A stretch of DNA of 59,566 nt from a virus. The notes beneath the pieces are model-generated. The model was given only the letters and a program-made list of their open reading frames with translations. It was not told the origin of the DNA and did not search any database. The position numbers were made by a program, and so were the translations under genes. This document shows, one piece after another, positions 1-59,566 of this stretch. Location of the stretch: IMG/VR virus record IMGVR_UViG_3300046796_000573, positions 1 to 59,566 of that record; one strand, written 5' to 3'. The number at the start of each line of letters is the position of its first letter. The stretch's first letter is position 1.

Positions 1-127
1 GCTGCTGCTGCGGCCAACTCGCTCCACGCGGCGCAGGCCACCGTCGGCGCTGCGGTGCTCACCTGGCTGAAGTCCGACCTGATCGCGGGTGGCCTCACCG
101 CGTTGGCCGCGTGTCCGCGTCAGCTCC
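1..127. repeat. Terminal direct repeat, left copy
   Basis: The first 127 bases are identical to the last 127 bases of the window (59440-59566). The reading frame of the gene at the right end continues into the gene at the left end without a break when the two copies are merged. This is the pattern left by an assembler when it closes a circular or circularly permuted molecule. A genuine short terminal redundancy cannot be excluded from sequence alone. Confidence 0.95.
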
Positions 128-561
128 AGGTCACCACCGCGGGTGCGACGCCTGCGGACGCGCCTGCCACCGGTGTGCTCACCGGCTGGACCGTCAACGG
201 CCTGCGCGTGCAGGAGACGCTGACCATTCCGCAGACCGCCACCACGGTGAACTCGACGTACTTCTACAGCGACTTCGAGTCGTTCATCACGACGGCTGCC
301 GACGGCGCGGGTGCCACGCTGGCGCTCGGCTTCACCGCGAAGCTGGGCCTGCGGCACAAGGCCAAGGGACGCGGTGCAGCGCTCGCCGTGTTCACGCCCA
401 TCAACGAGATGGTGGACGGCGCGCTCGCCGTGACCGCCGGCTCGATCACCGACCCGGCCACCGACAAGCCGAACGGCAGCTACTCCCCGAACAGCGCGCC
501 CAACGCGGCACGCGACTACCTGATGCTGTACGAGATCGACCCCACCGCGGGCGTCTTCTGA
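1..561 (+). CDS. Virion-region protein of unknown function, C-terminal part (5' end at 59329)
   Basis: This is the continuation of the gene that starts at 59329. Base 1 is a first codon position, and 186 codons follow before TGA at 559-561, giving a joined product of 223 residues. The protein is rich in Ala, Thr and Gly, with alternating hydrophobic and Thr/Ser residues as in beta-rich virion proteins. I do not recognise the family. It lies between the MuF-type gene and the capsid protease gene, so a minor head protein is the simplest guess. Starting instead at the internal codon at 55 would be an artefact of the cut. Confidence 0.85.
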   Translation, partial: AAAAANSLHAAQATVGAAVLTWLKSDLIAGGLTALAACPRQLQVTTAGATPADAPATGVLTGWTVNGLRVQETLTIPQTATTVNSTYFYSDFESFITTAADGAGATLALGFTAKLGLRHKAKGRGAALAVFTPINEMVDGALAVTAGSITDPATDKPNGSYSPNSAPNAARDYLMLYEIDPTAGVF

Positions 562-574
562 TCGACCCACCACC

Positions 575-2380
575 ATGCCCCGACCCCGCAAGAAGACGAT
601 CGGCCCCATCGTGCTAGAGGCGCAGCTGCCTCGCGGCACGACGCTGCTCGTGCTGATGCCGGTGCAGGTGGCAGGCGCCGAGCGCAAGCTGCTCGAGGCA
701 CCCGCGAACGACACCGACGCGCCGCGCCTGGTGTGGAATCAGGTGGCCAAGGGCGGCACGTACAAGGGCCACAGCAGCGGCGACTTCACGTTCGACAAGG
801 GCGCCTTCGACGAGATGGTCGCCAACTTCCGCGCGCACCCCAAGTACACGGCGGGCCCGGGCAAGTCGCGCGTCATCCCGGCCGACTTCCACCACGCCAG
901 CGAGGGCCCGGCCAAGAACGTCGCCGTGGCAGGCGCACCGGCCCAGGGCTGGATCTACGAGCTCGAGACGCGCACCGACGCATCCGGCGCGGCGACGCTG
1001 TGGGCTCAGTTCGAATGGCTCGAGCCGGCAGCGGGCTACATCCGCGATGGCAAGTACGACGGCCTGAGCGTGGCCGTGTGGCCCGACGCGGTGGACCCCG
1101 TCAGCGGTGCGCGCATCGGCTGGTACATGTCGAGCGTCGCCCTCACCAACGACCCCTTCATCCAGGGGATGGCCAAGGTGGCGGCCGAGCGCGCAGGCAT
1201 CAACGCCGACCGCGGCGCCAAGGTGGTGCGTTTGTACGGCGGCCCCGAGGACGTGGTCTGCGACCTGCGTTGGATCTTCGGCCTCACCGCGCTGGACGGC
1301 ATCGACGCCGTGATGGCCGCGGTGGAGCAGCTCAAGGGGTTCGTCGCGGACCCCAGCACGGTGCCCGCAGGCGTGGACATCGATCGATTGATGGAGCGCG
1401 TGCGTGGCGCGCTCCAGCTGCCGGTGCTCGCACCGGTGGAGCAAGTCTTCGCGCACCTGGCACTACTGCCGACGGTGCTCGAGCCCACGGAACAGCCGGG
1501 TGAGCCGGCAACCTACGAACACCCGGAACGAGGAACAGCCATGTCGGATCTCGCCACCAAGCTCGCCGAGCGACTCGGCGTGAATGCCCAGGTCATCGCG
1601 GCTTCGCGAGACAAGACCCCGAAGAGCGTCGCCGCACTCGAGTACGAGACGGAGCGCACGCTCGAGCACACCCTCCTCGCTGCGGAGGCCGACCGCACCA
1701 CGGTGGCCAAGCTCTGCGAGCTCACCGGCATCAAGAGCATCCCGCTCGCGCTCGAGGCGTTGACGAAGGCGTTCGAGGACGCCAAGGCGCTCGTCGAGCT
1801 CCGGCCGCAGATCGTCGAGCTGAAGGCGGCGCGCGAGAAGGCGGAAGCCGACGCCATCGAGAGCGACGTCGACGCGGTGATCAAGGTGCACAAGCTCAGC
1901 GCGGTGGTGCGCCCCTCGCTGCTCCGCGATCGCAAGGCCGACGCGCTCGCCTTCGCCAAGGACTACCCGATGCCGGCCAAGGGCTTCGAGCACGTCACCA
2001 CGCCGCTCGCGACGTCCCGCACGGGCACGCTGCGCGTGGTCGGTGGCAGCGTGCAGCTGGGCAACGGCGGCCAGCGCCCGGCGCACGGCAACGCACCGCT
2101 CCCGAAGACGCGCGTCGGCACCACGCCGGAGCGCGACGACCAGGGCGGCGAGCTCGAGCCCGGTACCAGCACGTTCGCCGAGACGCTCTCGCGCTACCCG
2201 GGCGCCAACGTGCTCGCGCAGGCGCAGGCGTACCTGGCCGACAAGGCGCCCAAGGCGTCGTTCCAGGACACGTTCGATCGCGCGGTGGAGCTCGTGCGTG
2301 AGAAGCGCGCCAGCGGCGAGCTGCCGGCGGCAGACCACGCCTCCTACGCGCGCGCAGCGCAGCAGGCCACGCAGGGCTGA
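575..2380 (+). CDS. Capsid maturation protease (Mu gpI-like) with C-terminal scaffold
   Basis: 601 residues. Residues 55-200 match the Mu-like protease I family: a GxFxFDKGAFDEMVANF block (about 69-85), a conserved His pair in DFHHAS (104-109), a YDGLSVAVWP block (161-170) and the closing ALTNDPFI (189-196). The family cleaves the internal scaffold and itself during head maturation. The rest is Ala/Glu/Lys-rich and helical, as expected of scaffold. It sits just upstream of the decoration and major capsid genes, as gene I does in Mu. An in-frame internal start at 1541 would give the scaffold alone. Catalytic residues are inferred by family resemblance only. Confidence 0.85.
   Translation: MPRPRKKTIGPIVLEAQLPRGTTLLVLMPVQVAGAERKLLEAPANDTDAPRLVWNQVAKGGTYKGHSSGDFTFDKGAFDEMVANFRAHPKYTAGPGKSRVIPADFHHASEGPAKNVAVAGAPAQGWIYELETRTDASGAATLWAQFEWLEPAAGYIRDGKYDGLSVAVWPDAVDPVSGARIGWYMSSVALTNDPFIQGMAKVAAERAGINADRGAKVVRLYGGPEDVVCDLRWIFGLTALDGIDAVMAAVEQLKGFVADPSTVPAGVDIDRLMERVRGALQLPVLAPVEQVFAHLALLPTVLEPTEQPGEPATYEHPERGTAMSDLATKLAERLGVNAQVIAASRDKTPKSVAALEYETERTLEHTLLAAEADRTTVAKLCELTGIKSIPLALEALTKAFEDAKALVELRPQIVELKAAREKAEADAIESDVDAVIKVHKLSAVVRPSLLRDRKADALAFAKDYPMPAKGFEHVTTPLATSRTGTLRVVGGSVQLGNGGQRPAHGNAPLPKTRVGTTPERDDQGGELEPGTSTFAETLSRYPGANVLAQAQAYLADKAPKASFQDTFDRAVELVREKRASGELPAADHASYARAAQQATQG
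1541..2380 (+). CDS. Nested scaffold protein (Mu gpZ-like), in-frame internal start
   Basis: An ATG at codon 323 of the protease gene is preceded by GAGGAA, 5 nt away. That is a strong ribosome binding site inside a coding region where few genes of this phage have one. The product would be 279 residues starting MSDLATKLAE, covering the helical scaffold part only. In Mu and many other phages the scaffold is made in exactly this way, from an internal start in the protease gene, giving excess scaffold over protease. Internal initiation is inferred, not proven. Confidence 0.7.
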   Translation: MSDLATKLAERLGVNAQVIAASRDKTPKSVAALEYETERTLEHTLLAAEADRTTVAKLCELTGIKSIPLALEALTKAFEDAKALVELRPQIVELKAAREKAEADAIESDVDAVIKVHKLSAVVRPSLLRDRKADALAFAKDYPMPAKGFEHVTTPLATSRTGTLRVVGGSVQLGNGGQRPAHGNAPLPKTRVGTTPERDDQGGELEPGTSTFAETLSRYPGANVLAQAQAYLADKAPKASFQDTFDRAVELVREKRASGELPAADHASYARAAQQATQG

Positions 2381-2425
2381 CGAGGCCCCCACCACCACGC
2401 CCGAACCCATAGGAGACCTCGCGCC

Positions 2426-2833
2426 ATGGCACTCACTCTTCGCCGCAGCTACGACGCCCACGACATCGTGAGCGTGTTCAACAACACCGGTGTCACCCTC
2501 GCCAAGGGCAAGGTCGTCAAGCAGACGACCACCCAAGACTTCGCCGTGCTCATCGCGGCGGGCACCGACTCGATCGAGGGCGTTGTCCTGGAGGACATCC
2601 CCGACCAGACGTGGGGCAGCGTGCAGATGCGCGGCCTCGCCAACGTCCTGTCCGACAACGTGGGCTTCACGGTCGGCGACGACCTGATGTCCAACGACGG
2701 CACCGCCACGGTGTGGGCCGGCGGTGGCGCGGGCAATAACAAGAACATGCTCGGCAAGGCCAAGAGCACCACGGCAGCGAACCAGCTCGGCGAAGTCGAG
2801 CTCGCAGGGCCGAACGTCATCAAGCAGCAGTAA
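2426..2833 (+). CDS. Capsid decoration protein, DUF2190-like
   Basis: 135 residues, beginning MALTLRRSYDAHD, with AGGAG about ten bases before the ATG. The pattern of a short basic start, then 'V ... G ... T ... GVVLEDI', and Gly-rich turns resembles the DUF2190 family of head decoration/stabilisation proteins, often found directly before the major capsid gene. It lies between the protease/scaffold gene and the major capsid gene. The family assignment rests on size, position and partial motif similarity. Confidence 0.6.
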   Translation: MALTLRRSYDAHDIVSVFNNTGVTLAKGKVVKQTTTQDFAVLIAAGTDSIEGVVLEDIPDQTWGSVQMRGLANVLSDNVGFTVGDDLMSNDGTATVWAGGGAGNNKNMLGKAKSTTAANQLGEVELAGPNVIKQQ

Positions 2834-2893
2834 CGGCCTGCGCCCACCACTCAGTCGCTCTCCCCAGCACCAAGCAACGAAAGGATCTTCATC

Positions 2894-3940
2894 GTGGAAA
2901 ACGTCACCTTCCAGCTCGCAGCGAACATGCCGGGCGTCGGCAGGGCAGGGGAGATGGTCACCCTCTCGCTCGAGCCGACGGACGTGCACGTTCCCGAGGA
3001 GCTCCCCAACTACCTCGCCGGGTACAAGCCGTTCGGCTTCCGCGCGGACGACGTGTCTCCGGTCATCCCGGTGGACAACGACTCCGACTACTACCGCACG
3101 CAGAACCACCTCGACACGTTCGAGGCGGTGCCCATGAAGGTGAGCACCGAGGGCCGCCACGCGCAGATCGACCTGCGCACCAGCACCACCAAGTATACGG
3201 TCGTGCGGCGCGCCATCGGCGTGTTCATCAACGCGATCACCGAGCAGCAGAGCAGCTACAACGTGCGCCAGGCTGCGATGAAGCTCATCCAGCGCAAGAT
3301 GTTCCTCGACCGCGAGATCGACGTCATGGCGCAGGCCAGCACCACGACGAACTTCGCCAGCGCCAACCGATTCCCGCTCGCAGCGGGCAGCGAGTGGAAC
3401 GGCGGCGCGGACAGCGACCCCATCAAGGACCTTCAGTTCGTGATGGACGCCAGCGCGCAGGAGGTGACGGAGTTCCACCTGAACCTCAAGCAGGCGTTCA
3501 CGCTGCTGCGCCACCCGGCCACCCGCGACCAGTTCCGCATGATGATCGGCGACGGCGCCGTCGATGCGGCGCTCAACGTCGTGGGCAAGACGGGCGGCAT
3601 GAACACCAAGCGGGACTTCACCATCCCGGGCATCGGCGACTTCCGCGTCCACGCGGCCAAGCGCACCAACGCCACCACGGGCGTGCTCGAGTACGTGTTT
3701 CCCACGGGCACGATCATCGGCGTCCACAACGAGCCGGGCGCGCCTGCCGACATGGACACCATCAACACGCTGCGGACCTTCCGCGTGCGCGGCGCAGCTG
3801 GTGTCGGCTACACCGTCCGCGAGTACCTCACGCCCGATCGCGGCGCAGAGGGCGGCACGATGCTCGTCGCCAGCCAGGCGGAGATCAGCGTGGTGACGGC
3901 GAACAACGCGGGCGGCATCATCAGCGGCGCGTTCGTCTGA
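2894..3940 (+). CDS. Major capsid protein
   Basis: 348 residues from a GTG start at 2894, with AAAGGA upstream. The order protease, decoration, this gene, then head-tail connectors is that of Mu-like head modules. The sequence has the features of HK97-fold capsid proteins: an early 'NxDSDYYRTQNHL' strand region, a long helix around residues 130-165 (QAAMKLIQRKMFLDREID) and a late beta-rich domain. No N-terminal propeptide is obvious. A hairpin follows the stop codon, as is common after highly expressed capsid genes. Function is assigned mainly by context. Confidence 0.8.
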   Translation: MENVTFQLAANMPGVGRAGEMVTLSLEPTDVHVPEELPNYLAGYKPFGFRADDVSPVIPVDNDSDYYRTQNHLDTFEAVPMKVSTEGRHAQIDLRTSTTKYTVVRRAIGVFINAITEQQSSYNVRQAAMKLIQRKMFLDREIDVMAQASTTTNFASANRFPLAAGSEWNGGADSDPIKDLQFVMDASAQEVTEFHLNLKQAFTLLRHPATRDQFRMMIGDGAVDAALNVVGKTGGMNTKRDFTIPGIGDFRVHAAKRTNATTGVLEYVFPTGTIIGVHNEPGAPADMDTINTLRTFRVRGAAGVGYTVREYLTPDRGAEGGTMLVASQAEISVVTANNAGGIISGAFV

Positions 3941-3963
3941 CCTGCTGACTGCGTGGTACCCTC

Positions 3964-3997
3964 CGAAGGGCCTGGGCAAGCGAGCCCGGGCCCTTCG
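3964..3997 (+). terminator. GC-rich hairpin after the capsid gene
   Basis: A 14-bp stem (3964-3977 with 3984-3997, one G-T pair) encloses a 6-base loop. It is followed by CGTTTGG rather than a full T-run. It could be a partial terminator lowering expression after the capsid gene. A TACCCT box at 3957-3962 lies directly before it, so it might alternatively form the 5' end of a transcript for the next gene. Confidence 0.55.
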
Positions 3998-4011
3998 CGT
4001 TTGGAGAGACC

Positions 4012-4356
4012 ATGCCCCCGATCACCGACACCGCCAGCGAGTCCACCGACACCGACCAGCCCGTCGCAGCGCCGCCCGTCGCCAACGCCGGCAGGCAACG
4101 CCGACAGCGCGGCTGGTGGGCCCAGGCCAACCTGCGCTACCGCCCGGACACCGACACCACGCCCATGGACGTCGCTTCGAAGAACGTCCGCACGGCCATC
4201 CCACACGAGCGCGTGCTCGACCTGCGCGCGGACGACGCGGAGAAGCTCCTGGCCCAGGGCCTCATCGTCGAGGCGTGGGCCGACGAGCGCCGCGACCCGC
4301 GCCAGCCCGTGCGCGCCAAGGCCTACGGCACGCCTGCGCAAGAGCCGCAGCGATGA
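4012..4356 (+). CDS. Head-proximal protein of unknown function (Mu gp35 position)
   Basis: 114 residues with a GGAGAGACC leader before ATG. The first 35 residues are Thr/Asp/Pro/Ala-rich and look disordered. The middle carries a basic QRRQRGWW stretch, and 'DLRADDAEKLLAQGLIVEA' (about 71-89) suggests a short helical domain. It overlaps the next gene by four bases (ATGA). It occupies the place of Mu gp35, just after the capsid gene, but no family was recognised. Confidence 0.7.
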   Translation: MPPITDTASESTDTDQPVAAPPVANAGRQRRQRGWWAQANLRYRPDTDTTPMDVASKNVRTAIPHERVLDLRADDAEKLLAQGLIVEAWADERRDPRQPVRAKAYGTPAQEPQR

Positions 4357-4850
4357 GCGTCACGCCGCTGATCGCGCAGGCCGACCTGGAGGGCCGCTTC
4401 ACGCCTGCGCGGATCGTCCAGTGCGCGGACGACACGAACAGCGGCGACCCCGCCAACGGCCAGGTGCAGGCCAACGTCACGCGCGCCTGCGCCGAGGCCA
4501 GCGGCATCGCCTACGCGATCCTGGGCCAGGGCTGGAGCAACGAGGAGATCCTGCTGCTGTTCACCAACGGCGACGAGGCGCTGAAGGGCGCCACCTGCGA
4601 CATCGCGATGGACATCCTGGGCAAGCGCCGCCAGGAGTTCCTGAACGACGACGGGAAGACGCTGTGGTGGCAGGCGCGCAAGGATGGCGAGGCCACGCTG
4701 AAGCTGTACGCCACGCGGCAGCGCAAGCCCACGGCGGTGCCCGTTCCGGTGGCGGTCAACCACACCATCGGCACGAACACCAACCGCACCCGGCGCGAGC
4801 TCGTCTTCCAGGCGGACGAGGACTACAAGCGGGGCAAGGGCGGGTTCTGA
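4353..4850 (+). CDS. Head-tail connector, DUF1320 (Mu gp36-like)
   Basis: 165 residues, translationally coupled to the gene before it through ATGA. The N-terminus 'ADLEGRFT', the 'ACAEASGIAYAIL' helix and 'ATCDIAMDILGKRR' are typical of DUF1320 proteins, which sit between major capsid and tail genes and are thought to form the head-tail adaptor ring. Length fits the family (about 140-170). Confidence 0.75.
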   Translation: MSVTPLIAQADLEGRFTPARIVQCADDTNSGDPANGQVQANVTRACAEASGIAYAILGQGWSNEEILLLFTNGDEALKGATCDIAMDILGKRRQEFLNDDGKTLWWQARKDGEATLKLYATRQRKPTAVPVPVAVNHTIGTNTNRTRRELVFQADEDYKRGKGGF

Positions 4851-4851
4851 C

Positions 4852-5280
4852 GTGACGCAGGTGCAGGCCGACACGAGCGATGTAGTGCGTGCGGTGCGCG
4901 CGCTCGGCGTCGACCTGCACCCGTTCTTCGCCTCGTTGGGGGAGGACTTGGCCGCCGAGGTGCACGACAACTTCAAGACCAGCGGCCACGGGTCATTCGC
5001 GGCGCTGGCGCCCAGCACGCTGAAGCGCAAGGCCAAGGCGGGCAAGAGCGCCGTCCCCCTGATCTGGAACGCCATCTGGATGAACAGCCCCACGATCATC
5101 ACGGACGAGTTCAGCGCCGAGGTGACCACCAACGTCAACTACGCCGTGTTCCACGTGAGCAAGGCACCGCGCAAGAAGATCCCCCTGCGCGACGTCTACC
5201 AGATGACCGCCGACTTCATGAACGACGTGGCCGAGCGGCTCGCGCGGTTCATCGCCACCGGCGGGAAAGAGGGCCAGTGA
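4852..5280 (+). CDS. Phage virion morphogenesis protein (tail completion, Phage_tail_S type)
   Basis: 142 residues from a GTG start one base after the previous stop. The block 'HDNFKTSGHGSFAALAPSTL' (about 40-59) is the hallmark of virion morphogenesis proteins (P2 gpS / Mu gpG type), in which a Gly-rich loop is followed by 'W/F..LspsT'. These proteins complete the head-tail joint. It ends in a GTGA overlap with the next gene. Confidence 0.75.
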   Translation: MTQVQADTSDVVRAVRALGVDLHPFFASLGEDLAAEVHDNFKTSGHGSFAALAPSTLKRKAKAGKSAVPLIWNAIWMNSPTIITDEFSAEVTTNVNYAVFHVSKAPRKKIPLRDVYQMTADFMNDVAERLARFIATGGKEGQ

Positions 5281-6224
5281 GCATCCAGTCGTGGACCAGC
5301 ACCTTGGATCGCGCGCTCGCGATCCTGTCGCTCATGCGCCCGCTGATGGGCACCGCCAGCAACGGCTTCGCTCGAGCGCTGTGCACCGTGGGCCAGGCCA
5401 CGCCGGTGGTGGTGCCCAAGAACAGCATCCTGTTCCCCATCCGCAGCGGCGTGGGTGGCGTGCAGGGCATCGACATCACCTGCCCGTTCCGCACCACCGC
5501 AGCGGCCACCGTGGCGATCGGTGCCACGCCCACCGACATCCCCGTGCGCTCCATGCTGGGCGGCGCGCAGCAGAACATCCCCGACACGGCGGCCTTCGCG
5601 TGGTTCCCCGCGCCGATCGGGCTCGCGCCCATGGCGGCCGCGCTGACGGTGGCAGGCGGCGTCACCGAGACGGACAAGCGCGCGCTGAAGTGCGCCGCCT
5701 TCTACGAGATGCCCAACGAGGACGAGCTGCCCGACGAGATCACTCGGGCGATGCTGGGCCAGGCGCCCGGCGTGATGCTCAGCTGGGCGGGCAGCATGGG
5801 CAGCAAGAAGATCAGCGGGAGCAGCTGCTGGCAGCAGACGGAGCTCTGGGAGATGCTCGTGTACGTCTCGCGCGACGAGGGCCGCATGTGGCGCAGCTAC
5901 ACCGGGCTGTCGCTGCTCGACCTGGTCGAGAGCCTGATCGGCGACCGCGCCAGCGCGCCGTTCAACGAGATGAAGTTCACCAGCCTGGGCGCCACCATCA
6001 CCGGGCGGAAGCCGCTGCGCCTCGCCGGCCAGTTCTATGCGTACAAGCTGGCCTTCACCACGGTGAGCGATTGGGAGGGCGTGTACACGCAGCCCGGGCA
6101 GAGCGAGGCGACGATCTCCACGTGGGCCTGGACCAAGCTCAACTTCATCACGCCGGAGGACGAGCGCGGCACGCACCCGACGAACATTGCGATCGTGAAG
6201 GACGCTTCCTACCCTCAGCCTTGA
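5277..6224 (+). CDS. Probable tail terminator/completion protein
   Basis: 315 residues starting at GTG in a GTGA overlap. It lies between the tail completion gene and the sheath gene, the position of Mu gpJ/gpK, which cap the tail tube. A run from about 40 to 110 with many Ile/Val/Thr residues suggests beta structure. The protein is longer than usual tail terminators, and no decisive motif was seen, so the name rests on gene order. Confidence 0.5.
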   Translation: MSIQSWTSTLDRALAILSLMRPLMGTASNGFARALCTVGQATPVVVPKNSILFPIRSGVGGVQGIDITCPFRTTAAATVAIGATPTDIPVRSMLGGAQQNIPDTAAFAWFPAPIGLAPMAAALTVAGGVTETDKRALKCAAFYEMPNEDELPDEITRAMLGQAPGVMLSWAGSMGSKKISGSSCWQQTELWEMLVYVSRDEGRMWRSYTGLSLLDLVESLIGDRASAPFNEMKFTSLGATITGRKPLRLAGQFYAYKLAFTTVSDWEGVYTQPGQSEATISTWAWTKLNFITPEDERGTHPTNIAIVKDASYPQP

Positions 6225-6652
6225 TGGCAGCCGCTGCGTCGCCCTTCGCGTTCTTCGTGTCCTCCGTGGAGGGCCACGTGGTGCCCCGCTACGGATCGCG
6301 CACCCCGAGCAACATCGGCGTCACCCGCACGGCCGACGGCTGGGCGTGGGACACCGCCAGCATCGAGGGCATCACCCACGTGGAGGCGCAGCTCTACCGG
6401 CGCGAGTACGCGCGGGCCTTCGAGAACAAGTCGCTGAAGCTCCGCACGGCCGACGAGTTCGCCTCGCTGCTGCGCGCAGAGGAGCAGGCCGCCAAGAAGC
6501 GCGCGGACGACCAGGCTGCCGCCAAGGCCAAGGCCGAGGTGGAAGCGAACACGCAGCCCGCACCCGAGCTCGAGCCGTCCGGCGCAGCTGCGGGCGACAC
6601 CGAGCCAGCAGCAGACCACGCCGGTGACTTGCCGGCAGGAGACACGCCGTGA
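6224..6652 (+). CDS. Unknown protein upstream of the sheath gene
   Basis: 142 residues, sharing one base with the previous stop (TGATG) and coupled to the sheath gene through GTGA. The first 70 residues look folded. Residues 82-105 are an Ala/Lys-rich helix, and the last 35 residues are acidic and Pro/Ala-rich. It holds the place of the small Mu gp38-type protein before the sheath, but similarity to that family was not clear. Confidence 0.65.
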   Translation: MAAAASPFAFFVSSVEGHVVPRYGSRTPSNIGVTRTADGWAWDTASIEGITHVEAQLYRREYARAFENKSLKLRTADEFASLLRAEEQAAKKRADDQAAAKAKAEVEANTQPAPELEPSGAAAGDTEPAADHAGDLPAGDTP

Positions 6653-8187
6653 GCCTCGACCTCGCAGTCAGCCCGTCCACGCGCACGCCTGCCGTGTACC
6701 TGAAGGTCAACCTGCTGGCCGGGCAGAACAGCCCGGGGACAGGTCAGCTCAAGGTGCTGGTGCTCGCGCCCAAGGGCGCAGGCGGCACCATCACCGACAA
6801 CACCGAGCTACTCGAGGCGGTGGGCAGCACCGACACGGTGGCCACCAAGTTCTTCAAGGGGTCGATGGCCCACCTGGTGGCGAAGATCCTGTTCACCGAG
6901 GTGGGCGCCGATCTCAACCTCGACATGATGAGCCCCGCGCCGGTGGGTGGCGCAGTGGCCGCCACGCTGGACATCACGTTCGCGGGCACCGTCACCATCG
7001 CGTACACGCTGAACATGTTCATCGCTGGCCGCCTGGTGCAGGCCAGCTGGAACCCCGGCGTGCTGGCCAGCGCGTTCGCCACCGCGGTGCGCGACGCCAT
7101 CAACCTGCTGACCAACGACCTGCCCATCACGGCGAGCGTCGTCGGCGCAGTGCTCACGCTCACCGCCAAGAGCGGCGGCACCTGGGGCAACGACATCGTC
7201 GTCTACGCCACGCTGTCCGGCGGCGCAGGCGGCACCATCAACGGCGGGGCCAGCATCAACACCAAGGTGGGCACCACCATCGCCGGCACCACCACCGCCG
7301 ACGTGGCCACCTGCCTCGCTGCCGTGTCGACGCGCGAGTACGCGTACATCCTGGCGTGCGATGGGAACACCGTCGTCGCGACCAGCGGCGCCACCACGGC
7401 GTACGGCAAGATCGACGCGCACATCCTCCAGTACAGCACCGGCGCGCACGCCAAGCTCCAGCAGCAGATCCTGGGCTACACGGGCATCCCGGCCACGGCG
7501 AACACCGCAGCGGGCTACCGCAACGTGGGCACGTCCCAGCTGATGTACTACCAGGCGGCGCAGTCGCTTCCCTGCGAGGTGGCGGCCGCCGAGCTGGGCC
7601 AGCGCCTGCGCGAGCGCCTGCTCGACCCGGCGGCCAACCGCATCGGCCTCCAGTACCGCGCCACGCTCTACGGCCCGGTGGACACCGTCAACGACAAGCT
7701 GACCGACGTCGAGCTCGAGAGCGCGCTCAACAACGGCGTCAGCCCGGTGGACTTCCTCGGCAACGGGAGCGCGTTCGGCGTGATGCCGATCACCACCTAC
7801 GCCTTCGACGCGCAGAGCAACCCTGATGCGCGCCTGCTCGACACCAGCCGCATCGACGGCAGCTACTTCTGCGCGCGCGACCTGGCCACCTTCCTGGCGC
7901 AGGAGTACCCGCAGAAGAAGATCATCGACGACCTCATTGCGGGGCAGGAGCTGCCGCGCGGGTGCGTCCAGATCCAGACCATCCGCACCAGCGCCTACGC
8001 GCGTGCCCGCTTCTGGGTTTCCATCGGCGTGGTGCAGAGCGTGGCGCTCGAGGCCGCGATCGCCAACGGCACCTTCGTTGTCCAGCGCGACACGCAAGAC
8101 TCGTCGCAGGTGGACATGGTCGTCCCGCTGAAGATCGTTCCCCCGCTGCGCAAGTTCAGCGCGGTGGTCAACCACACCGGGCCCTGA
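6649..8187 (+). CDS. Contractile tail sheath protein (Mu gpL-like)
   Basis: 512 residues from GTG. The N-terminus 'TRTPAVYLKVNLL' is followed by a domain with 'KVLVLAPKGAGGT', and the C-terminal half contains 'NPDARLLDTSRIDGSYF' and 'ALEAAIANGTF', all typical of Mu-family sheath proteins. It shows the phage has a contractile tail. The next gene has the size of the tail tube protein, which completes the sheath-tube pair. A repeated TTADVATCLAA-type linker around residues 205-220 lies in a Gly/Thr-rich insertion domain. Confidence 0.85.
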   Translation: MSLDLAVSPSTRTPAVYLKVNLLAGQNSPGTGQLKVLVLAPKGAGGTITDNTELLEAVGSTDTVATKFFKGSMAHLVAKILFTEVGADLNLDMMSPAPVGGAVAATLDITFAGTVTIAYTLNMFIAGRLVQASWNPGVLASAFATAVRDAINLLTNDLPITASVVGAVLTLTAKSGGTWGNDIVVYATLSGGAGGTINGGASINTKVGTTIAGTTTADVATCLAAVSTREYAYILACDGNTVVATSGATTAYGKIDAHILQYSTGAHAKLQQQILGYTGIPATANTAAGYRNVGTSQLMYYQAAQSLPCEVAAAELGQRLRERLLDPAANRIGLQYRATLYGPVDTVNDKLTDVELESALNNGVSPVDFLGNGSAFGVMPITTYAFDAQSNPDARLLDTSRIDGSYFCARDLATFLAQEYPQKKIIDDLIAGQELPRGCVQIQTIRTSAYARARFWVSIGVVQSVALEAAIANGTFVVQRDTQDSSQVDMVVPLKIVPPLRKFSAVVNHTGP

Positions 8188-8200
8188 AAGGTAGTTCGCG

Positions 8201-8593
8201 ATGCCGCTCCCCGACGAGGACATGCTCACTCACTCCCGCGGCCAGGTGGTGATCGCGGGCTCGCGCGTGATCCAGTGCGTGATGGCGCGCTGCTCGATCA
8301 AGAAGGGCGCGAAGGTCAAGCACACGCTCAACCGCCAGGGCAACGCGATCGTGTACGGCAACGCCGAGGTGAGCGGCACCATCGAGCTGGACCTCACGGA
8401 CGAGGGCCCGGAGCGCGACTGGATCGGCGAGCTGCTCTCGCAGAAGAAGTACAACACCCACTACGAGATCCCGCTCTACAACATCCACTTCCAGATCGGG
8501 CTCGACACGGCCGACGTCGAGATGCCGCTCGACGACGCCATCAAGCTGACGCTCAACTTCGTGGGCGCGATCCGCGGCGGTCCGACCGCGTAA
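8201..8593 (+). CDS. Tail tube protein (Mu gpM-like)
   Basis: 130 residues with AAAGG upstream of ATG. It follows the sheath gene directly and has tube-like features: a 'VMARCSIKKGAKVKHTLNRQGN' strand-loop region, 'YGNAEVSGTIELDLTDE' and short beta segments to the end. The tube polymerises inside the sheath and conducts the DNA. Length matches Mu gpM (about 118). Confidence 0.75.
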   Translation: MPLPDEDMLTHSRGQVVIAGSRVIQCVMARCSIKKGAKVKHTLNRQGNAIVYGNAEVSGTIELDLTDEGPERDWIGELLSQKKYNTHYEIPLYNIHFQIGLDTADVEMPLDDAIKLTLNFVGAIRGGPTA

Positions 8594-8615
8594 CCACCAC
8601 GGCGCGCGTTTGAGC

Positions 8616-8621
8616 TACGCT
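8616..8621 (+). promoter_or_regulatory. Start-proximal -10-like box (TACGCT)
   Basis: TACGCT lies 7 nt before the ATG of the tail chaperone gene. A transcript from it would begin at or next to the start codon. Confidence 0.5.
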
Positions 8622-8628
8622 CCGCCGC

Positions 8629-9336
8629 ATGGCTGATGGAGAGAAGAAGGACCCGCTTCAGGCGGTGGTGCTGGGCGAGCTGGCGAAGTGGCTTGAGGGC
8701 CGCTCGCTGGAGGATCTCGAGGTAATCGAGCTCGATGGCGAGGCCCTCTATCCGGACAGCATCCCGCGGTTCAACTGGGGCACGCGCAAGATCGAAGAGA
8801 CGCCCGTCTACCTGCGGGTGCACGGCGGCCAGGACCGCATCATTGCGCGCCAGCGCGTGATCGCCGACCTGGCCCCGCGCTCGAAGAGCAAGACCGGCGA
8901 GACGCTGATCACCACGATCGAGCAGGCCCGCACCACCTTCGGCGCCGACGTCGTCGAGCACGCCGAAGCCGTGCACCTGCTGGCCCTCAGCCTCCGCCGG
9001 CGCGAGGACCCCAAGCTGCCGTTGATGGCCGCGCAGGATCTGGAGAAGGTGCTGAGCACCGTGGCCGTGGACGTGACGCTGGCCAAGATCGAGCACTGGC
9101 GCGCGACGTTCGACCAGCGCATCAGCGAGGCGCAGCTGTCCGACCCGAAGGTGTTCTGGCCCTGCGTGGCCGCCATCGCGAAGCGCGGTGACCTTGGCCC
9201 TTTAGTCGTTATCGCTGGGCCCGCGCAGCCCAGCTTCATCATACGTATGGCTGTGGAGCTGCAAGGCTACCGGACCGCGTCGTCTTCGCAGCCATCTGCC
9301 GAGAGCTCGACCTCTTCGGACAGACCGACGAGCTGA
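8629..9336 (+). CDS. Tail assembly chaperone, short (unshifted) form (Mu gp41-like)
   Basis: 235 residues. It lies between the tail tube and tape measure genes, the invariable place of tail assembly chaperones, which coat the tape measure during tail assembly. Residues 1-190 look like a normal folded protein ('AEAVHLLALSLRRREDPKL'). After residue 192 the zero frame turns into a Ser/Thr-rich tail of shadow type. A slippery heptamer at codons 190-192 and an open -1 frame behind it show that a longer product is made by frameshifting. Confidence 0.8.
   Translation: MADGEKKDPLQAVVLGELAKWLEGRSLEDLEVIELDGEALYPDSIPRFNWGTRKIEETPVYLRVHGGQDRIIARQRVIADLAPRSKSKTGETLITTIEQARTTFGADVVEHAEAVHLLALSLRRREDPKLPLMAAQDLEKVLSTVAVDVTLAKIEHWRATFDQRISEAQLSDPKVFWPCVAAIAKRGDLGPLVVIAGPAQPSFIIRMAVELQGYRTASSSQPSAESSTSSDRPTS
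9198..9204 (+). promoter_or_regulatory. Ribosomal -1 frameshift site C CCT TTA
   Basis: The heptamer has the X XXY YYZ form and is correctly phased to the zero frame (GGC CCT TTA, codons 190-192). After slippage both tRNAs re-pair as CCC TTT. The -1 frame then stays open to the tape measure gene. This is the standard mechanism for making the second tail chaperone in long-tailed phages. Confidence 0.8.
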
Positions 9337-9482
9337 CGCACATCCTCTTCCCGAAGTGGAAGTTCCCCGACGCCTGGCGCGAGATGATCTCGAAGAAGCT
9401 GGCCAAGGCGAAGCAGGACGTGGAGCTCGAGCTCGAGCGCGACCGGCTCACGGACATCGCGCTGGAGCAGCGCCACAAGTAG
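9204..9482 (+). CDS. Tail assembly chaperone, -1 frameshift extension
   Basis: This stretch is 92 codons in the -1 frame, from just after the slippery heptamer to TAG at 9480-9482. Joined to codons 1-192 it gives a 284-residue fusion. The extension has real coding character, with Trp, Tyr and His residues (SRYRWARAAQLHHTYG), 'LPDRVVFAAICRELDLFG', and a helical charged end (ELELERDRLTDIALEQRHK). It has no start codon of its own at the beginning. It ends ten bases before the tape measure start, exactly as expected. Confidence 0.8.
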   Translation, partial: SRYRWARAAQLHHTYGCGAARLPDRVVFAAICRELDLFGQTDELTHILFPKWKFPDAWREMISKKLAKAKQDVELELERDRLTDIALEQRHK

Positions 9483-9485
9483 GAT
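9480..9485 (+). promoter_or_regulatory. Start-proximal -10-like box (TAGGAT)
   Basis: TAGGAT lies 7 nt before the GTG of the tape measure gene. Its first three bases are the TAG stop codon of the frameshifted chaperone. Confidence 0.5.
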
Positions 9486-9492
9486 CGCGGAC

Positions 9493-11595
9493 GTGTCGAA
9501 CGAGGCGTCCGTCAAGATCACGATCAAGGGGTCGGGCTGGAAGGACGGCCTCAAGCGCTTTGAGAGCGACGCCGAGGACACCGGCAAGAAGGTCGGCGAC
9601 AGCCTAGGCAAGGGCCTGCTCAGCGCCACCAAGCACCTGGGCGGCGCGCTCAAGACCGGGCTCCAGTCGATGGCCAGCTCGCCCATCGCGCAGATCGGCG
9701 GCTTCGGCGCGCTGCTCGGCATCGGCGAGATGGTCAAGGACACGCAGCAGGCGCAGAAGAGCCTGCGCGGGCTGTCCTTCGAGATGGGTCGTGGGCGCGA
9801 CGCCAGCTACTCCCTGCTGAACGTCACCAACTGGGCCAACGCCGCGACCAAGAAATGGGGCATCACCACCAACGAGGCGGCCGCCGCAATGGGCAGCCTC
9901 TATGACGAGGTGGGCGACCCTCAGTTGGCCGTCCAGTCGCTGGACATCATCGCCCGCCACGCGCGCGGCACCGGCCGGTCTATCGAAGAGACGTCGGCGA
10001 TCGCGGGCGGGCTCGGCGAGCAGTTCGGCATTACCGCCCGCGACATGGGCGAGGGCCTGGCGGCCACGTTCGATCAGGCCACCAAGGGCGGCGTCACGCT
10101 GAACGATCTCCAGGGCTCGATGGGCCGCCTGGGGCGCGCCGCCAAGCTCTCCGGCGTCAGCGGTGTGGACGGGCTGAAGCAGACGCTGGCCCTGGCCAAC
10201 GCGCTCGAGGACAGCGCCGGTGGTGGTGCAGCTGCGATCGACGTGCTGGCTGGCACGCTGGGCAAGCTCGATGCGGGCAAGGCGCAGCGCAAGCAACTGG
10301 CGGCCAACGGCATCAAGACCACCGACAGCAACGGCAAGGAGCTCAACGGCATCGAGCTGCTCGGCAAGATCATGGAGAAGACCAAGGGCGACGCCACTGC
10401 CCTCGGCCTGCTGGGCATCCGCCCGGAGCAAGCACAGGCGCTCTCGATGGGCCTGGGCGGTGGCAAGTTCGACGAGGCGCTGAAGGGCGCGTCGGCGCCA
10501 GGCATTACGCAGGAGGACATCGGCAAGCGCGCGGCGGAGGAGATGAACACGCCGGAGATGAAGCTCCAGCAGGCGATGAATCACATCAAGGAGACGCTCG
10601 GCTCGCCCGAGGTCACCGCGGCGCTGAACAAGTTCGCCGACAACCTGCCCAAGCTGGCCGACATCATCGCGAAGACGGTGAGCGCGATCGCGAACCACGG
10701 CGGCATCGCTGCGGCGCTGTTCGCCGGCAAGAGCATGGTCTCGTTCGGCGGTGGCGGTGGAGGCGGTGGTGGCGGCCTGGGCCTCCCCGGTGGCGGTGGT
10801 GGAGGCGGTGGCGGTGGAGGCGGTGCAGCAGGTGCAGCCGGCAACATCGCAGCGGCCGCGCTGCTGGCGTACGCCGTCGGGCGCGACGCGATCGACAGTC
10901 ACTTCACCGGGCAGGAGCAGGCGCAGAGCGCAGCCCTTGGCGCCGAGCTCGGCGCGGGCAACGTGCGCAGCGCCGCCACCACGGGTGACGAGAAGACGCG
11001 TCGCGAAGCGCATGCGGCCGCGCGCGCAGGCATGGCCGACATCCAGGACAAGCTGGACGAGATCGACGTGAGCAGCACCGGCGGTGTGAACCTCGACGCC
11101 GATCGCCGAGCAGCAGCGCAGGCGCGCGTCAATGCCACCGGCCCGCGCGACGCCTCCGAGCGCGACAGCCTGCTGCGCCAATACGGCGAGTACCAGGACG
11201 CGCTGTCGGCCAAGCCAGCGGTGAACATGAACGACAGGATCGCGGCCGCGGGTGGCCTCCAGAACGCGGTCGCCACCGGAGCCGACATCCTGGGCCTGCG
11301 CGATGACACTGGCGGCGTAAACATGATCGGCGGTGGGACCGCGGCGGAGCAGATCCATGGCTTCGTCGGTCGGCACAAGTCGCCGCCACCGCAGACGGAC
11401 GCGTCCAGCGGCAACGATGCGGGCGCGAAGAGCAGCGCCGAGGGGAACCGCTTGCTCGCCGAGATGCTCCAGGCCTCGCAGGCCACCAGCCGCAAGATCC
11501 AGGGCGGGCTGACCGTGCAGATCGACGGTGGCAGCATCGCCGCGCTCGGCGCTGCCATGCGCGCCGGCCAGCCGGGCTACACTGGGCGCGAGTAG
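9493..11595 (+). CDS. Tail tape measure protein (Mu gp42-like)
   Basis: 700 residues from GTG. It follows the frameshifted chaperones and precedes the Mu N-like gene. The sequence is a long Ala/Gly/Lys-rich helical protein with a hydrophobic segment near residues 50-85, as in tape measure proteins that set tail length and pass into the membrane. Residues about 416-446 are almost pure glycine, encoded by GGTGGCGGT-type repeats, which would form a flexible hinge. At roughly 0.15 nm per residue it predicts a tail of about 100 nm. Confidence 0.85.
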   Translation: MSNEASVKITIKGSGWKDGLKRFESDAEDTGKKVGDSLGKGLLSATKHLGGALKTGLQSMASSPIAQIGGFGALLGIGEMVKDTQQAQKSLRGLSFEMGRGRDASYSLLNVTNWANAATKKWGITTNEAAAAMGSLYDEVGDPQLAVQSLDIIARHARGTGRSIEETSAIAGGLGEQFGITARDMGEGLAATFDQATKGGVTLNDLQGSMGRLGRAAKLSGVSGVDGLKQTLALANALEDSAGGGAAAIDVLAGTLGKLDAGKAQRKQLAANGIKTTDSNGKELNGIELLGKIMEKTKGDATALGLLGIRPEQAQALSMGLGGGKFDEALKGASAPGITQEDIGKRAAEEMNTPEMKLQQAMNHIKETLGSPEVTAALNKFADNLPKLADIIAKTVSAIANHGGIAAALFAGKSMVSFGGGGGGGGGGLGLPGGGGGGGGGGGGAAGAAGNIAAAALLAYAVGRDAIDSHFTGQEQAQSAALGAELGAGNVRSAATTGDEKTRREAHAAARAGMADIQDKLDEIDVSSTGGVNLDADRRAAAQARVNATGPRDASERDSLLRQYGEYQDALSAKPAVNMNDRIAAAGGLQNAVATGADILGLRDDTGGVNMIGGGTAAEQIHGFVGRHKSPPPQTDASSGNDAGAKSSAEGNRLLAEMLQASQATSRKIQGGLTVQIDGGSIAALGAAMRAGQPGYTGRE

Positions 11596-11598
11596 ACC

Positions 11599-12546
11599 GT
11601 GGACATCCCCAAGGGCATCTTCGAGCTGTACCCCGACCCGCGCTATCAGGTCGACAGCTACGACATCACCTTCAGCCTGATCTCGCTCCAGGAGGAGGGC
11701 GGCAATCGCCTCGCGCGCCACCCACGCCTCTATCGCGACAAGGAGCGGCTCGAGGACACGGGCGCCACCAGCCGCATCTGGACGATGACGGGCGAGTTCT
11801 ACAACGGTGGCGAGAGCGGCGGGAAGTACCCCGACGACGTGGACAAGCTGCTCGAAGCGGCAGGCGTGCACAAGACGGGCACGCTGACGGTGCCCACCGT
11901 CGGCCCGGTGAAGGTCCGCCTGGCCACGTACAAGCGCCTGGAGCAGAGCACCGACCGCGACCTGGCCATGCTCACGATGGTGTGGGTCGAGGACGGCGTG
12001 GACGACGAGAGCGCCACCAGGTGGCAGGCTCCGCAGGCGAGCGCGGTGGCGCCCGGCCTGGTGGCCGACGCGGTGAACGGCTTCGACGGTCTCGGGATCG
12101 ACATGGACCCATTCCAGGAGATCACCGACTTCTGCGATTCGCTGAGCGAGCTCGCGCAGTCGCCCTTCGATTACGTCGACACGTGGGAGGCGCGCGCCGC
12201 CAAGGTGGCGAACGCGATCGATCGCGTCGAGGCGAGCTACACCACCACGCCACTGAACCGCGTGCTCAGCGACGTGAGCACGCTGATGACCGATCCGCTG
12301 GCGTCGCGCCCGGGCATGTTGCTGCGCAAGTTGAGTGGGATCGTGTCGACGGCGGCCACCACCCACCGCTCGCCGACGATCATCACGCGGATGTTCGACA
12401 AGCCGCTGCCGATCTTCAGCATCGCGCAGCTGGTCAAGCAGGACAGCACCGCGCTCATCAAGTTGAACCCCGGGCTGCCGCTCCTCTCGATTCCGGCGGG
12501 CACACCGGTGCGGATGTACGCGGACGGCACGGCCCGGAGCTACTAG
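11599..12546 (+). CDS. Tail hub / DNA circularisation protein (Mu gpN-like)
   Basis: 315 residues from GTG. Residues 35-130 match the DNA_circ_N pattern of Mu gpN: 'RHPRLYRDKERLEDTGA', then 'WTMTGEFYNG' and a closing 'MLTMVWVEDG'. In Mu this protein belongs to the baseplate centre and stabilises the tail tube end. The last 20 residues (LPLLSIPAGTPVRMY) resemble a small LysM-like or tube-contact segment. It overlaps the hub gene by one base. Confidence 0.75.
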   Translation: MDIPKGIFELYPDPRYQVDSYDITFSLISLQEEGGNRLARHPRLYRDKERLEDTGATSRIWTMTGEFYNGGESGGKYPDDVDKLLEAAGVHKTGTLTVPTVGPVKVRLATYKRLEQSTDRDLAMLTMVWVEDGVDDESATRWQAPQASAVAPGLVADAVNGFDGLGIDMDPFQEITDFCDSLSELAQSPFDYVDTWEARAAKVANAIDRVEASYTTTPLNRVLSDVSTLMTDPLASRPGMLLRKLSGIVSTAATTHRSPTIITRMFDKPLPIFSIAQLVKQDSTALIKLNPGLPLLSIPAGTPVRMYADGTARSY

Positions 12547-13721
12547 TGGCGATCCGCGAGCCGGACGTGATCGAGCTGCGCGGTGGTGGTGGCACCCTGG
12601 CGCGCTTCGAGAGCATCGAGATCTCCACGTCGCTGGTGTCGCCCACCGAAGCGCGCTTCGTCATGGGCGACGACTTCGCGTGGCGCGACCTCGAGCGCTT
12701 CACCAAGCCAGGCGCCGAGTACGAGGTCACCATCAACGGCACGCGCCTGCTCAAGGGCCGCGTCGAGGCACGCGAGGCACCGAGCGACCCGGGCAGCGGC
12801 TCGCGGCTCGAGCTGACGATCCACACCAAGCTGAGCGACGCGCGCTACGCCAGCGCCGACCCGAACATCAAGGTCAGCAAGGTGTCGCTCAAGGACTTCA
12901 TCGTGCAGCTGTTCGACCAGCACGGGTACGTGGAGAGCGACTTCGTGTTCGCCACTCGCACCAGCGTCGACCTGGTGACCGGCGCGCCCAAGGGCAGCCA
13001 GAAGCAGAACCCCAACCTCGCCGCGATGACCATTCAGCAGGCGATGATCCAACCGCCCGAGACGGTGTGGGAGGCGTTCAACAGGCACACGCAGCGACAC
13101 GCCGTAATGGGCTGGGACATGCCGGATGGGCGCATCTTCGTGGGGCAGCCCGACGACGAGGTGCAGCCCGACTTCCAGATCAGGTTCCGGCGCGACGCAC
13201 CTGCCGCGGTGGCGAACAACGTCGAGGCGTTCCGCCGCGTGAACGACTGGCGCGAGGTCGCGAGCGAGATCCGCATTGTGGGCCAGGCCACCGGGCAGGA
13301 CGTGACGCGGAAGCCCGTGCAGGCTCTATCGGCCGACCCCGAGGTGTTCGCGGTGGTGGCGGACAGCGGGCACTTCTTCCGGCCGGTGGTGCTGCCGAAC
13401 GAGCGCGCCAAGTCGAAGGGGCACGCCGAGCTGATTGCGCGCCGCGAGCTCTCCGCGCGGCGCAGGCGCAAGGACGGCTTCGAGGCGGTCGCCGATGGGT
13501 GGACCTACTGGAATGGCCAGCGCGCCATCCCCTGGTGCATCGGTGGCGTCTGCGACGTGACGGCCGACACCGCCGGCGGGCCGATGGGTCCGTACCTGAT
13601 CTGGCGCGTGGTCTATCGCATGAGCACCAGCGCCGGCCACGAGATCAGCAACGACGGCGGCCAGCGCGTGCTGCTCGGTGGTGTGCGGAAGGGCCTGTGG
13701 GACCTGGGGGAGCCAGCGTGA
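12546..13721 (+). CDS. Baseplate hub protein (Mu gpP/gp44-like, T4 gp27 fold)
   Basis: 391 residues from GTG. The start 'VIELRGGGGTLARFESIEIS' and the later 'RRKDGFEAVADGWTYWNGQ' are typical of Mu gp44-type hub proteins, which form a trimer between tube and spike. Gene order (N-like, this, spike) supports this. It ends in a GTGA overlap with the spike gene. Confidence 0.75.
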   Translation: MAIREPDVIELRGGGGTLARFESIEISTSLVSPTEARFVMGDDFAWRDLERFTKPGAEYEVTINGTRLLKGRVEAREAPSDPGSGSRLELTIHTKLSDARYASADPNIKVSKVSLKDFIVQLFDQHGYVESDFVFATRTSVDLVTGAPKGSQKQNPNLAAMTIQQAMIQPPETVWEAFNRHTQRHAVMGWDMPDGRIFVGQPDDEVQPDFQIRFRRDAPAAVANNVEAFRRVNDWREVASEIRIVGQATGQDVTRKPVQALSADPEVFAVVADSGHFFRPVVLPNERAKSKGHAELIARRELSARRRRKDGFEAVADGWTYWNGQRAIPWCIGGVCDVTADTAGGPMGPYLIWRVVYRMSTSAGHEISNDGGQRVLLGGVRKGLWDLGEPA

Positions 13722-14554
13722 ACCCGCTCGACCGCGTGCTCACGTTCGTCCGCATCGTCAAGGGCGTGGTCCAGGGCGACCGGAACGCCGTGCTGGTCAA
13801 CGTCGCCACGCTCCTCGACGACGAGGGCAACGAGAGCGGCGGCCAGGACAGCCAGGAGATCTACACCGGCGTCACGTATCTGAACCCCGACCCGCCCGAC
13901 ACGCAGGACAAGGGCGGCACGTGCTGCGAGGGCATCGCGCTCAAGGAGGACAATGGCTGCACGGTGGTGGCCTATCGCGACCTGCGCCTGGCGCGCCGGG
14001 TGAAGCCCGCCGTCGGCGAGCTCGGGATGAGCCATTACGGTGGCGGCTTCCTGTCGCTGGCGTGGGACGCCGATCACAAGGGCACGCAGGTGGTGCTGCT
14101 CGCGCCGCGCCTCGACTCGAACGGCGCGATCGACAAGTCGCACGGCATCACGATGGACCCCACCGTGGGCAACGCGAACATCACGATCCAGCACATCGAA
14201 GGCGGCGCGCTCGTGCTCGACAAGGACGGCAGCGCGAAGCTCACGAGCGGCAACGGCAAGCACTGGGTCCACCTGAAGAACGACGGCTTCGCGATGAGCG
14301 CGGACAGCGGCTACCAGTTCGTGGGTGGTGTGGTCGCGGGGAACACCAGCCTGGCGAGGGAGGTGCCCCTGCACCAGGAGGTGTCCGACGCGCTCACCAC
14401 GATCGCCACCGCGCTGGGCCTGCTCAGCACGCAGATCATGGCGCCTCCGCAGGCTGGCGCAGGTGCAGCTGCGCAGGTGGCCCAGCTCGCCACGCAGCTC
14501 GCAGCGCTGGCGACCACCGGCAAGGCCACCACGCTCAAGGCATCGCCGGTATGA
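13718..14554 (+). CDS. Baseplate spike protein (Mu gp45-like)
   Basis: 278 residues. The N-terminal 45 residues (KGVVQGDRNAVLVNVA) resemble the OB-like start of Mu gp45-type spikes. The centre is beta-rich with GNANITIQHIEGGALVLDKD, compatible with the beta-helical spike shaft. The last 60 residues are Ala/Gln-rich helix. The CC pair at about residue 68 is unusual. The spike pierces the host envelope when the sheath contracts. Confidence 0.65.
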   Translation: MNPLDRVLTFVRIVKGVVQGDRNAVLVNVATLLDDEGNESGGQDSQEIYTGVTYLNPDPPDTQDKGGTCCEGIALKEDNGCTVVAYRDLRLARRVKPAVGELGMSHYGGGFLSLAWDADHKGTQVVLLAPRLDSNGAIDKSHGITMDPTVGNANITIQHIEGGALVLDKDGSAKLTSGNGKHWVHLKNDGFAMSADSGYQFVGGVVAGNTSLAREVPLHQEVSDALTTIATALGLLSTQIMAPPQAGAGAAAQVAQLATQLAALATTGKATTLKASPV

Positions 14555-14555
14555 T
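14550..14555 (+). promoter_or_regulatory. Start-proximal -10-like box (TATGAT)
   Basis: TATGAT lies 6 nt before the ATG at 14562 and overlaps the end of the spike gene. It is the closest of these boxes to the TATAAT consensus. Confidence 0.55.
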
Positions 14556-14561
14556 CGGCGG

Positions 14562-14849
14562 ATGGCCCTCACGGTAGGAACGGTCTCGGTCGACGGCGCT
14601 GGCGTGCGCACTGGAACGGGGTACGCGGTCGCCATCTACGACTCGATGCTCGCGTACACCGAGGCGCGCAACGGCATCGCCACCACGGTGGCGCAGCGCC
14701 AGGGCTTTGCCGATTACGCCAACGCGCAAGCGCCCACGCTGATGAACTACCTCACCGCCAACGGCGCGCCGCGCATCGTCGTGCCCACGAACGCCTTCGG
14801 GGCTGGCATCCCGCCAGGGCCGGTCACCATCAACGGCACGCTTCTATGA
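14562..14849 (+). CDS. Small baseplate-region protein
   Basis: 95 residues, no Shine-Dalgarno sequence, preceded by a TATGAT box. The sequence has a plain alpha/beta look with 'GVRTGTGYAVAIYDSM' and a Gly/Pro-rich end. It sits between the spike and the Pro-rich repeat gene and overlaps the latter by ATGA. Family not recognised. Confidence 0.65.
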   Translation: MALTVGTVSVDGAGVRTGTGYAVAIYDSMLAYTEARNGIATTVAQRQGFADYANAQAPTLMNYLTANGAPRIVVPTNAFGAGIPPGPVTINGTLL

Positions 14850-15184
14850 GCTGCGGCCTCAAGCCGTTGGTCGTGCTGCCGGCGGGCATCCCGCCCAGCC
14901 CGCCACCGATCGGCTTCCCCACACCACCGACGTTCCCAGCGCAGCCATCGCTCGGGTTCAGCCTGGGGCTCAAGCCACTGACGGCCCTGCCGGCGGGCAT
15001 CCCGCCGTCGCCTCCGCCGGTGGGGTTCCCCACGCCACCCACCTTCCCCGCGCCGCCCAGCTTCCCCTTCAGCCTGGGCCTGAAGCCCTTGGTCGCGCTC
15101 CCCGCAGGCATTCCACCTGCGCCCCCACCGATCGGGTTCCCGACGCCGCCGACCTTCCCGCAGCCCAGGTGCCCGCTCTCCTAG
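14846..15184 (+). CDS. Proline-rich tandem-repeat protein
   Basis: 112 residues made of two full and one truncated copy of a 37-residue repeat, core GLKPLxxLPAGIPPxPPPxG then FPTPPTFP. About one residue in three is proline, so polyproline-II structure is likely. It contains almost no charged residues beyond the Lys of each GLKP. It is coupled to the gene before it and lies inside the baseplate operon, so a virion or baseplate linker role is possible. I do not know this family. Confidence 0.8.
   Translation: MSCGLKPLVVLPAGIPPSPPPIGFPTPPTFPAQPSLGFSLGLKPLTALPAGIPPSPPPVGFPTPPTFPAPPSFPFSLGLKPLVALPAGIPPAPPPIGFPTPPTFPQPRCPLS
14855..15160 (+). repeat. 111-bp tandem repeats inside the Pro-rich gene
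   Basis: Units are 14855-14965, 14966-15076 and a partial third, 15077-15160. Each unit is 37 codons, so copy number can change without a frameshift. The copies differ mainly at third codon positions, which shows selection on the protein. Confidence 0.85.
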
Positions 15185-15190
15185 TACGCT
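15185..15190 (+). promoter_or_regulatory. Start-proximal -10-like box (TACGCT)
   Basis: TACGCT lies 6 nt before the ATG at 15197, directly after the stop of the Pro-rich gene. Confidence 0.5.
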
Positions 15191-15196
15191 CCCGCC

Positions 15197-15640
15197 ATGG
15201 CCGACCCCATCATCACGCCGTGCGGGCTGTCGCCGCTGTCCGGGCCTTGGGACGACGGCATCACCGGCGAGCAGGCCAAGCGCCGCACCGTGCTCGCGGT
15301 CGCGGTGGACAACATCACCGGCGAGGTGCTGTCGCTCTTGCAGTCGTGCCACCCGATCGACGCGAACATCGCGATGCAGTTCCAGGCGCAGCTGAACGCG
15401 GGCGTCGCGCTCGACCAGACCGGCCACCTGCTGTTCACGATCAAGAAGGCCGACGACCAGGCGCAGCGGAGGATCGAGCAGGAGGTGCGCCGGTGCATGG
15501 AGCCGTTCGTCAAGGCGGGCTACGCGCGCATCGAGTCGCTCCTGCCCAAGGTGGAGGGCGACACGGGCAGCTTCGACCTCAAGTACAAGAACCTGTTCAC
15601 CGGCGGCAGCCCGACCATCACGGTGCAGGCGCTGGGGTGA
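15197..15640 (+). CDS. Baseplate protein, Mu gp46 position
   Basis: 147 residues. It lies between the spike region and the J-like baseplate gene, where Mu has gp46 (a gp25-like wedge protein). Residues 65-125 have an alternating charged/hydrophobic pattern (DQAQRRIEQEVRRCMEPFV), and the C-terminus is beta-like. The gp25/W signature was not clearly seen, so function is by position. Confidence 0.55.
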   Translation: MADPIITPCGLSPLSGPWDDGITGEQAKRRTVLAVAVDNITGEVLSLLQSCHPIDANIAMQFQAQLNAGVALDQTGHLLFTIKKADDQAQRRIEQEVRRCMEPFVKAGYARIESLLPKVEGDTGSFDLKYKNLFTGGSPTITVQALG

Positions 15641-15646
15641 TAACCT
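15641..15646 (+). promoter_or_regulatory. Start-proximal -10-like box (TAACCT)
   Basis: TAACCT lies 7 nt before the ATG of the baseplate J-like gene and abuts the TGA stop of the previous gene. Confidence 0.5.
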
Positions 15647-15653
15647 CCGGCGC

Positions 15654-17213
15654 ATGGTCGCACCGGCGGATCGCCAGTTTCCCACCTTCGCGCGCGGCGA
15701 GCTGCGCGACCTCTACCTCGACGCGCTCCGCTACGAGCTGCGCCACGCGCTGAACCCCGACACCGGGCAGCCCTTCACCGAGGGCGAGATCCAGGCCGTC
15801 ACCAGCGAGCTGAGCCGCGACTACAAGGAGGCGAACGCGCTCGACCTGGTGATGCTCGCGGTGCAGCAGCGCGGGCAGTGGCTGGCCGACCAAGCGCTCG
15901 AGACGACGGCGAGCGACTCGTGGCTGAAGGAAGTCCACGGCCCGATGTGGGGCATCGGCGACCCGCTGCCGGCGAGCGGTGGTGGTGGAACGATCACGTG
16001 GAAGGCCACGCCTGGCACCACCTTCCTCGGGTCCACCACGCTGCCCACCGGCTACGCCCACAAGATCGCGATCGGCGCGGTCACCTACCAGGTGCTGTTC
16101 AGCGAGGTGACGTCGATCGGTGGCGTGGCCACGCTGCGCGTGCGCGCGCTGAGCACCGGGCTCGAAACCAACGCCAAGACCACGCAGATCGCCACGCCGA
16201 TCACGCAGCCGTCGGGCGCTGATCCTGCCGGCATCGGGATCACCGCCAACTTCACCGGTGGCGCACCGGCCGAGACGGCGCAGGAGTACGCGAACCGCAT
16301 CTCCGCGGCCAAGCGCGACAAGGAGGGCGCGGGCAATCAGGCACAGCTGCGCGCGCTGGCCAAGGGCGCGAGCGCCGCTGTGGAGACCGCGTGGGTTTAC
16401 CCGTGCGCGCTCGAGGCGGGCAGCACGATCATCGCCGTCGGCGCCAAGCGCGGGAACACCGTGGGCCCCACTGCACGCATCGCGGGGCAGACCGTCGTCG
16501 ACGACGTCGTGGCCTACCTCACGCCACCAGGCTCGCCGGTGCTGCCGCCGCAGCCGTGGCTGCTGGGCGTCGCCCAGGTCCCCGAGAACACCGACGTCGC
16601 GGTGCGCCTGACCATGGCCAAGAAGAGCGTGTCGGGCTGGACGGACCTGGTGCCGTGGCCCACCGCCACCGCGGCGCTGGTTCTGGTGAGCAACGTCACC
16701 GACCAACAGCACTTCAAGATCGACGTCGGCGGTGCCGGCGCGCCGCCGAACCCGACGCCCGCGCTGATGGTGTGGAACAACGCCACCAGCGCGTTCGAGC
16801 TGCTCGCGGTGGTCAGCGTCTCGCTCGATGCGGGCAACGTCTACAACGTGGTGCTCGGCAGCGCACCGGCAGCGACGATCGCGGTGGGCATGGCCGTGTC
16901 GCCTGGCAACGGGCAGGCGGACGCGATCGGCCTGGCGCTGGGACAGTACTTCGACGCGCTCGGCCCGGGCGAGCTCGTGAACCTGTCGACGTCCACGCTC
17001 GCGCACCGCGCCTACCGCTGGCCACCGCCCGACGAGGAGTACACCACGGACGTGGGCGGCCTGCTGCTGACGTACCTCCAGGACGCACTCGGCGCAGCGA
17101 TCACGAACAGCAGCCTGCCGTACACCAGCGTGAGCACGCCCACGCTGCCGGCCAGCCCGGAGCTCGGCCCGCACCAGCTGGTCATCAGGCACTTCGGGAT
17201 CTACCCGTTGTAG
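15654..17213 (+). CDS. Baseplate J-like wedge protein (Mu gp47-like)
   Basis: 519 residues. It follows the baseplate J-like layout: an N-terminal helical part ('LVMLAVQQRGQWLADQAL'), a central 'PAGIGITANFTGGAPAETAQEYANRI' module, and 'EGAGNQAQLRALAKGAS' introducing the C-terminal domain. J-like proteins form the wedge ring that links baseplate contraction to the sheath. Length is close to Mu gp47 plus an insert. The stop TAG forms part of the next -10-like box. Confidence 0.75.
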   Translation: MVAPADRQFPTFARGELRDLYLDALRYELRHALNPDTGQPFTEGEIQAVTSELSRDYKEANALDLVMLAVQQRGQWLADQALETTASDSWLKEVHGPMWGIGDPLPASGGGGTITWKATPGTTFLGSTTLPTGYAHKIAIGAVTYQVLFSEVTSIGGVATLRVRALSTGLETNAKTTQIATPITQPSGADPAGIGITANFTGGAPAETAQEYANRISAAKRDKEGAGNQAQLRALAKGASAAVETAWVYPCALEAGSTIIAVGAKRGNTVGPTARIAGQTVVDDVVAYLTPPGSPVLPPQPWLLGVAQVPENTDVAVRLTMAKKSVSGWTDLVPWPTATAALVLVSNVTDQQHFKIDVGGAGAPPNPTPALMVWNNATSAFELLAVVSVSLDAGNVYNVVLGSAPAATIAVGMAVSPGNGQADAIGLALGQYFDALGPGELVNLSTSTLAHRAYRWPPPDEEYTTDVGGLLLTYLQDALGAAITNSSLPYTSVSTPTLPASPELGPHQLVIRHFGIYPL

Positions 17214-17216
17214 TCT
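17211..17216 (+). promoter_or_regulatory. Start-proximal -10-like box (TAGTCT)
   Basis: TAGTCT lies 7 nt before the ATG at 17224. The TAG is also the stop codon of the J-like gene. Confidence 0.5.
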
Positions 17217-17223
17217 GGCGGGC

Positions 17224-17718
17224 ATGAGCTCGTTCCCCACCCGCATCACGCGCGTCGCCTACGGCCCACCTCGCAAGGACACGCTTCGCGCGGGCGACCC
17301 TTCGAAGACGGTCAACAAGGCCGACTTCGAGCGGATGTTCTGGCAGCTCACCGGCGCGGGCCTGATGGTGCCCATCCTGCGCCTGGCCTTCACCAGCGCT
17401 GCGACCACCGGCGCGCTGGTGCTGAACTATCACTTCGAGTCGTGGGACGTGGAGGGCACGGGGCCTCCGCCGGTGCTGACGCGCCAGACCACGGGCACGT
17501 ACCGCATCACCTACCCGACGGCGGTGCTCAACGTGAACGGCGACAGCGTGCCCCTGGCGCTCTACGACGCGCGCTGCTCGATCCAGGGCGGCGCCAGCGT
17601 GCTGGGCTGGACGGCCCCATGCTCGATCATCAGCCCCAACGTGATCGAGGTCACCGTCGGCGACGCGACCAACGCACGCACCGACACGGCCACGCGCTTG
17701 GAGGTCTGCGGCCTGTGA
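17224..17718 (+). CDS. Baseplate-region protein of unknown function
   Basis: 164 residues, inserted between the gp47-like and gp48-like genes. It is rich in Thr/Val with many beta-type stretches (GTYRITYPTAVLNVNG) and ends in 'TATRLEVCGL'. It is coupled to the next gene by GTGA. Coding is supported by codon pattern and tight spacing; no family recognised. Confidence 0.65.
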   Translation: MSSFPTRITRVAYGPPRKDTLRAGDPSKTVNKADFERMFWQLTGAGLMVPILRLAFTSAATTGALVLNYHFESWDVEGTGPPPVLTRQTTGTYRITYPTAVLNVNGDSVPLALYDARCSIQGGASVLGWTAPCSIISPNVIEVTVGDATNARTDTATRLEVCGL

Positions 17719-18401
17719 GCATCGGCGTCTTCAATCCGTGCCCGTTCGTGATCGGCGAGGGGCCCACGCCGCTCGAGAGCGCCTACCAGTCGCTGCGCGA
17801 AGCGGTCGGTGCGAAGGCTGGCATCGCAGGCGGCAAGAGCTTCGCCGACGGTGGGATCGAGGACGCGCGGCGCTACTGCCGGGCGCTGGTGATCGCGGCA
17901 GCTGCATCGCTCCAGGAAGCGGCGCTCGCGGAGTTCTTCGCGATCACCACCACGTACCGCCTGCGTGAATGGGAGGACATCCTGCACCTGCCCCACCAGG
18001 ACGACGCCGAGGCGGGCCGCCAGGCCGCTGCCGCCGTCGCGTACGCCAAGCTGTACGGCGACCTACCGCGCCTGCGCGAGCAGCTGCGCGCGCGGTTCGA
18101 TCCGAGCATCAACCTCACGCTGATCGCGCGCGAGGACCAGGTCACCACGATGATCGGCAAGACGCTCGCCGACCGCACCGGCACCGTGTACTTCGGCACG
18201 CGCGGCGTGCAGATCGCGCCCAACTACTCGACGGCGTGGGTGCTGAACGTGTCGTGGCCAGGCACGCGCACGCCGGACGAGCTGGCGCTCATCTCGCGGG
18301 TGGTGTCGCGCGTCATCCCCAGTTGGGTGGACTTCCAGATCACCGGCAGCACCGGCTTCGTGCTGGGCACCAGCCTGCTGGGGCAAACCACGCTGACCTG
18401 A
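17715..18401 (+). CDS. Baseplate wedge protein (Mu gp48-like, DUF2313)
   Basis: 228 residues. 'REWEDILHLPHQDDAEAGRQ' (about 82-101) resembles the DUF2313/YmfQ signature in which a WE pair precedes 'LgLP' and an Arg-rich helix. It follows the gp47-like gene, the same order as in Mu, where gp48 completes the wedge. GTG start in a GTGA overlap. Confidence 0.65.
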   Translation: MSIGVFNPCPFVIGEGPTPLESAYQSLREAVGAKAGIAGGKSFADGGIEDARRYCRALVIAAAASLQEAALAEFFAITTTYRLREWEDILHLPHQDDAEAGRQAAAAVAYAKLYGDLPRLREQLRARFDPSINLTLIAREDQVTTMIGKTLADRTGTVYFGTRGVQIAPNYSTAWVLNVSWPGTRTPDELALISRVVSRVIPSWVDFQITGSTGFVLGTSLLGQTTLT

Positions 18402-18407
18402 TAGGCT
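18402..18407 (+). promoter_or_regulatory. Start-proximal -10-like box (TAGGCT)
   Basis: TAGGCT lies 7 nt before the GTG at 18415 and immediately follows the stop of the gp48-like gene. Confidence 0.5.
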
Positions 18408-18414
18408 CGGGGCC

Positions 18415-18951
18415 GTGGCGAACTTCCCCCCGGTGAAGCCTGGCGGCTGGAGCGACGGCGAGACACTCACCGGCGCGCAGGCCACCGTCCTTCAGTCCTA
18501 CCTGGTCAAGGCACCCAACGGCGACGACGGCTCGAGCCACGCCGGCAAGATGTCCTTCGGCGGGGTCAAGGCGCCGCACCTCACGCTCGTTGTGAACAAT
18601 CAGTCGGTCGCCTCGAGCCCGGGCTCATTCACGTTCGACACCGACGTGGCGGGCCTGCTCCAGATCAAGGTCACCGACACCGGCAACGACGTGGCGATCA
18701 CCATCACGCCGGAGCACGCGATGTCCGGCGATGAGTACGAGGTTGTCCTGTGGGTGTCGGCCCTGGAGGACGCGTTCCAAACGACGATCACCTGGGCCGC
18801 AGGCACAGGCACGATCACCCACCGCTTCCCCGACGGTGACGACCAGCCATACCCCGGCACAGGGCGGACGCGTTGGCGAGGCCGCGCGCTGAACTTCAGC
18901 GGGGGCACCACAGCGAACGAGATCTGGTGGACCTGCGAGAGGCTTGGCTGA
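18415..18951 (+). CDS. Fibre-module protein of unknown function
   Basis: 178 residues from GTG. The N-terminus 'KPGGWSDGETLTGAQATVLQ' looks like an attachment segment. Residues 55-170 are beta-rich with 'WTCERLG' at the end. It is the first gene after the baseplate set, so tail fibre or fibre-attachment is likely. It shares one base with the next gene (TGATG). Confidence 0.6.
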   Translation: MANFPPVKPGGWSDGETLTGAQATVLQSYLVKAPNGDDGSSHAGKMSFGGVKAPHLTLVVNNQSVASSPGSFTFDTDVAGLLQIKVTDTGNDVAITITPEHAMSGDEYEVVLWVSALEDAFQTTITWAAGTGTITHRFPDGDDQPYPGTGRTRWRGRALNFSGGTTANEIWWTCERLG

Positions 18952-19538
18952 TGGCGAGGATCAAGATCAAGGCGTTTCACGGCATCGTCGACACGCGGCT
19001 CATGAGCCTTGCGAACCCCGTGAACATCGCGATGGGCACCAGCTTCGTCGTGCAGAAAAACGTGATCATCGCGCCGACGACCGGCACCGTCACCACGACG
19101 TGGTGGGTGACGCCGAATACGTCGTTCTCCCTCGAGTCGGCAATCCTCGATCTCGAGGGCACGTTCACGAACAACAGCGGATCGAACAAGGGCGCAACGA
19201 TCGACATCGGCATCAAGGAGAACAACACGACCTTCCGCACGCTCGTCACTGGCGTGCTGCTGAACGCCGACTTCGCGGGGAACAATTACGCCGCCTTCGG
19301 CGCGACAGGAAAGCCAGGCATGTGGGGCGGACAAGCCGCCGACCTCGGGTATCTGTTCGCAGATCACGGCGGACCCGCTGGCGGCCTCTACTGGCAGTCG
19401 AGCTCGAAGGGGCTCGTCAACCTGAACGCCAACGACTATTCGGGCCAGCCGGTTCAGGTGCGCGTGACGCCAGTCGACGGCGCGGCAACGTGGAACGGTA
19501 ACTTCGGGTGCACGCTGCGCGGGCATCTCCTGAGCTGA
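18951..19538 (+). CDS. Fibre-module protein of unknown function
   Basis: 195 residues, Asn/Thr/Gly-rich and beta-like throughout (NTSFSLESAILDLEGTFTNN). Its codons use A and T at third positions more than the flanking genes do (for example AAAAAC, TATTCG, GGAAAG), which suggests recent acquisition, common for receptor-binding genes. No domain recognised. Confidence 0.6.
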   Translation: MARIKIKAFHGIVDTRLMSLANPVNIAMGTSFVVQKNVIIAPTTGTVTTTWWVTPNTSFSLESAILDLEGTFTNNSGSNKGATIDIGIKENNTTFRTLVTGVLLNADFAGNNYAAFGATGKPGMWGGQAADLGYLFADHGGPAGGLYWQSSSKGLVNLNANDYSGQPVQVRVTPVDGAATWNGNFGCTLRGHLLS

Positions 19539-19545
19539 TCTCGCC

Positions 19546-19950
19546 ATGGCGGACTTCGTGATCTCGGTGGGCCTGGGCGACATCCACGTGGTGGACTGGG
19601 CGGACACCGGCCTGCCCGGCCAGCCCGATCGCCTGAGCGCGCCGAAGTACCCGCACCGCTACGCACGCGTTGGCCATGGCGGGCTTCCCACCTCGGTCAC
19701 CGTCAGCGCGGTGGTCGGTGGCGTGGCTGCCCCGCTGGACGCTGCGCTGGGCGGCCGCCTATTCACCTGGTGGTGGGAGGACAAGGGCGCAGGCGCGCCG
19801 CCGTCGGTCGCGCCGCCAGCGGGGCACACGTCGACCGTGTCGCCCTTGTTCACGCCCGACAACCTGGGCACGTGGGTGCTGGCCTGCTACCGCGACGGCG
19901 GAGGCTGCGTGCGCGTGCCCTTCAGCGTGGAGCTCGCCGACGCGCCATGA
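19546..19950 (+). CDS. Fibre-module protein of unknown function
   Basis: 134 residues, Gly/Pro/Val-rich with a WWWEDKG motif near residue 75. It starts seven bases after the previous stop and is coupled to the following gene by ATGA. The size and Ig-like strand pattern suit a small virion or fibre accessory protein; no family was recognised. Confidence 0.6.
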   Translation: MADFVISVGLGDIHVVDWADTGLPGQPDRLSAPKYPHRYARVGHGGLPTSVTVSAVVGGVAAPLDAALGGRLFTWWWEDKGAGAPPSVAPPAGHTSTVSPLFTPDNLGTWVLACYRDGGGCVRVPFSVELADAP

Positions 19951-20300
19951 TCCTCGACGTCATCGCGCCGGAGGACTGCGGGGCCAAGCTGATCGACGTG
20001 CAGCTCGAGGACCCCGACGCGAAGCCGCGCGCGCACCAGCCGATCGTCATCGGCATCACGTACGACCGCTGCACCACGGGCATCGTGCTGCCGCTGATCG
20101 TGACGGTGACGTCGGGCACGTCGCAGGAGAGCTTCGTGCGGCGCATCTACCGCAGGGTGGCGCCGTCGGTGTTCGTCTTCACGCCGCGCGAGGGCGGCCG
20201 CCACCTGGTGCGCGTGGCTGAGTGCTACCATCAGCGGTGGCAGGGCGTGCTCCGCTTGGACGTCGCCGGTGACCGACTGCAGAAGGGAACGATCGGATGA
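19947..20300 (+). CDS. Small fibre-module protein
   Basis: 117 residues in an ATGA-coupled chain between two beta-rich genes. It contains 'VLPLIVTVTSGTSQESFVRR' and 'FVFTPREGGRHLVRVAE', which read like an Ig-type or carbohydrate-binding beta sandwich. Function unknown. Confidence 0.6.
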   Translation: MILDVIAPEDCGAKLIDVQLEDPDAKPRAHQPIVIGITYDRCTTGIVLPLIVTVTSGTSQESFVRRIYRRVAPSVFVFTPREGGRHLVRVAECYHQRWQGVLRLDVAGDRLQKGTIG

Positions 20301-21055
20301 GCAGGGGCACAGCGCGCTTCAGCTGCGACGGCAACGCCAGCGCCAACCGCGGCTACATCGTGCCGGACGTGAACACGCCGGTGAGCATGCGCCTCGAGGA
20401 CGCGGGCACCGACATCACCAAGGTGCAGTTTTCGCTCGTGCGCACCAGCAAGAGCGCCGAAAACGATCCGCCTGCATTCACCCCAAGCGACGGCATCGCG
20501 GTGCCGGCCAGCGGCATCGTGCAGATCCAAGGCACCGATGTGTCGCCTGCGCCGCAGGCGTGGATGGTCCGGTGCGTTGCGAACAACGGCCAGCTCCCCG
20601 ATGGCTCGCCGTTCGCCGACTACACCTTCGATCGGCTGCTGGTGGTGCCCACCACGCTGACGCGCCTGCGTGCGACCGTCGCGCTCGAGACCGCCGAGTA
20701 CGACCCCGTCTATGGATGGGCCGCTGTGCTCGAGCAGATCGCCACCGCGTTCGAGGCGGAACGCACCGGCCTGGGCAGCAGCTTCAGCTCGGGCACGCCG
20801 GTGCTCACCGGCTTCAACGTGGCGAACATCACCACGATCAGCGGCACGGTGTCGGCCGTCACGCTGCCGCAGGCGAGCACCTGGGGCAGCGACTGGCTGG
20901 GCATCCAGAAGAGCAACATCGCAGGCGCGGTCACCATCAACGCGCACGCCGGAGACACCATCAACGGCGCGGCCACCTACTCGCTCACCGGTGCCTACGG
21001 TGGCGTGCTCTTCCGATCCTACGGCGGCACCGTGGTGCTGACGGCGGTCAAGTGA
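20297..21055 (+). CDS. Fibre-module protein of unknown function
   Basis: 252 residues, coupled at both ends (ATGA, GTGA). The N-terminal 120 residues are beta-rich. Then a helix 'YGWAAVLEQIATAFEAERTG' (about 145-164) is followed by a Thr/Ser/Gly-rich repeat-like end reminiscent of fibre shafts. It is probably part of the adsorption apparatus by position. Confidence 0.6.
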   Translation: MSRGTARFSCDGNASANRGYIVPDVNTPVSMRLEDAGTDITKVQFSLVRTSKSAENDPPAFTPSDGIAVPASGIVQIQGTDVSPAPQAWMVRCVANNGQLPDGSPFADYTFDRLLVVPTTLTRLRATVALETAEYDPVYGWAAVLEQIATAFEAERTGLGSSFSSGTPVLTGFNVANITTISGTVSAVTLPQASTWGSDWLGIQKSNIAGAVTINAHAGDTINGAATYSLTGAYGGVLFRSYGGTVVLTAVK

Positions 21056-21330
21056 GTACCGCGGTCCCGACGAAGTGTGCCTGCGGCACGTGCTGGCGCT
21101 GCGAGCTCGAGGTCGTCCGCGAGTGGAGGCGCACCCACCGCCGGCAGGGGGCGAACATCTTCACCGGCTACCGCGCGCGCTTCGCCCCGGACACGGGCAC
21201 CATCCCCGCGCTGCGCAAGGTGGCGAACGAGATCAGCTCGAAGACGGGCCTGCCGCCGAACGACGTGCTGGACCTGCTGGCCGACGGCCGCGAGCCCACC
21301 GACCTGGCCCCGAAGCTGCGCCTGGCCTGA
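21052..21330 (+). CDS. Small Cys-rich protein
   Basis: 92 residues from GTG. CACGTCWRC (residues 9-17) gives four cysteines in a CxCxxCxxC arrangement that could bind zinc. The rest is basic, then 'LRKVANEISSKTGLPPNDVLDLLADG' forms a helical domain. It precedes the large tail protein. Function unknown; a chaperone for it is one possibility. Confidence 0.6.
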   Translation: MSTAVPTKCACGTCWRCELEVVREWRRTHRRQGANIFTGYRARFAPDTGTIPALRKVANEISSKTGLPPNDVLDLLADGREPTDLAPKLRLA

Positions 21331-21359
21331 CGTATCTCGCGGCCAGGGCCGCCTGCGGC

Positions 21360-21365
21360 TAGCCT
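21360..21365 (+). promoter_or_regulatory. Start-proximal -10-like box (TAGCCT), with TCGCGG 17 nt upstream
   Basis: TAGCCT lies 6 nt before the ATG of the SGNH tail protein. TCGCGG at 21337-21342, with a 17-nt spacer, is one base from the TTGCGG seen before 23899. Confidence 0.55.
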
Positions 21366-21371
21366 GCGGCC

Positions 21372-23228
21372 ATGACCACCAAGGTGCAGGCGAAGGCGAC
21401 CGCCACCAAGCAGGAGATGCTGAAGACGCTTCAGGCGATCTCCAATCGGGTCGACAACTCCCCCAAGCTGCTCACCGGGCAGCTCCACCTGTACTTCGAC
21501 GGTGACTCGATCACCGCGGGGCAGTCGTTGTCGGCCGGCCAGTCGTGGCCGGTGGCGGTGGCCGCGCGCGTGCGCGGTGGCGCCACGTACCACCACAACG
21601 ACGGCGCGCCGTCGGCGCTCACCGAGGACCTGATCGCCGAGTACCCCACGCACACGCGGGTGAAGTTCGATCCGACGGTGCCCAACGCCTACATCCTGAT
21701 GATCGGCGTCAACAACTTGAACGGCCCGCAGAGCGACAGCGCGGCCACGCTCTACGGCAAGCTGCTCACGCTGTGCAAGCTCGCCAAGAACGATGGCCAC
21801 ACCGTCTTCATCTGCGAGGTCTGGCCCTCCACGGTGATCACCGCTGGTGAGGAAACGCAGCGCCTGCTGCTGAACGACACCTACCTGCCGCAGCTGGTGG
21901 CCGCAGGTGCGGCGGACGTGATCTTGCGCGGCAGGGAGTGCCCGGAAACGCAGAACCCGTCGAACACGGTCATGTTCCCCGACGGCCTGCACCCCAGCGC
22001 CACGCTCTGCTCGATCTGGGGCGCGTTCGTCGCAGGCAAAGTGAACGACTACTACGGCGGGTTCGAGGCGAACGCTTCGGTGATCACCAGCGGTCACGAC
22101 CTCGGCTACCAGTGCGTGCAGGAGGTCCGCGCGGACCAGGGCATGACGCTCGCCGGGCTGGACATCACCACGTGGGCCGACATCTCGGGCAACGGCAATG
22201 ACTGGGGCGACTCCACCGGCGTGGCCAACCTGCCCGGCAGCAAGCCGAGCCTCATCCTCGACGACGGCGACGGCCTGCCGTGCGTCGACTTCGACGCCAC
22301 CCACGGCAACGGCGAGGCGTTCATCCTGAACAAGGCGACGCTCAGGACCACGGGCCCGTACCACGTGATGATGCTGATCAAGCCCAACGACACGAACAAC
22401 GGCATCGTCTGGGCGCAGTCGGACACCACCTCGTTCGGCACCAAGCAGATCACGCTCCAGATCGACAACGCGAACCCGCCCTTCGTCTCGTACACCCACA
22501 CGTTCGACAACGGCGTGAACTGGACGGTGGGCGATCCCGACAGCCCGCTCGTGCGCTTTCCGCCGACCATCACGAAGACGGCGTGGCACCTGCTCGAGAT
22601 GATCGACGACGGCACGCGCCTGCGGATCATCGTGGACGACAAGGAGTGCATGAACCTGCTCTCGACGGCCACGACGAACACCGCGCTGACCAACGTGCGC
22701 CAGGCGCTCGGCGCGAGTTGGACGTCGGTGGGCATCTTCAGCGCGAAGACGTTCAAGCTCCGCCACATGACGCAGCACAACGGCGTGCTCCCGTGGGCCA
22801 AGCGACGCGACCTGCGGAACTTCATGCTCTCCGAGTGGTCGCCGCGCTTCGCGGAGATCAGCACCGACCAGGCCATCGCAGGCACGGGCGCGTTCGTCGA
22901 CCTGGCCAACCTGTCGCTCGCGGTCACCATCACCAAGCAGACCACGCTCGAGGCGGTGCTCAACGCCAGCGGCTCCACGCTGGTGGGCGCGGCGACACTT
23001 CAGATCGTGGTGGACCAGGTCACGCCCGGCGTGTTCGTGGCGAAGCGTGGCCTCACCATTCCAGCGGCCGCAGCCGGCGGTGGTGCGGTCAAGGCGCGCA
23101 TCCAGGTGGGCCCTGGCACCTACACGTTCAAGGTGCAGCAGAAGAGCGCCGGTGGCTCCACGTTGCAGATTCGTCCGGCCACGCAGATCGGCGAGAGCGC
23201 CTCCCTGTCGGTGCGCGCGGCAGCGTGA
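21372..23228 (+). CDS. Tail fibre/spike protein with SGNH (GDSL) esterase domain
   Basis: 618 residues. An N-terminal helical stretch (1-35) is followed by an SGNH hydrolase: block I FDGDSITAG with Ser46, block III GVNN with Asn114, and block V DGLHPS with Asp204 and His207. Residues 235-480 look like a concanavalin/LamG-type beta sandwich that could bind glycans. The C-terminal 110 residues are beta-rich. The likely role is deacetylation of surface polysaccharide during adsorption. Block III has Asn instead of the usual Asp after GxN, a common variation. Confidence 0.8.
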   Translation: MTTKVQAKATATKQEMLKTLQAISNRVDNSPKLLTGQLHLYFDGDSITAGQSLSAGQSWPVAVAARVRGGATYHHNDGAPSALTEDLIAEYPTHTRVKFDPTVPNAYILMIGVNNLNGPQSDSAATLYGKLLTLCKLAKNDGHTVFICEVWPSTVITAGEETQRLLLNDTYLPQLVAAGAADVILRGRECPETQNPSNTVMFPDGLHPSATLCSIWGAFVAGKVNDYYGGFEANASVITSGHDLGYQCVQEVRADQGMTLAGLDITTWADISGNGNDWGDSTGVANLPGSKPSLILDDGDGLPCVDFDATHGNGEAFILNKATLRTTGPYHVMMLIKPNDTNNGIVWAQSDTTSFGTKQITLQIDNANPPFVSYTHTFDNGVNWTVGDPDSPLVRFPPTITKTAWHLLEMIDDGTRLRIIVDDKECMNLLSTATTNTALTNVRQALGASWTSVGIFSAKTFKLRHMTQHNGVLPWAKRRDLRNFMLSEWSPRFAEISTDQAIAGTGAFVDLANLSLAVTITKQTTLEAVLNASGSTLVGAATLQIVVDQVTPGVFVAKRGLTIPAAAAGGGAVKARIQVGPGTYTFKVQQKSAGGSTLQIRPATQIGESASLSVRAAA

Positions 23229-23233
23229 TGCGG

Positions 23234-23239
23234 TAGCCT
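23234..23239 (+). promoter_or_regulatory. Start-proximal -10-like box (TAGCCT)
   Basis: TAGCCT lies 6 nt before the ATG at 23246. Confidence 0.5.
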
Positions 23240-23245
23240 CGGGCC

Positions 23246-23848
23246 ATGGCCGAGGACAAGCCCACCACCGTCGAGATGCAGCGGACGCTCGTGATGCCGG
23301 CGGAGCTGCCGAAGCCGCTGCCCGAGTTCATGATGCGCGACCTGCCACCTGACGAGCTGGCCGCTGCACTCAAGCAGATCAAGGCAGGCACCTACGAGCT
23401 GCCCACGCCCAACGCGGATAAGCTGCGGGACGACTACAACGCGCTGGTCGAGCAGGCACAGGCCGGCGGATGGAAGGTGGTCGTCAACGGCGAGCCGTTC
23501 GAGGCGCCTGCGCCGGTGCTCGAGCTCGCGCAGGCGGACGAAGCGACGGCCCCCATGGTGGCCGGCGAAGGGTCACCCGACCTGGCCAAGACCGGCGAGG
23601 CACCCGTCGCGGAAGTGCTCGGGCGGCCCGAGAACCACGAGCCCGGCGTGCAGCTGCCCACCGTGGACGCCACCACCGGCGAACCCGTGCCACCGGCCAA
23701 GGAGCTCGGCGACTTCCACGAGGGCCAGCCTGGCGCACCGCTCGAGCAGCCTGCACCGGTGGCCGACACGCCCGACACGCTGGTGGCGGACGGCCCCACC
23801 GCCGACACCGAGCCGCCTGCGCCGCCGTCCACTCCTCCCGCAACGTGA
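23246..23848 (+). CDS. Acidic protein after the tail fibre gene, possible fibre chaperone
   Basis: 200 residues. The first 75 have a folded look ('DLPPDELAAALKQIKAGTYE'). The remainder is a low-complexity acidic Pro/Ala/Glu/Thr tail. Its position directly after the large tail protein and its acidic, disordered nature fit a fibre assembly chaperone, but this is inference only. Confidence 0.6.
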   Translation: MAEDKPTTVEMQRTLVMPAELPKPLPEFMMRDLPPDELAAALKQIKAGTYELPTPNADKLRDDYNALVEQAQAGGWKVVVNGEPFEAPAPVLELAQADEATAPMVAGEGSPDLAKTGEAPVAEVLGRPENHEPGVQLPTVDATTGEPVPPAKELGDFHEGQPGAPLEQPAPVADTPDTLVADGPTADTEPPAPPSTPPAT

Positions 23849-23861
23849 CGCGCGCTGCGTC

Positions 23862-23891
23862 TTGCGGTCCGGGCGCGGAGCCTGCAAAGAT
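23862..23891 (+). promoter_or_regulatory. Candidate promoter TTGCGG-N18-AAAGAT
   Basis: TTGCGG at 23862-23867 and AAAGAT at 23886-23891 are separated by 18 nt, and the -10 ends 7 nt before the ATG at 23899. The gap between the genes is only 50 bp and has no Shine-Dalgarno sequence. Confidence 0.5.
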
Positions 23892-23898
23892 CTACCGC

Positions 23899-24138
23899 AT
23901 GACCACCGCGGCACCTCAGGCGGCACCGGCGACTCTTCCCCCCCGGTCGTTCCGTGCGTCGCTCTCCGCGGCGGTCAACCTCTCCGACGCCGAGCGTGCG
24001 CGCCTCCAGCGCCTGCACCTTGGCGCCCGTCGCGTGATGAACCCGCAGGCGGCCAGCGCGCTCGAGCTGCTCGCCCAGGTGCAGGCCGAAGCGAGCCGCG
24101 TGCTCGACGAGCCGCGCAGGCGCAAGGCCAGCAAGTAA
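23899..24138 (+). CDS. Small basic helical protein
   Basis: 79 residues. 'LSDAERARLQRLHLGARRVM' and 'ALELLAQVQAEASRVL' form two amphipathic helices with a Lys/Arg end. It opens the lysis-side gene block. Function unknown. Confidence 0.6.
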   Translation: MTTAAPQAAPATLPPRSFRASLSAAVNLSDAERARLQRLHLGARRVMNPQAASALELLAQVQAEASRVLDEPRRRKASK

Positions 24139-24162
24139 CGACGACGCGCGCACTCGCACGAG

Positions 24163-24168
24163 TAAAGT
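24163..24168 (+). promoter_or_regulatory. Start-proximal -10-like box (TAAAGT)
   Basis: TAAAGT lies 7 nt before the GTG at 24176. Confidence 0.5.
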
Positions 24169-24175
24169 GTGAGGC

Positions 24176-24517
24176 GTGGACGACGACGAGACGCCGACGC
24201 CGCCTTCGTGGTTCCTGCCCCGCACGTACCGCGAGGAGTGTCGGAAGTTCGCGAACCGCCTGGACACCGTGGCGCTGGTGAGCGCGAAGCGGCTGGACCT
24301 GCTGGACTTCTCTCGCGCGCGCCGCGCTGGTGAGATCGCCCACGAGCTGCGGCGCCTGGCGCGCATCTTCGACGGGTGGGACGACCTGCCGCCCGAGCAG
24401 GTGGCACGCGAGAGCACGGCCCACGTGCCTGCGATGTGCGAGCTGCTGCGCGAGGCGCTGGCCATGCTCCAGGCGATGCCGTCGCACCCGACGCTCGGGC
24501 CGGTGCGTGGGAAGTGA
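24176..24517 (+). CDS. Small helical protein of unknown function
   Basis: 113 residues from GTG. 'REECRKFANRLDTVALVSAK' and 'AHELRRLARIFDGWDDL' are amphipathic helices, and the overall charge is mixed. No membrane segment or domain was recognised. It is followed by the triple half-site element at 24525-24550. Confidence 0.6.
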   Translation: MDDDETPTPPSWFLPRTYREECRKFANRLDTVALVSAKRLDLLDFSRARRAGEIAHELRRLARIFDGWDDLPPEQVARESTAHVPAMCELLREALAMLQAMPSHPTLGPVRGK

Positions 24518-24524
24518 TCCCTAG

Positions 24525-24550
24525 GCGATCACCTGATCGCTGAGCGATCA
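24525..24550. promoter_or_regulatory. Triple half-site GCGATCA / TGATCGC / GCGATCA
   Basis: GCGATCA (24525-24531), TGATCGC (24534-24540) and GCGATCA (24544-24550) alternate in orientation with 2- and 3-bp gaps. Two perfect inverted repeats thus share the middle arm. It lies in the 99-bp gap before the membrane protein gene at 24617. It looks like an operator for a dimeric DNA-binding protein. It could also be two alternative RNA hairpins. Confidence 0.5.
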
Positions 24551-24604
24551 CCTTGGCCGTCGGTGGAGGCCTCGACGAACGTCGGCGCTGCCGGCGGCAC
24601 ACGA

Positions 24605-24610
24605 TACCCT
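24605..24610 (+). promoter_or_regulatory. Start-proximal -10-like box (TACCCT)
   Basis: TACCCT lies 6 nt before the ATG at 24617 and downstream of the triple half-site element. Confidence 0.5.
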
Positions 24611-24616
24611 TGCGTC

Positions 24617-25051
24617 ATGCCTCCCCGTGGCCGTTACCCCAGCGATCCGCGCACCGACCTCGACGAGCTCGATCCCGGCAAGCGCTCGATCACGCCCATC
24701 CAGATGGAGGCGACGGACCTGGGCAGGATCCTCACGGAGCACACGGTGCTGCGCAACGCGGTCGCCGAGCTGCGCACGCGGATGGACACCTACGAGCGGG
24801 CCAAGGAGGACGCGATGGCCGCCGAGCTCGAGGCCGCACGCGACAAGGTGGCCGCGTGGGAGGCGGACGATCGCAAGCGCAAGCGCGAGGAGGCCGAGGC
24901 CGCAGCTGCGGAGAAGAAGCGCCAGGACGACCAGGCCAAGCAGGACGAGCGCGATCGCGCCAAGGAGCGCCGGCAGATCTACGCCTCGATCATGCTGCTG
25001 GTGCTGGGCACGCTCGCGGGCGCTCTCGCCACGTGGCTGCTGAAGCGGTAG
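24617..25051 (+). CDS. Coiled-coil protein with C-terminal membrane anchor
   Basis: 144 residues. Residues 40-120 are a highly charged coiled coil (EEAEAAAAEKKRQDDQAKQD), and residues 122-142 are one hydrophobic helix (IYASIMLLVLGTLAGALATW) before the closing LLKR. A tail-anchored coiled coil near lysins could be part of lysis control or a spanin-like subunit, but spanins normally have the helix at the N-terminus. Its stop TAG forms the next -10-like box. Confidence 0.65.
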   Translation: MPPRGRYPSDPRTDLDELDPGKRSITPIQMEATDLGRILTEHTVLRNAVAELRTRMDTYERAKEDAMAAELEAARDKVAAWEADDRKRKREEAEAAAAEKKRQDDQAKQDERDRAKERRQIYASIMLLVLGTLAGALATWLLKR

Positions 25052-25054
25052 CCT
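25049..25054 (+). promoter_or_regulatory. Start-proximal -10-like box (TAGCCT)
   Basis: TAGCCT lies 6 nt before the ATG at 25061. TAG is also the stop codon of the coiled-coil gene. Confidence 0.5.
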
Positions 25055-25060
25055 GGGCGC

Positions 25061-25507
25061 ATGCTCGATCGGCTGCTCAACTCCACGCTCTCGTTGCTGG
25101 GCGGCGCTGCCGCTGTGGTGATCCTGCTCGCGCTCGCCTACCTGGCCTGGGGCCTGATCTCCGGCGTGTACCTGACCGTCTTCGACAAGCGCCTGCCGCA
25201 CACCGATGACGAATGGGCGGCGCTCTTCCAGCGATCGCCACGCACCGCGGCGCTGGTGGGCCTGGCGAAGACGGCCGGCTGGAACCTGCCCGGCATCGTG
25301 CGCGCGCTGAAGGCCTTCTTCGGTGGTGGGTTCCCACCCGCGATCAAGGCGCTCATCTTGGGCAGGGGCCTCGGCTCGAGCGGCGACGTCAAGGAGACCG
25401 TGCGCGTGGTCGGTGTCGAGCTCGAGCGCCAGGTGGTCACCACGATCAAGGCAGGCGCCAAGGACCCACCGCCCGATCCGCCGGCCAGCCCACCGGAGGC
25501 AGCGTGA
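25061..25507 (+). CDS. Membrane protein with one N-terminal helix
   Basis: 148 residues. One long hydrophobic segment (about 10-40, GGAAAVVILLALAYLAWGLI) is followed by a soluble, partly helical domain and a Pro-rich end (PPPDPPASPPEAA). It lies between the coiled-coil membrane protein and a lipoprotein, so a lysis or envelope role is likely. It could be an antiholin or inner-membrane spanin partner of the lipoprotein; neither is proven. Confidence 0.65.
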   Translation: MLDRLLNSTLSLLGGAAAVVILLALAYLAWGLISGVYLTVFDKRLPHTDDEWAALFQRSPRTAALVGLAKTAGWNLPGIVRALKAFFGGGFPPAIKALILGRGLGSSGDVKETVRVVGVELERQVVTTIKAGAKDPPPDPPASPPEAA

Positions 25508-25929
25508 AGCCGGCGCTGCTGCTCCTGGCGTGCCTGCTGGCGGCCCTGCTGCTGGGGTGCGGCGCAGGTGCCCTGGACCCTGCCATCGCCAGCGTGAACG
25601 GCAGCCACGACGCCCTGGTGCAGAGCCACGACGCCCTGGAGGCCATCCACAAGCAGGCGCGCGACAAGGCGCTCGACGGGGCCACCAGCGAGGCCGACGC
25701 CCGTGCCCAGACCGACGCCGTGCAGAAGCGCTTCAAGGGCGCGTGGGACGCCTACGACGCCGCCCGGGCCGACTGGCTGGCCACCCGGGCCGCGATCGCC
25801 TCGGTGCAGGCCGCCCAGGCCGCCGGCAAGGCGCCCGACCTGCCGCGGATTGCCACGCTGCTGGCCACCATGGCGAGCGCCTGGGACGCCTTCCAGGCGG
25901 CAGTGGAAGCCACCCGCGCCGCGCGGTAG
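25504..25929 (+). CDS. Lipoprotein, possible outer-membrane spanin subunit
   Basis: 141 residues from GTG in a GTGA overlap. A textbook lipoprotein signal (MKPALLLLACLLAALLLGC) places the modified Cys at residue 19. The mature part is Ala/Asp-rich and fully helical. Coupling to a membrane protein gene just upstream of two lysins suggests a spanin-like envelope function in a diderm host. It is larger than most o-spanins. Confidence 0.7.
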   Translation: MKPALLLLACLLAALLLGCGAGALDPAIASVNGSHDALVQSHDALEAIHKQARDKALDGATSEADARAQTDAVQKRFKGAWDAYDAARADWLATRAAIASVQAAQAAGKAPDLPRIATLLATMASAWDAFQAAVEATRAAR

Positions 25930-25932
25930 CCT
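25927..25932 (+). promoter_or_regulatory. Start-proximal -10-like box (TAGCCT)
   Basis: TAGCCT lies 6 nt before the ATG at 25939 and contains the stop codon of the lipoprotein gene. Confidence 0.5.
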
Positions 25933-25938
25933 GCGGGC

Positions 25939-26163
25939 ATGGCAGTCACCGCGACCGACGCTCTCCGCGTAGCTGAGATCCTGCGCCAGGCGGCCCCGTT
26001 CGGGGAGGCCCTGTTCAAGGACGTGTATCAGGCGTTCCAGACGCACCACCCGGACCTCGTGCCCGCGCAGCTGCCGGAGCGCTCCGACACCGCGATCGCG
26101 GCCGAGACCGACCGCCTGATCCGCGAGCGCTTCCCCGCGCCGGCCTCCGTCCCGCCCAAGTAG
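25939..26163 (+). CDS. Small soluble protein in the lysis block
   Basis: 74 residues. 'DALRVAEILRQAAPFGEALF' forms the first helix and 'DTAIAAETDRLIRERF' another, with a Pro-rich tail. No signal or membrane helix. Function unknown; it ends before a 77-bp gap holding GCCCG/CGGGC inverted arms and a run of five T. Confidence 0.6.
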   Translation: MAVTATDALRVAEILRQAAPFGEALFKDVYQAFQTHHPDLVPAQLPERSDTAIAAETDRLIRERFPAPASVPPK

Positions 26164-26240
26164 CGCAGCGCGACGCCCGAATAGGCGGGCAGGTTGGGCC
26201 CTGGTTTTTCCGCGATCCATCTTGCGGTAGAACCCTGGCC

Positions 26241-26732
26241 ATGTCGCTCGCCAAGTTCTTCCTCATCGCGATGGTGCTGTGGGTGCCGCCACGCTTCCAG
26301 CCGGAGGGCGAGGCCGCTGCGCTCGAGCGCTACGAGGCGATCGCGGCCGACGTCGCCGAGGTAGTCGAGCGCGACGACGAGCCAGCGGTCGACGGCAGCC
26401 CGGCGCTGACGGGCCTGGTGGTGCTGTCGATGGCGGCCGACGAGAGCGCGTTCGCGCAGCGCGTGGACGAGGGCCACTGCCTCCCCAAGGAGTGCGACCA
26501 CGGGCGCGCGGCCACCATGTGGCAGATACACGCGGACTGCGGCCTGGCGTTCGACGGTGTCGGCTGGAGGTACGACTGCTCCGAGGGCTTTCGCAACGCG
26601 GACCTCGTGGCGGATCGGAAGCGCACGATCAGGATGGTTCTCCACATCCGGCGCGGCACGCATGACCACCGCTGGGACGGGCCGAAGCGCCGGCAGCGCG
26701 CGGCCACCTTCGAAGCCACGCACCCGCGCTAG
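26241..26732 (+). CDS. Secreted lysozyme/transglycosylase-like protein
   Basis: 163 residues. A short hydrophobic N-terminus (KFFLIAMVLWVPP) could be a signal or anchor. Residues 58-100 resemble the lytic transglycosylase core: Glu68 in 'SMAADESAF' where the family has its catalytic Glu after a hydrophobic helix, then 'ATMWQIH' (91-97), like the family's GLMQI/GLWQI block. It lies directly before the amidase gene. The fold is inferred from these two motifs. Upstream, TAGAAC is a near-match to the start-proximal boxes. Confidence 0.6.
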   Translation: MSLAKFFLIAMVLWVPPRFQPEGEAAALERYEAIAADVAEVVERDDEPAVDGSPALTGLVVLSMAADESAFAQRVDEGHCLPKECDHGRAATMWQIHADCGLAFDGVGWRYDCSEGFRNADLVADRKRTIRMVLHIRRGTHDHRWDGPKRRQRAATFEATHPR

Positions 26733-26735
26733 ACT
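26730..26735 (+). promoter_or_regulatory. Start-proximal -10-like box (TAGACT)
   Basis: TAGACT lies 7 nt before the ATG of the amidase gene. TAG is also the stop codon of the lysozyme-like gene. Confidence 0.5.
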
Positions 26736-26742
26736 CCGGGGC

Positions 26743-28065
26743 ATGGCCCAGTTCCCGATCTACCTGACCGCCGTCGAAGACATCGTCGAGAGCCCCGCTG
26801 GGCGCTATCGCTTCGCGCCAGGCAAGCGGTGCAATCGCCTCCCGCTCGTCGACAAGCAGACCGGCCTGCGGGCCCGCGTCGATTACGACACGCTCCTCGC
26901 CTACGCCAAGAAGGTGGGCGCCGTGCTGCGCACGCCCGACGACGAGAAACTGATCGCGGAGCAGGCGTTCTGGATTCGCCCGAACGTCACGCGCGAGACG
27001 CCGGAGGAGCGGGCCCAGCGCATCAAGGAAGGGCGCGGCGACGCGTACCAGCTCGAGCGCATGGCGACGATCGAATGGGCCAAGCGCGCGGACGACTTCG
27101 CCGTGTCGCAGCTCGAGCACTGGGACGGCGACAAGCCGATCTACAACTGGGGCAAGCACTGGGTCAGCGAGGACAACGCGCACCACGCGCCGGGCGCCAC
27201 GCAGTCCTTCAACGAAGGGTGGGACGACAACGCCGACCCCAAGGTCACGCACCTGATCCAGAACGTCGGCGGGATGCACAACCGCAGGCACGTCGACTAC
27301 TCGCAGGTGGGCGACCTGGTGTGGCTGGAGGATCTCCCCAGCGACCCGACTTTGCCGCAGGAGCTGGCGCTCGCGCCCGACCTATCGCTCTCGCGCATCG
27401 TCGCCGCCGGGCTGGACTGCGCCGAGCGCGCCCTGGTGGACATGTGGGACCGCGTGCAGCAGGCCGCCTCTGCACCACCACCGCCGAAGCCCAGCCCCCT
27501 GGTGGCGACCACCACCGGCGGCGAGCTGCCGTGCATCACGTCGTGGCGCCCGTCGCCGCACTTCCGACCGACGCCGGCAGGCGTGCACCGCGACGTCTGG
27601 AACGTGGTCGTGCACACCGCGCAGTGCTCGGAGGCGGCCACCGCAGCGGAGGGCCTGGGCGCATTCTTCCAGGCACCGGGGACGGGCGTCTCGGCGCACG
27701 CATCCGGCGACAACGACTCGATCGTGCAGAGCGTCCACCTGAATGACGTGGCCTGGGCAGCGCCGCCGCTCAACGACCACGGCGTGCACTTCGAGTTCGC
27801 CGGCTACGCGGAGCAGACCGTCGCGCAATGGGACGACGCGTTCTCGCGCGCGCAGCTGGCGCTCGCTGCCAAGTTCTTCCGCCAGGTGTGCGACCGCTAC
27901 AGCCTGCCGATCGCGTTCGTCGATGCTGCGGGCCTGCGCCGTGGCGAGAAGGGCATCACCACGCACGTCTGCGTCAGCGATGCCTTCCACCAGTCGAACC
28001 ACCGTGACCCGGGTGCCAGCTTCCCCATGGAGCGCTTCCTCGAGCTCGTGCGCGCCGCAGGCTAA
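26743..28065 (+). CDS. Endolysin: N-acetylmuramoyl-L-alanine amidase (Amidase_2) with large N-terminal region
   Basis: 440 residues. The C-terminal 155 residues form an Amidase_2 domain: His291 in WNVVVHTAQ, Glu351 in 'VHFEFAG', His408 in 'GITTHV' and the closing 'HRDPGASFP' with Asp422, which supply the zinc and catalytic sites. It cuts the amide between muramic acid and the stem peptide. Residues 1-240 form a second, unrecognised region containing an NAHHAPGATQSFNEGWDD block, joined by a Pro-rich linker (245-252). This is unusually long for such an endolysin, and the N-terminal part may bind the cell wall or have its own activity. Confidence 0.8.
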   Translation: MAQFPIYLTAVEDIVESPAGRYRFAPGKRCNRLPLVDKQTGLRARVDYDTLLAYAKKVGAVLRTPDDEKLIAEQAFWIRPNVTRETPEERAQRIKEGRGDAYQLERMATIEWAKRADDFAVSQLEHWDGDKPIYNWGKHWVSEDNAHHAPGATQSFNEGWDDNADPKVTHLIQNVGGMHNRRHVDYSQVGDLVWLEDLPSDPTLPQELALAPDLSLSRIVAAGLDCAERALVDMWDRVQQAASAPPPPKPSPLVATTTGGELPCITSWRPSPHFRPTPAGVHRDVWNVVVHTAQCSEAATAAEGLGAFFQAPGTGVSAHASGDNDSIVQSVHLNDVAWAAPPLNDHGVHFEFAGYAEQTVAQWDDAFSRAQLALAAKFFRQVCDRYSLPIAFVDAAGLRRGEKGITTHVCVSDAFHQSNHRDPGASFPMERFLELVRAAG

Positions 28066-28119
28066 GGCGGGGCACGTTGCCACGTTGCCCATGCGCGGGA
28101 CGCGGCTCACGCTCCAGGC

Positions 28120-28293
28120 ATGAACATCTCCATCAGCTCCCTGCTGCTCGCGATCCTGGGCGCGCTCGTGTTCATCCTGGCGGACAAGGCGCCCAAGGCG
28201 GTGGAGCTGGGGCGGCTGACGTTCGCGGTCGCGCTGCTGGCCGCCCTGCTCCACGCTTCTTGGGACGTCGCGATCCACCTGGGCTCACACTGA
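28120..28293 (+). CDS. Two-helix membrane protein, holin candidate
   Basis: 57 residues. Two hydrophobic helices (about 5-21 and 33-47) are separated by a short charged turn (DKAPKAVELGR). The protein follows the amidase gene and is the last gene of the plus-strand late block. Size, topology and position match small class II holins, which open the inner membrane for the endolysin. Its end overlaps the convergent gene on the other strand by nine bases. Confidence 0.7.
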   Translation: MNISISSLLLAILGALVFILADKAPKAVELGRLTFAVALLAALLHASWDVAIHLGSH

Positions 28294-28593
28294 GTCGAGC
28301 ACCGGGCGCGCACCGGCGAACGCGCGGATGGGCAGGCGGATGATGTCCGTCTGGAGGTACATCGTCGGCAGCTCGCGCCACAACTGCACACGCACCCCGA
28401 AGCGCCGCACGCTGGCGGCCGCCTCGGGCTTGCCGCTGTCGCGGCCGATCACCTGCACGACGCGCCCCTCCACCGCCCACAGGTGGCGCTCGCCGGCAAG
28501 CTGCGCCACCACCGCGGACAGGAACGCGTTGGACTGCGTGAGCAGGTGCTCCTCCTCGGGCGTCCAGCCGCACCACGCGGGGCCCAGCTTCAT
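28285..28593 (-). CDS. Unknown protein, last gene of the leftward operon
   Basis: 102 residues; ATG chosen because it overlaps the upstream stop (ATGA). 'WTPEEEHLLTQSNAFLSAVV' begins the protein, and 'VQLWRELPTMYLQTDIIRLP' looks beta-like. The gene converges with the holin candidate. No family recognised. Confidence 0.65.
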   Translation of the reverse strand: MKLGPAWCGWTPEEEHLLTQSNAFLSAVVAQLAGERHLWAVEGRVVQVIGRDSGKPEAAASVRRFGVRVQLWRELPTMYLQTDIIRLPIRAFAGARPVLDSV

Positions 28594-29384
28594 GGTCGCC
28601 CCGTACGCTCGATCTCGAGCTCGACGTCGCGCACCAGGTCGAGGAGCACCTGGCGCAGGTCGGCGAGGCGCGTCTTCGGCTGGTCCAGCGCCTTGCGCAC
28701 CGCGCACGCGAACGTCACGCCGTTCTGCACCGCGTCTTCACGCGCGCAATCGGTGTGCTCGGTGCACACGGCCTTCCGCAGGTACTGCCGCCGATCGTCC
28801 CGCCACGCCAGCCACTGCGCCAGGCGGTACATCAGCCGCACGGTGTAGCCCGAGGTGGCGCCGTAGCGCGCGCACACGGCACGCTCCGCTTCCTGCCGGT
28901 ACGCGGTCATGCGGTGGCAGGGCCGATTGCTGCCGGTCGAGTACCACCGCGTGATCACCCGCGACGCGATCGCGAGCTCCTCCTGCCTCACGCGCGGCCC
29001 GCGCTCTCGCCGTTCAAGCGCAACTGCCGTCGCAGCGCTACGCCGTGGCGTTGGCCGGTGGACGACCCACCGGCCGGTCGCCGTCGCGTACACCTGACCC
29101 AGGACTGGCTGAACGGCTTCGTCGAGCGCTCGCTCATGGCGGATGCGTGGTGGCCCAGCCAGCTGGAGCGGTGCAGGCACGCCACCGAGCATCAGCACCG
29201 GCAGCTCCTGGCCCTCGCGTGCGCCGGCCAGCGCCATGCCCACCGGCACCTCGTCGGCCCACCAGCCAGCGTTCACGGGTACCGGTGAGGGCGGTGCAGC
29301 GAGCCACTGCTTCGGCTCGCTGGCTGCCACACGCGCAGCGCCGCACCCCATGCACTCGCACCCATCGGCGTGCGGCGTGCTCAC
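28590..29384 (-). CDS. Unknown basic protein
   Basis: 264 residues from GTG, the start that overlaps the methyltransferase stop (GTGA). A Cys cluster near the N-terminus (CECMGC) is followed by a Pro/Ala-rich region. The second half is basic and helical ('MYRLAQWLAWRDDRRQYLRK'). Longer readings extend back over the methyltransferase gene but are shadows. Function unknown. Confidence 0.6.
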   Translation of the reverse strand: MSTPHADGCECMGCGAARVAASEPKQWLAAPPSPVPVNAGWWADEVPVGMALAGAREGQELPVLMLGGVPAPLQLAGPPRIRHERALDEAVQPVLGQVYATATGRWVVHRPTPRRSAATAVALERRERGPRVRQEELAIASRVITRWYSTGSNRPCHRMTAYRQEAERAVCARYGATSGYTVRLMYRLAQWLAWRDDRRQYLRKAVCTEHTDCAREDAVQNGVTFACAVRKALDQPKTRLADLRQVLLDLVRDVELEIERTGRP

Positions 29385-29971
29385 GGAACCCACCCGGCCG
29401 TTCCCAGGTAGCGCTGCACCTTGCTCCGCTCCGTGCCCAGCACGATCAGCGCGGAGCCGTGCATCGGCTGCTTCCCGCGCTCGAAGCCCGGCGTGCCGTC
29501 CAGCGCCATCTGCCCGGTGTGCAGCATGAAGCGCACGCGGTCGCGCAGCAGCACCACCGATGTGCTCGAGCGCCGCCACTCCTCGGCGAAGAGCTTCGGC
29601 GTGCGCACCTGCACCATCGCGAGTTGGTCGATCGAGTAGGCGAAGAAGACGGCCCACCCGATGAGGCCCTTGCTGTACGAGCGCACCAGCTTGTCCCACC
29701 ACGGCCCGGGCGGGCTGGGCGGGTTCAGCCAGACCGACGGCGCTTCCCACGTGTCGCCGGCCAGGCCGTCGTCGGCCTCCGTCATGAAGCGATCCGCCTT
29801 CACCAGGTGGTTCGCCACCGCGCAGCTGGCCGGGTCCAGCGCGAACCTGCCGTCCAGCATGCTGCGGCATGGGTCGACGATCTCCGGTGGCGAATACCAC
29901 TCGCTGGAGATCGGCTCCGCGACGTAGTGCTGGAACAGCGCGCCCACACCTGCACCGCGCTTGCGGCTCAC
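29381..29971 (-). CDS. DNA N6-adenine methyltransferase (phage Dam family)
   Basis: 196 residues from GTG in a GTGA overlap. The family signature is clear: 'SSEWYSPPEIVDP' near the start, 'FALDPAS' (about 43-49) for cofactor binding, 'MTEADDGLAGDTW' and the catalytic 'VWLNPPS' (80-86). Enzymes of this family transfer a methyl group from SAM to adenine N6. It may protect phage DNA from host restriction. The usual tyrosine of NPPY is replaced by Ser, as in several phage members. Confidence 0.8.
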   Translation of the reverse strand: MSRKRGAGVGALFQHYVAEPISSEWYSPPEIVDPCRSMLDGRFALDPASCAVANHLVKADRFMTEADDGLAGDTWEAPSVWLNPPSPPGPWWDKLVRSYSKGLIGWAVFFAYSIDQLAMVQVRTPKLFAEEWRRSSTSVVLLRDRVRFMLHTGQMALDGTPGFERGKQPMHGSALIVLGTERSKVQRYLGTAGWVP

Positions 29972-30462
29972 GATGCGGGCTCCTGGTACTTGGTGATGCA
30001 GGCGGCGCAGACCCAGAACGGCAGTTCCGGCGTGGTGCTGCGCGGCAGCAATGCCTGCTGCCCGTGACGCTTGTCGTAGCGGCCGCACAGCTCGCACACG
30101 TGCGGCCCGTCGATGCGCCGCAGGGCATAGAGCAGCCCGGCGCAGAAGCCGTGCTCGTACGAGTCGCGCGCCGCGCCCAGGTGCTTCGCCAGCTCCGCGT
30201 CCACCAGCTCCGCGGCGCATTGCACGCTGTCGGTCACCTTCAGCTTGATGGGCCACTCGATCGGCTTCCGCATTGCGCAGCCCTGGAAGTGCCGGCGCGG
30301 GTCGGCAGCCTGGATCGCATTGCAGGTGCAGCGCTCCGGCTCCTTGCCCGGGCAGTCCTCCACGTCGGTGTTCGGATCGAATGCACCGCACAGCGTGCAG
30401 AACGGCCCGCGCGTGCCCAGCTGGTAGCTGACGTTCTCGCCGACCTCGATAACGTGCTTCAT
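29968..30462 (-). CDS. Zinc-finger-like protein
   Basis: 164 residues. Two zinc-binding regions are likely: CTLCGAF plus C-rich 'CPGKEPERCTC' near residues 22-47, and CELCGRYD with the later 'CAACI' near the C-terminus. It is coupled on both sides (ATGA, GTGA). It could be a small DNA- or RNA-binding protein; no specific family. Confidence 0.65.
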   Translation of the reverse strand: MKHVIEVGENVSYQLGTRGPFCTLCGAFDPNTDVEDCPGKEPERCTCNAIQAADPRRHFQGCAMRKPIEWPIKLKVTDSVQCAAELVDAELAKHLGAARDSYEHGFCAGLLYALRRIDGPHVCELCGRYDKRHGQQALLPRSTTPELPFWVCAACITKYQEPAS

Positions 30463-31403
30463 GACCGCACCTCGATTCCGTCCACGTCCGCGTACCCGGG
30501 CACCTGGCGCACGCGCAGCATCGGCTCGAACTCGTCGATGTCGCCGCCCTTCTTCTCCTTCAGCTTCACCGGGCGCGACCATTGCGGCTCGAACACCAGC
30601 CGCGGGTTCACGTCCTCGCGCAGGCCGTCCGGCGTCCAGTCGTAGGGCTGCTCGCCGTACTGCTTGACGAACGGGGCCACCCCATTCTCGAGGCAGTCGT
30701 GGACGATGTTGCGCACCCACGACAGATGCATCGGGCGCGCGCCAGGGCCGCTCTCGCCGCCAACGATCACCCAATCGGGCCCGCCCACCACCAGGTAATC
30801 GCTGATGTCGACGCTCTCGAGGAGCGGCTCCATCGAATAGAACTTGACCGGCGCAGGCACCTTGAACAGGTGCGGCGCACGCTCGGCCAGGCGCTCCTCG
30901 TCTTCGATCGTGGTGCCGGCCCAGGCATTACCAGGCCACCGATCTGCCCACGATGCAGGCGCGAGCCGGACCATGTTCTGCGGCCGCTTGGTGAGCAGCA
31001 GCCAGTCCAGGCTCGGTGTCTTCGCGATCAGGTCGAACAGCCGCGCGCGCGGTGCCACCAGATCGGGACGGTCCTCGAAGACGTCTGCGAGCGACGCGCA
31101 GAACACGCGGCGCCTGCGCCCCTTCGGGCCGTAGCCCTCCGCCTCGCGCTGCCAACGCAGCGGCTGATTCCAATACGACTCGACGCGCATCAGGCGCGGG
31201 GCCTTCACGCCCCAGTGCTCGCCGCGCTCCACGTCCTTGGTCATGTCCAGCGCCTGGAGCAGCCGCTTCTCTGCCGGGCGCGGGTGGAAGCGCGCGTTGC
31301 GCTCCTCCGCGTAGCAGTGCTTGCAGCCCGGGCTGACCTTCGCGCAGCCTTCCCACGGATTGAAGGTGTGGTGCGCCCACTGAATCTTCGTGTCGGCTCC
31401 CAT
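30459..31403 (-). CDS. Gp37/Gp68-family protein (DUF5131, radical-SAM-like)
   Basis: 314 residues. The N-terminus is typical of the phage Gp37/Gp68 family: 'TKIQWAHHTFNPWEGC' followed by 'KVSPGCKHCYAEE', which holds three cysteines arranged like an iron-sulphur site. Further family blocks are 'LFDLIAKTPSLDWLLLTKRP' and 'VIVGGESGPGARPM'. The biochemical role of this family is not known to me; a radical-SAM type reaction is often proposed. Coupled to the next gene by ATGA. Confidence 0.75.
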   Translation of the reverse strand: MGADTKIQWAHHTFNPWEGCAKVSPGCKHCYAEERNARFHPRPAEKRLLQALDMTKDVERGEHWGVKAPRLMRVESYWNQPLRWQREAEGYGPKGRRRRVFCASLADVFEDRPDLVAPRARLFDLIAKTPSLDWLLLTKRPQNMVRLAPASWADRWPGNAWAGTTIEDEERLAERAPHLFKVPAPVKFYSMEPLLESVDISDYLVVGGPDWVIVGGESGPGARPMHLSWVRNIVHDCLENGVAPFVKQYGEQPYDWTPDGLREDVNPRLVFEPQWSRPVKLKEKKGGDIDEFEPMLRVRQVPGYADVDGIEVRS

Positions 31404-31405
31404 GG

Positions 31406-31879
31406 CTACGCCTCCACCCCAGCGCTGCGGCGCTGCACGCAGGTGACGCACGGGCAGTGCACGTCCCACCATTCCGTCTCCGCGTCGGCGAAGGCGTCGT
31501 TCAGCTGCTTCTGCACCTTGGCGATCTCCGGCGGGATGTGCCCCACCGTGCGGGCCTCGCCGAGCTTGGTGTCGCCCACCACGCGGCCGACGATGGCGCC
31601 CAGCAGGTTCTTCGCGATGGGCGCTAGCTCGATGGCCGCGATCGCGCTCAGCAGCGTCAGCCGCGCCGTGCTGGGCAACGCCTGCCCGCGGGCGGTGATC
31701 ATCGTGGTGCAGTGGATCACGCGCCACACGTCCCGCGCGTACGCCGCACCGGAGCGCGCAGCTGCGGCGCCCAGCTTGGGCAGCATCACCCGCAGCTCCT
31801 CGGTGGGCGTGTTCTCGTCGATCGTCACGGTCCAGTCTTCGAGCACGCCACCGGCCTGCTCCTCGTGCATTGCTTCCAT
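31406..31879 (-). CDS. Unknown protein with C-terminal CxC/CxxC
   Basis: 157 residues, with AGGAGCGG in front of ATG. It has a helical centre (LTLLSAIAAIELAPIAKNLL) and ends in 'DVHCPCVTCVQRR', a possible metal site. No family recognised. Confidence 0.6.
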   Translation of the reverse strand: MEAMHEEQAGGVLEDWTVTIDENTPTEELRVMLPKLGAAAARSGAAYARDVWRVIHCTTMITARGQALPSTARLTLLSAIAAIELAPIAKNLLGAIVGRVVGDTKLGEARTVGHIPPEIAKVQKQLNDAFADAETEWWDVHCPCVTCVQRRSAGVEA

Positions 31880-31916
31880 CGTCCGCTCCTAGCCTGGGGA
31901 TGAGCCCCCACCACGG

Positions 31917-31935
31917 CCGTCGATCGCACCGACGG
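31917..31935 (-). terminator. Intergenic stem-loop with GGTGCGATC core
   Basis: On the minus strand, CCGTCG and CGACGG pair around GTGCGAT, in the 70-bp gap between the genes at 31879 and 31950. The core GGTGCGATC recurs in the gap at 36986-37009. No T-run follows, so a regulatory site or mRNA-processing hairpin is as likely as a terminator. Confidence 0.4.
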
Positions 31936-31949
31936 GCATCCGTGGAGGT

Positions 31950-32279
31950 TCAGCCGAACAGTTTCTTGATCTCGGCCAGCACCTTCTCGCGCTCGCGCTT
32001 GGCGCCGCGCTCCTCTGCGTCGTGGAGCGCCTGCGCCATGTCGCTGATGGTCAGCAGCGCCTCGCCGCGCTCGCCCAGCCGCACGCCCGACACGATGCTG
32101 ATCGTCCAGCGTTCGGGCGCGGGCTGGTATGGCCTGCCGTACTGGACGTTCCTGGCCTCCACCACCACGCCCAGGTCGACGTCGCCGTGCTCCGTCATCA
32201 GCACCAGCTTCGTGCCGTAGAACGGATCGCTCGGCGGTGGCGTGCCACCGGTGCTCGCGAATGCCAGGCGCGCCTTCAT
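31950..32279 (-). CDS. Unknown protein
   Basis: 109 residues, ATGA-coupled to the annealing-protein gene. The middle is beta-like ('DVDLGVVVEARNVQYGRPY'), and the end is a charged helix (AEERGAKREREKVLAEIKKL). It may be an accessory to the recombination genes, inferred from coupling only. Confidence 0.6.
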   Translation of the reverse strand: MKARLAFASTGGTPPPSDPFYGTKLVLMTEHGDVDLGVVVEARNVQYGRPYQPAPERWTISIVSGVRLGERGEALLTISDMAQALHDAEERGAKREREKVLAEIKKLFG

Positions 32280-33436
32280 GACTGCGGGGTCCAGTCTGCC
32301 GGCGGCTCGTCAACGCCCGGGCGCGGCGCTCCCGCAGGCGCGTCCGCCGGCGGTGCCTGCGCCTTGGGGGCCTCATCCGCCGGTGCGTCCTTGGCGGGCC
32401 CCTGGCGCTTGGCGTCGGCCTGCTTCTTGGCCTCGTCGGCCTTGGCCTTCACCTTGTCGGCGGCCGACTTCACCTTCTTGGCGGTCTCCTCGGCCTTCTT
32501 CTTCGCACCGGCGTCGGCGTCGGGCTCGACGTTCTTCATGGCCACCAGCTCGGCCCAGCGCAGCTCGCCGTCCTTCAGCGACTGGTAGATGCCCCGCAGC
32601 TCGAGCAGCTCGGCCGGGTCGAGCCCGGCCACCGGCTTCAGCAGGTACTCGGCGAGCATGGCCGGTGTGATGCCGATCGCGGCGAACGCGTCGATGAGGC
32701 GCTTGCGCTCCCCCTCGGGGTCGTCCTTGATCTTCTTCGTGAGCGTCTCCACCACCACCTCCATCGCCTCTTCGACCAGGTCCGCCGGCAGCACGCGGAC
32801 GATCAGGTTGCGGATGATGATCGAGGCGAGCCGGCCCTCCTTCTGCTGGAGCTCGTCGTCGGTGGTCGGGTAGACGTACACCGCCTTGCCCGCCGTGTTC
32901 GACCGCGTGAAGAGCGGCGGAACGGCCACCTGCTTGCGCTCCTGCCCTTGGCCTTCCCACACGGTGCGGAGCTTGGACCGCTCCACCGTCTTCTCGACGG
33001 TGAAGTCCTTGCCCCACGACAGGTTCGACTCGAAGTCGGTCACGCTGGCGTGGAGCACGCGCTTCTCGTCGTCGTCCTGGAGCGTGACGATCGTGGGGTG
33101 GATGTTGCCGAACGCACGTGCAGCCGCCTCGGCGAAGCGGATGCTGGGCCCCTCGGCAAACTGGTCCTCGGCCTGGCGCGTGGCCGGGTTCCACTTCGAC
33201 CCGGTGGGCTTCTTGTAGCGCGCCTTCTCGGCGAAGCGCGGCCGCCGGCAGTCCTTCAGCACGGCGATGCGCACCTGGTCCATGTCACGCGGGAAGCGCT
33301 TCGCGATCGCGTACTGCGCCTGGACCTGCATCTGCGCGCTCGCCGCGGAAGCCGTGGCGCTGATCTCATTGCGCGGCGCCTGCATCAGCCCCGCGAACGG
33401 CGGTGCTCCGCCCTGCTCTTCGTCATGCTCGTTCAT
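32276..33436 (-). CDS. RecT-like ssDNA annealing protein (probable recombinase)
   Basis: 386 residues. Residues 20-260 have the pattern of phage single-strand annealing proteins: 'QYAIAKRFPRDMDQVRIAVL', 'GPSIRFAEAAARAFGNI' (about 89-105), and a central beta sheet with 'AVYVYPTTDDELQQKEGRLAS'. The C-terminal 90 residues are a Lys/Ala-rich helix and a Pro-rich tail. It overlaps the YqaJ exonuclease gene by one base, the usual two-component recombination pair. The exact family was not proven. Confidence 0.65.
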   Translation of the reverse strand: MNEHDEEQGGAPPFAGLMQAPRNEISATASAASAQMQVQAQYAIAKRFPRDMDQVRIAVLKDCRRPRFAEKARYKKPTGSKWNPATRQAEDQFAEGPSIRFAEAAARAFGNIHPTIVTLQDDDEKRVLHASVTDFESNLSWGKDFTVEKTVERSKLRTVWEGQGQERKQVAVPPLFTRSNTAGKAVYVYPTTDDELQQKEGRLASIIIRNLIVRVLPADLVEEAMEVVVETLTKKIKDDPEGERKRLIDAFAAIGITPAMLAEYLLKPVAGLDPAELLELRGIYQSLKDGELRWAELVAMKNVEPDADAGAKKKAEETAKKVKSAADKVKAKADEAKKQADAKRQGPAKDAPADEAPKAQAPPADAPAGAPRPGVDEPPADWTPQS

Positions 33437-34431
33437 CACTTTGCCTTGCCCTTGGGTGCCTTGGGTTTGAACGGATAGGCGCGCGGCACACGCGACGCCT
33501 TCCCCCGGTGCTTTTCGATCAGCGCCAGCGGCACCGTGCCGCCGACATCTGTCGCCATCTCCTCCGCCACTGCCTTCCAGTCCACGCGCCCAGCGACGCG
33601 GTAATGCAGGAACTTCCCCCACGGCCCGCTGACGCCGTACTCCGACCCGACCAGCTCGATGAAGGCGTTCGTCAGCTGGTCCTCCGCGTGCTCGAGCAGC
33701 TTGCGCATCTGCGTGGCCGTCACCAGCCACGCGAACGCCTGCGCCACCGCCTCGTCCTCCACCTTGCGCAGGTGCTCCGTCTTGATGCCGCCCGGCGTGA
33801 GCGCCCGCAGTGCACGGCGCACGGCCTGCGGGTCCTCGCACGGTGGTGGCTGGTCGGCCTCGACGTACGCCGGCCACCACGCCTCGCACACGTCGATCAG
33901 CTGCTCCTCGATCTCCTGGTCGCGCTCGATGCGGATCAGGCGCAGGCCCGTGCCGCCCACCAGCGCGATCACGTCCCACCACGGCACGTCGGCCACGGCC
34001 ATGCACTGCCGCGCCTGGAGCTCCACGTGCAGCGGTGCAGTTTCGGGATCGGCCCAGTCGCTGGCCTGCGACATGCCGACGATCTTGATCTCCGCGCCAC
34101 CGGCCACACGCTTCGCGCTCGCCTTGCCCTCGACGAAGCTGTCGGGGGAGGCGAGCACGCGCTCGTGCTTGGGGTGGCGCAGCGTGGTGCCGACGGCGCG
34201 CGCCACGTTGCCCGTGCGGATGCGGTAGATGTCCCGCATCGCCTGCTCCAGGGCCAGGCCGATGAACTGCTCGTCGGTCTCGTCCTGCTCCTCGAAGGTG
34301 GTGCGCCCGGTCTTCTCCAGCCACACGTCGATCGGCGTGCTGAACGGGCTCACCTCCATCACGATGGGCGTCTCGCTGGCGCCGATGCCCGTGGCGCGGA
34401 TCGCGCGCTGCTCCGGTGTGAGGCCGCTCAC
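33436..34431 (-). CDS. YqaJ-like 5'-3' exonuclease
   Basis: 331 residues from the GTG that overlaps the previous stop; a GTG three codons upstream is possible. YqaJ/lambda-exo motifs are visible: 'RATGIGASE' (12-20), 'ALEQAMRDIYRIRTG', 'LASPDSFVEG' with the metal Asp, and 'GGAEIKIV' supplying the Glu-x-Lys pair. It would resect DNA ends for the adjacent annealing protein. Confidence 0.8.
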   Translation of the reverse strand: MSGLTPEQRAIRATGIGASETPIVMEVSPFSTPIDVWLEKTGRTTFEEQDETDEQFIGLALEQAMRDIYRIRTGNVARAVGTTLRHPKHERVLASPDSFVEGKASAKRVAGGAEIKIVGMSQASDWADPETAPLHVELQARQCMAVADVPWWDVIALVGGTGLRLIRIERDQEIEEQLIDVCEAWWPAYVEADQPPPCEDPQAVRRALRALTPGGIKTEHLRKVEDEAVAQAFAWLVTATQMRKLLEHAEDQLTNAFIELVGSEYGVSGPWGKFLHYRVAGRVDWKAVAEEMATDVGGTVPLALIEKHRGKASRVPRAYPFKPKAPKGKAK

Positions 34432-34685
34432 GCCTGACACCTAGGACAACCGAGTCGGCCGCACTCGTCGCCAGCTTCGCACCCGTTGTAGCCGTCCGTG
34501 ACGCTGCCCTGGTCCGGCGAGATCTCGACGTCATCCTCGTGCACGATGCGCGTGCCGTCGGCGGTGGCCACCTTGTAGAAGCCCTCGCCTTCGTAACCGC
34601 TGATCAGGCCCGATCGACAGTTGCGCGAGATGCGATCGGCGCCCTTGCCGCGCACGCGCACGCCCTCCTTGAACGCGGTCTTCAC
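34428..34685 (-). CDS. Small protein with C-terminal Cys cluster
   Basis: 85 residues from GTG, with AGGAGGAC in front, the strongest Shine-Dalgarno sequence in the operon. Residues 5-50 look like a small beta barrel (KEGVRVRGKG ... GEGFYKVATADG). The end 'CEAGDECGRLGCPRC' could bind zinc. Function unknown. Confidence 0.6.
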   Translation of the reverse strand: MKTAFKEGVRVRGKGADRISRNCRSGLISGYEGEGFYKVATADGTRIVHEDDVEISPDQGSVTDGYNGCEAGDECGRLGCPRCQA

Positions 34686-35086
34686 GCCGTCCTCCTGTCG
34701 CGCGGTGCCGCAGGTGCGGGCCTGGCGTGCTCGCGATCGATCGCGTGGCGCAGCGCGTGCGCCCGCTTGTCGCGCGGGCTGGGGAAGCCGCGCCAGTCGG
34801 CGACCACCATCTTGCGCATGCGCTGGAGCTTGCCGGTGGCGGACCACACGCGGACCACCAGGAAGCCGTCGTCGGGCCCCGCACCCACGGCCTGCACGTA
34901 GGCGATCCGCACCGCGTCGTGCGCGCCGTGCCGCACGTAGATGATGTCGCCGTCGTCGATCGGGTTCGCGTCCTGGTGGACGAGCTTGCCCTCGAGTGCC
35001 CGCAGCACGTCGGGCGCGTTCTCGGGATCAAGGAGCGACAGCTGCACCGCGGCCAGCACGTGCATCCGCAGATCGTCGGCGTTCAT
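34682..35086 (-). CDS. Unknown protein
   Basis: 134 residues, coupled on both sides. 'DGDIIYVRHGAHDAVRIAYV' and 'DDGFLVVRVWSATGKL' suggest a small beta domain, and the C-terminus is Arg/Pro-rich. Lies between the SMC-like gene and the Cys-cluster gene. No family recognised. Confidence 0.6.
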   Translation of the reverse strand: MNADDLRMHVLAAVQLSLLDPENAPDVLRALEGKLVHQDANPIDDGDIIYVRHGAHDAVRIAYVQAVGAGPDDGFLVVRVWSATGKLQRMRKMVVADWRGFPSPRDKRAHALRHAIDREHARPAPAAPRDRRTA

Positions 35087-36678
35087 GTGCCCGCTCCGAT
35101 CTCCACCGCGTGCGCGGGCCCAGCGTCCACGCGCGTGGCGATCAGCTGGTACCCGTCGGCGGTGGCGGCCGCGATGAAGACGGGGAGCTGCTCCTTGTCG
35201 AGCCGCTCCAGGCCGTCCACGATCACGAGCCTGGCCTTGGGGTTCAGCCGGCGCGTGATGTCCACGGCGAAGCGAACCTGCTCCGCGCCCGACAGGTGAT
35301 CGAGCGCCACGCCGTCGAGCGTGATCGTGTCGCCGTCCAGGCCCAGCCCGGGGATGCCACCCGCTGCCGCCAGCAGGGCCGCCGGTGCCTCGTTGGTGAA
35401 CGCCTTGACCGCCTGGTCCAGCTGGTATGCGGCGAGCTTGGCGGCCGCCGTGGCCTTGCGCGCCTCGTCCGCGTCGAGCTGCCCGTTCTTGGCGCGCAGC
35501 CTGGCGTTCAGCAGGGCCACCATCCCCTCCGCCTGCTTGACCGCTGCGCCCGCGGTGCGGATTGCTTCGGCCGCCTCTTCGGGCTGGGCCTGCATACCGA
35601 TCGACTCCTCGAGCTCGGCCGCCTGGCCTTCGAGATCAGCCGCCCGATCCATGCGGTCGACGGCCTGCTGTTCGCGCTCCTGGAGCCCGGCCAGCTTGCG
35701 CTGGAGCTTGTCGCGCTCCTCGCGGTGCAGCACCAGCTCGCCCTTCGCGATCTCCAGCTGCTCCTCGAACGCCTTCACCCGTGCCTCCGCACCGGCGATC
35801 GCCTCCGACACGTTGCCAGCCTGCTCGAGCACCGCGTCGATGTCCGCCGGCTGCACGGTCGGCGCAGACGCCAGGCACATGCTCGCCTCGTTGCGCAGCT
35901 GCGCCACCCTGGCGCGCGTCTTCGCGGTGCGCTCCTGGTGCGACGCTGCCGCCTCGGCGCGCGCCTGTGCCGCCGCTGCGTCCTTGCGCCTGGCCACCAG
36001 CAGCTCCTCCGCGTCGACACCCTCGGCGAGCTCGTCGAACGCCTGCACGATGTCGGGCTCGGCCACCGCCTGCGCCACCAGCTGGTCAGCGCGGGCGCAC
36101 GCGTTGGCCTCCTCCGCCTCGGCGAGTTTGTACGCCTTGTTCGCCAGCGCGCGCCGGTCGTAGAAGCCCTGGCGCAGGCGGTCCACCACCTCCAGCCCGT
36201 GGCCTGCGCACTCCGTCGCCGTCAGCGTCTCGCCCGGCGGCAGCCAGCGCTTCAGCAGCTCCGGCGTGGCCACCACGGGCATCGCGCCCAGGATCGTCGC
36301 GCGGCGCTTCTTGGGGTCGCGCTCGAACACCAGGTCCAGCGGGTCCAGCGGCGCCATGCCGAGCAGCTCCTGGAGGAAGGCCGCAGGGGCCTTCTGCACC
36401 AGGCCGTCGGCACGCATCACGCGCACGCTCTGCCCGGTGGGCGTGATCAGGCGCCGCACGGACACGTCGTCCAGGTCCACCAGGATCTCCGCCTCGTCGG
36501 CGCCCTTGCGGATGGCGGTGGGATTGGCCCCGCGCCCGGTGAGCGCGATGCGGATCGCCTCCAGGACGCTGGTCTTGCCGCTGCCGTTGCTGCCCTCGAT
36601 GATCGCGCCGTGCGGCCCGAACACGTACTCGCGTGCGTGGATGCCGAGCACGTTGCTGATCTTCACCCGGGCGATCAC
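35083..36678 (-). CDS. SMC/Rad50-like ATPase
   Basis: 531 residues from GTG (GTGA overlap). A P-loop 'GSNGSGKTS' lies at residues 29-37. A long coiled-coil centre (about 190-420, 'LVLHREERDKLQRKLAGLQE') is followed by the ABC signature 'LSGAEQV' and Walker B 'ARLVIVDGLERL' near residue 490. No CxxC zinc hook is visible. Such short SMC-like proteins often accompany phage exonuclease and annealing genes and may act in recombination or DNA-end processing. Confidence 0.75.
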   Translation of the reverse strand: MIARVKISNVLGIHAREYVFGPHGAIIEGSNGSGKTSVLEAIRIALTGRGANPTAIRKGADEAEILVDLDDVSVRRLITPTGQSVRVMRADGLVQKAPAAFLQELLGMAPLDPLDLVFERDPKKRRATILGAMPVVATPELLKRWLPPGETLTATECAGHGLEVVDRLRQGFYDRRALANKAYKLAEAEEANACARADQLVAQAVAEPDIVQAFDELAEGVDAEELLVARRKDAAAAQARAEAAASHQERTAKTRARVAQLRNEASMCLASAPTVQPADIDAVLEQAGNVSEAIAGAEARVKAFEEQLEIAKGELVLHREERDKLQRKLAGLQEREQQAVDRMDRAADLEGQAAELEESIGMQAQPEEAAEAIRTAGAAVKQAEGMVALLNARLRAKNGQLDADEARKATAAAKLAAYQLDQAVKAFTNEAPAALLAAAGGIPGLGLDGDTITLDGVALDHLSGAEQVRFAVDITRRLNPKARLVIVDGLERLDKEQLPVFIAAATADGYQLIATRVDAGPAHAVEIGAGT

Positions 36679-36947
36679 GGCGCACCTCCGTCCTGCATCG
36701 ACTGGCCGTGGGCCTGGCGCGCCTCTTCCTCGAGCACCGCGAGCGCGTCCTCGTAGACGGCGGCCGCCTTGGCGTGCAGGTCCGCGATCGTCGCGATGGT
36801 GATCGCGTACGGCGTGGTGGTCACGCCCATCGCCGCCAGGCGCTCGCGTGCCGCCTTCTCGCGCAGCCGCATCGCGTGCCCGTTGTCCTCGAGCCACATC
36901 ACGAGCAGGGCCCTTCCGGTGCCCGGCTTCTTCTTCGCTTCGTCCAT
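36675..36947 (-). CDS. Small helical protein upstream of the SMC-like gene
   Basis: 90 residues, with AAGGAGCGG before ATG. It is fully helical and charged (MRLREKAARERLAAMG ... YEDALAVLEEEARQAHG). It is coupled to the ATPase gene and could be its partner. Function unknown. Confidence 0.6.
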   Translation of the reverse strand: MDEAKKKPGTGRALLVMWLEDNGHAMRLREKAARERLAAMGVTTTPYAITIATIADLHAKAAAVYEDALAVLEEEARQAHGQSMQDGGAP

Positions 36948-36985
36948 GTCCCGCTCCTTGCTGCGCCGTCCTAGTGGCGCGCACG

Positions 36986-37009
36986 CCGGGCCCGATCGCA
37001 CCGGGCCCC
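36986..37009 (-). terminator. Intergenic GGGCCC stem-loop with GGTGCGATC core
   Basis: Two GGGCCC arms (36988-36993, 37003-37008) flank GATCGCACC, the complement of the GGTGCGATC core also found at 31917-31935. It lies in the gap between the DUF932-like gene and the small helical gene. It may be a weak terminator or processing site within the operon. Confidence 0.4.
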
Positions 37010-37021
37010 GCAGGCGCTCCC

Positions 37022-39430
37022 CTACGAAGCCACCACCTCTTCAGCAGCGGCATCCGTGGCGGCCTGCGCGTGCTCGAGCGTGACGTACTCGAGCGGCCTG
37101 GGCTTGCTGCCGCCAGCGCCGGGCACGCCCTTGGTGCCCCACAGCAGCGCGCTGGCCTGGCGCTGCACGTCGTCCTCGCCGAACGCGTCGAGCTCGAGCA
37201 CCGTGTGCGTGTACCGGGTGATCGCGTTGACGACGGCGGCGCGGCTGACCGCGTGCACCTTGCGCGCGCTCGATGCGTCCGCTTCCCAGCAGGCCACCAA
37301 CGCGTCGACGTGCTCGTCGATCTTGCTGCGACCCGGCAGCTTGATGCGCGCGCGCTGCCCACCGCTCAGCAGCCCGGCGAAGATGCCCCGCACCGCGTCG
37401 GTGGTGTTACCGGGCACGGCGTCGTCGCTGATCAGGCGGGCCACCTCCAGCACGTCCTCCTCGCAGGCGTAGTCCCACGCCTTGATGAAGTGCCCGATCG
37501 CGTCGAGCGCCTTGGCGAAGTGCGCCTGGAACTTCCGCGCCAGCTCGTAGACGCTGCCCACGTGGCGGATCGAGAACAGGTCGCGCGCCTGGCGGTCGAT
37601 GATCGCCAGGTTCAGGCACAGGTTCTGCCACGCCACCGAGCTGCCGCGGATCGCGCCGCCACCCGTGTCGTCGGTGCGCACCACCACCCCAGCCTTGAAG
37701 AACTCCCCGGCCACGTAGTGCCTGGGCTGCACGTTGGAGTGGAACAGCGCCTCGAACCTGGCGCGCGTGCCGTCGTACGTGACGCCACCGCGGGCCTCGG
37801 GTGCGGTGCGCTTCAGCGCCTCGCCGATCGCCTCCGCCACCTTGTCCACGTCGAACGTGGCGTACCCCGGCGACACGGTGGCCCAGATGGATCGCGGCGT
37901 GGTGCCGTCGGCCCTGGTGACCGCGCGGGTGCGGAAGACCAGCGACTGGCGCTTGGGTGCCTTGTCGGCGTCCTTCGCGTGCGGGCCCGCCTGCCACGCG
38001 CGGCGCTCCTTGTCCTCGCGGTCGAGCATGAGATCCGACTGCGCGTTGACGTTGTGGGCGCGCAGCACCGGCGGGCACTTGTCCACCAGGTAGTATCGAC
38101 CGCCGTAGCCCAGGCGGCCGAACATGCTGCCCACCGCGTCGCTGGAGATCGGCATCTCGGTGGCCACCATCAGCGAGCCCGACACGCCGCTGGTGAGGCC
38201 GTCTGCGATCACCGACTGCGGCCGCACGCGCACCCGGCCGTCGCCGGCCATGCCCACGTCGCTGGCGTACACCAGCAGGTCGGCGCGCTTCTCGTCGTGC
38301 ACGCGCTGGATCACGTTGTCGCAGAGCACGGTGACGAGCGGCTTGGCGTCGTGCTCGGCGCGCGATGCCCGGGCCGCCTCCACGCCAGCCTCGATCACGC
38401 GCAGGCCACGCTCGTACACGGTCTGCTTCGGCTCGAAGCCTGCCGCGCGCGCCGCCTCCAGGTCGCGCAGCGATCGCGCCAGGCCGATCGCGTCCACGCC
38501 CTGGGCGATGCTCTCGCCGTGCGACTCGAGGTTCGTCTTCGACGCCTCGCCCTGCGGCACGGCCTGCATCGTCATCCCGCCACCGAGCTGCACGCCCTGC
38601 GGAGGCGGCACGGCCGGCGACACCACACCCTCGCTGTCGCGGTGCATCCACCCGTGCGGCTTCGCGGGCTCCTGCCCGAGCAGCACGATCACCCCAGCGT
38701 CCTGGAAACCCAGGTTGACGCGGCGCTCGCGCATGGCGCGCGCCTGGCGCAGCGTGAGCGGCTCCGCGTGGCAGTACTTGCCGCTGCCGTTCGGCGCGAG
38801 CTCGAGGGCCCACCGCGGCACGTCGCCCATGGGGTCCTCCGCGTGCGGGCTGTTCGGCAGGGCCGCCATGCTGCGATCGGTCGCGTCCTGCACCGCCTGC
38901 TCGCGGGTGTCGTGCAGGTCGGCACGGATGTCGTCGTCGTCGAGCGCGGCCACCTCGGCCTCCACCTGCTGCCGTGCAGCGCGCCAGTCCGTGGGGTCCT
39001 CGCCGCGCATCCACGCGGTGTGGTGCGCCGTGAAGGCTGCGCCGGTGGCGTTCTCGTCCACCGCGGCCGCAGCGCACCAGCGCGCGAACGACAGGCCGTT
39101 CACCTCAGAACGGGAGGTCGTCGACGTGGGCGACGTCGCCGAAGGGGTTCCATGCTGCGCGAGCACCGCAGTAGCAGGGCCAGAAGCCACAAGCAGGGCA
39201 ACGGCGCTCACCGCGGCGTGCTTGGCCTTGGCCGCTGCGTCCTGCGAGCTTGCGCCGTCGGCCATCGCCAGGTGGTAGGCCCGCTTTGCCGCGCGCTCGA
39301 CTGCCGCCTTCTGCGGGGCCGTCAGCTCGTCCTCGTCGCTCGCCCGCATCTTGGGGTCCACCTGCGCCATGATCCTGGCGATCGCTTCGTCGTTGGTCTC
39401 GGTCGTCGTCTCGGTGTTGTTCATGTCCAT
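37022..39430 (-). CDS. Large DUF932-like protein of unknown function
   Basis: 802 residues in the longest reading, with AAGGAGCGG six bases before the first ATG. The C-terminal half has DUF932-like elements: 'ATVSPGYATFDVDKVAEA', then 'VVVRTDDTGGGAIRGSS' and 'WQNLCLNLAIIDRQARD'. The N-terminal 110 codons overlap the HTH gene frame. A GTG at 39101 (MNGLSFARWC) would give a 692-residue protein starting one base after that gene's stop, in keeping with the coupling used elsewhere. Which start is used is open. Role unknown; it resembles large early phage proteins placed beside recombination genes. Confidence 0.6.
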   Translation of the reverse strand: MDMNNTETTTETNDEAIARIMAQVDPKMRASDEDELTAPQKAAVERAAKRAYHLAMADGASSQDAAAKAKHAAVSAVALLVASGPATAVLAQHGTPSATSPTSTTSRSEVNGLSFARWCAAAAVDENATGAAFTAHHTAWMRGEDPTDWRAARQQVEAEVAALDDDDIRADLHDTREQAVQDATDRSMAALPNSPHAEDPMGDVPRWALELAPNGSGKYCHAEPLTLRQARAMRERRVNLGFQDAGVIVLLGQEPAKPHGWMHRDSEGVVSPAVPPPQGVQLGGGMTMQAVPQGEASKTNLESHGESIAQGVDAIGLARSLRDLEAARAAGFEPKQTVYERGLRVIEAGVEAARASRAEHDAKPLVTVLCDNVIQRVHDEKRADLLVYASDVGMAGDGRVRVRPQSVIADGLTSGVSGSLMVATEMPISSDAVGSMFGRLGYGGRYYLVDKCPPVLRAHNVNAQSDLMLDREDKERRAWQAGPHAKDADKAPKRQSLVFRTRAVTRADGTTPRSIWATVSPGYATFDVDKVAEAIGEALKRTAPEARGGVTYDGTRARFEALFHSNVQPRHYVAGEFFKAGVVVRTDDTGGGAIRGSSVAWQNLCLNLAIIDRQARDLFSIRHVGSVYELARKFQAHFAKALDAIGHFIKAWDYACEEDVLEVARLISDDAVPGNTTDAVRGIFAGLLSGGQRARIKLPGRSKIDEHVDALVACWEADASSARKVHAVSRAAVVNAITRYTHTVLELDAFGEDDVQRQASALLWGTKGVPGAGGSKPRPLEYVTLEHAQAATDAAAEEVVAS

Positions 39431-39698
39431 GCTCCGCTCCTTGGGTCATCGTCAGTTGTACGTCGTCTCCGGCCACGTTGGCCGCTGCCAGGGCGAAGGC
39501 CCGGGCAAGGAATGTCACAGGCTCCAGGCCGTAGCCCTTCGCCACCTGCACCAGGTGCCGCTCGCGAGGCTCGCGCTCGCCACTCTCGAAGCGCGCGATC
39601 TCGTACTGGTGCAGGCCAGCACGCTCGGCGAGCTTCGACTGCGACAACCCTGCGGCCACGCGGTAGAGGCGCAGCGCCAGCGCGATCGGGCGCCTCAT
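39105..39698 (-). CDS. XRE-type HTH protein with long overlapping C-terminus
   Basis: 197 residues. Residues 1-60 form an XRE helix-turn-helix: 'ALRLYRVAAGLSQSKLAERA' and 'LHQYEIARFESGEREPR'. Translation then has no stop until 39105, running 326 bp into the DUF932-like gene. The middle of the overlap is Arg/Gly-rich and shadow-like. The last 32 residues look real: CPACGFWPCYC, then WNPF and the acidic end DVAHVDDLPF, which resembles the SSB C-terminal tip. Either this is a true long overlap, or a frameshift joins frames here. Confidence 0.55.
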   Translation of the reverse strand: MRRPIALALRLYRVAAGLSQSKLAERAGLHQYEIARFESGEREPRERHLVQVAKGYGLEPVTFLARAFALAAANVAGDDVQLTMTQGAEHGHEQHRDDDRDQRRSDRQDHGAGGPQDAGERRGRADGPAEGGSRARGKAGLPPGDGRRRKLAGRSGQGQARRGERRCPACGFWPCYCGARAAWNPFGDVAHVDDLPF

Positions 39699-40117
39699 CG
39701 TCGGCCCCCGATCGGCGGTGGTGCCTTGCGCTTCGCGCGTGCGGCCGCGATGCGCTCCACCTTGGCCAGGTGCAGCTGCTCGTCGAGCACCACCTTGGCG
39801 AAGACGCTGAGCTGCACCAGGCGCGCGTGACCGCCGCTGTTCCGCAGGCGCGTCACCCACCCGCGGGCCTGCCCGATCACCACGAACGGTTTCGCGTTGG
39901 CGAAGTTGGCGGTGGGCCTGCCGTGCCTGCCCAGCCACTGCCACGTGCGCAGCGGGCCAGCAGGGTCGCCGCCGTAATAGGTGGCCTCGATCTCCACCGC
40001 GTAGAGCTTCAGCTCGGGCACGCCGCGCAGGGCGCTCGCGGCCACAGTGTCGTCGGCCCGCTCGAGCGCGTCAGCCGTTACCTGCATCAGCTCGCCCAGG
40101 TTTGCCGGCGCGCTCAT
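39695..40117 (-). CDS. Unknown protein
   Basis: 140 residues, ATGA-coupled to the winged-helix gene. 'LYAVEIEATYYGGDPAGPLR' and 'FVVIGQARGWVTRL' indicate an alpha/beta fold; the end is Lys/Arg-rich. No family recognised. Confidence 0.6.
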   Translation of the reverse strand: MSAPANLGELMQVTADALERADDTVAASALRGVPELKLYAVEIEATYYGGDPAGPLRTWQWLGRHGRPTANFANAKPFVVIGQARGWVTRLRNSGGHARLVQLSVFAKVVLDEQLHLAKVERIAAARAKRKAPPPIGGRR

Positions 40118-40428
40118 CGCCAGGCCTCGCCCTTCAGCCACCCGCGCTCGCCCGCGTTGCGCACGTAGCCGCCTTCCATCAGACGGCCCAGCGCCTGCCA
40201 CACGCGCCGCTCCTGGAGGCCGGTGGCGGCCGCGATCTCCTCCGCGCGCAGGCCCCACCCGTGCTTCGCGAGCACTTCGATCGTGCGGATCTCGTGCTCC
40301 GAGCGCTTCCGTGCGGCCTGCGCGTTGCGGCGCGTGCGGCGCCTGTGCTGCTCGAGGCAACGCTCCGCGAGCGTGGCCCAACCGCCCGCGACGATCGCGG
40401 TGCTCACCGTTCTGCACGTGGTCGTCAT
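40114..40428 (-). CDS. Winged-helix DNA-binding protein
   Basis: 104 residues. 'RTIEVLAKHGWGLRAEEIAA' followed by 'TGLQERRVWQALGRLMEGGY' (about 50-88) is a typical winged helix, with the wing 'VRNAGERGWLKG' at the end. The first 40 residues are basic. A transcription regulator of the early region is likely. Coupled by ATGA on both sides. Confidence 0.7.
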   Translation of the reverse strand: MTTTCRTVSTAIVAGGWATLAERCLEQHRRRTRRNAQAARKRSEHEIRTIEVLAKHGWGLRAEEIAAATGLQERRVWQALGRLMEGGYVRNAGERGWLKGEAWR

Positions 40429-41171
40429 GACGTCGCTCCGATCTGTCGCAGTGTCTCTTCGCGCCAGGCCATCGCGTAGCGCGCGCAGTTGGCGCAGCTG
40501 GCGTGCTCGCACCCGTGCAGGGGCTCGGCGCGGCGCGCGTCGTAGCTCCACGCCAGCGAGTCGCTCGAGGCCAGCAGTCGTCCTCCTGGTGATGCCAGTC
40601 CGGTGCGCTTGAAGCCGAACCCGTGCAGGCGCAGGCCCTCGTCCGCCAGCCACGCCAGGAGGAGCGAGGCGGACACCGTGTTCTGCCGGCGGCACACCGT
40701 GCCCACGCCCACCAGCGGCTCCGCCAGCAGGTCCACGCCGGCAGCGGTGTACGCGTCCACGTGATCCAGGTAGTCGCCGCGCGCCCAGCCTTGCAGCACG
40801 GGCACGATCGGCAGCTCCGGCGCCAGCGCGCGCAGCTCGAGGTAGTTGGCCAGCGTGCGCGCCTGGTGCTCCGCCACGGTCAGCCCGGTGCGACGCAACA
40901 TCTCCGGCTCGCACATCCAGTCCTGTGGTGCTGCCCAGGCCAGCGAGCCGATGTCGTCGCGGTACCGGCGCACCTGCGCGACGTAGGCGCGTGCGTCGAG
41001 CTGCCACGCGCCATGCATCGACAGCTCGGTGAAGCCGCCGCTGTCCAGCGCCCACGTCGCAGCCGCACGGGGCAGGCGCTTCATCGTCTCCAGCCGGCGG
41101 CGCGAGACGAACAGCGGCACGCCCAGCGTGGCCAGCCAGTTGACCTGATGCGTGCCCAGGTAGAACGTCAC
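40425..41171 (-). CDS. dpdA: DpdA-like tRNA-guanine-transglycosylase family enzyme (DNA deazaguanine insertion)
   Basis: 248 residues from GTG in a GTGA overlap. The sequence matches phage DpdA/TGT-like enzymes: 'TWALDSGGFTELS' (39-51), 'APQDWMCEP' (81-89), 'PVLQGW', 'GVGTVCRRQ' (155-163), 'HGFGFK' (183-188), 'ASSDSLAWSY' (201-210) and a zinc site Cys221/Cys226/Cys229. DpdA swaps guanine in DNA for a 7-deazaguanine and so protects phage DNA from restriction. No preQ0-synthesis gene (FolE, QueD, QueE, QueC) is visible, so the host would have to supply the base. Confidence 0.75.
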   Translation of the reverse strand: MTFYLGTHQVNWLATLGVPLFVSRRRLETMKRLPRAAATWALDSGGFTELSMHGAWQLDARAYVAQVRRYRDDIGSLAWAAPQDWMCEPEMLRRTGLTVAEHQARTLANYLELRALAPELPIVPVLQGWARGDYLDHVDAYTAAGVDLLAEPLVGVGTVCRRQNTVSASLLLAWLADEGLRLHGFGFKRTGLASPGGRLLASSDSLAWSYDARRAEPLHGCEHASCANCARYAMAWREETLRQIGATS

Positions 41172-41605
41172 AGCAGCCTCCGCACGCGCAGGCCACGGTT
41201 CACGTCCACGTGCTCGCCGATCTTCAGCGCGCGCACCTGCTCCACCACCTCGGGCGTGTCCGCGTTCGCCTCGACGAACTGCGACAGCGTGCACTTGGTG
41301 CGGGCGCACTCGTCGCTGTCCACGATCTCCAGGAACGGGTCCGCGCCCACGCCCACCACGTCGAGCATGCCCTGGTCGTTCATCTCCTCCAGCAGGTCGC
41401 GCACGTCGGAGGCCGCACCGCGCACGCACCAGCGCAGGCGCAGCTCGCCGCCCAGCGTGGTCGGCTTGGCCACGTCGTGGTGGAGCTTGTCCACGCCGAC
41501 CATGCGGTGCTCGAGCACGCAGTCGAAGTCGCGCGCCAGGTCTTCCAGGCGCACCTGCGCGGCAGGCGTTGTCGGCGCAGGCACCAGGCGGATCGTGTCG
41601 CTCAT
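41168..41605 (-). CDS. Unknown protein next to dpdA
   Basis: 145 residues, directly coupled to the DpdA-like gene. It is an alpha/beta protein with 'LRLRWCVRGAASDVRDLLEE' and 'FLEIVDSDECARTKCTLSQF'. A partner in modification cannot be excluded, but nothing in the sequence shows it. Confidence 0.6.
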   Translation of the reverse strand: MSDTIRLVPAPTTPAAQVRLEDLARDFDCVLEHRMVGVDKLHHDVAKPTTLGGELRLRWCVRGAASDVRDLLEEMNDQGMLDVVGVGADPFLEIVDSDECARTKCTLSQFVEANADTPEVVEQVRALKIGEHVDVNRGLRVRRLL

Positions 41606-41892
41606 CGCGGGAGCCCTTCGTGCTTCGCGGCGTCGTACGGCTCGCAGGCGACCAGGCAGTCGGGGTGCTTCTCGCTGGCCGCCTTCGCCACGCGGTCGGC
41701 GATGTAGCGCCGCTCGAACGGCCCGTAGGCCTTGACCACGCGGCCCAGCGTGCAGCCCGTCTCCGGGTCCACGGGGCCGCCGTGCATCGTCCAGCGGATC
41801 ACCATGGTGCGCACCGGCACCAACGACGGCGGCGTCGTATGGCGCGCGGCAGCGAGCTCGCGGCCCCAGGGCAAGCGGTTCGCGTTCGCCAT
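41602..41892 (-). CDS. Unknown small protein
   Basis: 96 residues, TGATG overlap upstream and ATGA downstream. 'RTMVIRWTMHGGPVDPETGC' is beta-like and the end is helical. No family recognised. Confidence 0.55.
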   Translation of the reverse strand: MANANRLPWGRELAAARHTTPPSLVPVRTMVIRWTMHGGPVDPETGCTLGRVVKAYGPFERRYIADRVAKAASEKHPDCLVACEPYDAAKHEGLPR

Positions 41893-42425
41893 CACGCCAC
41901 CCCTTCCACGCTGAGCGCGCGCTTGCACGGCGCGGTGCGCTCCAGGTCGGCACGCAGGTCGCCAAGCAACTGGGCCCGCTCCACACGGCACAGCGTCTCG
42001 TCGCTGCGGGCCGCTGCGATGTCCTGCACCACGCGGCAGCGCTTGCAGGTGCACGGGTCCAGCACGGCCAGGCGCTCCGCTGCGTCGGGCCCCAGCAGGG
42101 CGCGCACCAGCACGCGCAGGCTGCGCTTCGCCTCGCGCAGGCGCAGGGCGCCGTCGTCCACGCGGCGCTGCTGCACCCGGCGCTGGTCCGCGTCGTCGGC
42201 GATCCTGCCGGCGGCCACGTCGCGGTCGTCGAGCTCGATCGATCGCTGGTCGCGCGCCAGTAGCGTGCCCAGCTCGTCCACGCGCTCGGCCTCGTCCAGC
42301 AGGGCGCGCTCGCCCGGCCTCGTCACCAGGCTGGTGATGCCATCGCCGAGATCCACCTGCCCACACGACAGCGCACGCGCGACTTCCGCGTGCACCGCCT
42401 CCCACCACTGCGTCGATCGCTTCAT
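41892..42425 (-). CDS. Unknown charged protein
   Basis: 177 residues; ATG chosen by overlap with the upstream stop. It is highly charged and helical in the middle (QRRVDDGALRLREAKRSLRV), with CTCKRC near residue 136 that could bind metal. Function unknown. Confidence 0.6.
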   Translation of the reverse strand: MKRSTQWWEAVHAEVARALSCGQVDLGDGITSLVTRPGERALLDEAERVDELGTLLARDQRSIELDDRDVAAGRIADDADQRRVQQRRVDDGALRLREAKRSLRVLVRALLGPDAAERLAVLDPCTCKRCRVVQDIAAARSDETLCRVERAQLLGDLRADLERTAPCKRALSVEGVA

Positions 42426-42874
42426 CGTGCGCTCCACTTCTGGTCCGGTCCGAACGGGTTCGCCTTGCCCTGGTCATGCTTCGCGCGCCCGGTGCCGCCG
42501 CACGCCGGGCACTCGATGGACGTCTCGTTGTTGACGCCTTCGCCCTTGCAGGTGGGGCAGCAGCGGCCCTCGCCCTGGGCGTGCCGTGCGCAGCAGTGGA
42601 TCGAGATCACGCGGTCGCCGGGGATGTCGTGCTTGGCCTTGGCCATCGGCGAGAACGGGCTCCAGCTGCGGCCCCGCACGCGATCGCTGGCCGCGTCGAT
42701 CCGCGCGGCGTGCTCCACGTCGATGACGGGCACCTGCACGCGGTGCAGCCCGGGCCTGCGCGCCGTGGTCACCCACGGGTCGCCGATCACCTGGGCTTCG
42801 AACCTGCGCCCGTTGGCCAGCTGCACCACGATCCGCGCGCCGGTGCGCAGCGCCAGCAGCTCGCGGGCGGTCAC
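42422..42874 (-). CDS. Protein with DnaJ-type zinc-finger repeats
   Basis: 150 residues from GTG. An N-terminal small beta domain ('GARIVVQLANGRRFEAQVIG') is followed by CCPTCKGEG and CPACGGTG, two CxxCxGxG units as in the DnaJ cysteine-rich domain. Phages use such modules in small protein- or nucleic-acid-binding factors. Specific role unknown. Confidence 0.65.
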   Translation of the reverse strand: MTARELLALRTGARIVVQLANGRRFEAQVIGDPWVTTARRPGLHRVQVPVIDVEHAARIDAASDRVRGRSWSPFSPMAKAKHDIPGDRVISIHCCARHAQGEGRCCPTCKGEGVNNETSIECPACGGTGRAKHDQGKANPFGPDQKWSAR

Positions 42875-43152
42875 GCTGCACCTGCGTCGATCCGCGCAAG
42901 CTGCGCCGGCCACACCATGCACTCCACGGCGGCCCAGCCGGAGCGGTCGCGCACGCGGTAGACGAACTTCTGTGCCAGGTGCACGGCGAGCTGCCGCTTG
43001 TCCATCTTGCTGCGGTATCCAAGGTCCACCGCGCTAGCGATCTGGCGCAGCTCGCCGCAGGTGCGGGCCTGGAGCTCCTGCACCACCACCATCACCGCTG
43101 CGGCCTGCACGCGCAGGTTCCGCTCGCGCCTGGGCTCGGCGGGCCCGTTCAC
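42871..43152 (-). CDS. Unknown small protein
   Basis: 93 residues from GTG. 'RTCGELRQIASAVDLGYRSK' suggests a short helical domain. It is coupled on both sides and is the second gene of the operon. No family recognised. Confidence 0.55.
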   Translation of the reverse strand: MNGPAEPRRERNLRVQAAAVMVVVQELQARTCGELRQIASAVDLGYRSKMDKRQLAVHLAQKFVYRVRDRSGWAAVECMVWPAQLARIDAGAA

Positions 43153-43961
43153 GCTGCACCTCCCACCAGCTCCACCTCGTGGTCGATCAGCTCCAAGGTG
43201 CGGCCGTCCGGGGCCACCACCGTGTAGCAGGCGTAGTCGCACTCGATCAGCTGGCCGCTGGCGCGCCTGGCGGCGCACGCCGGGCCCTCGTCCAGGACGT
43301 CGCCGTTGGCGTCGTGTGGCTCCACCTGCACGCTGCGCACTACGGCCTGCACGCCCACGTCGCTGGCCTTGGGGTGGTGGTCGCGCCCGTTGAACCCGTA
43401 CGGATCGACGGCCACCACGCGCAACGTGCTGCCCACCGCGAACACCGGGCGCGGCGCGCCGTCGGCCTCGCCCTGGCCGGTGTGCACCGCGCCGATCACG
43501 CTGGTCGCCACCGCCGGCACCGCGGCCACCACGGCCGGCACCGTTGCGGTCGCACCCTTGGCGCAGGTGCTATCGCGTTGCACCTGACCGCCGTGCTCGA
43601 GGGCCACGCGCGTGGCCGTCACGTGCTTCTCGATGCGCGAAACGCCCTCCTCGCCCAGCACCACGTACGCCAACGACTGGAACGACTTGATGGCCTGTTC
43701 GATGCGGCCACAGCGCTCCTCGGCGTTGCGCAGGTGCGAGTAGCCGAACGGCGCATCCCAGTGCCTGCCCTGCACCAGGTAGCGCGCGTAGGCGGCGAAC
43801 TTGGCGCTCAGATCGCGCATGTCGTGCGCCTGCTGGTCGAGCAGGTAGTCGATGTCGCGCGCCGCCCGCAGCACCTCAAAGGTGGGCCGATCCATCTTGC
43901 CCGGGATGCGATCCAGCTCAGCCTGCACCGCGTCCGCCCAAATCGTGATGTCTTTTGCCAT
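43149..43961 (-). CDS. First gene of the leftward early operon, unknown function
   Basis: 270 residues, with CAAGGAGCGGGACC before ATG. The N-terminal 110 residues are helical ('FEVLRAARDIDYLLDQQAHD'). A Val/Ala-rich linker (140-165) leads to a beta-rich C-terminal domain ('LIECDYACYTVVAPDGRTLE'). It would be the first product made from the leftward promoter. No family recognised. Confidence 0.65.
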   Translation of the reverse strand: MAKDITIWADAVQAELDRIPGKMDRPTFEVLRAARDIDYLLDQQAHDMRDLSAKFAAYARYLVQGRHWDAPFGYSHLRNAEERCGRIEQAIKSFQSLAYVVLGEEGVSRIEKHVTATRVALEHGGQVQRDSTCAKGATATVPAVVAAVPAVATSVIGAVHTGQGEADGAPRPVFAVGSTLRVVAVDPYGFNGRDHHPKASDVGVQAVVRSVQVEPHDANGDVLDEGPACAARRASGQLIECDYACYTVVAPDGRTLELIDHEVELVGGAA

Positions 43962-44010
43962 GGTCCCGCTCCTTGTTCCCACCCGGGCCCGACGCCCAAC
44001 TGGGATAGCC

Positions 44011-44039
44011 ATCATGCCACCAGCGGCATTGCTGCACAA
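44011..44039 (-). promoter_or_regulatory. Leftward early promoter candidate TTGTGC-N17-CATGAT
   Basis: Read on the minus strand, TTGTGC (44034-44039) and CATGAT (44011-44016) are spaced by 17 nt. Transcription would start near 44004 and reach the ATG at 43961 after a leader of about 43 nt containing the ribosome binding site. Confidence 0.5.
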
Positions 44040-44114
44040 GCGCCAAGCGCCTGGCGGCCCTGGGCAATCGGCAAACCGCCCACAGGTTCAGGCGTGCACT
44101 GCGCTGTTTTGCGC

Positions 44115-44144
44115 TTGCCATGCGCCCAGTGAGCGCGGCATGTT
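44115..44144 (+). promoter_or_regulatory. Rightward early promoter candidate TTGCCA-N18-CATGTT
   Basis: TTGCCA at 44115-44120 and CATGTT at 44139-44144 (or GCATGT with a 17-nt spacer) lie just before the ATG at 44154. Together with the leftward candidate they fill the 192-bp divergent gap, the only such gap in the genome. Confidence 0.4.
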
Positions 44145-44153
44145 GGCCAGCCC

Positions 44154-44363
44154 ATGCGAGTCGAGAAGCTGAACGGGTTCCCCACGCTGGCGGAGGTCCG
44201 CCGCAACTACATCCGCCAGGTGCTGATCATGGCGCGCGGCGAGGTCGCCCTGGCGGAGCGCACGCTGGACTACAGCCTGCGGCGCCTGCTCGAGACCGAC
44301 ACCGCGCTGCGGGCCGAGGTGGACGCGCTGCGGGCCGCTGCACGGCAGGGGAGGGCAGCGTGA
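44154..44363 (+). CDS. Small Fis-like HTH protein
   Basis: 69 residues. 'IRQVLIMARGEVALAERTLD' followed by 'YSLRRLLETDTALRAEVDAL' resembles the Fis-type helix-turn-helix, in which a helix, a Gly/Glu turn and 'A..LG.S...L' follow each other. It is the first gene of the rightward early operon and ends in a GTGA overlap with the initiator gene. A regulator or replication accessory role is likely. Confidence 0.65.
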   Translation: MRVEKLNGFPTLAEVRRNYIRQVLIMARGEVALAERTLDYSLRRLLETDTALRAEVDALRAAARQGRAA

Positions 44364-45337
44364 CCTGGACGGTGGCGGAGCTCCGTGCTGTGCTGGCCCT
44401 GCCCCTGGACGACGACCGCCTGCGGGTCATGGTCGTCCACCTGGTCGGACCCCCCGAGGCACCACCGGCACCGGTGGCAACCAACCCAAGGCGGGCAGCT
44501 GCGGGTAGGAAGGGTGGCCAAGCCAGGGTCCGAAACGCCCAAGCCAGCCCCCAAGCCAGCGAGGCAAGCCAGCCAAGCCAGGACCCAAGCCAGCCCCCAA
44601 GCCAGCCAAGCCAGCGCCAGGCCAGCCCCCTCGCGGTCTCCAGTGGAGATCTCTCTTCTCTTGCAGGATCTGAGGGAGATCAGAGCTCAGAAGGAGAGGG
44701 AGAGTGCGAGAGGGAGAACCCTACCGCAGCTAGCTTGCAAGCAAGCCAGCCAAGCCAGGCAAGCCAAGCCAAGCCAGGCAAGCCAGCCAAGCCAGGACCC
44801 AAGCCAGAGGACCCCTGGGGCCTGGTGCCCACCGGCCAGGATCCCGACGCGCCCAAGGCGGTGGCCAAGGCACCGAAGAGCGCCAAGCCAGACCTCGCCC
44901 TGGCTTGCCTGGAGGAGCCCGAGCGGATCGCCTACGAGGTGATCATCAGCGACGAGAGTCTGGCGCCGATCGTCCCGCGCCCTGCCGCCTGCGCCCGTGA
45001 CCTCTGTGCGATCGGCCCAGGGGTCGACGTCGCCATGGAGATCCGCAAAGCAGGTGCCTGGCTGCGCTCGCACCCGGAGCAGCGCAAGTCGCTAGGCGCG
45101 GCGTACCTTGGGCGCTGGATCACCAGGGCGCAGGAGAGCGCGCGCCACCGGCCCACGCTGGCGGCCCAGGCGCAGCGCCTCCGCGCGGTGCCACCGCCAC
45201 GCGACGACGGTGCACCGCCGGCCACACCTGCCGAGCAGCGCGCCGTGGACGAGCTGCGCTCGAAGGGCAGGCCCACCGACGAGGAGCTGATGGCGCCCAT
45301 GGTGATCCCTGAGCACCTGCGCGGGGCCGCGTCGTGA
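44360..45337 (+). CDS. Replication initiator/helicase-loader-like protein carrying an internal repeat array
   Basis: 325 residues from GTG. A short N-terminal domain (1-30) is followed by a long low-complexity region (35-165) of QAS, PSQ and KPG repeats encoded by AAGCCAG units. The C-terminal domain contains 'EIRKAGAWLRSHPEQRKSLG' and 'AAYLGRWITRAQE' (about 235-262), as in phage helicase loaders and DnaT/O-like proteins. It overlaps the DnaB helicase gene by GTGA. The lambda O-P/DnaB arrangement, with the origin inside the initiator gene, is the closest parallel. Confidence 0.65.
   Translation: MTWTVAELRAVLALPLDDDRLRVMVVHLVGPPEAPPAPVATNPRRAAAGRKGGQARVRNAQASPQASEASQPSQDPSQPPSQPSQRQASPLAVSSGDLSSLAGSEGDQSSEGEGECERENPTAASLQASQPSQASQAKPGKPAKPGPKPEDPWGLVPTGQDPDAPKAVAKAPKSAKPDLALACLEEPERIAYEVIISDESLAPIVPRPAACARDLCAIGPGVDVAMEIRKAGAWLRSHPEQRKSLGAAYLGRWITRAQESARHRPTLAAQAQRLRAVPPPRDDGAPPATPAEQRAVDELRSKGRPTDEELMAPMVIPEHLRGAAS
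44520..44907 (+). repeat. AAGCCAG iteron-like array (candidate origin)
   Basis: At least fifteen AAGCCAG heptamers occur: eight in 44520-44614, six in 44743-44807 and one at 44885-44891. An inverted copy follows at 44901-44907. Spacing is mostly 9 or 12 bp. The motif occurs in all three codon phases (read as QAS, PSQ and KPG). A purine/pyrimidine-biased, lower-GC segment (44628-44730) lies between the two main blocks. This is the architecture of a phage replication origin inside an initiator gene. Confidence 0.65.
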
Positions 45338-46749
45338 GCGCCGCCAAGCGCGTGCCGCACCTCCAGCTCGTCTCGCCGCCGACCGTCGCCGGTAAGCTGC
45401 CACCGCACGACCTCGAAGCAGAGGCCGCCGTGCTGAGCGCGTGCCTGCTGAAGCCCGCGTGCATGGACGAGGTGGCGCGCATGCTGCGGCCCGAGCACTT
45501 CTACTCGGAGGCGAACCGCCTGGTGTGGACGGCGATGCTCGCGATCGCTGAGCGCGGCGCACCGATCGACGTGGTGCAGGTGGCGAGCGAGCTGCGCGAC
45601 CGCGACCGGCTGCCGCAGACTGGCGGCACGGCGTACCTGGCGCAGATCGTCGATGCGACGCCCGCGATCGCACACGTGGTCGCGCACGCCACCACGGTGC
45701 TGCGCAAGGCACGCGTCCGCGCCACGATCGCGGCGATGCAGGTGGCCGTCGCCGAGGGGTACAACGACCACGGCGAGGACGAGACGTGGATGCGCGACGT
45801 GCCCATCCGCGTGGAGCAGGCGGCGCAAGCAGGCGCGGTGCTCCAGACCAGCCGCACGATCTTCGAGGCTGGCGAGGAGATGACCGCCGCGATCGAACGG
45901 ACGCGCGCGCTGGCCGAACTGGGCGTGCGGCCCGGGCTCGACGTGGGCGACCCGAACCTTCAGAAGCTGACCGGCGGCCTGCACGAGGCCGAGGTGACCA
46001 TGCTCAGCGCGCCCACCAAGGGCTTCAAGACGACGCGCGCGATGGCCATGGTGATGGCGGCCGCCAGCAGCGTGGAGCGCTACATCGACGAGGGGCAGGA
46101 GAAGCAACGGCCCAACGGCGTGGCAGTGTTCGAGCTCGAGATGACCGACACCGAGCTGGCCATGCTGGCCGCTTGCCAGGTGGGTGGCGCCGACCGCGAG
46201 CGCTTCCGCCTCGGCACGGCGACGCCTGGCGATTACGACAAGCTGTTCGCCGGCAAGCACGGCTTCGAGAAGCTGCCGATCATCATCGACGCGCGCACCG
46301 ACCTGACGATCGACACGCTGCGCGCCGCCGTGCGCGAGGCCCGCGTGAAGCTGTGGAACAAGTTCAAGGCGCCGCTGCGGCTGGTGGTGATCGACACGGT
46401 GCAGCTGCTGGCCACCAAGGGGAACACCGACCCCGACGCGATGCAGGGCTTGGTGGACGCAGCCGGCGCACGCATCCGCGAGCTCAGCCTGGAGAAGGAG
46501 TTCGCGCGCACCAGCTGGCTGGTCCTGTCGCAGCTCAACTCGCAGGGCCAGATGCGCGGCAGCCGCGCGCTGGAGCAGCACTGCACGTCGTGGTGGGACC
46601 TGCGCGTGGTGGACGACGACTCGCCCCAGGCGCGCGACTACATCAAGGTGGCGCGCATCACGGTGAAGCTCCAGCGCTCCGGCAAGCAGGGCAGCGACGT
46701 AATCGCAGCTGCGTGGCTGAACACCATTACCGGGCGCGTGTACGGATGA
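45334..46749 (+). CDS. dnaB: Replicative DNA helicase, DnaB family
   Basis: 471 residues from GTG. The N-terminal DnaB domain 'PPHDLEAEAAVLSACLLKP' (23-41) and 'EHFYSEANRLVWTAML' are clear. The ATPase core has a divergent Walker A, APTKGFKTT (226-234), the catalytic Glu in 'VFELEM' (265-270), Walker B 'LVVIDTVQLL' (350-359) and 'LSQLNSQ'. It unwinds DNA at the fork. The Walker A has Ala for the first Gly and Phe for the third, but keeps Lys-Thr. Confidence 0.85.
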   Translation: MSAAKRVPHLQLVSPPTVAGKLPPHDLEAEAAVLSACLLKPACMDEVARMLRPEHFYSEANRLVWTAMLAIAERGAPIDVVQVASELRDRDRLPQTGGTAYLAQIVDATPAIAHVVAHATTVLRKARVRATIAAMQVAVAEGYNDHGEDETWMRDVPIRVEQAAQAGAVLQTSRTIFEAGEEMTAAIERTRALAELGVRPGLDVGDPNLQKLTGGLHEAEVTMLSAPTKGFKTTRAMAMVMAAASSVERYIDEGQEKQRPNGVAVFELEMTDTELAMLAACQVGGADRERFRLGTATPGDYDKLFAGKHGFEKLPIIIDARTDLTIDTLRAAVREARVKLWNKFKAPLRLVVIDTVQLLATKGNTDPDAMQGLVDAAGARIRELSLEKEFARTSWLVLSQLNSQGQMRGSRALEQHCTSWWDLRVVDDDSPQARDYIKVARITVKLQRSGKQGSDVIAAAWLNTITGRVYG

Positions 46750-47513
46750 GGCGCATCGTCACCGCGCCGATCCACCTGAAGAGCGAGAACAAGTTCCGCG
46801 GCTTCACCGGTGGGTTCGTGGCGGCCAGCTCGAGCAAGCGCACGCGCCGCGACGTGGGCCTGGTGCTCACGCAGATCCCGAAGCCGCCGCTGCGCCTGGC
46901 CGACGGCAGCGCCAACACGTTCCGCGTCACGCTGGTGCGGATCAGCGTCGGCATCCTCGACGACGACAACCTGCGCGGCGCGTGCAAGGCGGCCCGCGAC
47001 GAGGTGGCTGCGTGGATCGGCATCGACGACGGCCACCACCTGATCCGCTTCCTCTACGACCAGAAGGGATGCAGGCGCGGGCGCTTCGGGCTTCAGATCA
47101 CGGTGGACGACGACACGCCTGGCGAGCCGTACGCGCGCGAGCTGGCCGGTGTGCCGGCGGCCACGTTCGAGGCACGCAAGCGCGGCGCACCGAAGCACCA
47201 GCGCTCGCAGCCGGTGCGCCCCAAGCAGGTGGAGCTGACGTTCCGCGACGCGTACGCGGTGCTGCCGTGGGAGCAGGACGGCGGCGAGCCGGTGCTCACC
47301 AAGCTGGCCATCCGCGGCGTCGATCCGCCGCGCGCGCTGCGGCTGCGCGTGCCCGCGCGAATGCTGTCCGCAGCGGCCAGCGTGCGCTACCAGCCAGGGG
47401 GCGAAGTGGTGCTGGAGCGCGGACTGGCGCGCGTCGGCTCGGAAGAGCTGTGGGTGTACACGGTGCCCGAGAGCACCACGGAGCAGGCAGAGCAACCAAC
47501 GGAGGAAGCATGA
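46746..47513 (+). CDS. rusA: RusA-like Holliday junction resolvase
   Basis: 255 residues, ATGA-coupled to the helicase gene. 'GILDDDNLRGACKAARDEVA' and 'IGIDDGHHLIRFLYDQKG' (about 71-108) carry the RusA signature, with the catalytic Asp residues of DxDN and IDD. RusA cuts four-way junctions. The C-terminal 100 residues are extra relative to E. coli RusA (120 residues), and no known domain is visible in them. Confidence 0.8.
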   Translation: MRRIVTAPIHLKSENKFRGFTGGFVAASSSKRTRRDVGLVLTQIPKPPLRLADGSANTFRVTLVRISVGILDDDNLRGACKAARDEVAAWIGIDDGHHLIRFLYDQKGCRRGRFGLQITVDDDTPGEPYARELAGVPAATFEARKRGAPKHQRSQPVRPKQVELTFRDAYAVLPWEQDGGEPVLTKLAIRGVDPPRALRLRVPARMLSAAASVRYQPGGEVVLERGLARVGSEELWVYTVPESTTEQAEQPTEEA

Positions 47514-47944
47514 AGATCGTGAAGGACGTGAAGAGCAAGATCGACGACGACCGCAGGCTGGCGCTGGGCCAGGAGATCGCACAGCACGCGATGCGGAAGG
47601 TGGAGCTGGAGGAGGCCAAGAAGAAGGCGGGCAGCGAGTACACGGTGAAGCTGAAGGCCGAGCTCGAGGCGCTCAACCGCAAGAGCAAGGCGCTGCTCAC
47701 CGGCGAGCTCGAAGAGGCCGTGGAGTGCGAGACGATCGAGGACTTCGAGCGCAACGAGGTCCGCACGGTGCGGTGCGACAGCGGCGAGATCGTGGCCACG
47801 CGCGCCATGACCGGCGACGAGCGCCAGACCACGATCGACGGCATCCCCGAGGCCAGCGTCGAGACCGGCGCAGGCGCCAAGCGCAAGCGGCTGCCCAAGG
47901 CGGGCACCGTCACCGACGACAGCGAACCGACGAAGGCGCACTGA
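47510..47944 (+). CDS. Charged helical protein in the replication operon
   Basis: 144 residues with GGAGGAAGC before ATG. A long helical charged part (KVELEEAKKKAGSEYTVKLK) comes first, then 'VRTVRCDSGEIVATRAMTG' and a basic/acidic tail. It may be a coiled-coil regulator. No family recognised. Confidence 0.6.
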   Translation: MKIVKDVKSKIDDDRRLALGQEIAQHAMRKVELEEAKKKAGSEYTVKLKAELEALNRKSKALLTGELEEAVECETIEDFERNEVRTVRCDSGEIVATRAMTGDERQTTIDGIPEASVETGAGAKRKRLPKAGTVTDDSEPTKAH

Positions 47945-47945
47945 C

Positions 47946-48212
47946 GTGGCCACCATGCGCATGGTGCTGGACGGCACCGAGGACAAGGAGCCGGCCATCC
48001 CGGCGGAGATCGATCGCGCGGTGTTCCTTGAGAACCACTCCGGCAGCGGGCAGCCGTGCATCGGCATCGTGCTGCGCACCAAGGAGGGCACGCTGGTGGA
48101 GGGCATCACCTCGCTGGCGCTGTTCGAGACGGCGGCCAAGGCGTTCGCAGCGCGCGCCGACGCGCTGGGCTATCGCTACGACCCGGGCACCGGGCGACGG
48201 GTGAAGCCGTGA
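47946..48212 (+). CDS. Small protein in the replication operon
   Basis: 88 residues from GTG; an ATG three codons in is an alternative start. 'SGQPCIGIVLRTKEGTLVEG' is beta-like and 'ALFETAAKAFAARADALGYR' helical. It overlaps the lipoprotein gene by GTGA. Function unknown. Confidence 0.6.
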   Translation: MATMRMVLDGTEDKEPAIPAEIDRAVFLENHSGSGQPCIGIVLRTKEGTLVEGITSLALFETAAKAFAARADALGYRYDPGTGRRVKP

Positions 48213-48595
48213 CCGCCGCAGCATGGTGCCGACTGGTGCTGCCGCTTCTGCTCGTCGTTGGCTGCGACGTGCCGGAGATCGCAGCCGAGCCTGGGCCGAC
48301 CACGGTGGCGCTCGCACCCGCGCCCAGCTGCCGCACCGAGCCGATGCCCAGGTGGCTGACGGGCACGACGGTGGACGTCGACGCGAACGAGGTGGGCATC
48401 GCCTCTGTCCGCTGCGACGCCGGCACCAAGCTGGTCACGGGTGGCTGCCGCTCGGCGGGCAACGTGGGCGACCTGGTGATCGTCGAGAGCACGCCGCTCG
48501 AGGACGAAGGGTGGCGCTGCGCTGCCCGCGCGTGGGATGCCGGCGCGACGCACCTTGTCGTGTCGATCGTCTGCGAAGGGTGGCCGGAGCCATGA
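48209..48595 (+). CDS. Early cysteine-rich lipoprotein
   Basis: 128 residues from GTG. The signal 'CRLVLPLLLVVGC' is a typical lipoprotein signal, with the modified Cys at residue 19 followed by Asp, which in enterobacteria favours inner-membrane retention. The mature part has six further Cys (for example CDAGTKLVTGGC), suggesting disulphides outside the cytoplasm. A lipoprotein made with the replication genes is suggestive of superinfection exclusion, but this is inference. Confidence 0.65.
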   Translation: MTAAAWCRLVLPLLLVVGCDVPEIAAEPGPTTVALAPAPSCRTEPMPRWLTGTTVDVDANEVGIASVRCDAGTKLVTGGCRSAGNVGDLVIVESTPLEDEGWRCAARAWDAGATHLVVSIVCEGWPEP

Positions 48596-48984
48596 CCACC
48601 GACGACGTGAAGCAGAACGCGCCGGCAGCACCGCAGCGCAAGCTGGTGATGGGCGACGCGGAGCTGCGCCGCTACGCGAAGCAGATCACCGGCGTGGACG
48701 CGACGCTGGAGTGGATGAGCCCGGGGGACGCGCAGCTGCGGCTCCAGGCGCACAAGCCGACGGCGACGCTGATCGAGCACAAGCACCCGGCGGCCGTCGT
48801 GCTGGTGATGACGAGCGGCTCGGAGTCGTGGGCGCTCGGTTCGGTGGTGGATACGCCGCACCACCGCGACGTCGTGCGGGCGCAGATGGCGTGCTCGCTG
48901 GTGCACGAGCGCGACAAGTGCACGTGTAACGGCGGCGTCTGCGCGGCGTGGCGGCGCGAGCTCGGGCGCCTGCGCGGCAGCTGA
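48592..48984 (+). CDS. Unknown protein, last gene of the replication operon
   Basis: 130 residues, ATGA-coupled to the lipoprotein gene. 'DATLEWMSPGDAQLRLQAHK' and 'LVHERDKCTCNGGVCAAWRR' with a CxCxxxxC cluster are visible. It is followed by a strong hairpin. Function unknown. Confidence 0.6.
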   Translation: MTTDDVKQNAPAAPQRKLVMGDAELRRYAKQITGVDATLEWMSPGDAQLRLQAHKPTATLIEHKHPAAVVLVMTSGSESWALGSVVDTPHHRDVVRAQMACSLVHERDKCTCNGGVCAAWRRELGRLRGS

Positions 48985-48990
48985 AAAGGC

Positions 48991-49019
48991 GAACGCCCCG
49001 TCGTCGGGACGGGGCGTTC
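48991..49019. terminator. Perfect 12-bp hairpin between replication and modification operons
   Basis: GAACGCCCCGTC and its complement (48991-49002 and 49008-49019) enclose a 5-base loop. AAAA on the left side would give a U-run for leftward transcripts, and no T-run follows on the right. It separates two plus-strand gene blocks and is the best terminator-like structure in the genome. Confidence 0.65.
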
Positions 49020-49086
49020 ATGCGACCGACAGCTGGCTGGCCTGGAGCGGGCAGAGGGACCGAAGGTGCGCCACCAAGGAGTAGCG

Positions 49087-49920
49087 ATGGCTAAGGCGAA
49101 GCGCAAGCCGCACGTGAGCGGCGAGGTGGAGCTGGTGGAGCTGGCAACGGTGCGGCCCAACGGGTGGAACCCCAACGAGTGCGACGCGCACACGCTGGCG
49201 TCGATCGAGCGCGGCTTCACCGAGGAGGGCTGGCTGAAGTCCCACGCGCTGACGATCTGGCGCACCGACGAGAAGGGCGTGGAGAAGCGCCTGATCATCG
49301 ACGGCGAGCACCGGTGGGAGGTGGGCACGCGCCTCGACATGAAGCACGGCCCGGGCATGTTCATCGACGGCATCACCGAGGCGCAGGCCAAGGCGCTGAC
49401 CATCAAGCTGGACAAGCGGCGCGGCGCGTTCCTCGCCGACCCGCTCGCCGCACTGCTCGCCGAGCTGCGCGCCACGTTGAACAGCGACGACCTGGCGCAG
49501 GAGCTGGGCTTCGCGCCGGAGGAGCTGCTCAAGGCGCTGCCCAGCCCGGAGAACCTTGCCGACGGCAGCGCGTTCCCACCGAAGCCGCCGGCACCAGGGC
49601 CGAACAACGTGAACCCAACGCAGGGCGCGGGCAGCCCGTACACGCGCGTGGTGCAGCTGTACCTGTCGATCGACGACCACGCCGCGTACCACGGCACGTA
49701 CGGCGGCGCGTACCTGGGGTTCCCGGAGTTCTTCTGCGGCGTGGACATGCGCGACGGCGACGCGATCCTGTTCGACCCGCACGCGTGGCACGCCGTGACC
49801 GACTTCGAGGACAAGGGCGACGACGCGGAGCGGATCAGCGTCGTGTACTACCTGCGCTCGAGGATCGACCAGTGCCAGACACCGGAGCTCGAGCTCCAGA
49901 GAGCGCAGGCTGCACGATGA
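49087..49920 (+). CDS. ParB-like domain fused to C-terminal part of a TET/JBP-like 2OG-Fe(II) oxygenase
   Basis: 277 residues, AAGGAG before ATG. Residues 15-115 form a ParB/Srx-like domain with 'LIIDGEHRWEVG' (69-80). Residues 186-193 (TRVVQLYL) resemble the conserved strand of phage ParB-like proteins. From about 203 the sequence changes to a pattern of TET/JBP-type phage oxygenases: 'GTYGGAYLGFPEF', 'GVDMRDGDAILFDPHAWHAV' with His235, and 'ERISVVYYLR' with Arg249. The upstream HxD iron motif is missing. An in-frame deletion joining two neighbouring genes is the simplest explanation. Confidence 0.6.
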   Translation: MAKAKRKPHVSGEVELVELATVRPNGWNPNECDAHTLASIERGFTEEGWLKSHALTIWRTDEKGVEKRLIIDGEHRWEVGTRLDMKHGPGMFIDGITEAQAKALTIKLDKRRGAFLADPLAALLAELRATLNSDDLAQELGFAPEELLKALPSPENLADGSAFPPKPPAPGPNNVNPTQGAGSPYTRVVQLYLSIDDHAAYHGTYGGAYLGFPEFFCGVDMRDGDAILFDPHAWHAVTDFEDKGDDAERISVVYYLRSRIDQCQTPELELQRAQAAR

Positions 49921-50705
49921 TCGTCATCCCCTCACACCGTAGATGCGATTCGCTGGCGGCCATCGCCCTGGCGTGGCTCGCGTCTACCGACGTCCCGCTG
50001 AGCGAGGTGGTGGTCGTCGTCAGCGACGAGGCCGATCGCGCCGAGTACAGCGCCCGCCTGCCGGTGCGCGTGGTGCTGCCGCCGCAACGCCAAAGCACCG
50101 GGCTGACCGACAAGCTGAACGCCATCCACTACGGCATGGGCGACCGCGAGCTGGTGCTGCTCGAGGACGACATCGTTGTGTGCGGCGACGATCGCAAACC
50201 AATCACCAAGCTTCAGCGCGTGCTGGACGAGGGCGCCGAAGCGATTGCCGGCGGTGGGCTTTGGGGAGTCGCCAGCTCGTCCAACCCATTCTTCTACGGG
50301 CGGCCAGGTGCGGGCTTCCGCTTCATCGCCGGGTTCATCTGGGGCTCCCGCGGCAACGCCGATCCCGAGCTCGCATGCACGGTGCCGGTGAAGGCCGACT
50401 ACGAGCGCACCTGCCGCTACTATCGGCGGTTCGGGACGCTGCACAGGGTGGGCGGTGTGGGGGCCAAGGCCAAGGCCAGCTACGCGCTCGCCGGCGGCAT
50501 CCAAGCAAACCACACACACGAGGCCCGCCAGGTGCTGGAACGGCAGGCCGTGCTCGATCTCTGCCAGGCGTTCCCGCACTGGCTGGCGCCCAACGAGCAA
50601 CGCAAGAGCGGGTTCCCCGAGCTGCGGCTGCTCAAGGCACCGGCGAGCGCACCGGCGTATCCGCCTGCACCGTTGGAGGCTTGGCCGTGCGGCTGGCTGC
50701 TCTAG
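49917..50705 (+). CDS. TAGT-like glycosyltransferase (GT-A fold), DNA base modification
   Basis: 262 residues, ATGA overlap. It starts with MIVIPSHRR and a Rossmann-like strand (VVVVVSDEADR), followed by 'GLTDKLNAIHYGMGDRELV' and an acidic metal motif LLEDDI (81-86, EDD 83-85). The pattern resembles TET/JBP-associated glycosyltransferases of phages, which attach sugars to hydroxymethylated bases. Its neighbours (oxygenase-like, kinase, nucleotidyltransferase) support this. A different sugar acceptor cannot be excluded. Confidence 0.65.
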   Translation: MIVIPSHRRCDSLAAIALAWLASTDVPLSEVVVVVSDEADRAEYSARLPVRVVLPPQRQSTGLTDKLNAIHYGMGDRELVLLEDDIVVCGDDRKPITKLQRVLDEGAEAIAGGGLWGVASSSNPFFYGRPGAGFRFIAGFIWGSRGNADPELACTVPVKADYERTCRYYRRFGTLHRVGGVGAKAKASYALAGGIQANHTHEARQVLERQAVLDLCQAFPHWLAPNEQRKSGFPELRLLKAPASAPAYPPAPLEAWPCGWLL

Positions 50706-51418
50706 GGCACAGCGGCTCCAGCGTGCGCAAGGTCGGCCCGCTGGTGGTGAAGACGGGCCCGCTGCGCATGCTCGAAGGCGTGGCGAAGCAGCGGGCGAAC
50801 CCCAGCGTGCGGCTGCCGTCCGTGCCTGTGGTGGCAGCGTGGGCGATGGGCGATCGCGGCGTGGTGGTGATGCGCCACCAGGCTGGCCTCGCCGCCGTCG
50901 AACGCGTGGACGTGGCGCGCACCGCAGCGCACGCCGCGATCGCCTACGTGCGTAGCAACGTGCTGCCCGGCAGCGTGTCGGCGTGGCGCCTGGCCGAGCG
51001 CCTGGTGGACACCGTGAAGACCTGGCGCGCCAAGTCGGTGGCAAAGGCGCTCGCCACGCTGAGCCTGCCCGCGGGCCGCTGCCACGGCGACCTGACGCTC
51101 TCGAACATCATCGTGGAGGGCTCGCGCGCCCACGTGCTGGACTTCGCGTCGCTGCCCATCGAGAGCCCAGCGATCGACGCGTGCAAGCTGCTCCAGGACG
51201 CGGTGCACGGGTGGGCGCTGCGCATCGCACCGCGGATCGCCGACGAGCGCGCGCTGAACGCCGCGTGCGAGGTGCTGCTGCCGGCGCTCCAGCGCCTGCC
51301 GGGCTACAGCACCTGGGGCGACGTGCTGATGGCGTGGACGCTGCTGCGTGCGTGGCCGTATGCATCGCCCGAGCTGCGGGAGTGGATCGAACGGGAGGTG
51401 GACGCGTGCATGTTCTGA
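50687..51418 (+). CDS. APH-type kinase of the modification cassette
   Basis: 243 residues from GTG, overlapping the glycosyltransferase gene by 19 bp, with GGAGG upstream. The kinase loop 'RCHGDLTLSNIIVEG' (131-145; His133, Asp135, Asn140) and the metal site 'HVLDFASL' (Asp152) are those of aminoglycoside phosphotransferase-like kinases. The N-terminal lobe is short. It could phosphorylate a sugar precursor or the modified base. Substrate unknown. Confidence 0.7.
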   Translation: MRLAALGHSGSSVRKVGPLVVKTGPLRMLEGVAKQRANPSVRLPSVPVVAAWAMGDRGVVVMRHQAGLAAVERVDVARTAAHAAIAYVRSNVLPGSVSAWRLAERLVDTVKTWRAKSVAKALATLSLPAGRCHGDLTLSNIIVEGSRAHVLDFASLPIESPAIDACKLLQDAVHGWALRIAPRIADERALNAACEVLLPALQRLPGYSTWGDVLMAWTLLRAWPYASPELREWIEREVDACMF

Positions 51419-52089
51419 TCGTCACGGCAGCGGGCACGTCGGACAGGTTCGGCGGCGAGACGAAATGGGCCCTGCGCGACCCGCGCACCGGTCACTCGCT
51501 GCTGCACTGCGCAGTGGACGGCGTGAAGGGCTGGGACCGCCTGGTGGTGGCCGTGCGCCGGCACCCGAAGGAGCACCCGGCCGAGGACTGGGCCGTGCGC
51601 GAGCTGGGCATGATGGGCGCCGACGTGGTGAAGGTGGGCGAGACGGCCAGCCACGCGGAGACGGCGCAGAAGACCATCGCCCTGGCCTGCCGCCCGGACG
51701 ACGTGGTGACCATCCGCGACGCGGACAACCGCGTGGACCTGCACCTGCGCAGCTGCAACGCCATCGGCGTGTACGTGCCGAAGAGCGGCCGCGACCGCCT
51801 CCGCACCGACGCGAAGGGCAAAGCGGGCGTCCGCCGCAGCAAGAACCGCGTGACGAACATCTTCGAGCGGCGCGGCAACGCCGACGCGTGCTTCAGCGTT
51901 GGGTGCATCACGTTCGCCAGCGCAGAGCAGGCCCGCGTCCTCCTGGACGACGGCGTGGCGCGCATCAGCACGGGCATCCAGCGGCTCATCGACCGCGGCG
52001 AGCAGGTGGCCGCCATCGAGAGCAAGGCGTTCGACGACTGGGGCACACGCGCCGCGTGGGAGCGGTACGTGGCAGAATCGAAGGCGTGA
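51406..52089 (+). CDS. Sugar/alditol nucleotidyltransferase-like enzyme
   Basis: 227 residues from GTG, overlapping the kinase gene by 13 bp, with GGGAGG upstream. The first residues, 'MHVLIVTAAGTSDRFGGETK', match the NTP-transferase loop (Gly10, Arg14, Lys20), and 'VVTIRDADNRVD' supplies the acidic metal site. Such enzymes make NDP-activated sugars or alditols. Together with the kinase and glycosyltransferase it could supply the activated group for DNA modification. GTGA overlap with the next gene. Confidence 0.65.
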   Translation: MHVLIVTAAGTSDRFGGETKWALRDPRTGHSLLHCAVDGVKGWDRLVVAVRRHPKEHPAEDWAVRELGMMGADVVKVGETASHAETAQKTIALACRPDDVVTIRDADNRVDLHLRSCNAIGVYVPKSGRDRLRTDAKGKAGVRRSKNRVTNIFERRGNADACFSVGCITFASAEQARVLLDDGVARISTGIQRLIDRGEQVAAIESKAFDDWGTRAAWERYVAESKA

Positions 52090-52307
52090 GCAAGCTGGCC
52101 GAAACACCGCCCTGGATCGCGCTCGAGCGGGACGCAGCGCATGCTGGGGCACGTGGCGAGATCGAGCGGTCGGGCATCTTGATGTGGGCCGCGTGGCGCT
52201 CGCGCAAGACGTGTCGGTGCCTGATCCCCGAGCGGCCCGGGCAGCCGTTCGCGGTGGTGCACCGGGCCTGCCCCGTCCACCCGTTGCCCGTGCGGATGCT
52301 GACGTGA
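52086..52307 (+). CDS. Small protein between the modification and packaging genes
   Basis: 73 residues from GTG, coupled on both sides by GTGA. 'ILMWAAWRSRKTCRCLIPER' is basic with CRC and a later Cys/His pair. Function unknown. Confidence 0.55.
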   Translation: MSKLAETPPWIALERDAAHAGARGEIERSGILMWAAWRSRKTCRCLIPERPGQPFAVVHRACPVHPLPVRMLT

Positions 52308-53260
52308 GCAAGCCAGGCGAGAAGTTCCCCGGCCTCGACGCCATCCGCGCCAGGGCTGCGCGCCCAGCCAGCGAGAAGAAGCGCGGTGGCAAGGCGCCCA
52401 GGCCGTACACCGCGGAGGAGCTCGCCGCTCTGCCGCCCAGCGTGCGCAAGCGCGTGCTCGCCCGCAGCACGCCCACCATGACCAAGGACGGCGTCGTCCA
52501 CGTGGGCCGCCCCAGCAAGCTCACGGAGGAGCTCATCGCCGAGGTGGTGAAGGGCATGGTCAGCGGTGCACCCGTCCAGATCGTTGCCGGTGCGCACGGC
52601 GTCAACCGCGACACGTGCAACGAGTGGCTCCGGCACGGCCAGCACCCCGAGTACGCCGGCACCCTGGAGCAGAAGTTTGCGGTCGCCGTCGCCCGGGCGC
52701 GTGACGAAGCGCTCTATGGGATGGCAGCTCGCGTCCGCACCGGTAGCCGAGGATGGCAGGGGAGCGCCTGGCTGCTGGAGCGGCTGGAGCGGGACACCTT
52801 CAAGCCGCCCACGTCGCGGCAGGAGATCTCCGGGCCGGGTGGCGGCAGCATCCAGATCACCCCGATGACCTGCACCCTGCCCGCCGAGGTGGGAGCGGAT
52901 GGCCGTGTGCTCGAGCTCGCGGCGACGTCGGTGGCTGCCGGCGTCAACGGGCTGGGCCTGGTGCAGGGGGACGCTCTGCCGAGCGGAGAGCCAGAAGCCG
53001 CGCGCGAGGGGGCCCCCAGCAACGGAGCGGACCACGGATCGCTCGGAGATCGCAAGGCGACCGCCTCGAATGGGGGCTTGACAGGTTTTGCCTACACCAA
53101 CGGCCACGGCACCAACGGCACGTCCGCGTACACGGCGCCCGAGCACCCGCTGTGCCCCAGCTGCGGGCTGCCCATCGAGGAGCGCCCGCTGCACCTGGTG
53201 GACGGCGTGGCCCACCACCTTGGGGGCTGCCCCGACCCGCCCACCAGCAACGAGGAGTGA
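52304..53260 (+). CDS. terS: Terminase small subunit (probable)
   Basis: 318 residues. 'GRPSKLTEELIAEVVKGMVS' followed by 'GAPVQIVAGAHGVNRDTCNE' and 'WLRHGQ' (about 68-112) is the helix-turn-helix of terminase small subunits, which recognise the packaging site. The C-terminal half is long and Gly/Ala-rich and ends in a possible zinc ribbon (CPSCGLPIEERP ... HHLGGC). It lies just upstream of the large subunit. The tail is unusual for a TerS. Confidence 0.65.
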   Translation: MSKPGEKFPGLDAIRARAARPASEKKRGGKAPRPYTAEELAALPPSVRKRVLARSTPTMTKDGVVHVGRPSKLTEELIAEVVKGMVSGAPVQIVAGAHGVNRDTCNEWLRHGQHPEYAGTLEQKFAVAVARARDEALYGMAARVRTGSRGWQGSAWLLERLERDTFKPPTSRQEISGPGGGSIQITPMTCTLPAEVGADGRVLELAATSVAAGVNGLGLVQGDALPSGEPEAAREGAPSNGADHGSLGDRKATASNGGLTGFAYTNGHGTNGTSAYTAPEHPLCPSCGLPIEERPLHLVDGVAHHLGGCPDPPTSNEE

Positions 53261-53264
53261 CCCC

Positions 53265-53528
53265 ATGATCTGCCGCGCCGTGCACCACCTTCAGGACCAC
53301 TGCATCGTCGTGGATGCGGTGCTCGATCGCGACGCCAAGCCTGGCGACCGCTTCCAGGACCCGCGCGGCAACGTGTGGACGGTGCGCGCCTTCGAGGAGG
53401 ACACGCGCGTCCGCGACCGGAAGGGCGACCGGGCAGGTATGGCCCTGGAGGAGCACCACCGGCAGCACCTCACCGGGCAGGAGGGCCCACGCAAGGGCGA
53501 CCTCCTGGTGTGGCTGCCGCAGGCGTAG
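53265..53528 (+). CDS. Small protein in the packaging region
   Basis: 87 residues with GAGG upstream of ATG. It is beta-like ('KPGDRFQDPRGNVWTVRAFE') with a basic end. It resembles small SH3-like accessory proteins in size but was not identified. Confidence 0.6.
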   Translation: MICRAVHHLQDHCIVVDAVLDRDAKPGDRFQDPRGNVWTVRAFEEDTRVRDRKGDRAGMALEEHHRQHLTGQEGPRKGDLLVWLPQA

Positions 53529-53620
53529 GATGGGTGGTCCGTAGCTCGAGCTCAATTCGGGACAGCTCGTTCAGGAACGCCCGGCTCCGTGGCGTGCGGA
53601 CACGGGCCCCATGGTGGGTG

Positions 53621-53626
53621 TAGGCT
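53621..53626 (+). promoter_or_regulatory. Start-proximal -10-like box (TAGGCT)
   Basis: TAGGCT lies 7 nt before the ATG at 53634, at the end of a 105-bp gap with no other recognised element. Confidence 0.5.
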
Positions 53627-53633
53627 CCCGGGC

Positions 53634-54002
53634 ATGGCAGCTCCGTGGAGACTCATCGGCCAGGCAGACGGCGCAGGCGGCAACCTCGGCGGCGAAAACT
53701 CGCCGAACACCACGCCACCCGTGGCCTCGCGCATCCACGCGATCTCCGCCAAGGAGCAGGGCCAGGGCGTCAGCGGGTTCCTGGCCATGTGCCTCGATGG
53801 CACCTCGCAGCAGATCACGCTCTGGTCGCGCGAGACGCGCACCGGGCTGTGGATTCAGCTGCACGCCACCGCAACGGCCACGCTCTACACCGGCGGCCCG
53901 GCGGTCAAGACGGCCCTGTTCGACGTGCGCGGCCACGACATCTTCGCGCGCCTCGAGACGAACACCGGCAACGTCAAGCGCATCGCGTGGTGCCTGGTCT
54001 GA
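53634..54002 (+). CDS. Small beta-rich protein
   Basis: 122 residues. 'WRLIGQADGAGGNLGGENSP' begins the protein; then alternating polar/hydrophobic strands ('QITLWSRETRTGLWIQLHAT') suggest a beta sandwich, as in small virion proteins. It lies between terS and terL in its own short unit. Function unknown. Confidence 0.6.
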   Translation: MAAPWRLIGQADGAGGNLGGENSPNTTPPVASRIHAISAKEQGQGVSGFLAMCLDGTSQQITLWSRETRTGLWIQLHATATATLYTGGPAVKTALFDVRGHDIFARLETNTGNVKRIAWCLV

Positions 54003-54007
54003 CGCTC

Positions 54008-54238
54008 GTGGTCGCGCGGCTGCTCATCGCGGTGCTGCTGCTGGCCGTGTCCGTGGGGCTGCTGGTGTTCACGCTGCGCATCGGTGTCGAGCCTCGAGCG
54101 GCGACACGCGTCGCCCGTCGACGAGCGACGTCGCCCAGGTCCTCGCGCAACGTGGGCACGCCCTACCGCAGGCCCGGGCGCAAGGAGCCACCGCCACCGC
54201 CGGCGGACATGGGCCCACCCAAGCGCGTGCGCTGCTGA
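54008..54238 (+). CDS. Single-helix membrane protein
   Basis: 76 residues from GTG. One hydrophobic helix at residues 4-24 (RLLIAVLLLAVSVGLLVF) is followed by an Arg/Pro-rich cytoplasm-like tail (RKEPPPPPADMGPP). The start shares no Shine-Dalgarno sequence. Role unknown. Confidence 0.55.
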   Translation: MVARLLIAVLLLAVSVGLLVFTLRIGVEPRAATRVARRRATSPRSSRNVGTPYRRPGRKEPPPPPADMGPPKRVRC

Positions 54239-54492
54239 TGCACGAGCCGCGCAAGAGCACGGGCGAGATCCCCCTGCACGCGGACATCGTGCGGGACGCG
54301 CTCCACCGCCTGCGCCAGGTGCCAGGCAAGCGGGCCGGCGACCTGTTCCAGGAGGGCTGCGTCGTGATGGCGCTCGCCGACGAGGCAGGCCGCCAGCCCA
54401 AGGGCGCGCCCGAGCGCAACGTGGCGTACCGCGAGCTGCTGGAGTTCCAGCGCAAGGCGCTCGCCTTCCTGGCCCAGCCCGAACCGGAGTAG
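54238..54492 (+). CDS. Small helical protein before terL
   Basis: 84 residues, TGATG overlap with the membrane-protein gene. 'HADIVRDALHRLRQVPGKRA' and 'YRELLEFQRKALAFLAQPEP' are helical. Position directly before terL could fit a packaging accessory. No family recognised. Confidence 0.55.
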   Translation: MHEPRKSTGEIPLHADIVRDALHRLRQVPGKRAGDLFQEGCVVMALADEAGRQPKGAPERNVAYRELLEFQRKALAFLAQPEPE

Positions 54493-54503
54493 GCTCGAGG
54501 GCG

Positions 54504-54554
54504 ACGGCGGCGCGGTGCACTGACCTAGCGGTGCGCCAAACGCTGCGCCGCCGT
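54504..54554 (+). promoter_or_regulatory. Long hairpin just upstream of terL
   Basis: A 14-bp stem (54504-54517 with 54541-54554; ten perfect GC-rich pairs at the base) encloses 23 nt. It ends 14 nt before the terL ATG. It could be a terminator, a translation-controlling leader or part of the packaging site. Confidence 0.45.
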
Positions 54555-54568
54555 TGCTATCCCCACCC

Positions 54569-56005
54569 ATGGCCGACGGCAGCACCTGGACACCCAAGGC
54601 GGGGCCGCAGACCGTCTTCCTGGCGTGCGGCGCCTTCGAGGCGTGCACCGGTGGCATCGTCGGCGGTGGCAAGACCACCAGCCTGCTGGTCGGCGCGCTG
54701 CGCCACGTGCACCGGCCCGGCTACGCGGCGCTGATCCTGCGGCGCCACTACACCGAGCTGACCAAGGCCGACGGCCTGCTCGAGCGCGCGTGGAACCTGT
54801 ACCCGCGGTGCGGTGGCCTGCCCGCCAACGGCGGCCTCACGTGGGTGTGGCCCAGCGGCGCGCGCATCGACCTGGCGGGCATGGACGCCGAGACGGACAG
54901 GTTCAAGTTCGACGGCAGCGCCTACCAGTACGTGGCGTTCGACGAGCTCCAGACCTTCGCGCTCATCCAGTACACGTACCTGGCCAGCCGCATGCGGCAG
55001 AACGACCGCATCCTCGCCAGCGGGCCGCCCATCCCGCTGCGCCTGCGCTCGACGGCCACGCCCGGCGGCATCGGTCACGATTGGGTGGTCGCGCGCTTCG
55101 GTCCGTGGATCAGGCTGCACGATCCGGAGTACGACGGCCCGCGCGCGCAGCCTGGCGCGTGGCTGCACTATCGGATCGACCCCACCACCGAGGGCGAGGT
55201 GCTGTGCGGCGCCGACCACCCCGAGGCGATGAGCCGGTGCTTCATCCCCACGGTGATGCTCGAGTACGTCGGCGCGGAGTACCGGCGCGCGCTCACCCTG
55301 CTGGACCCGGTCACGCGGGCGCAGCGCTTGTACGGCGACTGGCTGGTGCGCCCAGGCGCTGGGCTCATGTTCCAGCGTGCGTGGTTCACCCGCGAGCGCG
55401 GGCAGCTGCTGGACCGCATGCCGCACCCGGCCGACGTGCTGTTCCGCGTGCGCGCCTACGACTTGGCAGCCACGCCCAAGAAGACGAACGAGCAGCGCGC
55501 CGCCACCGTGGCCCTGCGGATGGCGGTGCTGCGCAGTCGCCTGCTGGTGGTGGAGCACGTGCGCCGCCTGTGGGGCAGGCCGCACGAGGTGGAGCAGATG
55601 ATGAAGGAGCTGGCCGTGAGCGACGACGCGTTCCACGGCGGGCCGGTGCTCGTGTCCTTCCCCATCGACCCGGGGCAGAGCGGCATCGCCCAGCGCGACC
55701 AGCTGGCCAAGGTGCTCGAGGGGCACAGCTGGCGCGCCACGCCCGAGACCGGCGACAAGGTGGACCGCGCCAAGCCGCCCAGCGCCAGCGCCGAGGGCAA
55801 GCGCCTAGCGATCGTGAAGGGCGACTGGAACGAGGAGTTTCTGCGCGAGGCGCACGACTTCCCCATCGGCAAGCTCAAGGACCAGATCGACGCGCTGAGC
55901 CGCGCGCACCGCGAGTGCACCCGTGGCGGTGGTGCTGCGACGGCGCGGGCCGGTGGCGGCGACGGCAAGCGCGTGAGCATGCATCGGCCCGGTGGCGGCT
56001 TCTGA
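54569..56005 (+). CDS. terL: Terminase large subunit
   Basis: 478 residues; ATG is preferred over an upstream TTG in the hairpin. Walker A 'GIVGGGKTT' (29-37), Walker B 'YVAFDEL' (121-127) and the coupling motif 'STATPGG' identify the packaging ATPase. The C-terminal nuclease starts with 'VRAYDLAAT' (about 296-304). A KDQIDALSRA block near the end is typical of TerL. It cuts concatemers and drives DNA into the head. It is followed by the portal gene. Confidence 0.85.
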   Translation: MADGSTWTPKAGPQTVFLACGAFEACTGGIVGGGKTTSLLVGALRHVHRPGYAALILRRHYTELTKADGLLERAWNLYPRCGGLPANGGLTWVWPSGARIDLAGMDAETDRFKFDGSAYQYVAFDELQTFALIQYTYLASRMRQNDRILASGPPIPLRLRSTATPGGIGHDWVVARFGPWIRLHDPEYDGPRAQPGAWLHYRIDPTTEGEVLCGADHPEAMSRCFIPTVMLEYVGAEYRRALTLLDPVTRAQRLYGDWLVRPGAGLMFQRAWFTRERGQLLDRMPHPADVLFRVRAYDLAATPKKTNEQRAATVALRMAVLRSRLLVVEHVRRLWGRPHEVEQMMKELAVSDDAFHGGPVLVSFPIDPGQSGIAQRDQLAKVLEGHSWRATPETGDKVDRAKPPSASAEGKRLAIVKGDWNEEFLREAHDFPIGKLKDQIDALSRAHRECTRGGGAATARAGGGDGKRVSMHRPGGGF

Positions 56006-56022
56006 TACGGTGGTGGCGAACC

Positions 56023-56051
56023 TTGCGCCGCCTGGGGGCGCGCGGAACCAT
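56023..56051 (+). promoter_or_regulatory. Candidate promoter TTGCGC-N17-AACCAT before the portal gene
   Basis: TTGCGC (56023-56028) and AACCAT (56046-56051) have a 17-nt spacer, and the -10 ends 7 nt before the portal ATG. The same CCTTGC context occurs at 59292. Confidence 0.5.
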
Positions 56052-56058
56052 CCACCCC

Positions 56059-57651
56059 ATGGCGCTTCCCGACCTTGTTGCAGCAGCCAAGCCCAGCCGG
56101 TCGCTCAGCGCCGACGTCTATCCGCGCACCGTGCAGCTGCGCTCCCTGTGGCGCCGCTACTACGGGCACGGGCTGGACCTGATCGCGATCGAGCAGGCCA
56201 CCAAGAGCGCCGAGGTGGGGCTGATGGCGGACATCACCGACCTGGAGAGCGAGAGCCGGGGCATCGACCCGAACATGGCCAGCGCGATGAGCAAGCGCGC
56301 CGGCATCCTCGCTCGCGCGCCGGCCAACCTGGTGCCCGCACGCGGTCCCGACGTGGACAAGGCCAAGGCGGCGCTCGCCGTCGAGGCGATGCACGCGGCG
56401 CTGGCCAAGATCCCCTACCTGCGGCTGCGCCTGCGGAGCCTGGCGTGGGCGCTGTTCTACGGACGTGGCGCGCTCGAGCTGCACTGGGAACCGCTGGCCG
56501 TGCCGCTGGGCACCGCGCCGTTCCAGCTGAAGTGGCTGCCCACCGAGGTGCGCCCCATCCCGAAGCGCAACCTGTCGTTCGGCACGCAGCGCGAGCTGCG
56601 CCTGGTGGACCCGAACTACCTGCAAGGCATGTTCGCCAACGACGGCGTCGCCCTCGACGACTACCCGGCCAAGTTCCTCACGTGGCTGCCGGAGCTGTTC
56701 GGCGAGCTGCCCGAGCGCGAGGGCCTGGGCCCGCCGTGCATGTACTGGAGCTTCTTCAAGCGCTTCGACTGGCGCATGCGGATGAAGCTGACCGAGCTGG
56801 TGGGCATCCCCTGGCGCATCGTCACGGCGAAGGGTGGCGCGGAGGCGAACGTCAGCCCCGACCAGCTGAAGGCCGCCTTCAACGCGGCGAGCGCGCTGGG
56901 CGCCGAGACGACGGCGCAGTTCGACCCGGGCATCGAGCTCGACGTGGAGTTCCCTGGCGAGAACACGGGCGCGCTGTTCCACATGAACAGCGAGGACATC
57001 GACAAGCAGATCAACAAGCTGATCCTCTGGACCAGCGGCACCATGGACGCGTCGCCCACCGGCCTGGGCAGCAGCACCACCACGGAGCTGCGGAACGAGC
57101 AGCTGTCCATGCACCAGGGCGATTGCGAAGAGTTCGCCGAGGTGCTGACGCACCAGCTGATCACCTACCTGGCCCTGGTCAATTGGGGGCCCGAGGCCAC
57201 GGCGCTGTACAAGCCGAAGCTCGAGCTCGACGCGCAGAAGCCGCGCGACCGGAAGACCGAGCTCGACATCGTCGGCAAGGCGGTGAGCATGGGCGTCAAG
57301 GTGGCCGTGGACGAGGCGCGATCGATCGCTGGCCTGCGCGCGCCGGAGGAGGACGAGGAGGTGATCCAGCGCGCCGCGCCGGTGGCAGGTGCGCCGGGCG
57401 ATCTGTCGCAGCCCACCGGCCAGAAGGACGACGGCACCACGGACGACGCCGCCGACGACCCCACCGCGCCAGGCAACGACCCCGAGGAGGACACCGTGCA
57501 GGCGGCGCGCATGGCGCTCGACGACGACGAGCACGTGGACCTAGTCCAGCACCTGATGGCCGCGGAGGGCTGCGACCGCCCGCGCGCCGAGCGCATCGCC
57601 GGGCACGTGCAGGCCCAGCTGGACGCGCGCGGTCTCGCCGACGGGCGATGA
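56059..57651 (+). CDS. Portal protein (DUF935, Mu gp29-like)
   Basis: 530 residues. The DUF935 pattern is clear: 'SEVGLMADITDLESESRGID'-type block (about 54-73, beginning SAEVGLMAD), a central 'PFQLKWLPTEVRPIPKRNL', and 'LTELVGIPWRIV' with the 'ILWTSGTMDASPTGLGSS' stretch near residue 330. The portal forms the ring through which DNA enters and leaves the head. It has an acidic disordered C-terminus and an ATGA overlap with the MuF gene. Confidence 0.85.
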   Translation: MALPDLVAAAKPSRSLSADVYPRTVQLRSLWRRYYGHGLDLIAIEQATKSAEVGLMADITDLESESRGIDPNMASAMSKRAGILARAPANLVPARGPDVDKAKAALAVEAMHAALAKIPYLRLRLRSLAWALFYGRGALELHWEPLAVPLGTAPFQLKWLPTEVRPIPKRNLSFGTQRELRLVDPNYLQGMFANDGVALDDYPAKFLTWLPELFGELPEREGLGPPCMYWSFFKRFDWRMRMKLTELVGIPWRIVTAKGGAEANVSPDQLKAAFNAASALGAETTAQFDPGIELDVEFPGENTGALFHMNSEDIDKQINKLILWTSGTMDASPTGLGSSTTTELRNEQLSMHQGDCEEFAEVLTHQLITYLALVNWGPEATALYKPKLELDAQKPRDRKTELDIVGKAVSMGVKVAVDEARSIAGLRAPEEDEEVIQRAAPVAGAPGDLSQPTGQKDDGTTDDAADDPTAPGNDPEEDTVQAARMALDDDEHVDLVQHLMAAEGCDRPRAERIAGHVQAQLDARGLADGR

Positions 57652-59039
57652 ACCCCAACGGCACCGTCGACCAGATCGTCACCCGCGTGGCCGACCAGGC
57701 CGTGGGCGTGATGGAGCACTGGACGGCGGTGGTGCAGCACGCGGCTGAAGCGCCCGCGTCGAACCCGCAGCTCCGCGCCGCCAACATCTACGCGTCGCTG
57801 CGCACGCTGCCCGCCAAGCCGCTGGCCGAGCTGCTGTTCCGCGAGAGCTTGCGCGGCGCCATGCTGGGCGCGCTCGACGTGGATTGGGAGATCGCCACCG
57901 GCAAGCGCGTGGAGGAGCCGCTGGCCTTCACGCTCGGCGACGACGACCCGCCTGCGCAGGGGTCGGCCGCCGACTACGAGCTGCACGGCTTCGCGCAGAA
58001 GCCCTTCGAGGAGGCCATCGCCGACTTCAAGGAGCGCAAGAGCATCACGAAGAAGGCGTGGAAGCGCCTGACGCAGGAGCAGCGGCAGGACGCCTTCACG
58101 GTGGCGGGTCCGGCGCGGCAGTCGTTCGTCGACGTCGTGCGCGACGCCGTTGGTGATCACCTGCGCGAGGGCATCGACCTGCGCCTGTGGGCCAAGGAGA
58201 TCACGGAGCGGCTCGAGGAGGCCGGCTTTGCCGCGCTCAATCCCAGCCACGCGCAGCTGGTGGCGCGGCAGGCCATCTCGACGTCGTACTCGCAGGGCAG
58301 GCTCCAACAGGCCAAGGCGCCCGAGGTGCTGCGCACGCACCCGTATTGGCAGATCAGCGGCGTGGACGATCGCACCACGCGGCCCACGCACGAGGCGTGT
58401 CACGGCATCACCCTGCCGGCGACCGATCCGTTCTGGGCGCGGTGCTACCCACCGTTCGGGTTCAACTGCCGGTGCAACGTGATCACCCGGCGCAAGGGCC
58501 CGGAGGCGAGCAGCGCGGCCTACCCGCAGCTGGCCCAGCTGCCCGACAAGGGCTACGACGCGCACGGCGCGGGGAGCGTCAGCCTGGTGCGGCGGATCGC
58601 GCTCGCGCTCGGTGCCACGCCCACCGCGGCCGAGGCGCGGCAGATCATCCGCGAGACGCGCGCTCTCCGCCCTGCGCTCGAGCACCCGGCCGAGCTGCAC
58701 CGCATCGATCCGCACGACGCCCACCAGCTGGCGCAGTGGAAGCACCCGACCGATGCCAGCCGTGTGGTCCCGAGGACGCCCTTTGCCGGTGTCGCCTTCG
58801 AGCGGTCGCACCTGCGGCACCACCTTGCGCCGGCGGAGGTGACGATGGCGCTGGCGGAGATGGGCACCGAGCCGATCGACCGTGCCGCGATCGAGCACGA
58901 GCTGCTCCACCCAACCGCAGCACCGCCACGCCTGCGCCGCACGGGCCGCCTGGTGCACATCGCCGACAGGGCGCACTTCGTGGCGCGCGCGCTCGAGAGC
59001 CGCAGGCTGTGGACGCCGATGCCTGTTAGAGTCAGCTGA
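57648..59039 (+). CDS. MuF-type head morphogenesis protein (Mu gp30/F-like)
   Basis: 463 residues. The MuF core lies at about 232-283: 'YWQISGVDDRTTRPTHEACH' then 'PPFGFNCRCNVITRRKG', the conserved W...DxRT...H...PPxxxxCRC pattern. MuF proteins are minor head proteins carried in the virion. About 180 residues follow the core; in many phages this place carries an effector or toxin domain, but no catalytic motif was recognised here. The N-terminal region binds the portal in relatives. Confidence 0.8.
   Translation: MNPNGTVDQIVTRVADQAVGVMEHWTAVVQHAAEAPASNPQLRAANIYASLRTLPAKPLAELLFRESLRGAMLGALDVDWEIATGKRVEEPLAFTLGDDDPPAQGSAADYELHGFAQKPFEEAIADFKERKSITKKAWKRLTQEQRQDAFTVAGPARQSFVDVVRDAVGDHLREGIDLRLWAKEITERLEEAGFAALNPSHAQLVARQAISTSYSQGRLQQAKAPEVLRTHPYWQISGVDDRTTRPTHEACHGITLPATDPFWARCYPPFGFNCRCNVITRRKGPEASSAAYPQLAQLPDKGYDAHGAGSVSLVRRIALALGATPTAAEARQIIRETRALRPALEHPAELHRIDPHDAHQLAQWKHPTDASRVVPRTPFAGVAFERSHLRHHLAPAEVTMALAEMGTEPIDRAAIEHELLHPTAAPPRLRRTGRLVHIADRAHFVARALESRRLWTPMPVRVS
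59027..59032 (+). promoter_or_regulatory. Start-proximal -10-like box (TAGAGT)
   Basis: TAGAGT lies 6 nt before the ATG at 59039, inside the end of the MuF gene, so it is not built from a stop codon. Confidence 0.45.
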
Positions 59040-59281
59040 TGCAGGTCAACAAGCGCAGCCTCGCGGACATCGAAGCGGCCCTCGCAGCACAGGGCTTGAC
59101 CATCACCAAGCGCAACGACGTGGACGGCACCGAGCTGGCCGAGGGCGAGCTGGGTAAGCCGTTCCGCGGGCCCATGCTGTTGAAGGTCGGTGGCATGTCG
59201 CGGCACGACCGGCGCAAGCTCAAGGCGCAGATGCGGGCCAAGGGGCACGACGTCCGCGTGCTCGCTCCCGACCCCGAGTAG
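59039..59281 (+). CDS. Small protein after the MuF gene
   Basis: 80 residues, TGATG overlap. 'LADIEAALAAQGLTITKRND' suggests a helix-strand start, and 'SRHDRRKLKAQMRAKGHDVR' is strongly basic. Possibly a small DNA-binding or head accessory protein. No family recognised. Confidence 0.6.
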   Translation: MQVNKRSLADIEAALAAQGLTITKRNDVDGTELAEGELGKPFRGPMLLKVGGMSRHDRRKLKAQMRAKGHDVRVLAPDPE

Positions 59282-59293
59282 GCCGCACGAACC

Positions 59294-59322
59294 TTGCAGG
59301 CTGACCAGCGTTCGGGTCCGCT
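59294..59322 (+). promoter_or_regulatory. Candidate promoter TTGCAG-N17-TCCGCT
   Basis: TTGCAG (59294-59299) and TCCGCT (59317-59322) have a 17-nt spacer, and the -10 ends 6 nt before the ATG at 59329. Same layout as before the portal gene. Confidence 0.5.
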
Positions 59323-59328
59323 CCCGTC

Positions 59329-59566
59329 ATGGCGAACCTGTTCAAGCTGATTGGGCAAGCGATCCGCTCGAGCCCTGGCTTGGTCGGCAAGATGCTTGCC
59401 CGCACCACCTACCTGCACCGCATGGACCAGGTGGACGCCGCTGCTGCTGCGGCCAACTCGCTCCACGCGGCGCAGGCCACCGTCGGCGCTGCGGTGCTCA
59501 CCTGGCTGAAGTCCGACCTGATCGCGGGTGGCCTCACCGCGTTGGCCGCGTGTCCGCGTCAGCTCC
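59329..59566 (+). CDS. Virion-region protein of unknown function, N-terminal part (continues at base 1)
   Basis: The first 37 codons are unique. The remainder of this piece lies in the terminal repeat and continues as 1-561. The joined protein is 223 residues and starts MANLFKLIGQAIRSSPGLVG. A hydrophobic/basic N-terminal helix precedes an Ala-rich stretch (VDAAAAAANSLHAAQATVG) before the beta-rich body. Gene order places it between the MuF-region gene and the capsid protease gene. Confidence 0.85.
   Translation, partial: MANLFKLIGQAIRSSPGLVGKMLARTTYLHRMDQVDAAAAAANSLHAAQATVGAAVLTWLKSDLIAGGLTALAACPRQL
59440..59566. repeat. Terminal direct repeat, right copy
   Basis: This is an exact copy of bases 1-127. 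Merging the copies gives a 59,439-bp circle and one uninterrupted 223-residue gene across the junction. The length, 127, equals a common maximum assembler k-mer, which favours an assembly overlap over a biological repeat. Confidence 0.95.

What the first reader, a model, noticed from the sequence alone, without database searches (positions are those of the whole stretch)
49087..52089. Four-gene DNA hypermodification cassette led by a ParB/oxygenase fusion
A ParB-like protein, a TET/JBP-like oxygenase piece, a TAGT-like glycosyltransferase, an APH-type kinase and a nucleotidyltransferase are translationally linked by overlaps of 4, 19 and 13 bp, just before the terminase genes. Read as a pathway, a base would be hydroxylated, a small sugar or alditol phosphorylated, activated as a nucleotide, and transferred to the base. 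TET/JBP, ParB and TAGT genes are known neighbours in phages; the added kinase and nucleotidyltransferase suggest an unusual attached group made by the phage itself.
Basis: partly seen in the sequence, partly recalled or inferred. Interest (0 to 1): 0.8.

Follow-up and report, generated by a model that had tools for sequence, protein, structure and literature searches.

The report
Phage DNA-sugar cassette with own activation
A phage of unknown host carries a compact gene cassette that most likely makes an activated sugar and attaches it to the phage's own DNA, but the gene that should prepare the DNA base is present only as a half without its iron-binding motif, so it is a new variation on a known theme and may not be complete in this copy.

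Summary
The four overlapping genes exist as described (overlaps 4, 19, 13 bp) and run into the terminase genes. B is a TET-associated glycosyltransferase (TAGT), C an APH-fold small-molecule kinase, D a sugar-1-phosphate-type nucleotidyltransferase (NTase). ParB-TET-TAGT cassettes upstream of the terminase are a known phage arrangement; relatives often carry a deacetylase where this phage has C and D. C and D are a genuine pair: their relatives sit side by side in most viral and bacterial loci found, usually with a HAD domain fused to the NTase. Two phages have the same enzyme kinds: Synechococcus phage S-CBWM1 (TET-TAGT-HAD-NTase-kinase) and RB69 (SIS, NTase, APH-like kinase, HAD; arabinosyl-hmC DNA measured by others). 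Self-made activated sugar for DNA is thus well supported as a reading, not shown. Weak point: gene A joins most of ParB to only the last ~75 residues of a TET/JBP oxygenase; the HxD iron motif, present in all 80 relatives checked, is missing, and no second copy was found. The hydroxylation step is not supported here: deletion, decay or assembly error remain open. The record also encodes DpdA, a second, unrelated DNA-modification enzyme. New variant of a known kind.

The parts
49087..49920 (+). Gene A: ParB-like domain (residues 1 to ~200, ParB C-terminus missing) joined in frame to the C-terminal half of a TET/JBP oxygenase (residues ~203-277; keeps H235 and R249, lacks HxD)
   Evidence: PHROG ParB hits to residue 200; PF12851 positions 108-163 only; alignments; hhalign 98.1%, E 8.1e-14 for residues 205-276; all 80 related TETs have HxD
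49917..50705 (+). Gene B: TET-associated glycosyltransferase (TAGT), EDD at residues 83-85
   Evidence: PF20691 3.6e-4; phrog_25200 7.5e-12; hhalign 99.6%, E 1.7e-24; tblastn to Arthrobacter phage Klevey TAGT 6e-9
50687..51418 (+). Gene C: APH-fold small-molecule kinase, CHGDLTLSN and D152 intact
   Evidence: PF01636 2.8e-7; family alignment; AlphaFold2 pLDDT 85, VIA-align Z 15.7 to APH(4)-Ia, 3.5-A class matches to FN3K and LicA
51406..52089 (+). Gene D: nucleotidyltransferase of the sugar-1-phosphate (GlmU/RmlA/GalU) fold, without the HAD domain usual in its family
   Evidence: family alignment 22-30% identity with GxSxR, KW, DxD, E154, DWGT kept; profile hit to PDB 4evw 4.5e-10; model pLDDT 86, Z 21.0 to GlmU 1g97, 20.7 to 4evw
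52086..52307 (+). 73-aa ORF of unknown function coupled by GTGA overlaps to D and to TerS
   Evidence: sequence; no Pfam match
52304..53260 (+). Terminase small subunit, landmark
   Evidence: phrog_4102 4.4e-12
54569..56005 (+). Terminase large subunit, landmark
   Evidence: phrog_979 2.1e-78

Best explanation
The locus is a DNA base glycosylation cassette of the ParB-TET-TAGT kind, in the usual place before the terminase, in which the tailoring genes are a kinase and a nucleotidyltransferase. Proposed working: C phosphorylates a free sugar (or sugar-like polyol) from the host; D couples the sugar phosphate to a nucleotide, giving NDP-sugar; B (TAGT) transfers the sugar to a hydroxylated base in phage DNA; ParB may bring the system to DNA; the product shields the DNA from host nucleases. 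Shown here: gene order and overlaps, family and fold of B, C and D, intact catalytic motifs of C and D, conserved pairing of C with D, and the same enzyme kinds in S-CBWM1 and RB69. Inferred: substrate, nucleotide, base, order of steps, role of ParB, any modification at all. Unresolved: the base-hydroxylating step, since the only oxygenase in the record is a half without HxD.
For: Cassette order matches Mycobacterium phage Acadian (ParB-TET-TAGT-PIG-L-TerS-TerL), IMG/VR L091 and Arthrobacter phages Klevey and Altadena. In 80 related TET loci, ParB is found in 77, TAGT in 20 and PIG-L in 7. C and D pair: all 70 kinase loci with an NTase have it adjacent (loci); in a scan begun from the NTase, 68 of 80 have the kinase adjacent, 3 are at contig ends; also 10 of 13 bacterial loci. 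Catalytic residues kept. Folds: GlmU-type for D, APH/FN3K/LicA-type for C. S-CBWM1 encodes TET-TAGT-HAD-NTase-APH kinase. RB69, with arabinosyl-hmC (PMC6024577), encodes NTase ORF053c, APH-like ORF052c (HGDPNFSN; hhalign 83% to our kinase family), HAD-like ORF051c and SIS ORF055c. Thanatos has a 53% homologue of ORF053_052c needed for propagation (PMC12838424).
Against: Oxygenase half lacks HxD. No other source of a hydroxylated pyrimidine found. None of the 80 related TET loci carries C or D, and none of the C/D loci examined carries TAGT, so the combination rests on this record plus S-CBWM1, whose NTase is a different subfamily (13% identity). D stands on a long branch. D lacks the HAD domain that 79 of 80 relatives have.
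Confidence: 0.62

Rival explanations
1. The assembled sequence hides an intact arrangement: in the real phage ParB and TET are two complete genes, and the fusion is an in-frame assembly deletion (or exists only in part of the population). The pathway would then be complete.
For: In relatives ParB and TET are separate neighbours. The C-terminal half keeps the metal H, the 2OG-binding R and uniform codon usage (GC3 0.96 before, 0.94 after the junction), as expected if no decay has happened. One of 80 relatives (L150) has a ParB-TET reading frame joined by a frameshift, while its near sisters have two frames.
Against: No read data; no closely related sequence was found to compare. The join is in frame, which chance gives one time in three.
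Confidence: 0.35
2. The cassette is decaying: a real deletion has destroyed the oxygenase and the remaining genes are relics, so the DNA is not glycosylated.
For: Missing HxD and missing ParB C-terminus.
Against: B, C and D are open, coupled by overlaps and keep catalytic motifs; a decaying set would be expected to drift, unless the loss is recent.
Confidence: 0.25
3. C and D serve a glycan on the host surface or virion, or another pathway, and only happen to lie behind the TAGT gene.
For: Most relatives of the pair lie in other settings: the marine virus and bacterial loci show epimerases, glycosyltransferases and aminotransferases of surface-polysaccharide type, and TAGT was found in none of 48 IMG/VR records with the pair.
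Against: Here they are translationally coupled to TAGT and occupy the slot where relatives have the PIG-L deacetylase; S-CBWM1 combines the same enzyme kinds with TET-TAGT.
Confidence: 0.12

Closest known systems
ParB-TET-TAGT-PIG-L cassette of actinophages (Mycobacterium phage Acadian, Arthrobacter phages Klevey and Altadena)
   Same: Order ParB, TET/JBP, TAGT, tailoring gene; in Acadian also directly upstream of TerS and TerL
   Different: There ParB and TET are two full genes with HxD; the tailoring gene is a PIG-L-type deacetylase, not kinase plus NTase; no kinase/NTase in 80 related loci
Synechococcus phage S-CBWM1 TET-TAGT-HAD-NTase-APH kinase run
   Same: TAGT beside an NTase and an APH kinase
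   Different: Full TET, no ParB seen in the run, a separate HAD gene, NTase of the Arch_glmU/RmlA subfamily, kinase after NTase. Its function has not been tested, as far as I could find
RB69 ORF055c, ORF053_052c, ORF051c (arabinosyl-hmC phage)
   Same: NTase plus APH-like kinase in a phage with sugar on its cytosines (PMC6024577)
   Different: Bifunctional NTase-kinase protein, SIS isomerase and HAD gene added; hmC comes from nucleotide-level synthesis in T4-like phages, not from TET; the transferase is ORF003c. The sequence link is weak for the NTase (no profile hit) and moderate for the kinase
Kinase then NTase-HAD pair of marine viruses and bacterial polysaccharide loci (e.g. Marine virus AG-345-E15)
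   Same: Same two families, adjacent, same order
   Different: NTase fused to HAD; no TET or TAGT nearby
AmgK-MurU-MupP of Pseudomonas cell-wall recycling (works like)
   Same: By established knowledge: APH-type anomeric kinase, NTase and HAD phosphatase turning a free sugar into an NDP-sugar (pathway papers PMC5371407, PMC5371409 located, not read)
   Different: Only an analogy; no sequence membership tested

Membership tests
ParB-TET-TAGT DNA-modification cassette | ParB, TET and TAGT adjacent in that order | tested here: met
   TET present only as its C-terminal half
ParB-TET-TAGT DNA-modification cassette | Position directly before the terminase genes (as in Acadian, L091) | tested here: met
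TET/JBP 2OG-Fe(II) oxygenase | Complete HxD...H iron-binding triad | tested here: not met
   H235 present, HxD absent; all 80 relatives have it. Gene A is therefore not filed as an oxygenase
TET/JBP 2OG-Fe(II) oxygenase | C-terminal motif with R for 2-oxoglutarate | tested here: met
   R249 in AERISVVYY aligned with all relatives
TAGT (PF20691) | Homology over the whole domain | tested here: met
   hhalign 99.6%, residues 2-244
TAGT (PF20691) | Score above Pfam's curated cut-off | tested here: inconclusive
   21.0 bits against 27.5; Klevey/S-CBWM1-type relatives confirm by profile
TAGT (PF20691) | DxD-type acidic motif | tested here: met
   E83-D84-D85, D84 and D85 invariant in the alignment
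APH-type small-molecule kinase (PF01636) | HGDxxxxN catalytic motif and metal-binding D | tested here: met
   H133, D135, N140, D152
APH-type small-molecule kinase (PF01636) | Fold | tested here: met
   Z 15.7, 2.9 A over 221 residues to 3w0m
Sugar-1-phosphate nucleotidyltransferase | Glycine-rich N-terminal loop, DxD, fold | tested here: met
   G10, S12, R14, D105, D107; Z 21.0 to GlmU
Sugar-1-phosphate nucleotidyltransferase | Activity with a sugar phosphate and NTP | not testable with these tools
   needs an enzyme assay
Kinase / NTase-HAD pair | HAD domain fused to the NTase | tested here: not met
   79 of 80 relatives have it, D does not
RB69-type arabinose module | NTase and kinase in one protein, with SIS and HAD genes | tested here: not met
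   Separate genes; no SIS or HAD gene seen among the genes scanned. It works like this module at most

The most novel reading that the evidence does not exclude
With its oxygenase broken and a complete DpdA in the same genome, the phage may attach the sugar made by C and D to another base, for instance the 7-deazaguanine that DpdA inserts, with the ParB-TET fragment serving only as a DNA-binding or scaffolding part. Nothing here points to it directly; it is merely not excluded.
Probability: 0.05. Interest if true: 0.85.

Novelty: new variant of a known kind. Interest (0 to 1): 0.5.

Why it matters
It joins two themes that were known apart: post-replicative base oxidation with TAGT, and a phage-encoded supply of an activated sugar. 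The comparison also suggests what the C-terminal half of RB69 ORF53_52c is, an APH-like kinase, which bears on how RB69 makes its UDP-arabinose, named as unresolved in PMC6024577. A two-enzyme assay could settle which sugar is activated, and DNA mass spectrometry whether it reaches the DNA. If the record is right about gene A, the cassette would also ask whether TAGT can work without its own oxygenase.

Tried and rejected
Single-protein scans of viral contigs with A, B and D gave no relative, and a TAGT alignment of five was too diverse to scan. S-CBWM1's TAGT found only itself. phmmer of D and of its marine relative against PDB found nothing useful; the family profile did. NCBIfam names for C (Bud32, CotS) lie far below cut-offs and were not used. 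A protein-kinase reading of C was considered: profile hits to Bud32-type kinases are confined to the catalytic loop, while the whole fold matches APH, FN3K and LicA best, and the pairing with an NTase fits a small-molecule kinase. Search for the missing TET half elsewhere in the record: none. Papers that would say most about TET/TAGT neighbours (NAR 2013 gkt573; PNAS 2021) are not held, so whether kinase plus NTase was already listed beside TET/TAGT there could not be checked.

Full report
What is there. The record is a 59,566-base virus contig of IMG/VR, 70% G+C, with a tail-sheath protein, so probably a myovirus. Its host is not known; the terminase large subunit has only distant matches (at most 36%). 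At 49087-52089 four genes overlap by 4, 19 and 13 bases, and the overlaps continue through a 73-aa ORF into the terminase small subunit. All four score as coding under a codon model of this genome.

Gene A. The first ~200 residues are ParB-like. The rest matches only the end of TET/JBP: profile positions 108-163 of 164, confirmed by profile comparison over residues 205-276 (98.1%, E 8.1e-14). Aligned with ParB and TET proteins of related phages, the ParB lacks its last segment and the TET its first two thirds, including HxD. All 80 related TET reading frames examined keep an HxD-type motif. A search of the record for PF12851 found this half only. On the sequence as given, gene A should not be an active oxygenase by itself. 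The fragment keeps H235 and R249 and the codon usage of its neighbours, so the loss is either recent, tolerated, or an assembly fault; I cannot tell which.

Gene B. Pfam's TAGT model matches below its cut-off (21.0 against 27.5 bits), but comparison with nine other TAGTs is clear (99.6%, E 1.7e-24, residues 2-244), and the acidic EDD motif is kept.

Genes C and D. C keeps CHGDLTLSN and the metal-binding D152; D keeps the glycine-rich loop, DxD, E154 and DWGT. The models are good (pLDDT 85 and 86). C matches APH(4)-Ia (Z 15.7), fructosamine-3-kinase (15.3) and choline kinase LicA (14.7); rows within one unit of Z are tied, so the substrate cannot be read from this. D matches GlmU (Z 21.0), a Vibrio cholerae NDP-sugar pyrophosphorylase (4evw, 20.7) and inositol-1-phosphate CTP transferase (4jd0, 20.1); 4evw is also the best profile match (4.5e-10).

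They belong together. A scan with the kinase family gave 75 viral loci; in the 70 where an NTase was also found it is adjacent in all. A scan begun from the NTase gave 80 loci: 68 have the kinase adjacent, 3 are at contig ends, 9 have none. The two scans overlap in contigs. In 13 bacterial and archaeal loci 10 are adjacent. Nearly all these NTases carry a HAD domain (79 of 80); D does not. D sits on a long branch. The bacterial loci look like surface-polysaccharide clusters.

The setting. ParB-TET-TAGT followed by a PIG-L deacetylase is the arrangement in Mycobacterium phage Acadian, directly before the terminase, in L091, and, away from the terminase as far as seen, in Arthrobacter phages. 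A scan with this TET clade gave 80 loci: ParB in 77, TAGT detected in 20, PIG-L in 7, our kinase or NTase in none. Other tailoring genes follow TET in some loci, so the slot is variable. The window carries a kinase-NTase pair in that slot.

Precedents. Synechococcus phage S-CBWM1 has TET-TAGT-HAD-NTase-APH kinase in a row; its NTase is of another subfamily. Structure search of viral models brought up RB69 ORF053c for D and, with a modest score (E 7.5e-3), ORF052c for C. RB69's DNA carries arabinosyl-hmC, and the two ORFs were shown to be one gene, proposed to make UDP-arabinose with the SIS protein ORF055c, though its domains were hard to assign (PMC6024577). Here ORF052c shows the HGDxxxxN motif and weak APH-type matches, ORF053c is an NTP transferase (3.1e-10), ORF055c a SIS protein, ORF051c resembles the HAD proteins. 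A 53% homologue, TH1_060 of Shewanella phage Thanatos, is important for propagation, while the UDP-xylose pyrophosphorylase activity shown there belongs to another protein, TH1_063 (PMC12838424). This supports kinase plus NTase as a sugar supply for DNA in phages; D itself shows no sequence match to ORF053c, so this is likeness of kind, not close kinship.

Best reading. C phosphorylates a free sugar, D makes NDP-sugar, B puts it on a hydroxylated base. The first two steps rest on family, fold and pairing; the third on family and context; the base, the sugar and the hydroxylating step are unknown. No C5-cytosine methyltransferase or thymidylate-synthase family protein was found in the record, but the record may be incomplete and host enzymes may serve.

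A second system. The same record encodes DpdA, which puts 7-deazaguanine bases into DNA (PF23859, 1.5e-91; function as in PMC6884629, located and not read). DpdA was found in none of 34 records with the TET or TAGT cassette (the search finds the window's own copy).

Verdict. New variant of a known kind.

Noticed in passing
40425-41171 (-): A complete DpdA (7-deazaguanine DNA transglycosylase, PF23859 E 1.5e-91); closest phage copies ~58% in mycobacteriophages. Two unrelated DNA hypermodification systems in one genome; DpdA was in none of 34 sampled TET/TAGT phage records.
   Followed up: partly
29381-29947 (-): Dam-like adenine methyltransferase, match below Pfam's cut-off (PF05869, 1.2e-4).
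   Followed up: no
30459-31403 (-): DUF5131 (PF07505) protein, E 1.6e-68.
   Followed up: no
42422-42874 (-): Small protein with a DnaJ-type CXXCXGXG zinc motif, weak match.
   Followed up: no
L006 813-1691: Acadian gp2, annotated queuine tRNA-ribosyltransferase, is TET/JBP-like by Pfam and by HxD; PHROG 6059 seems to carry the same name for TET proteins.
   Followed up: partly
L109 1209-2635 (-): RB69 ORF052c has the APH-type HGDPNFSN motif, and ORF051c, annotated phosphoheptose isomerase, resembles HAD proteins. S-CBWM1's 'phosphoheptose isomerase' is likewise HAD-like.
   Followed up: partly
L141, L148, L185, L188: Variable genes after TET in ParB-TET loci: by eye, another glycosyltransferase type (L141, L185), a PLP-enzyme-like protein (L148) and a HAD-like protein (L188).
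   Followed up: no
L150 5293-6831: ParB and TET run together in one frame here through an apparent frameshift; near sisters (L152, L156, L159, L167) have two frames.
   Followed up: partly
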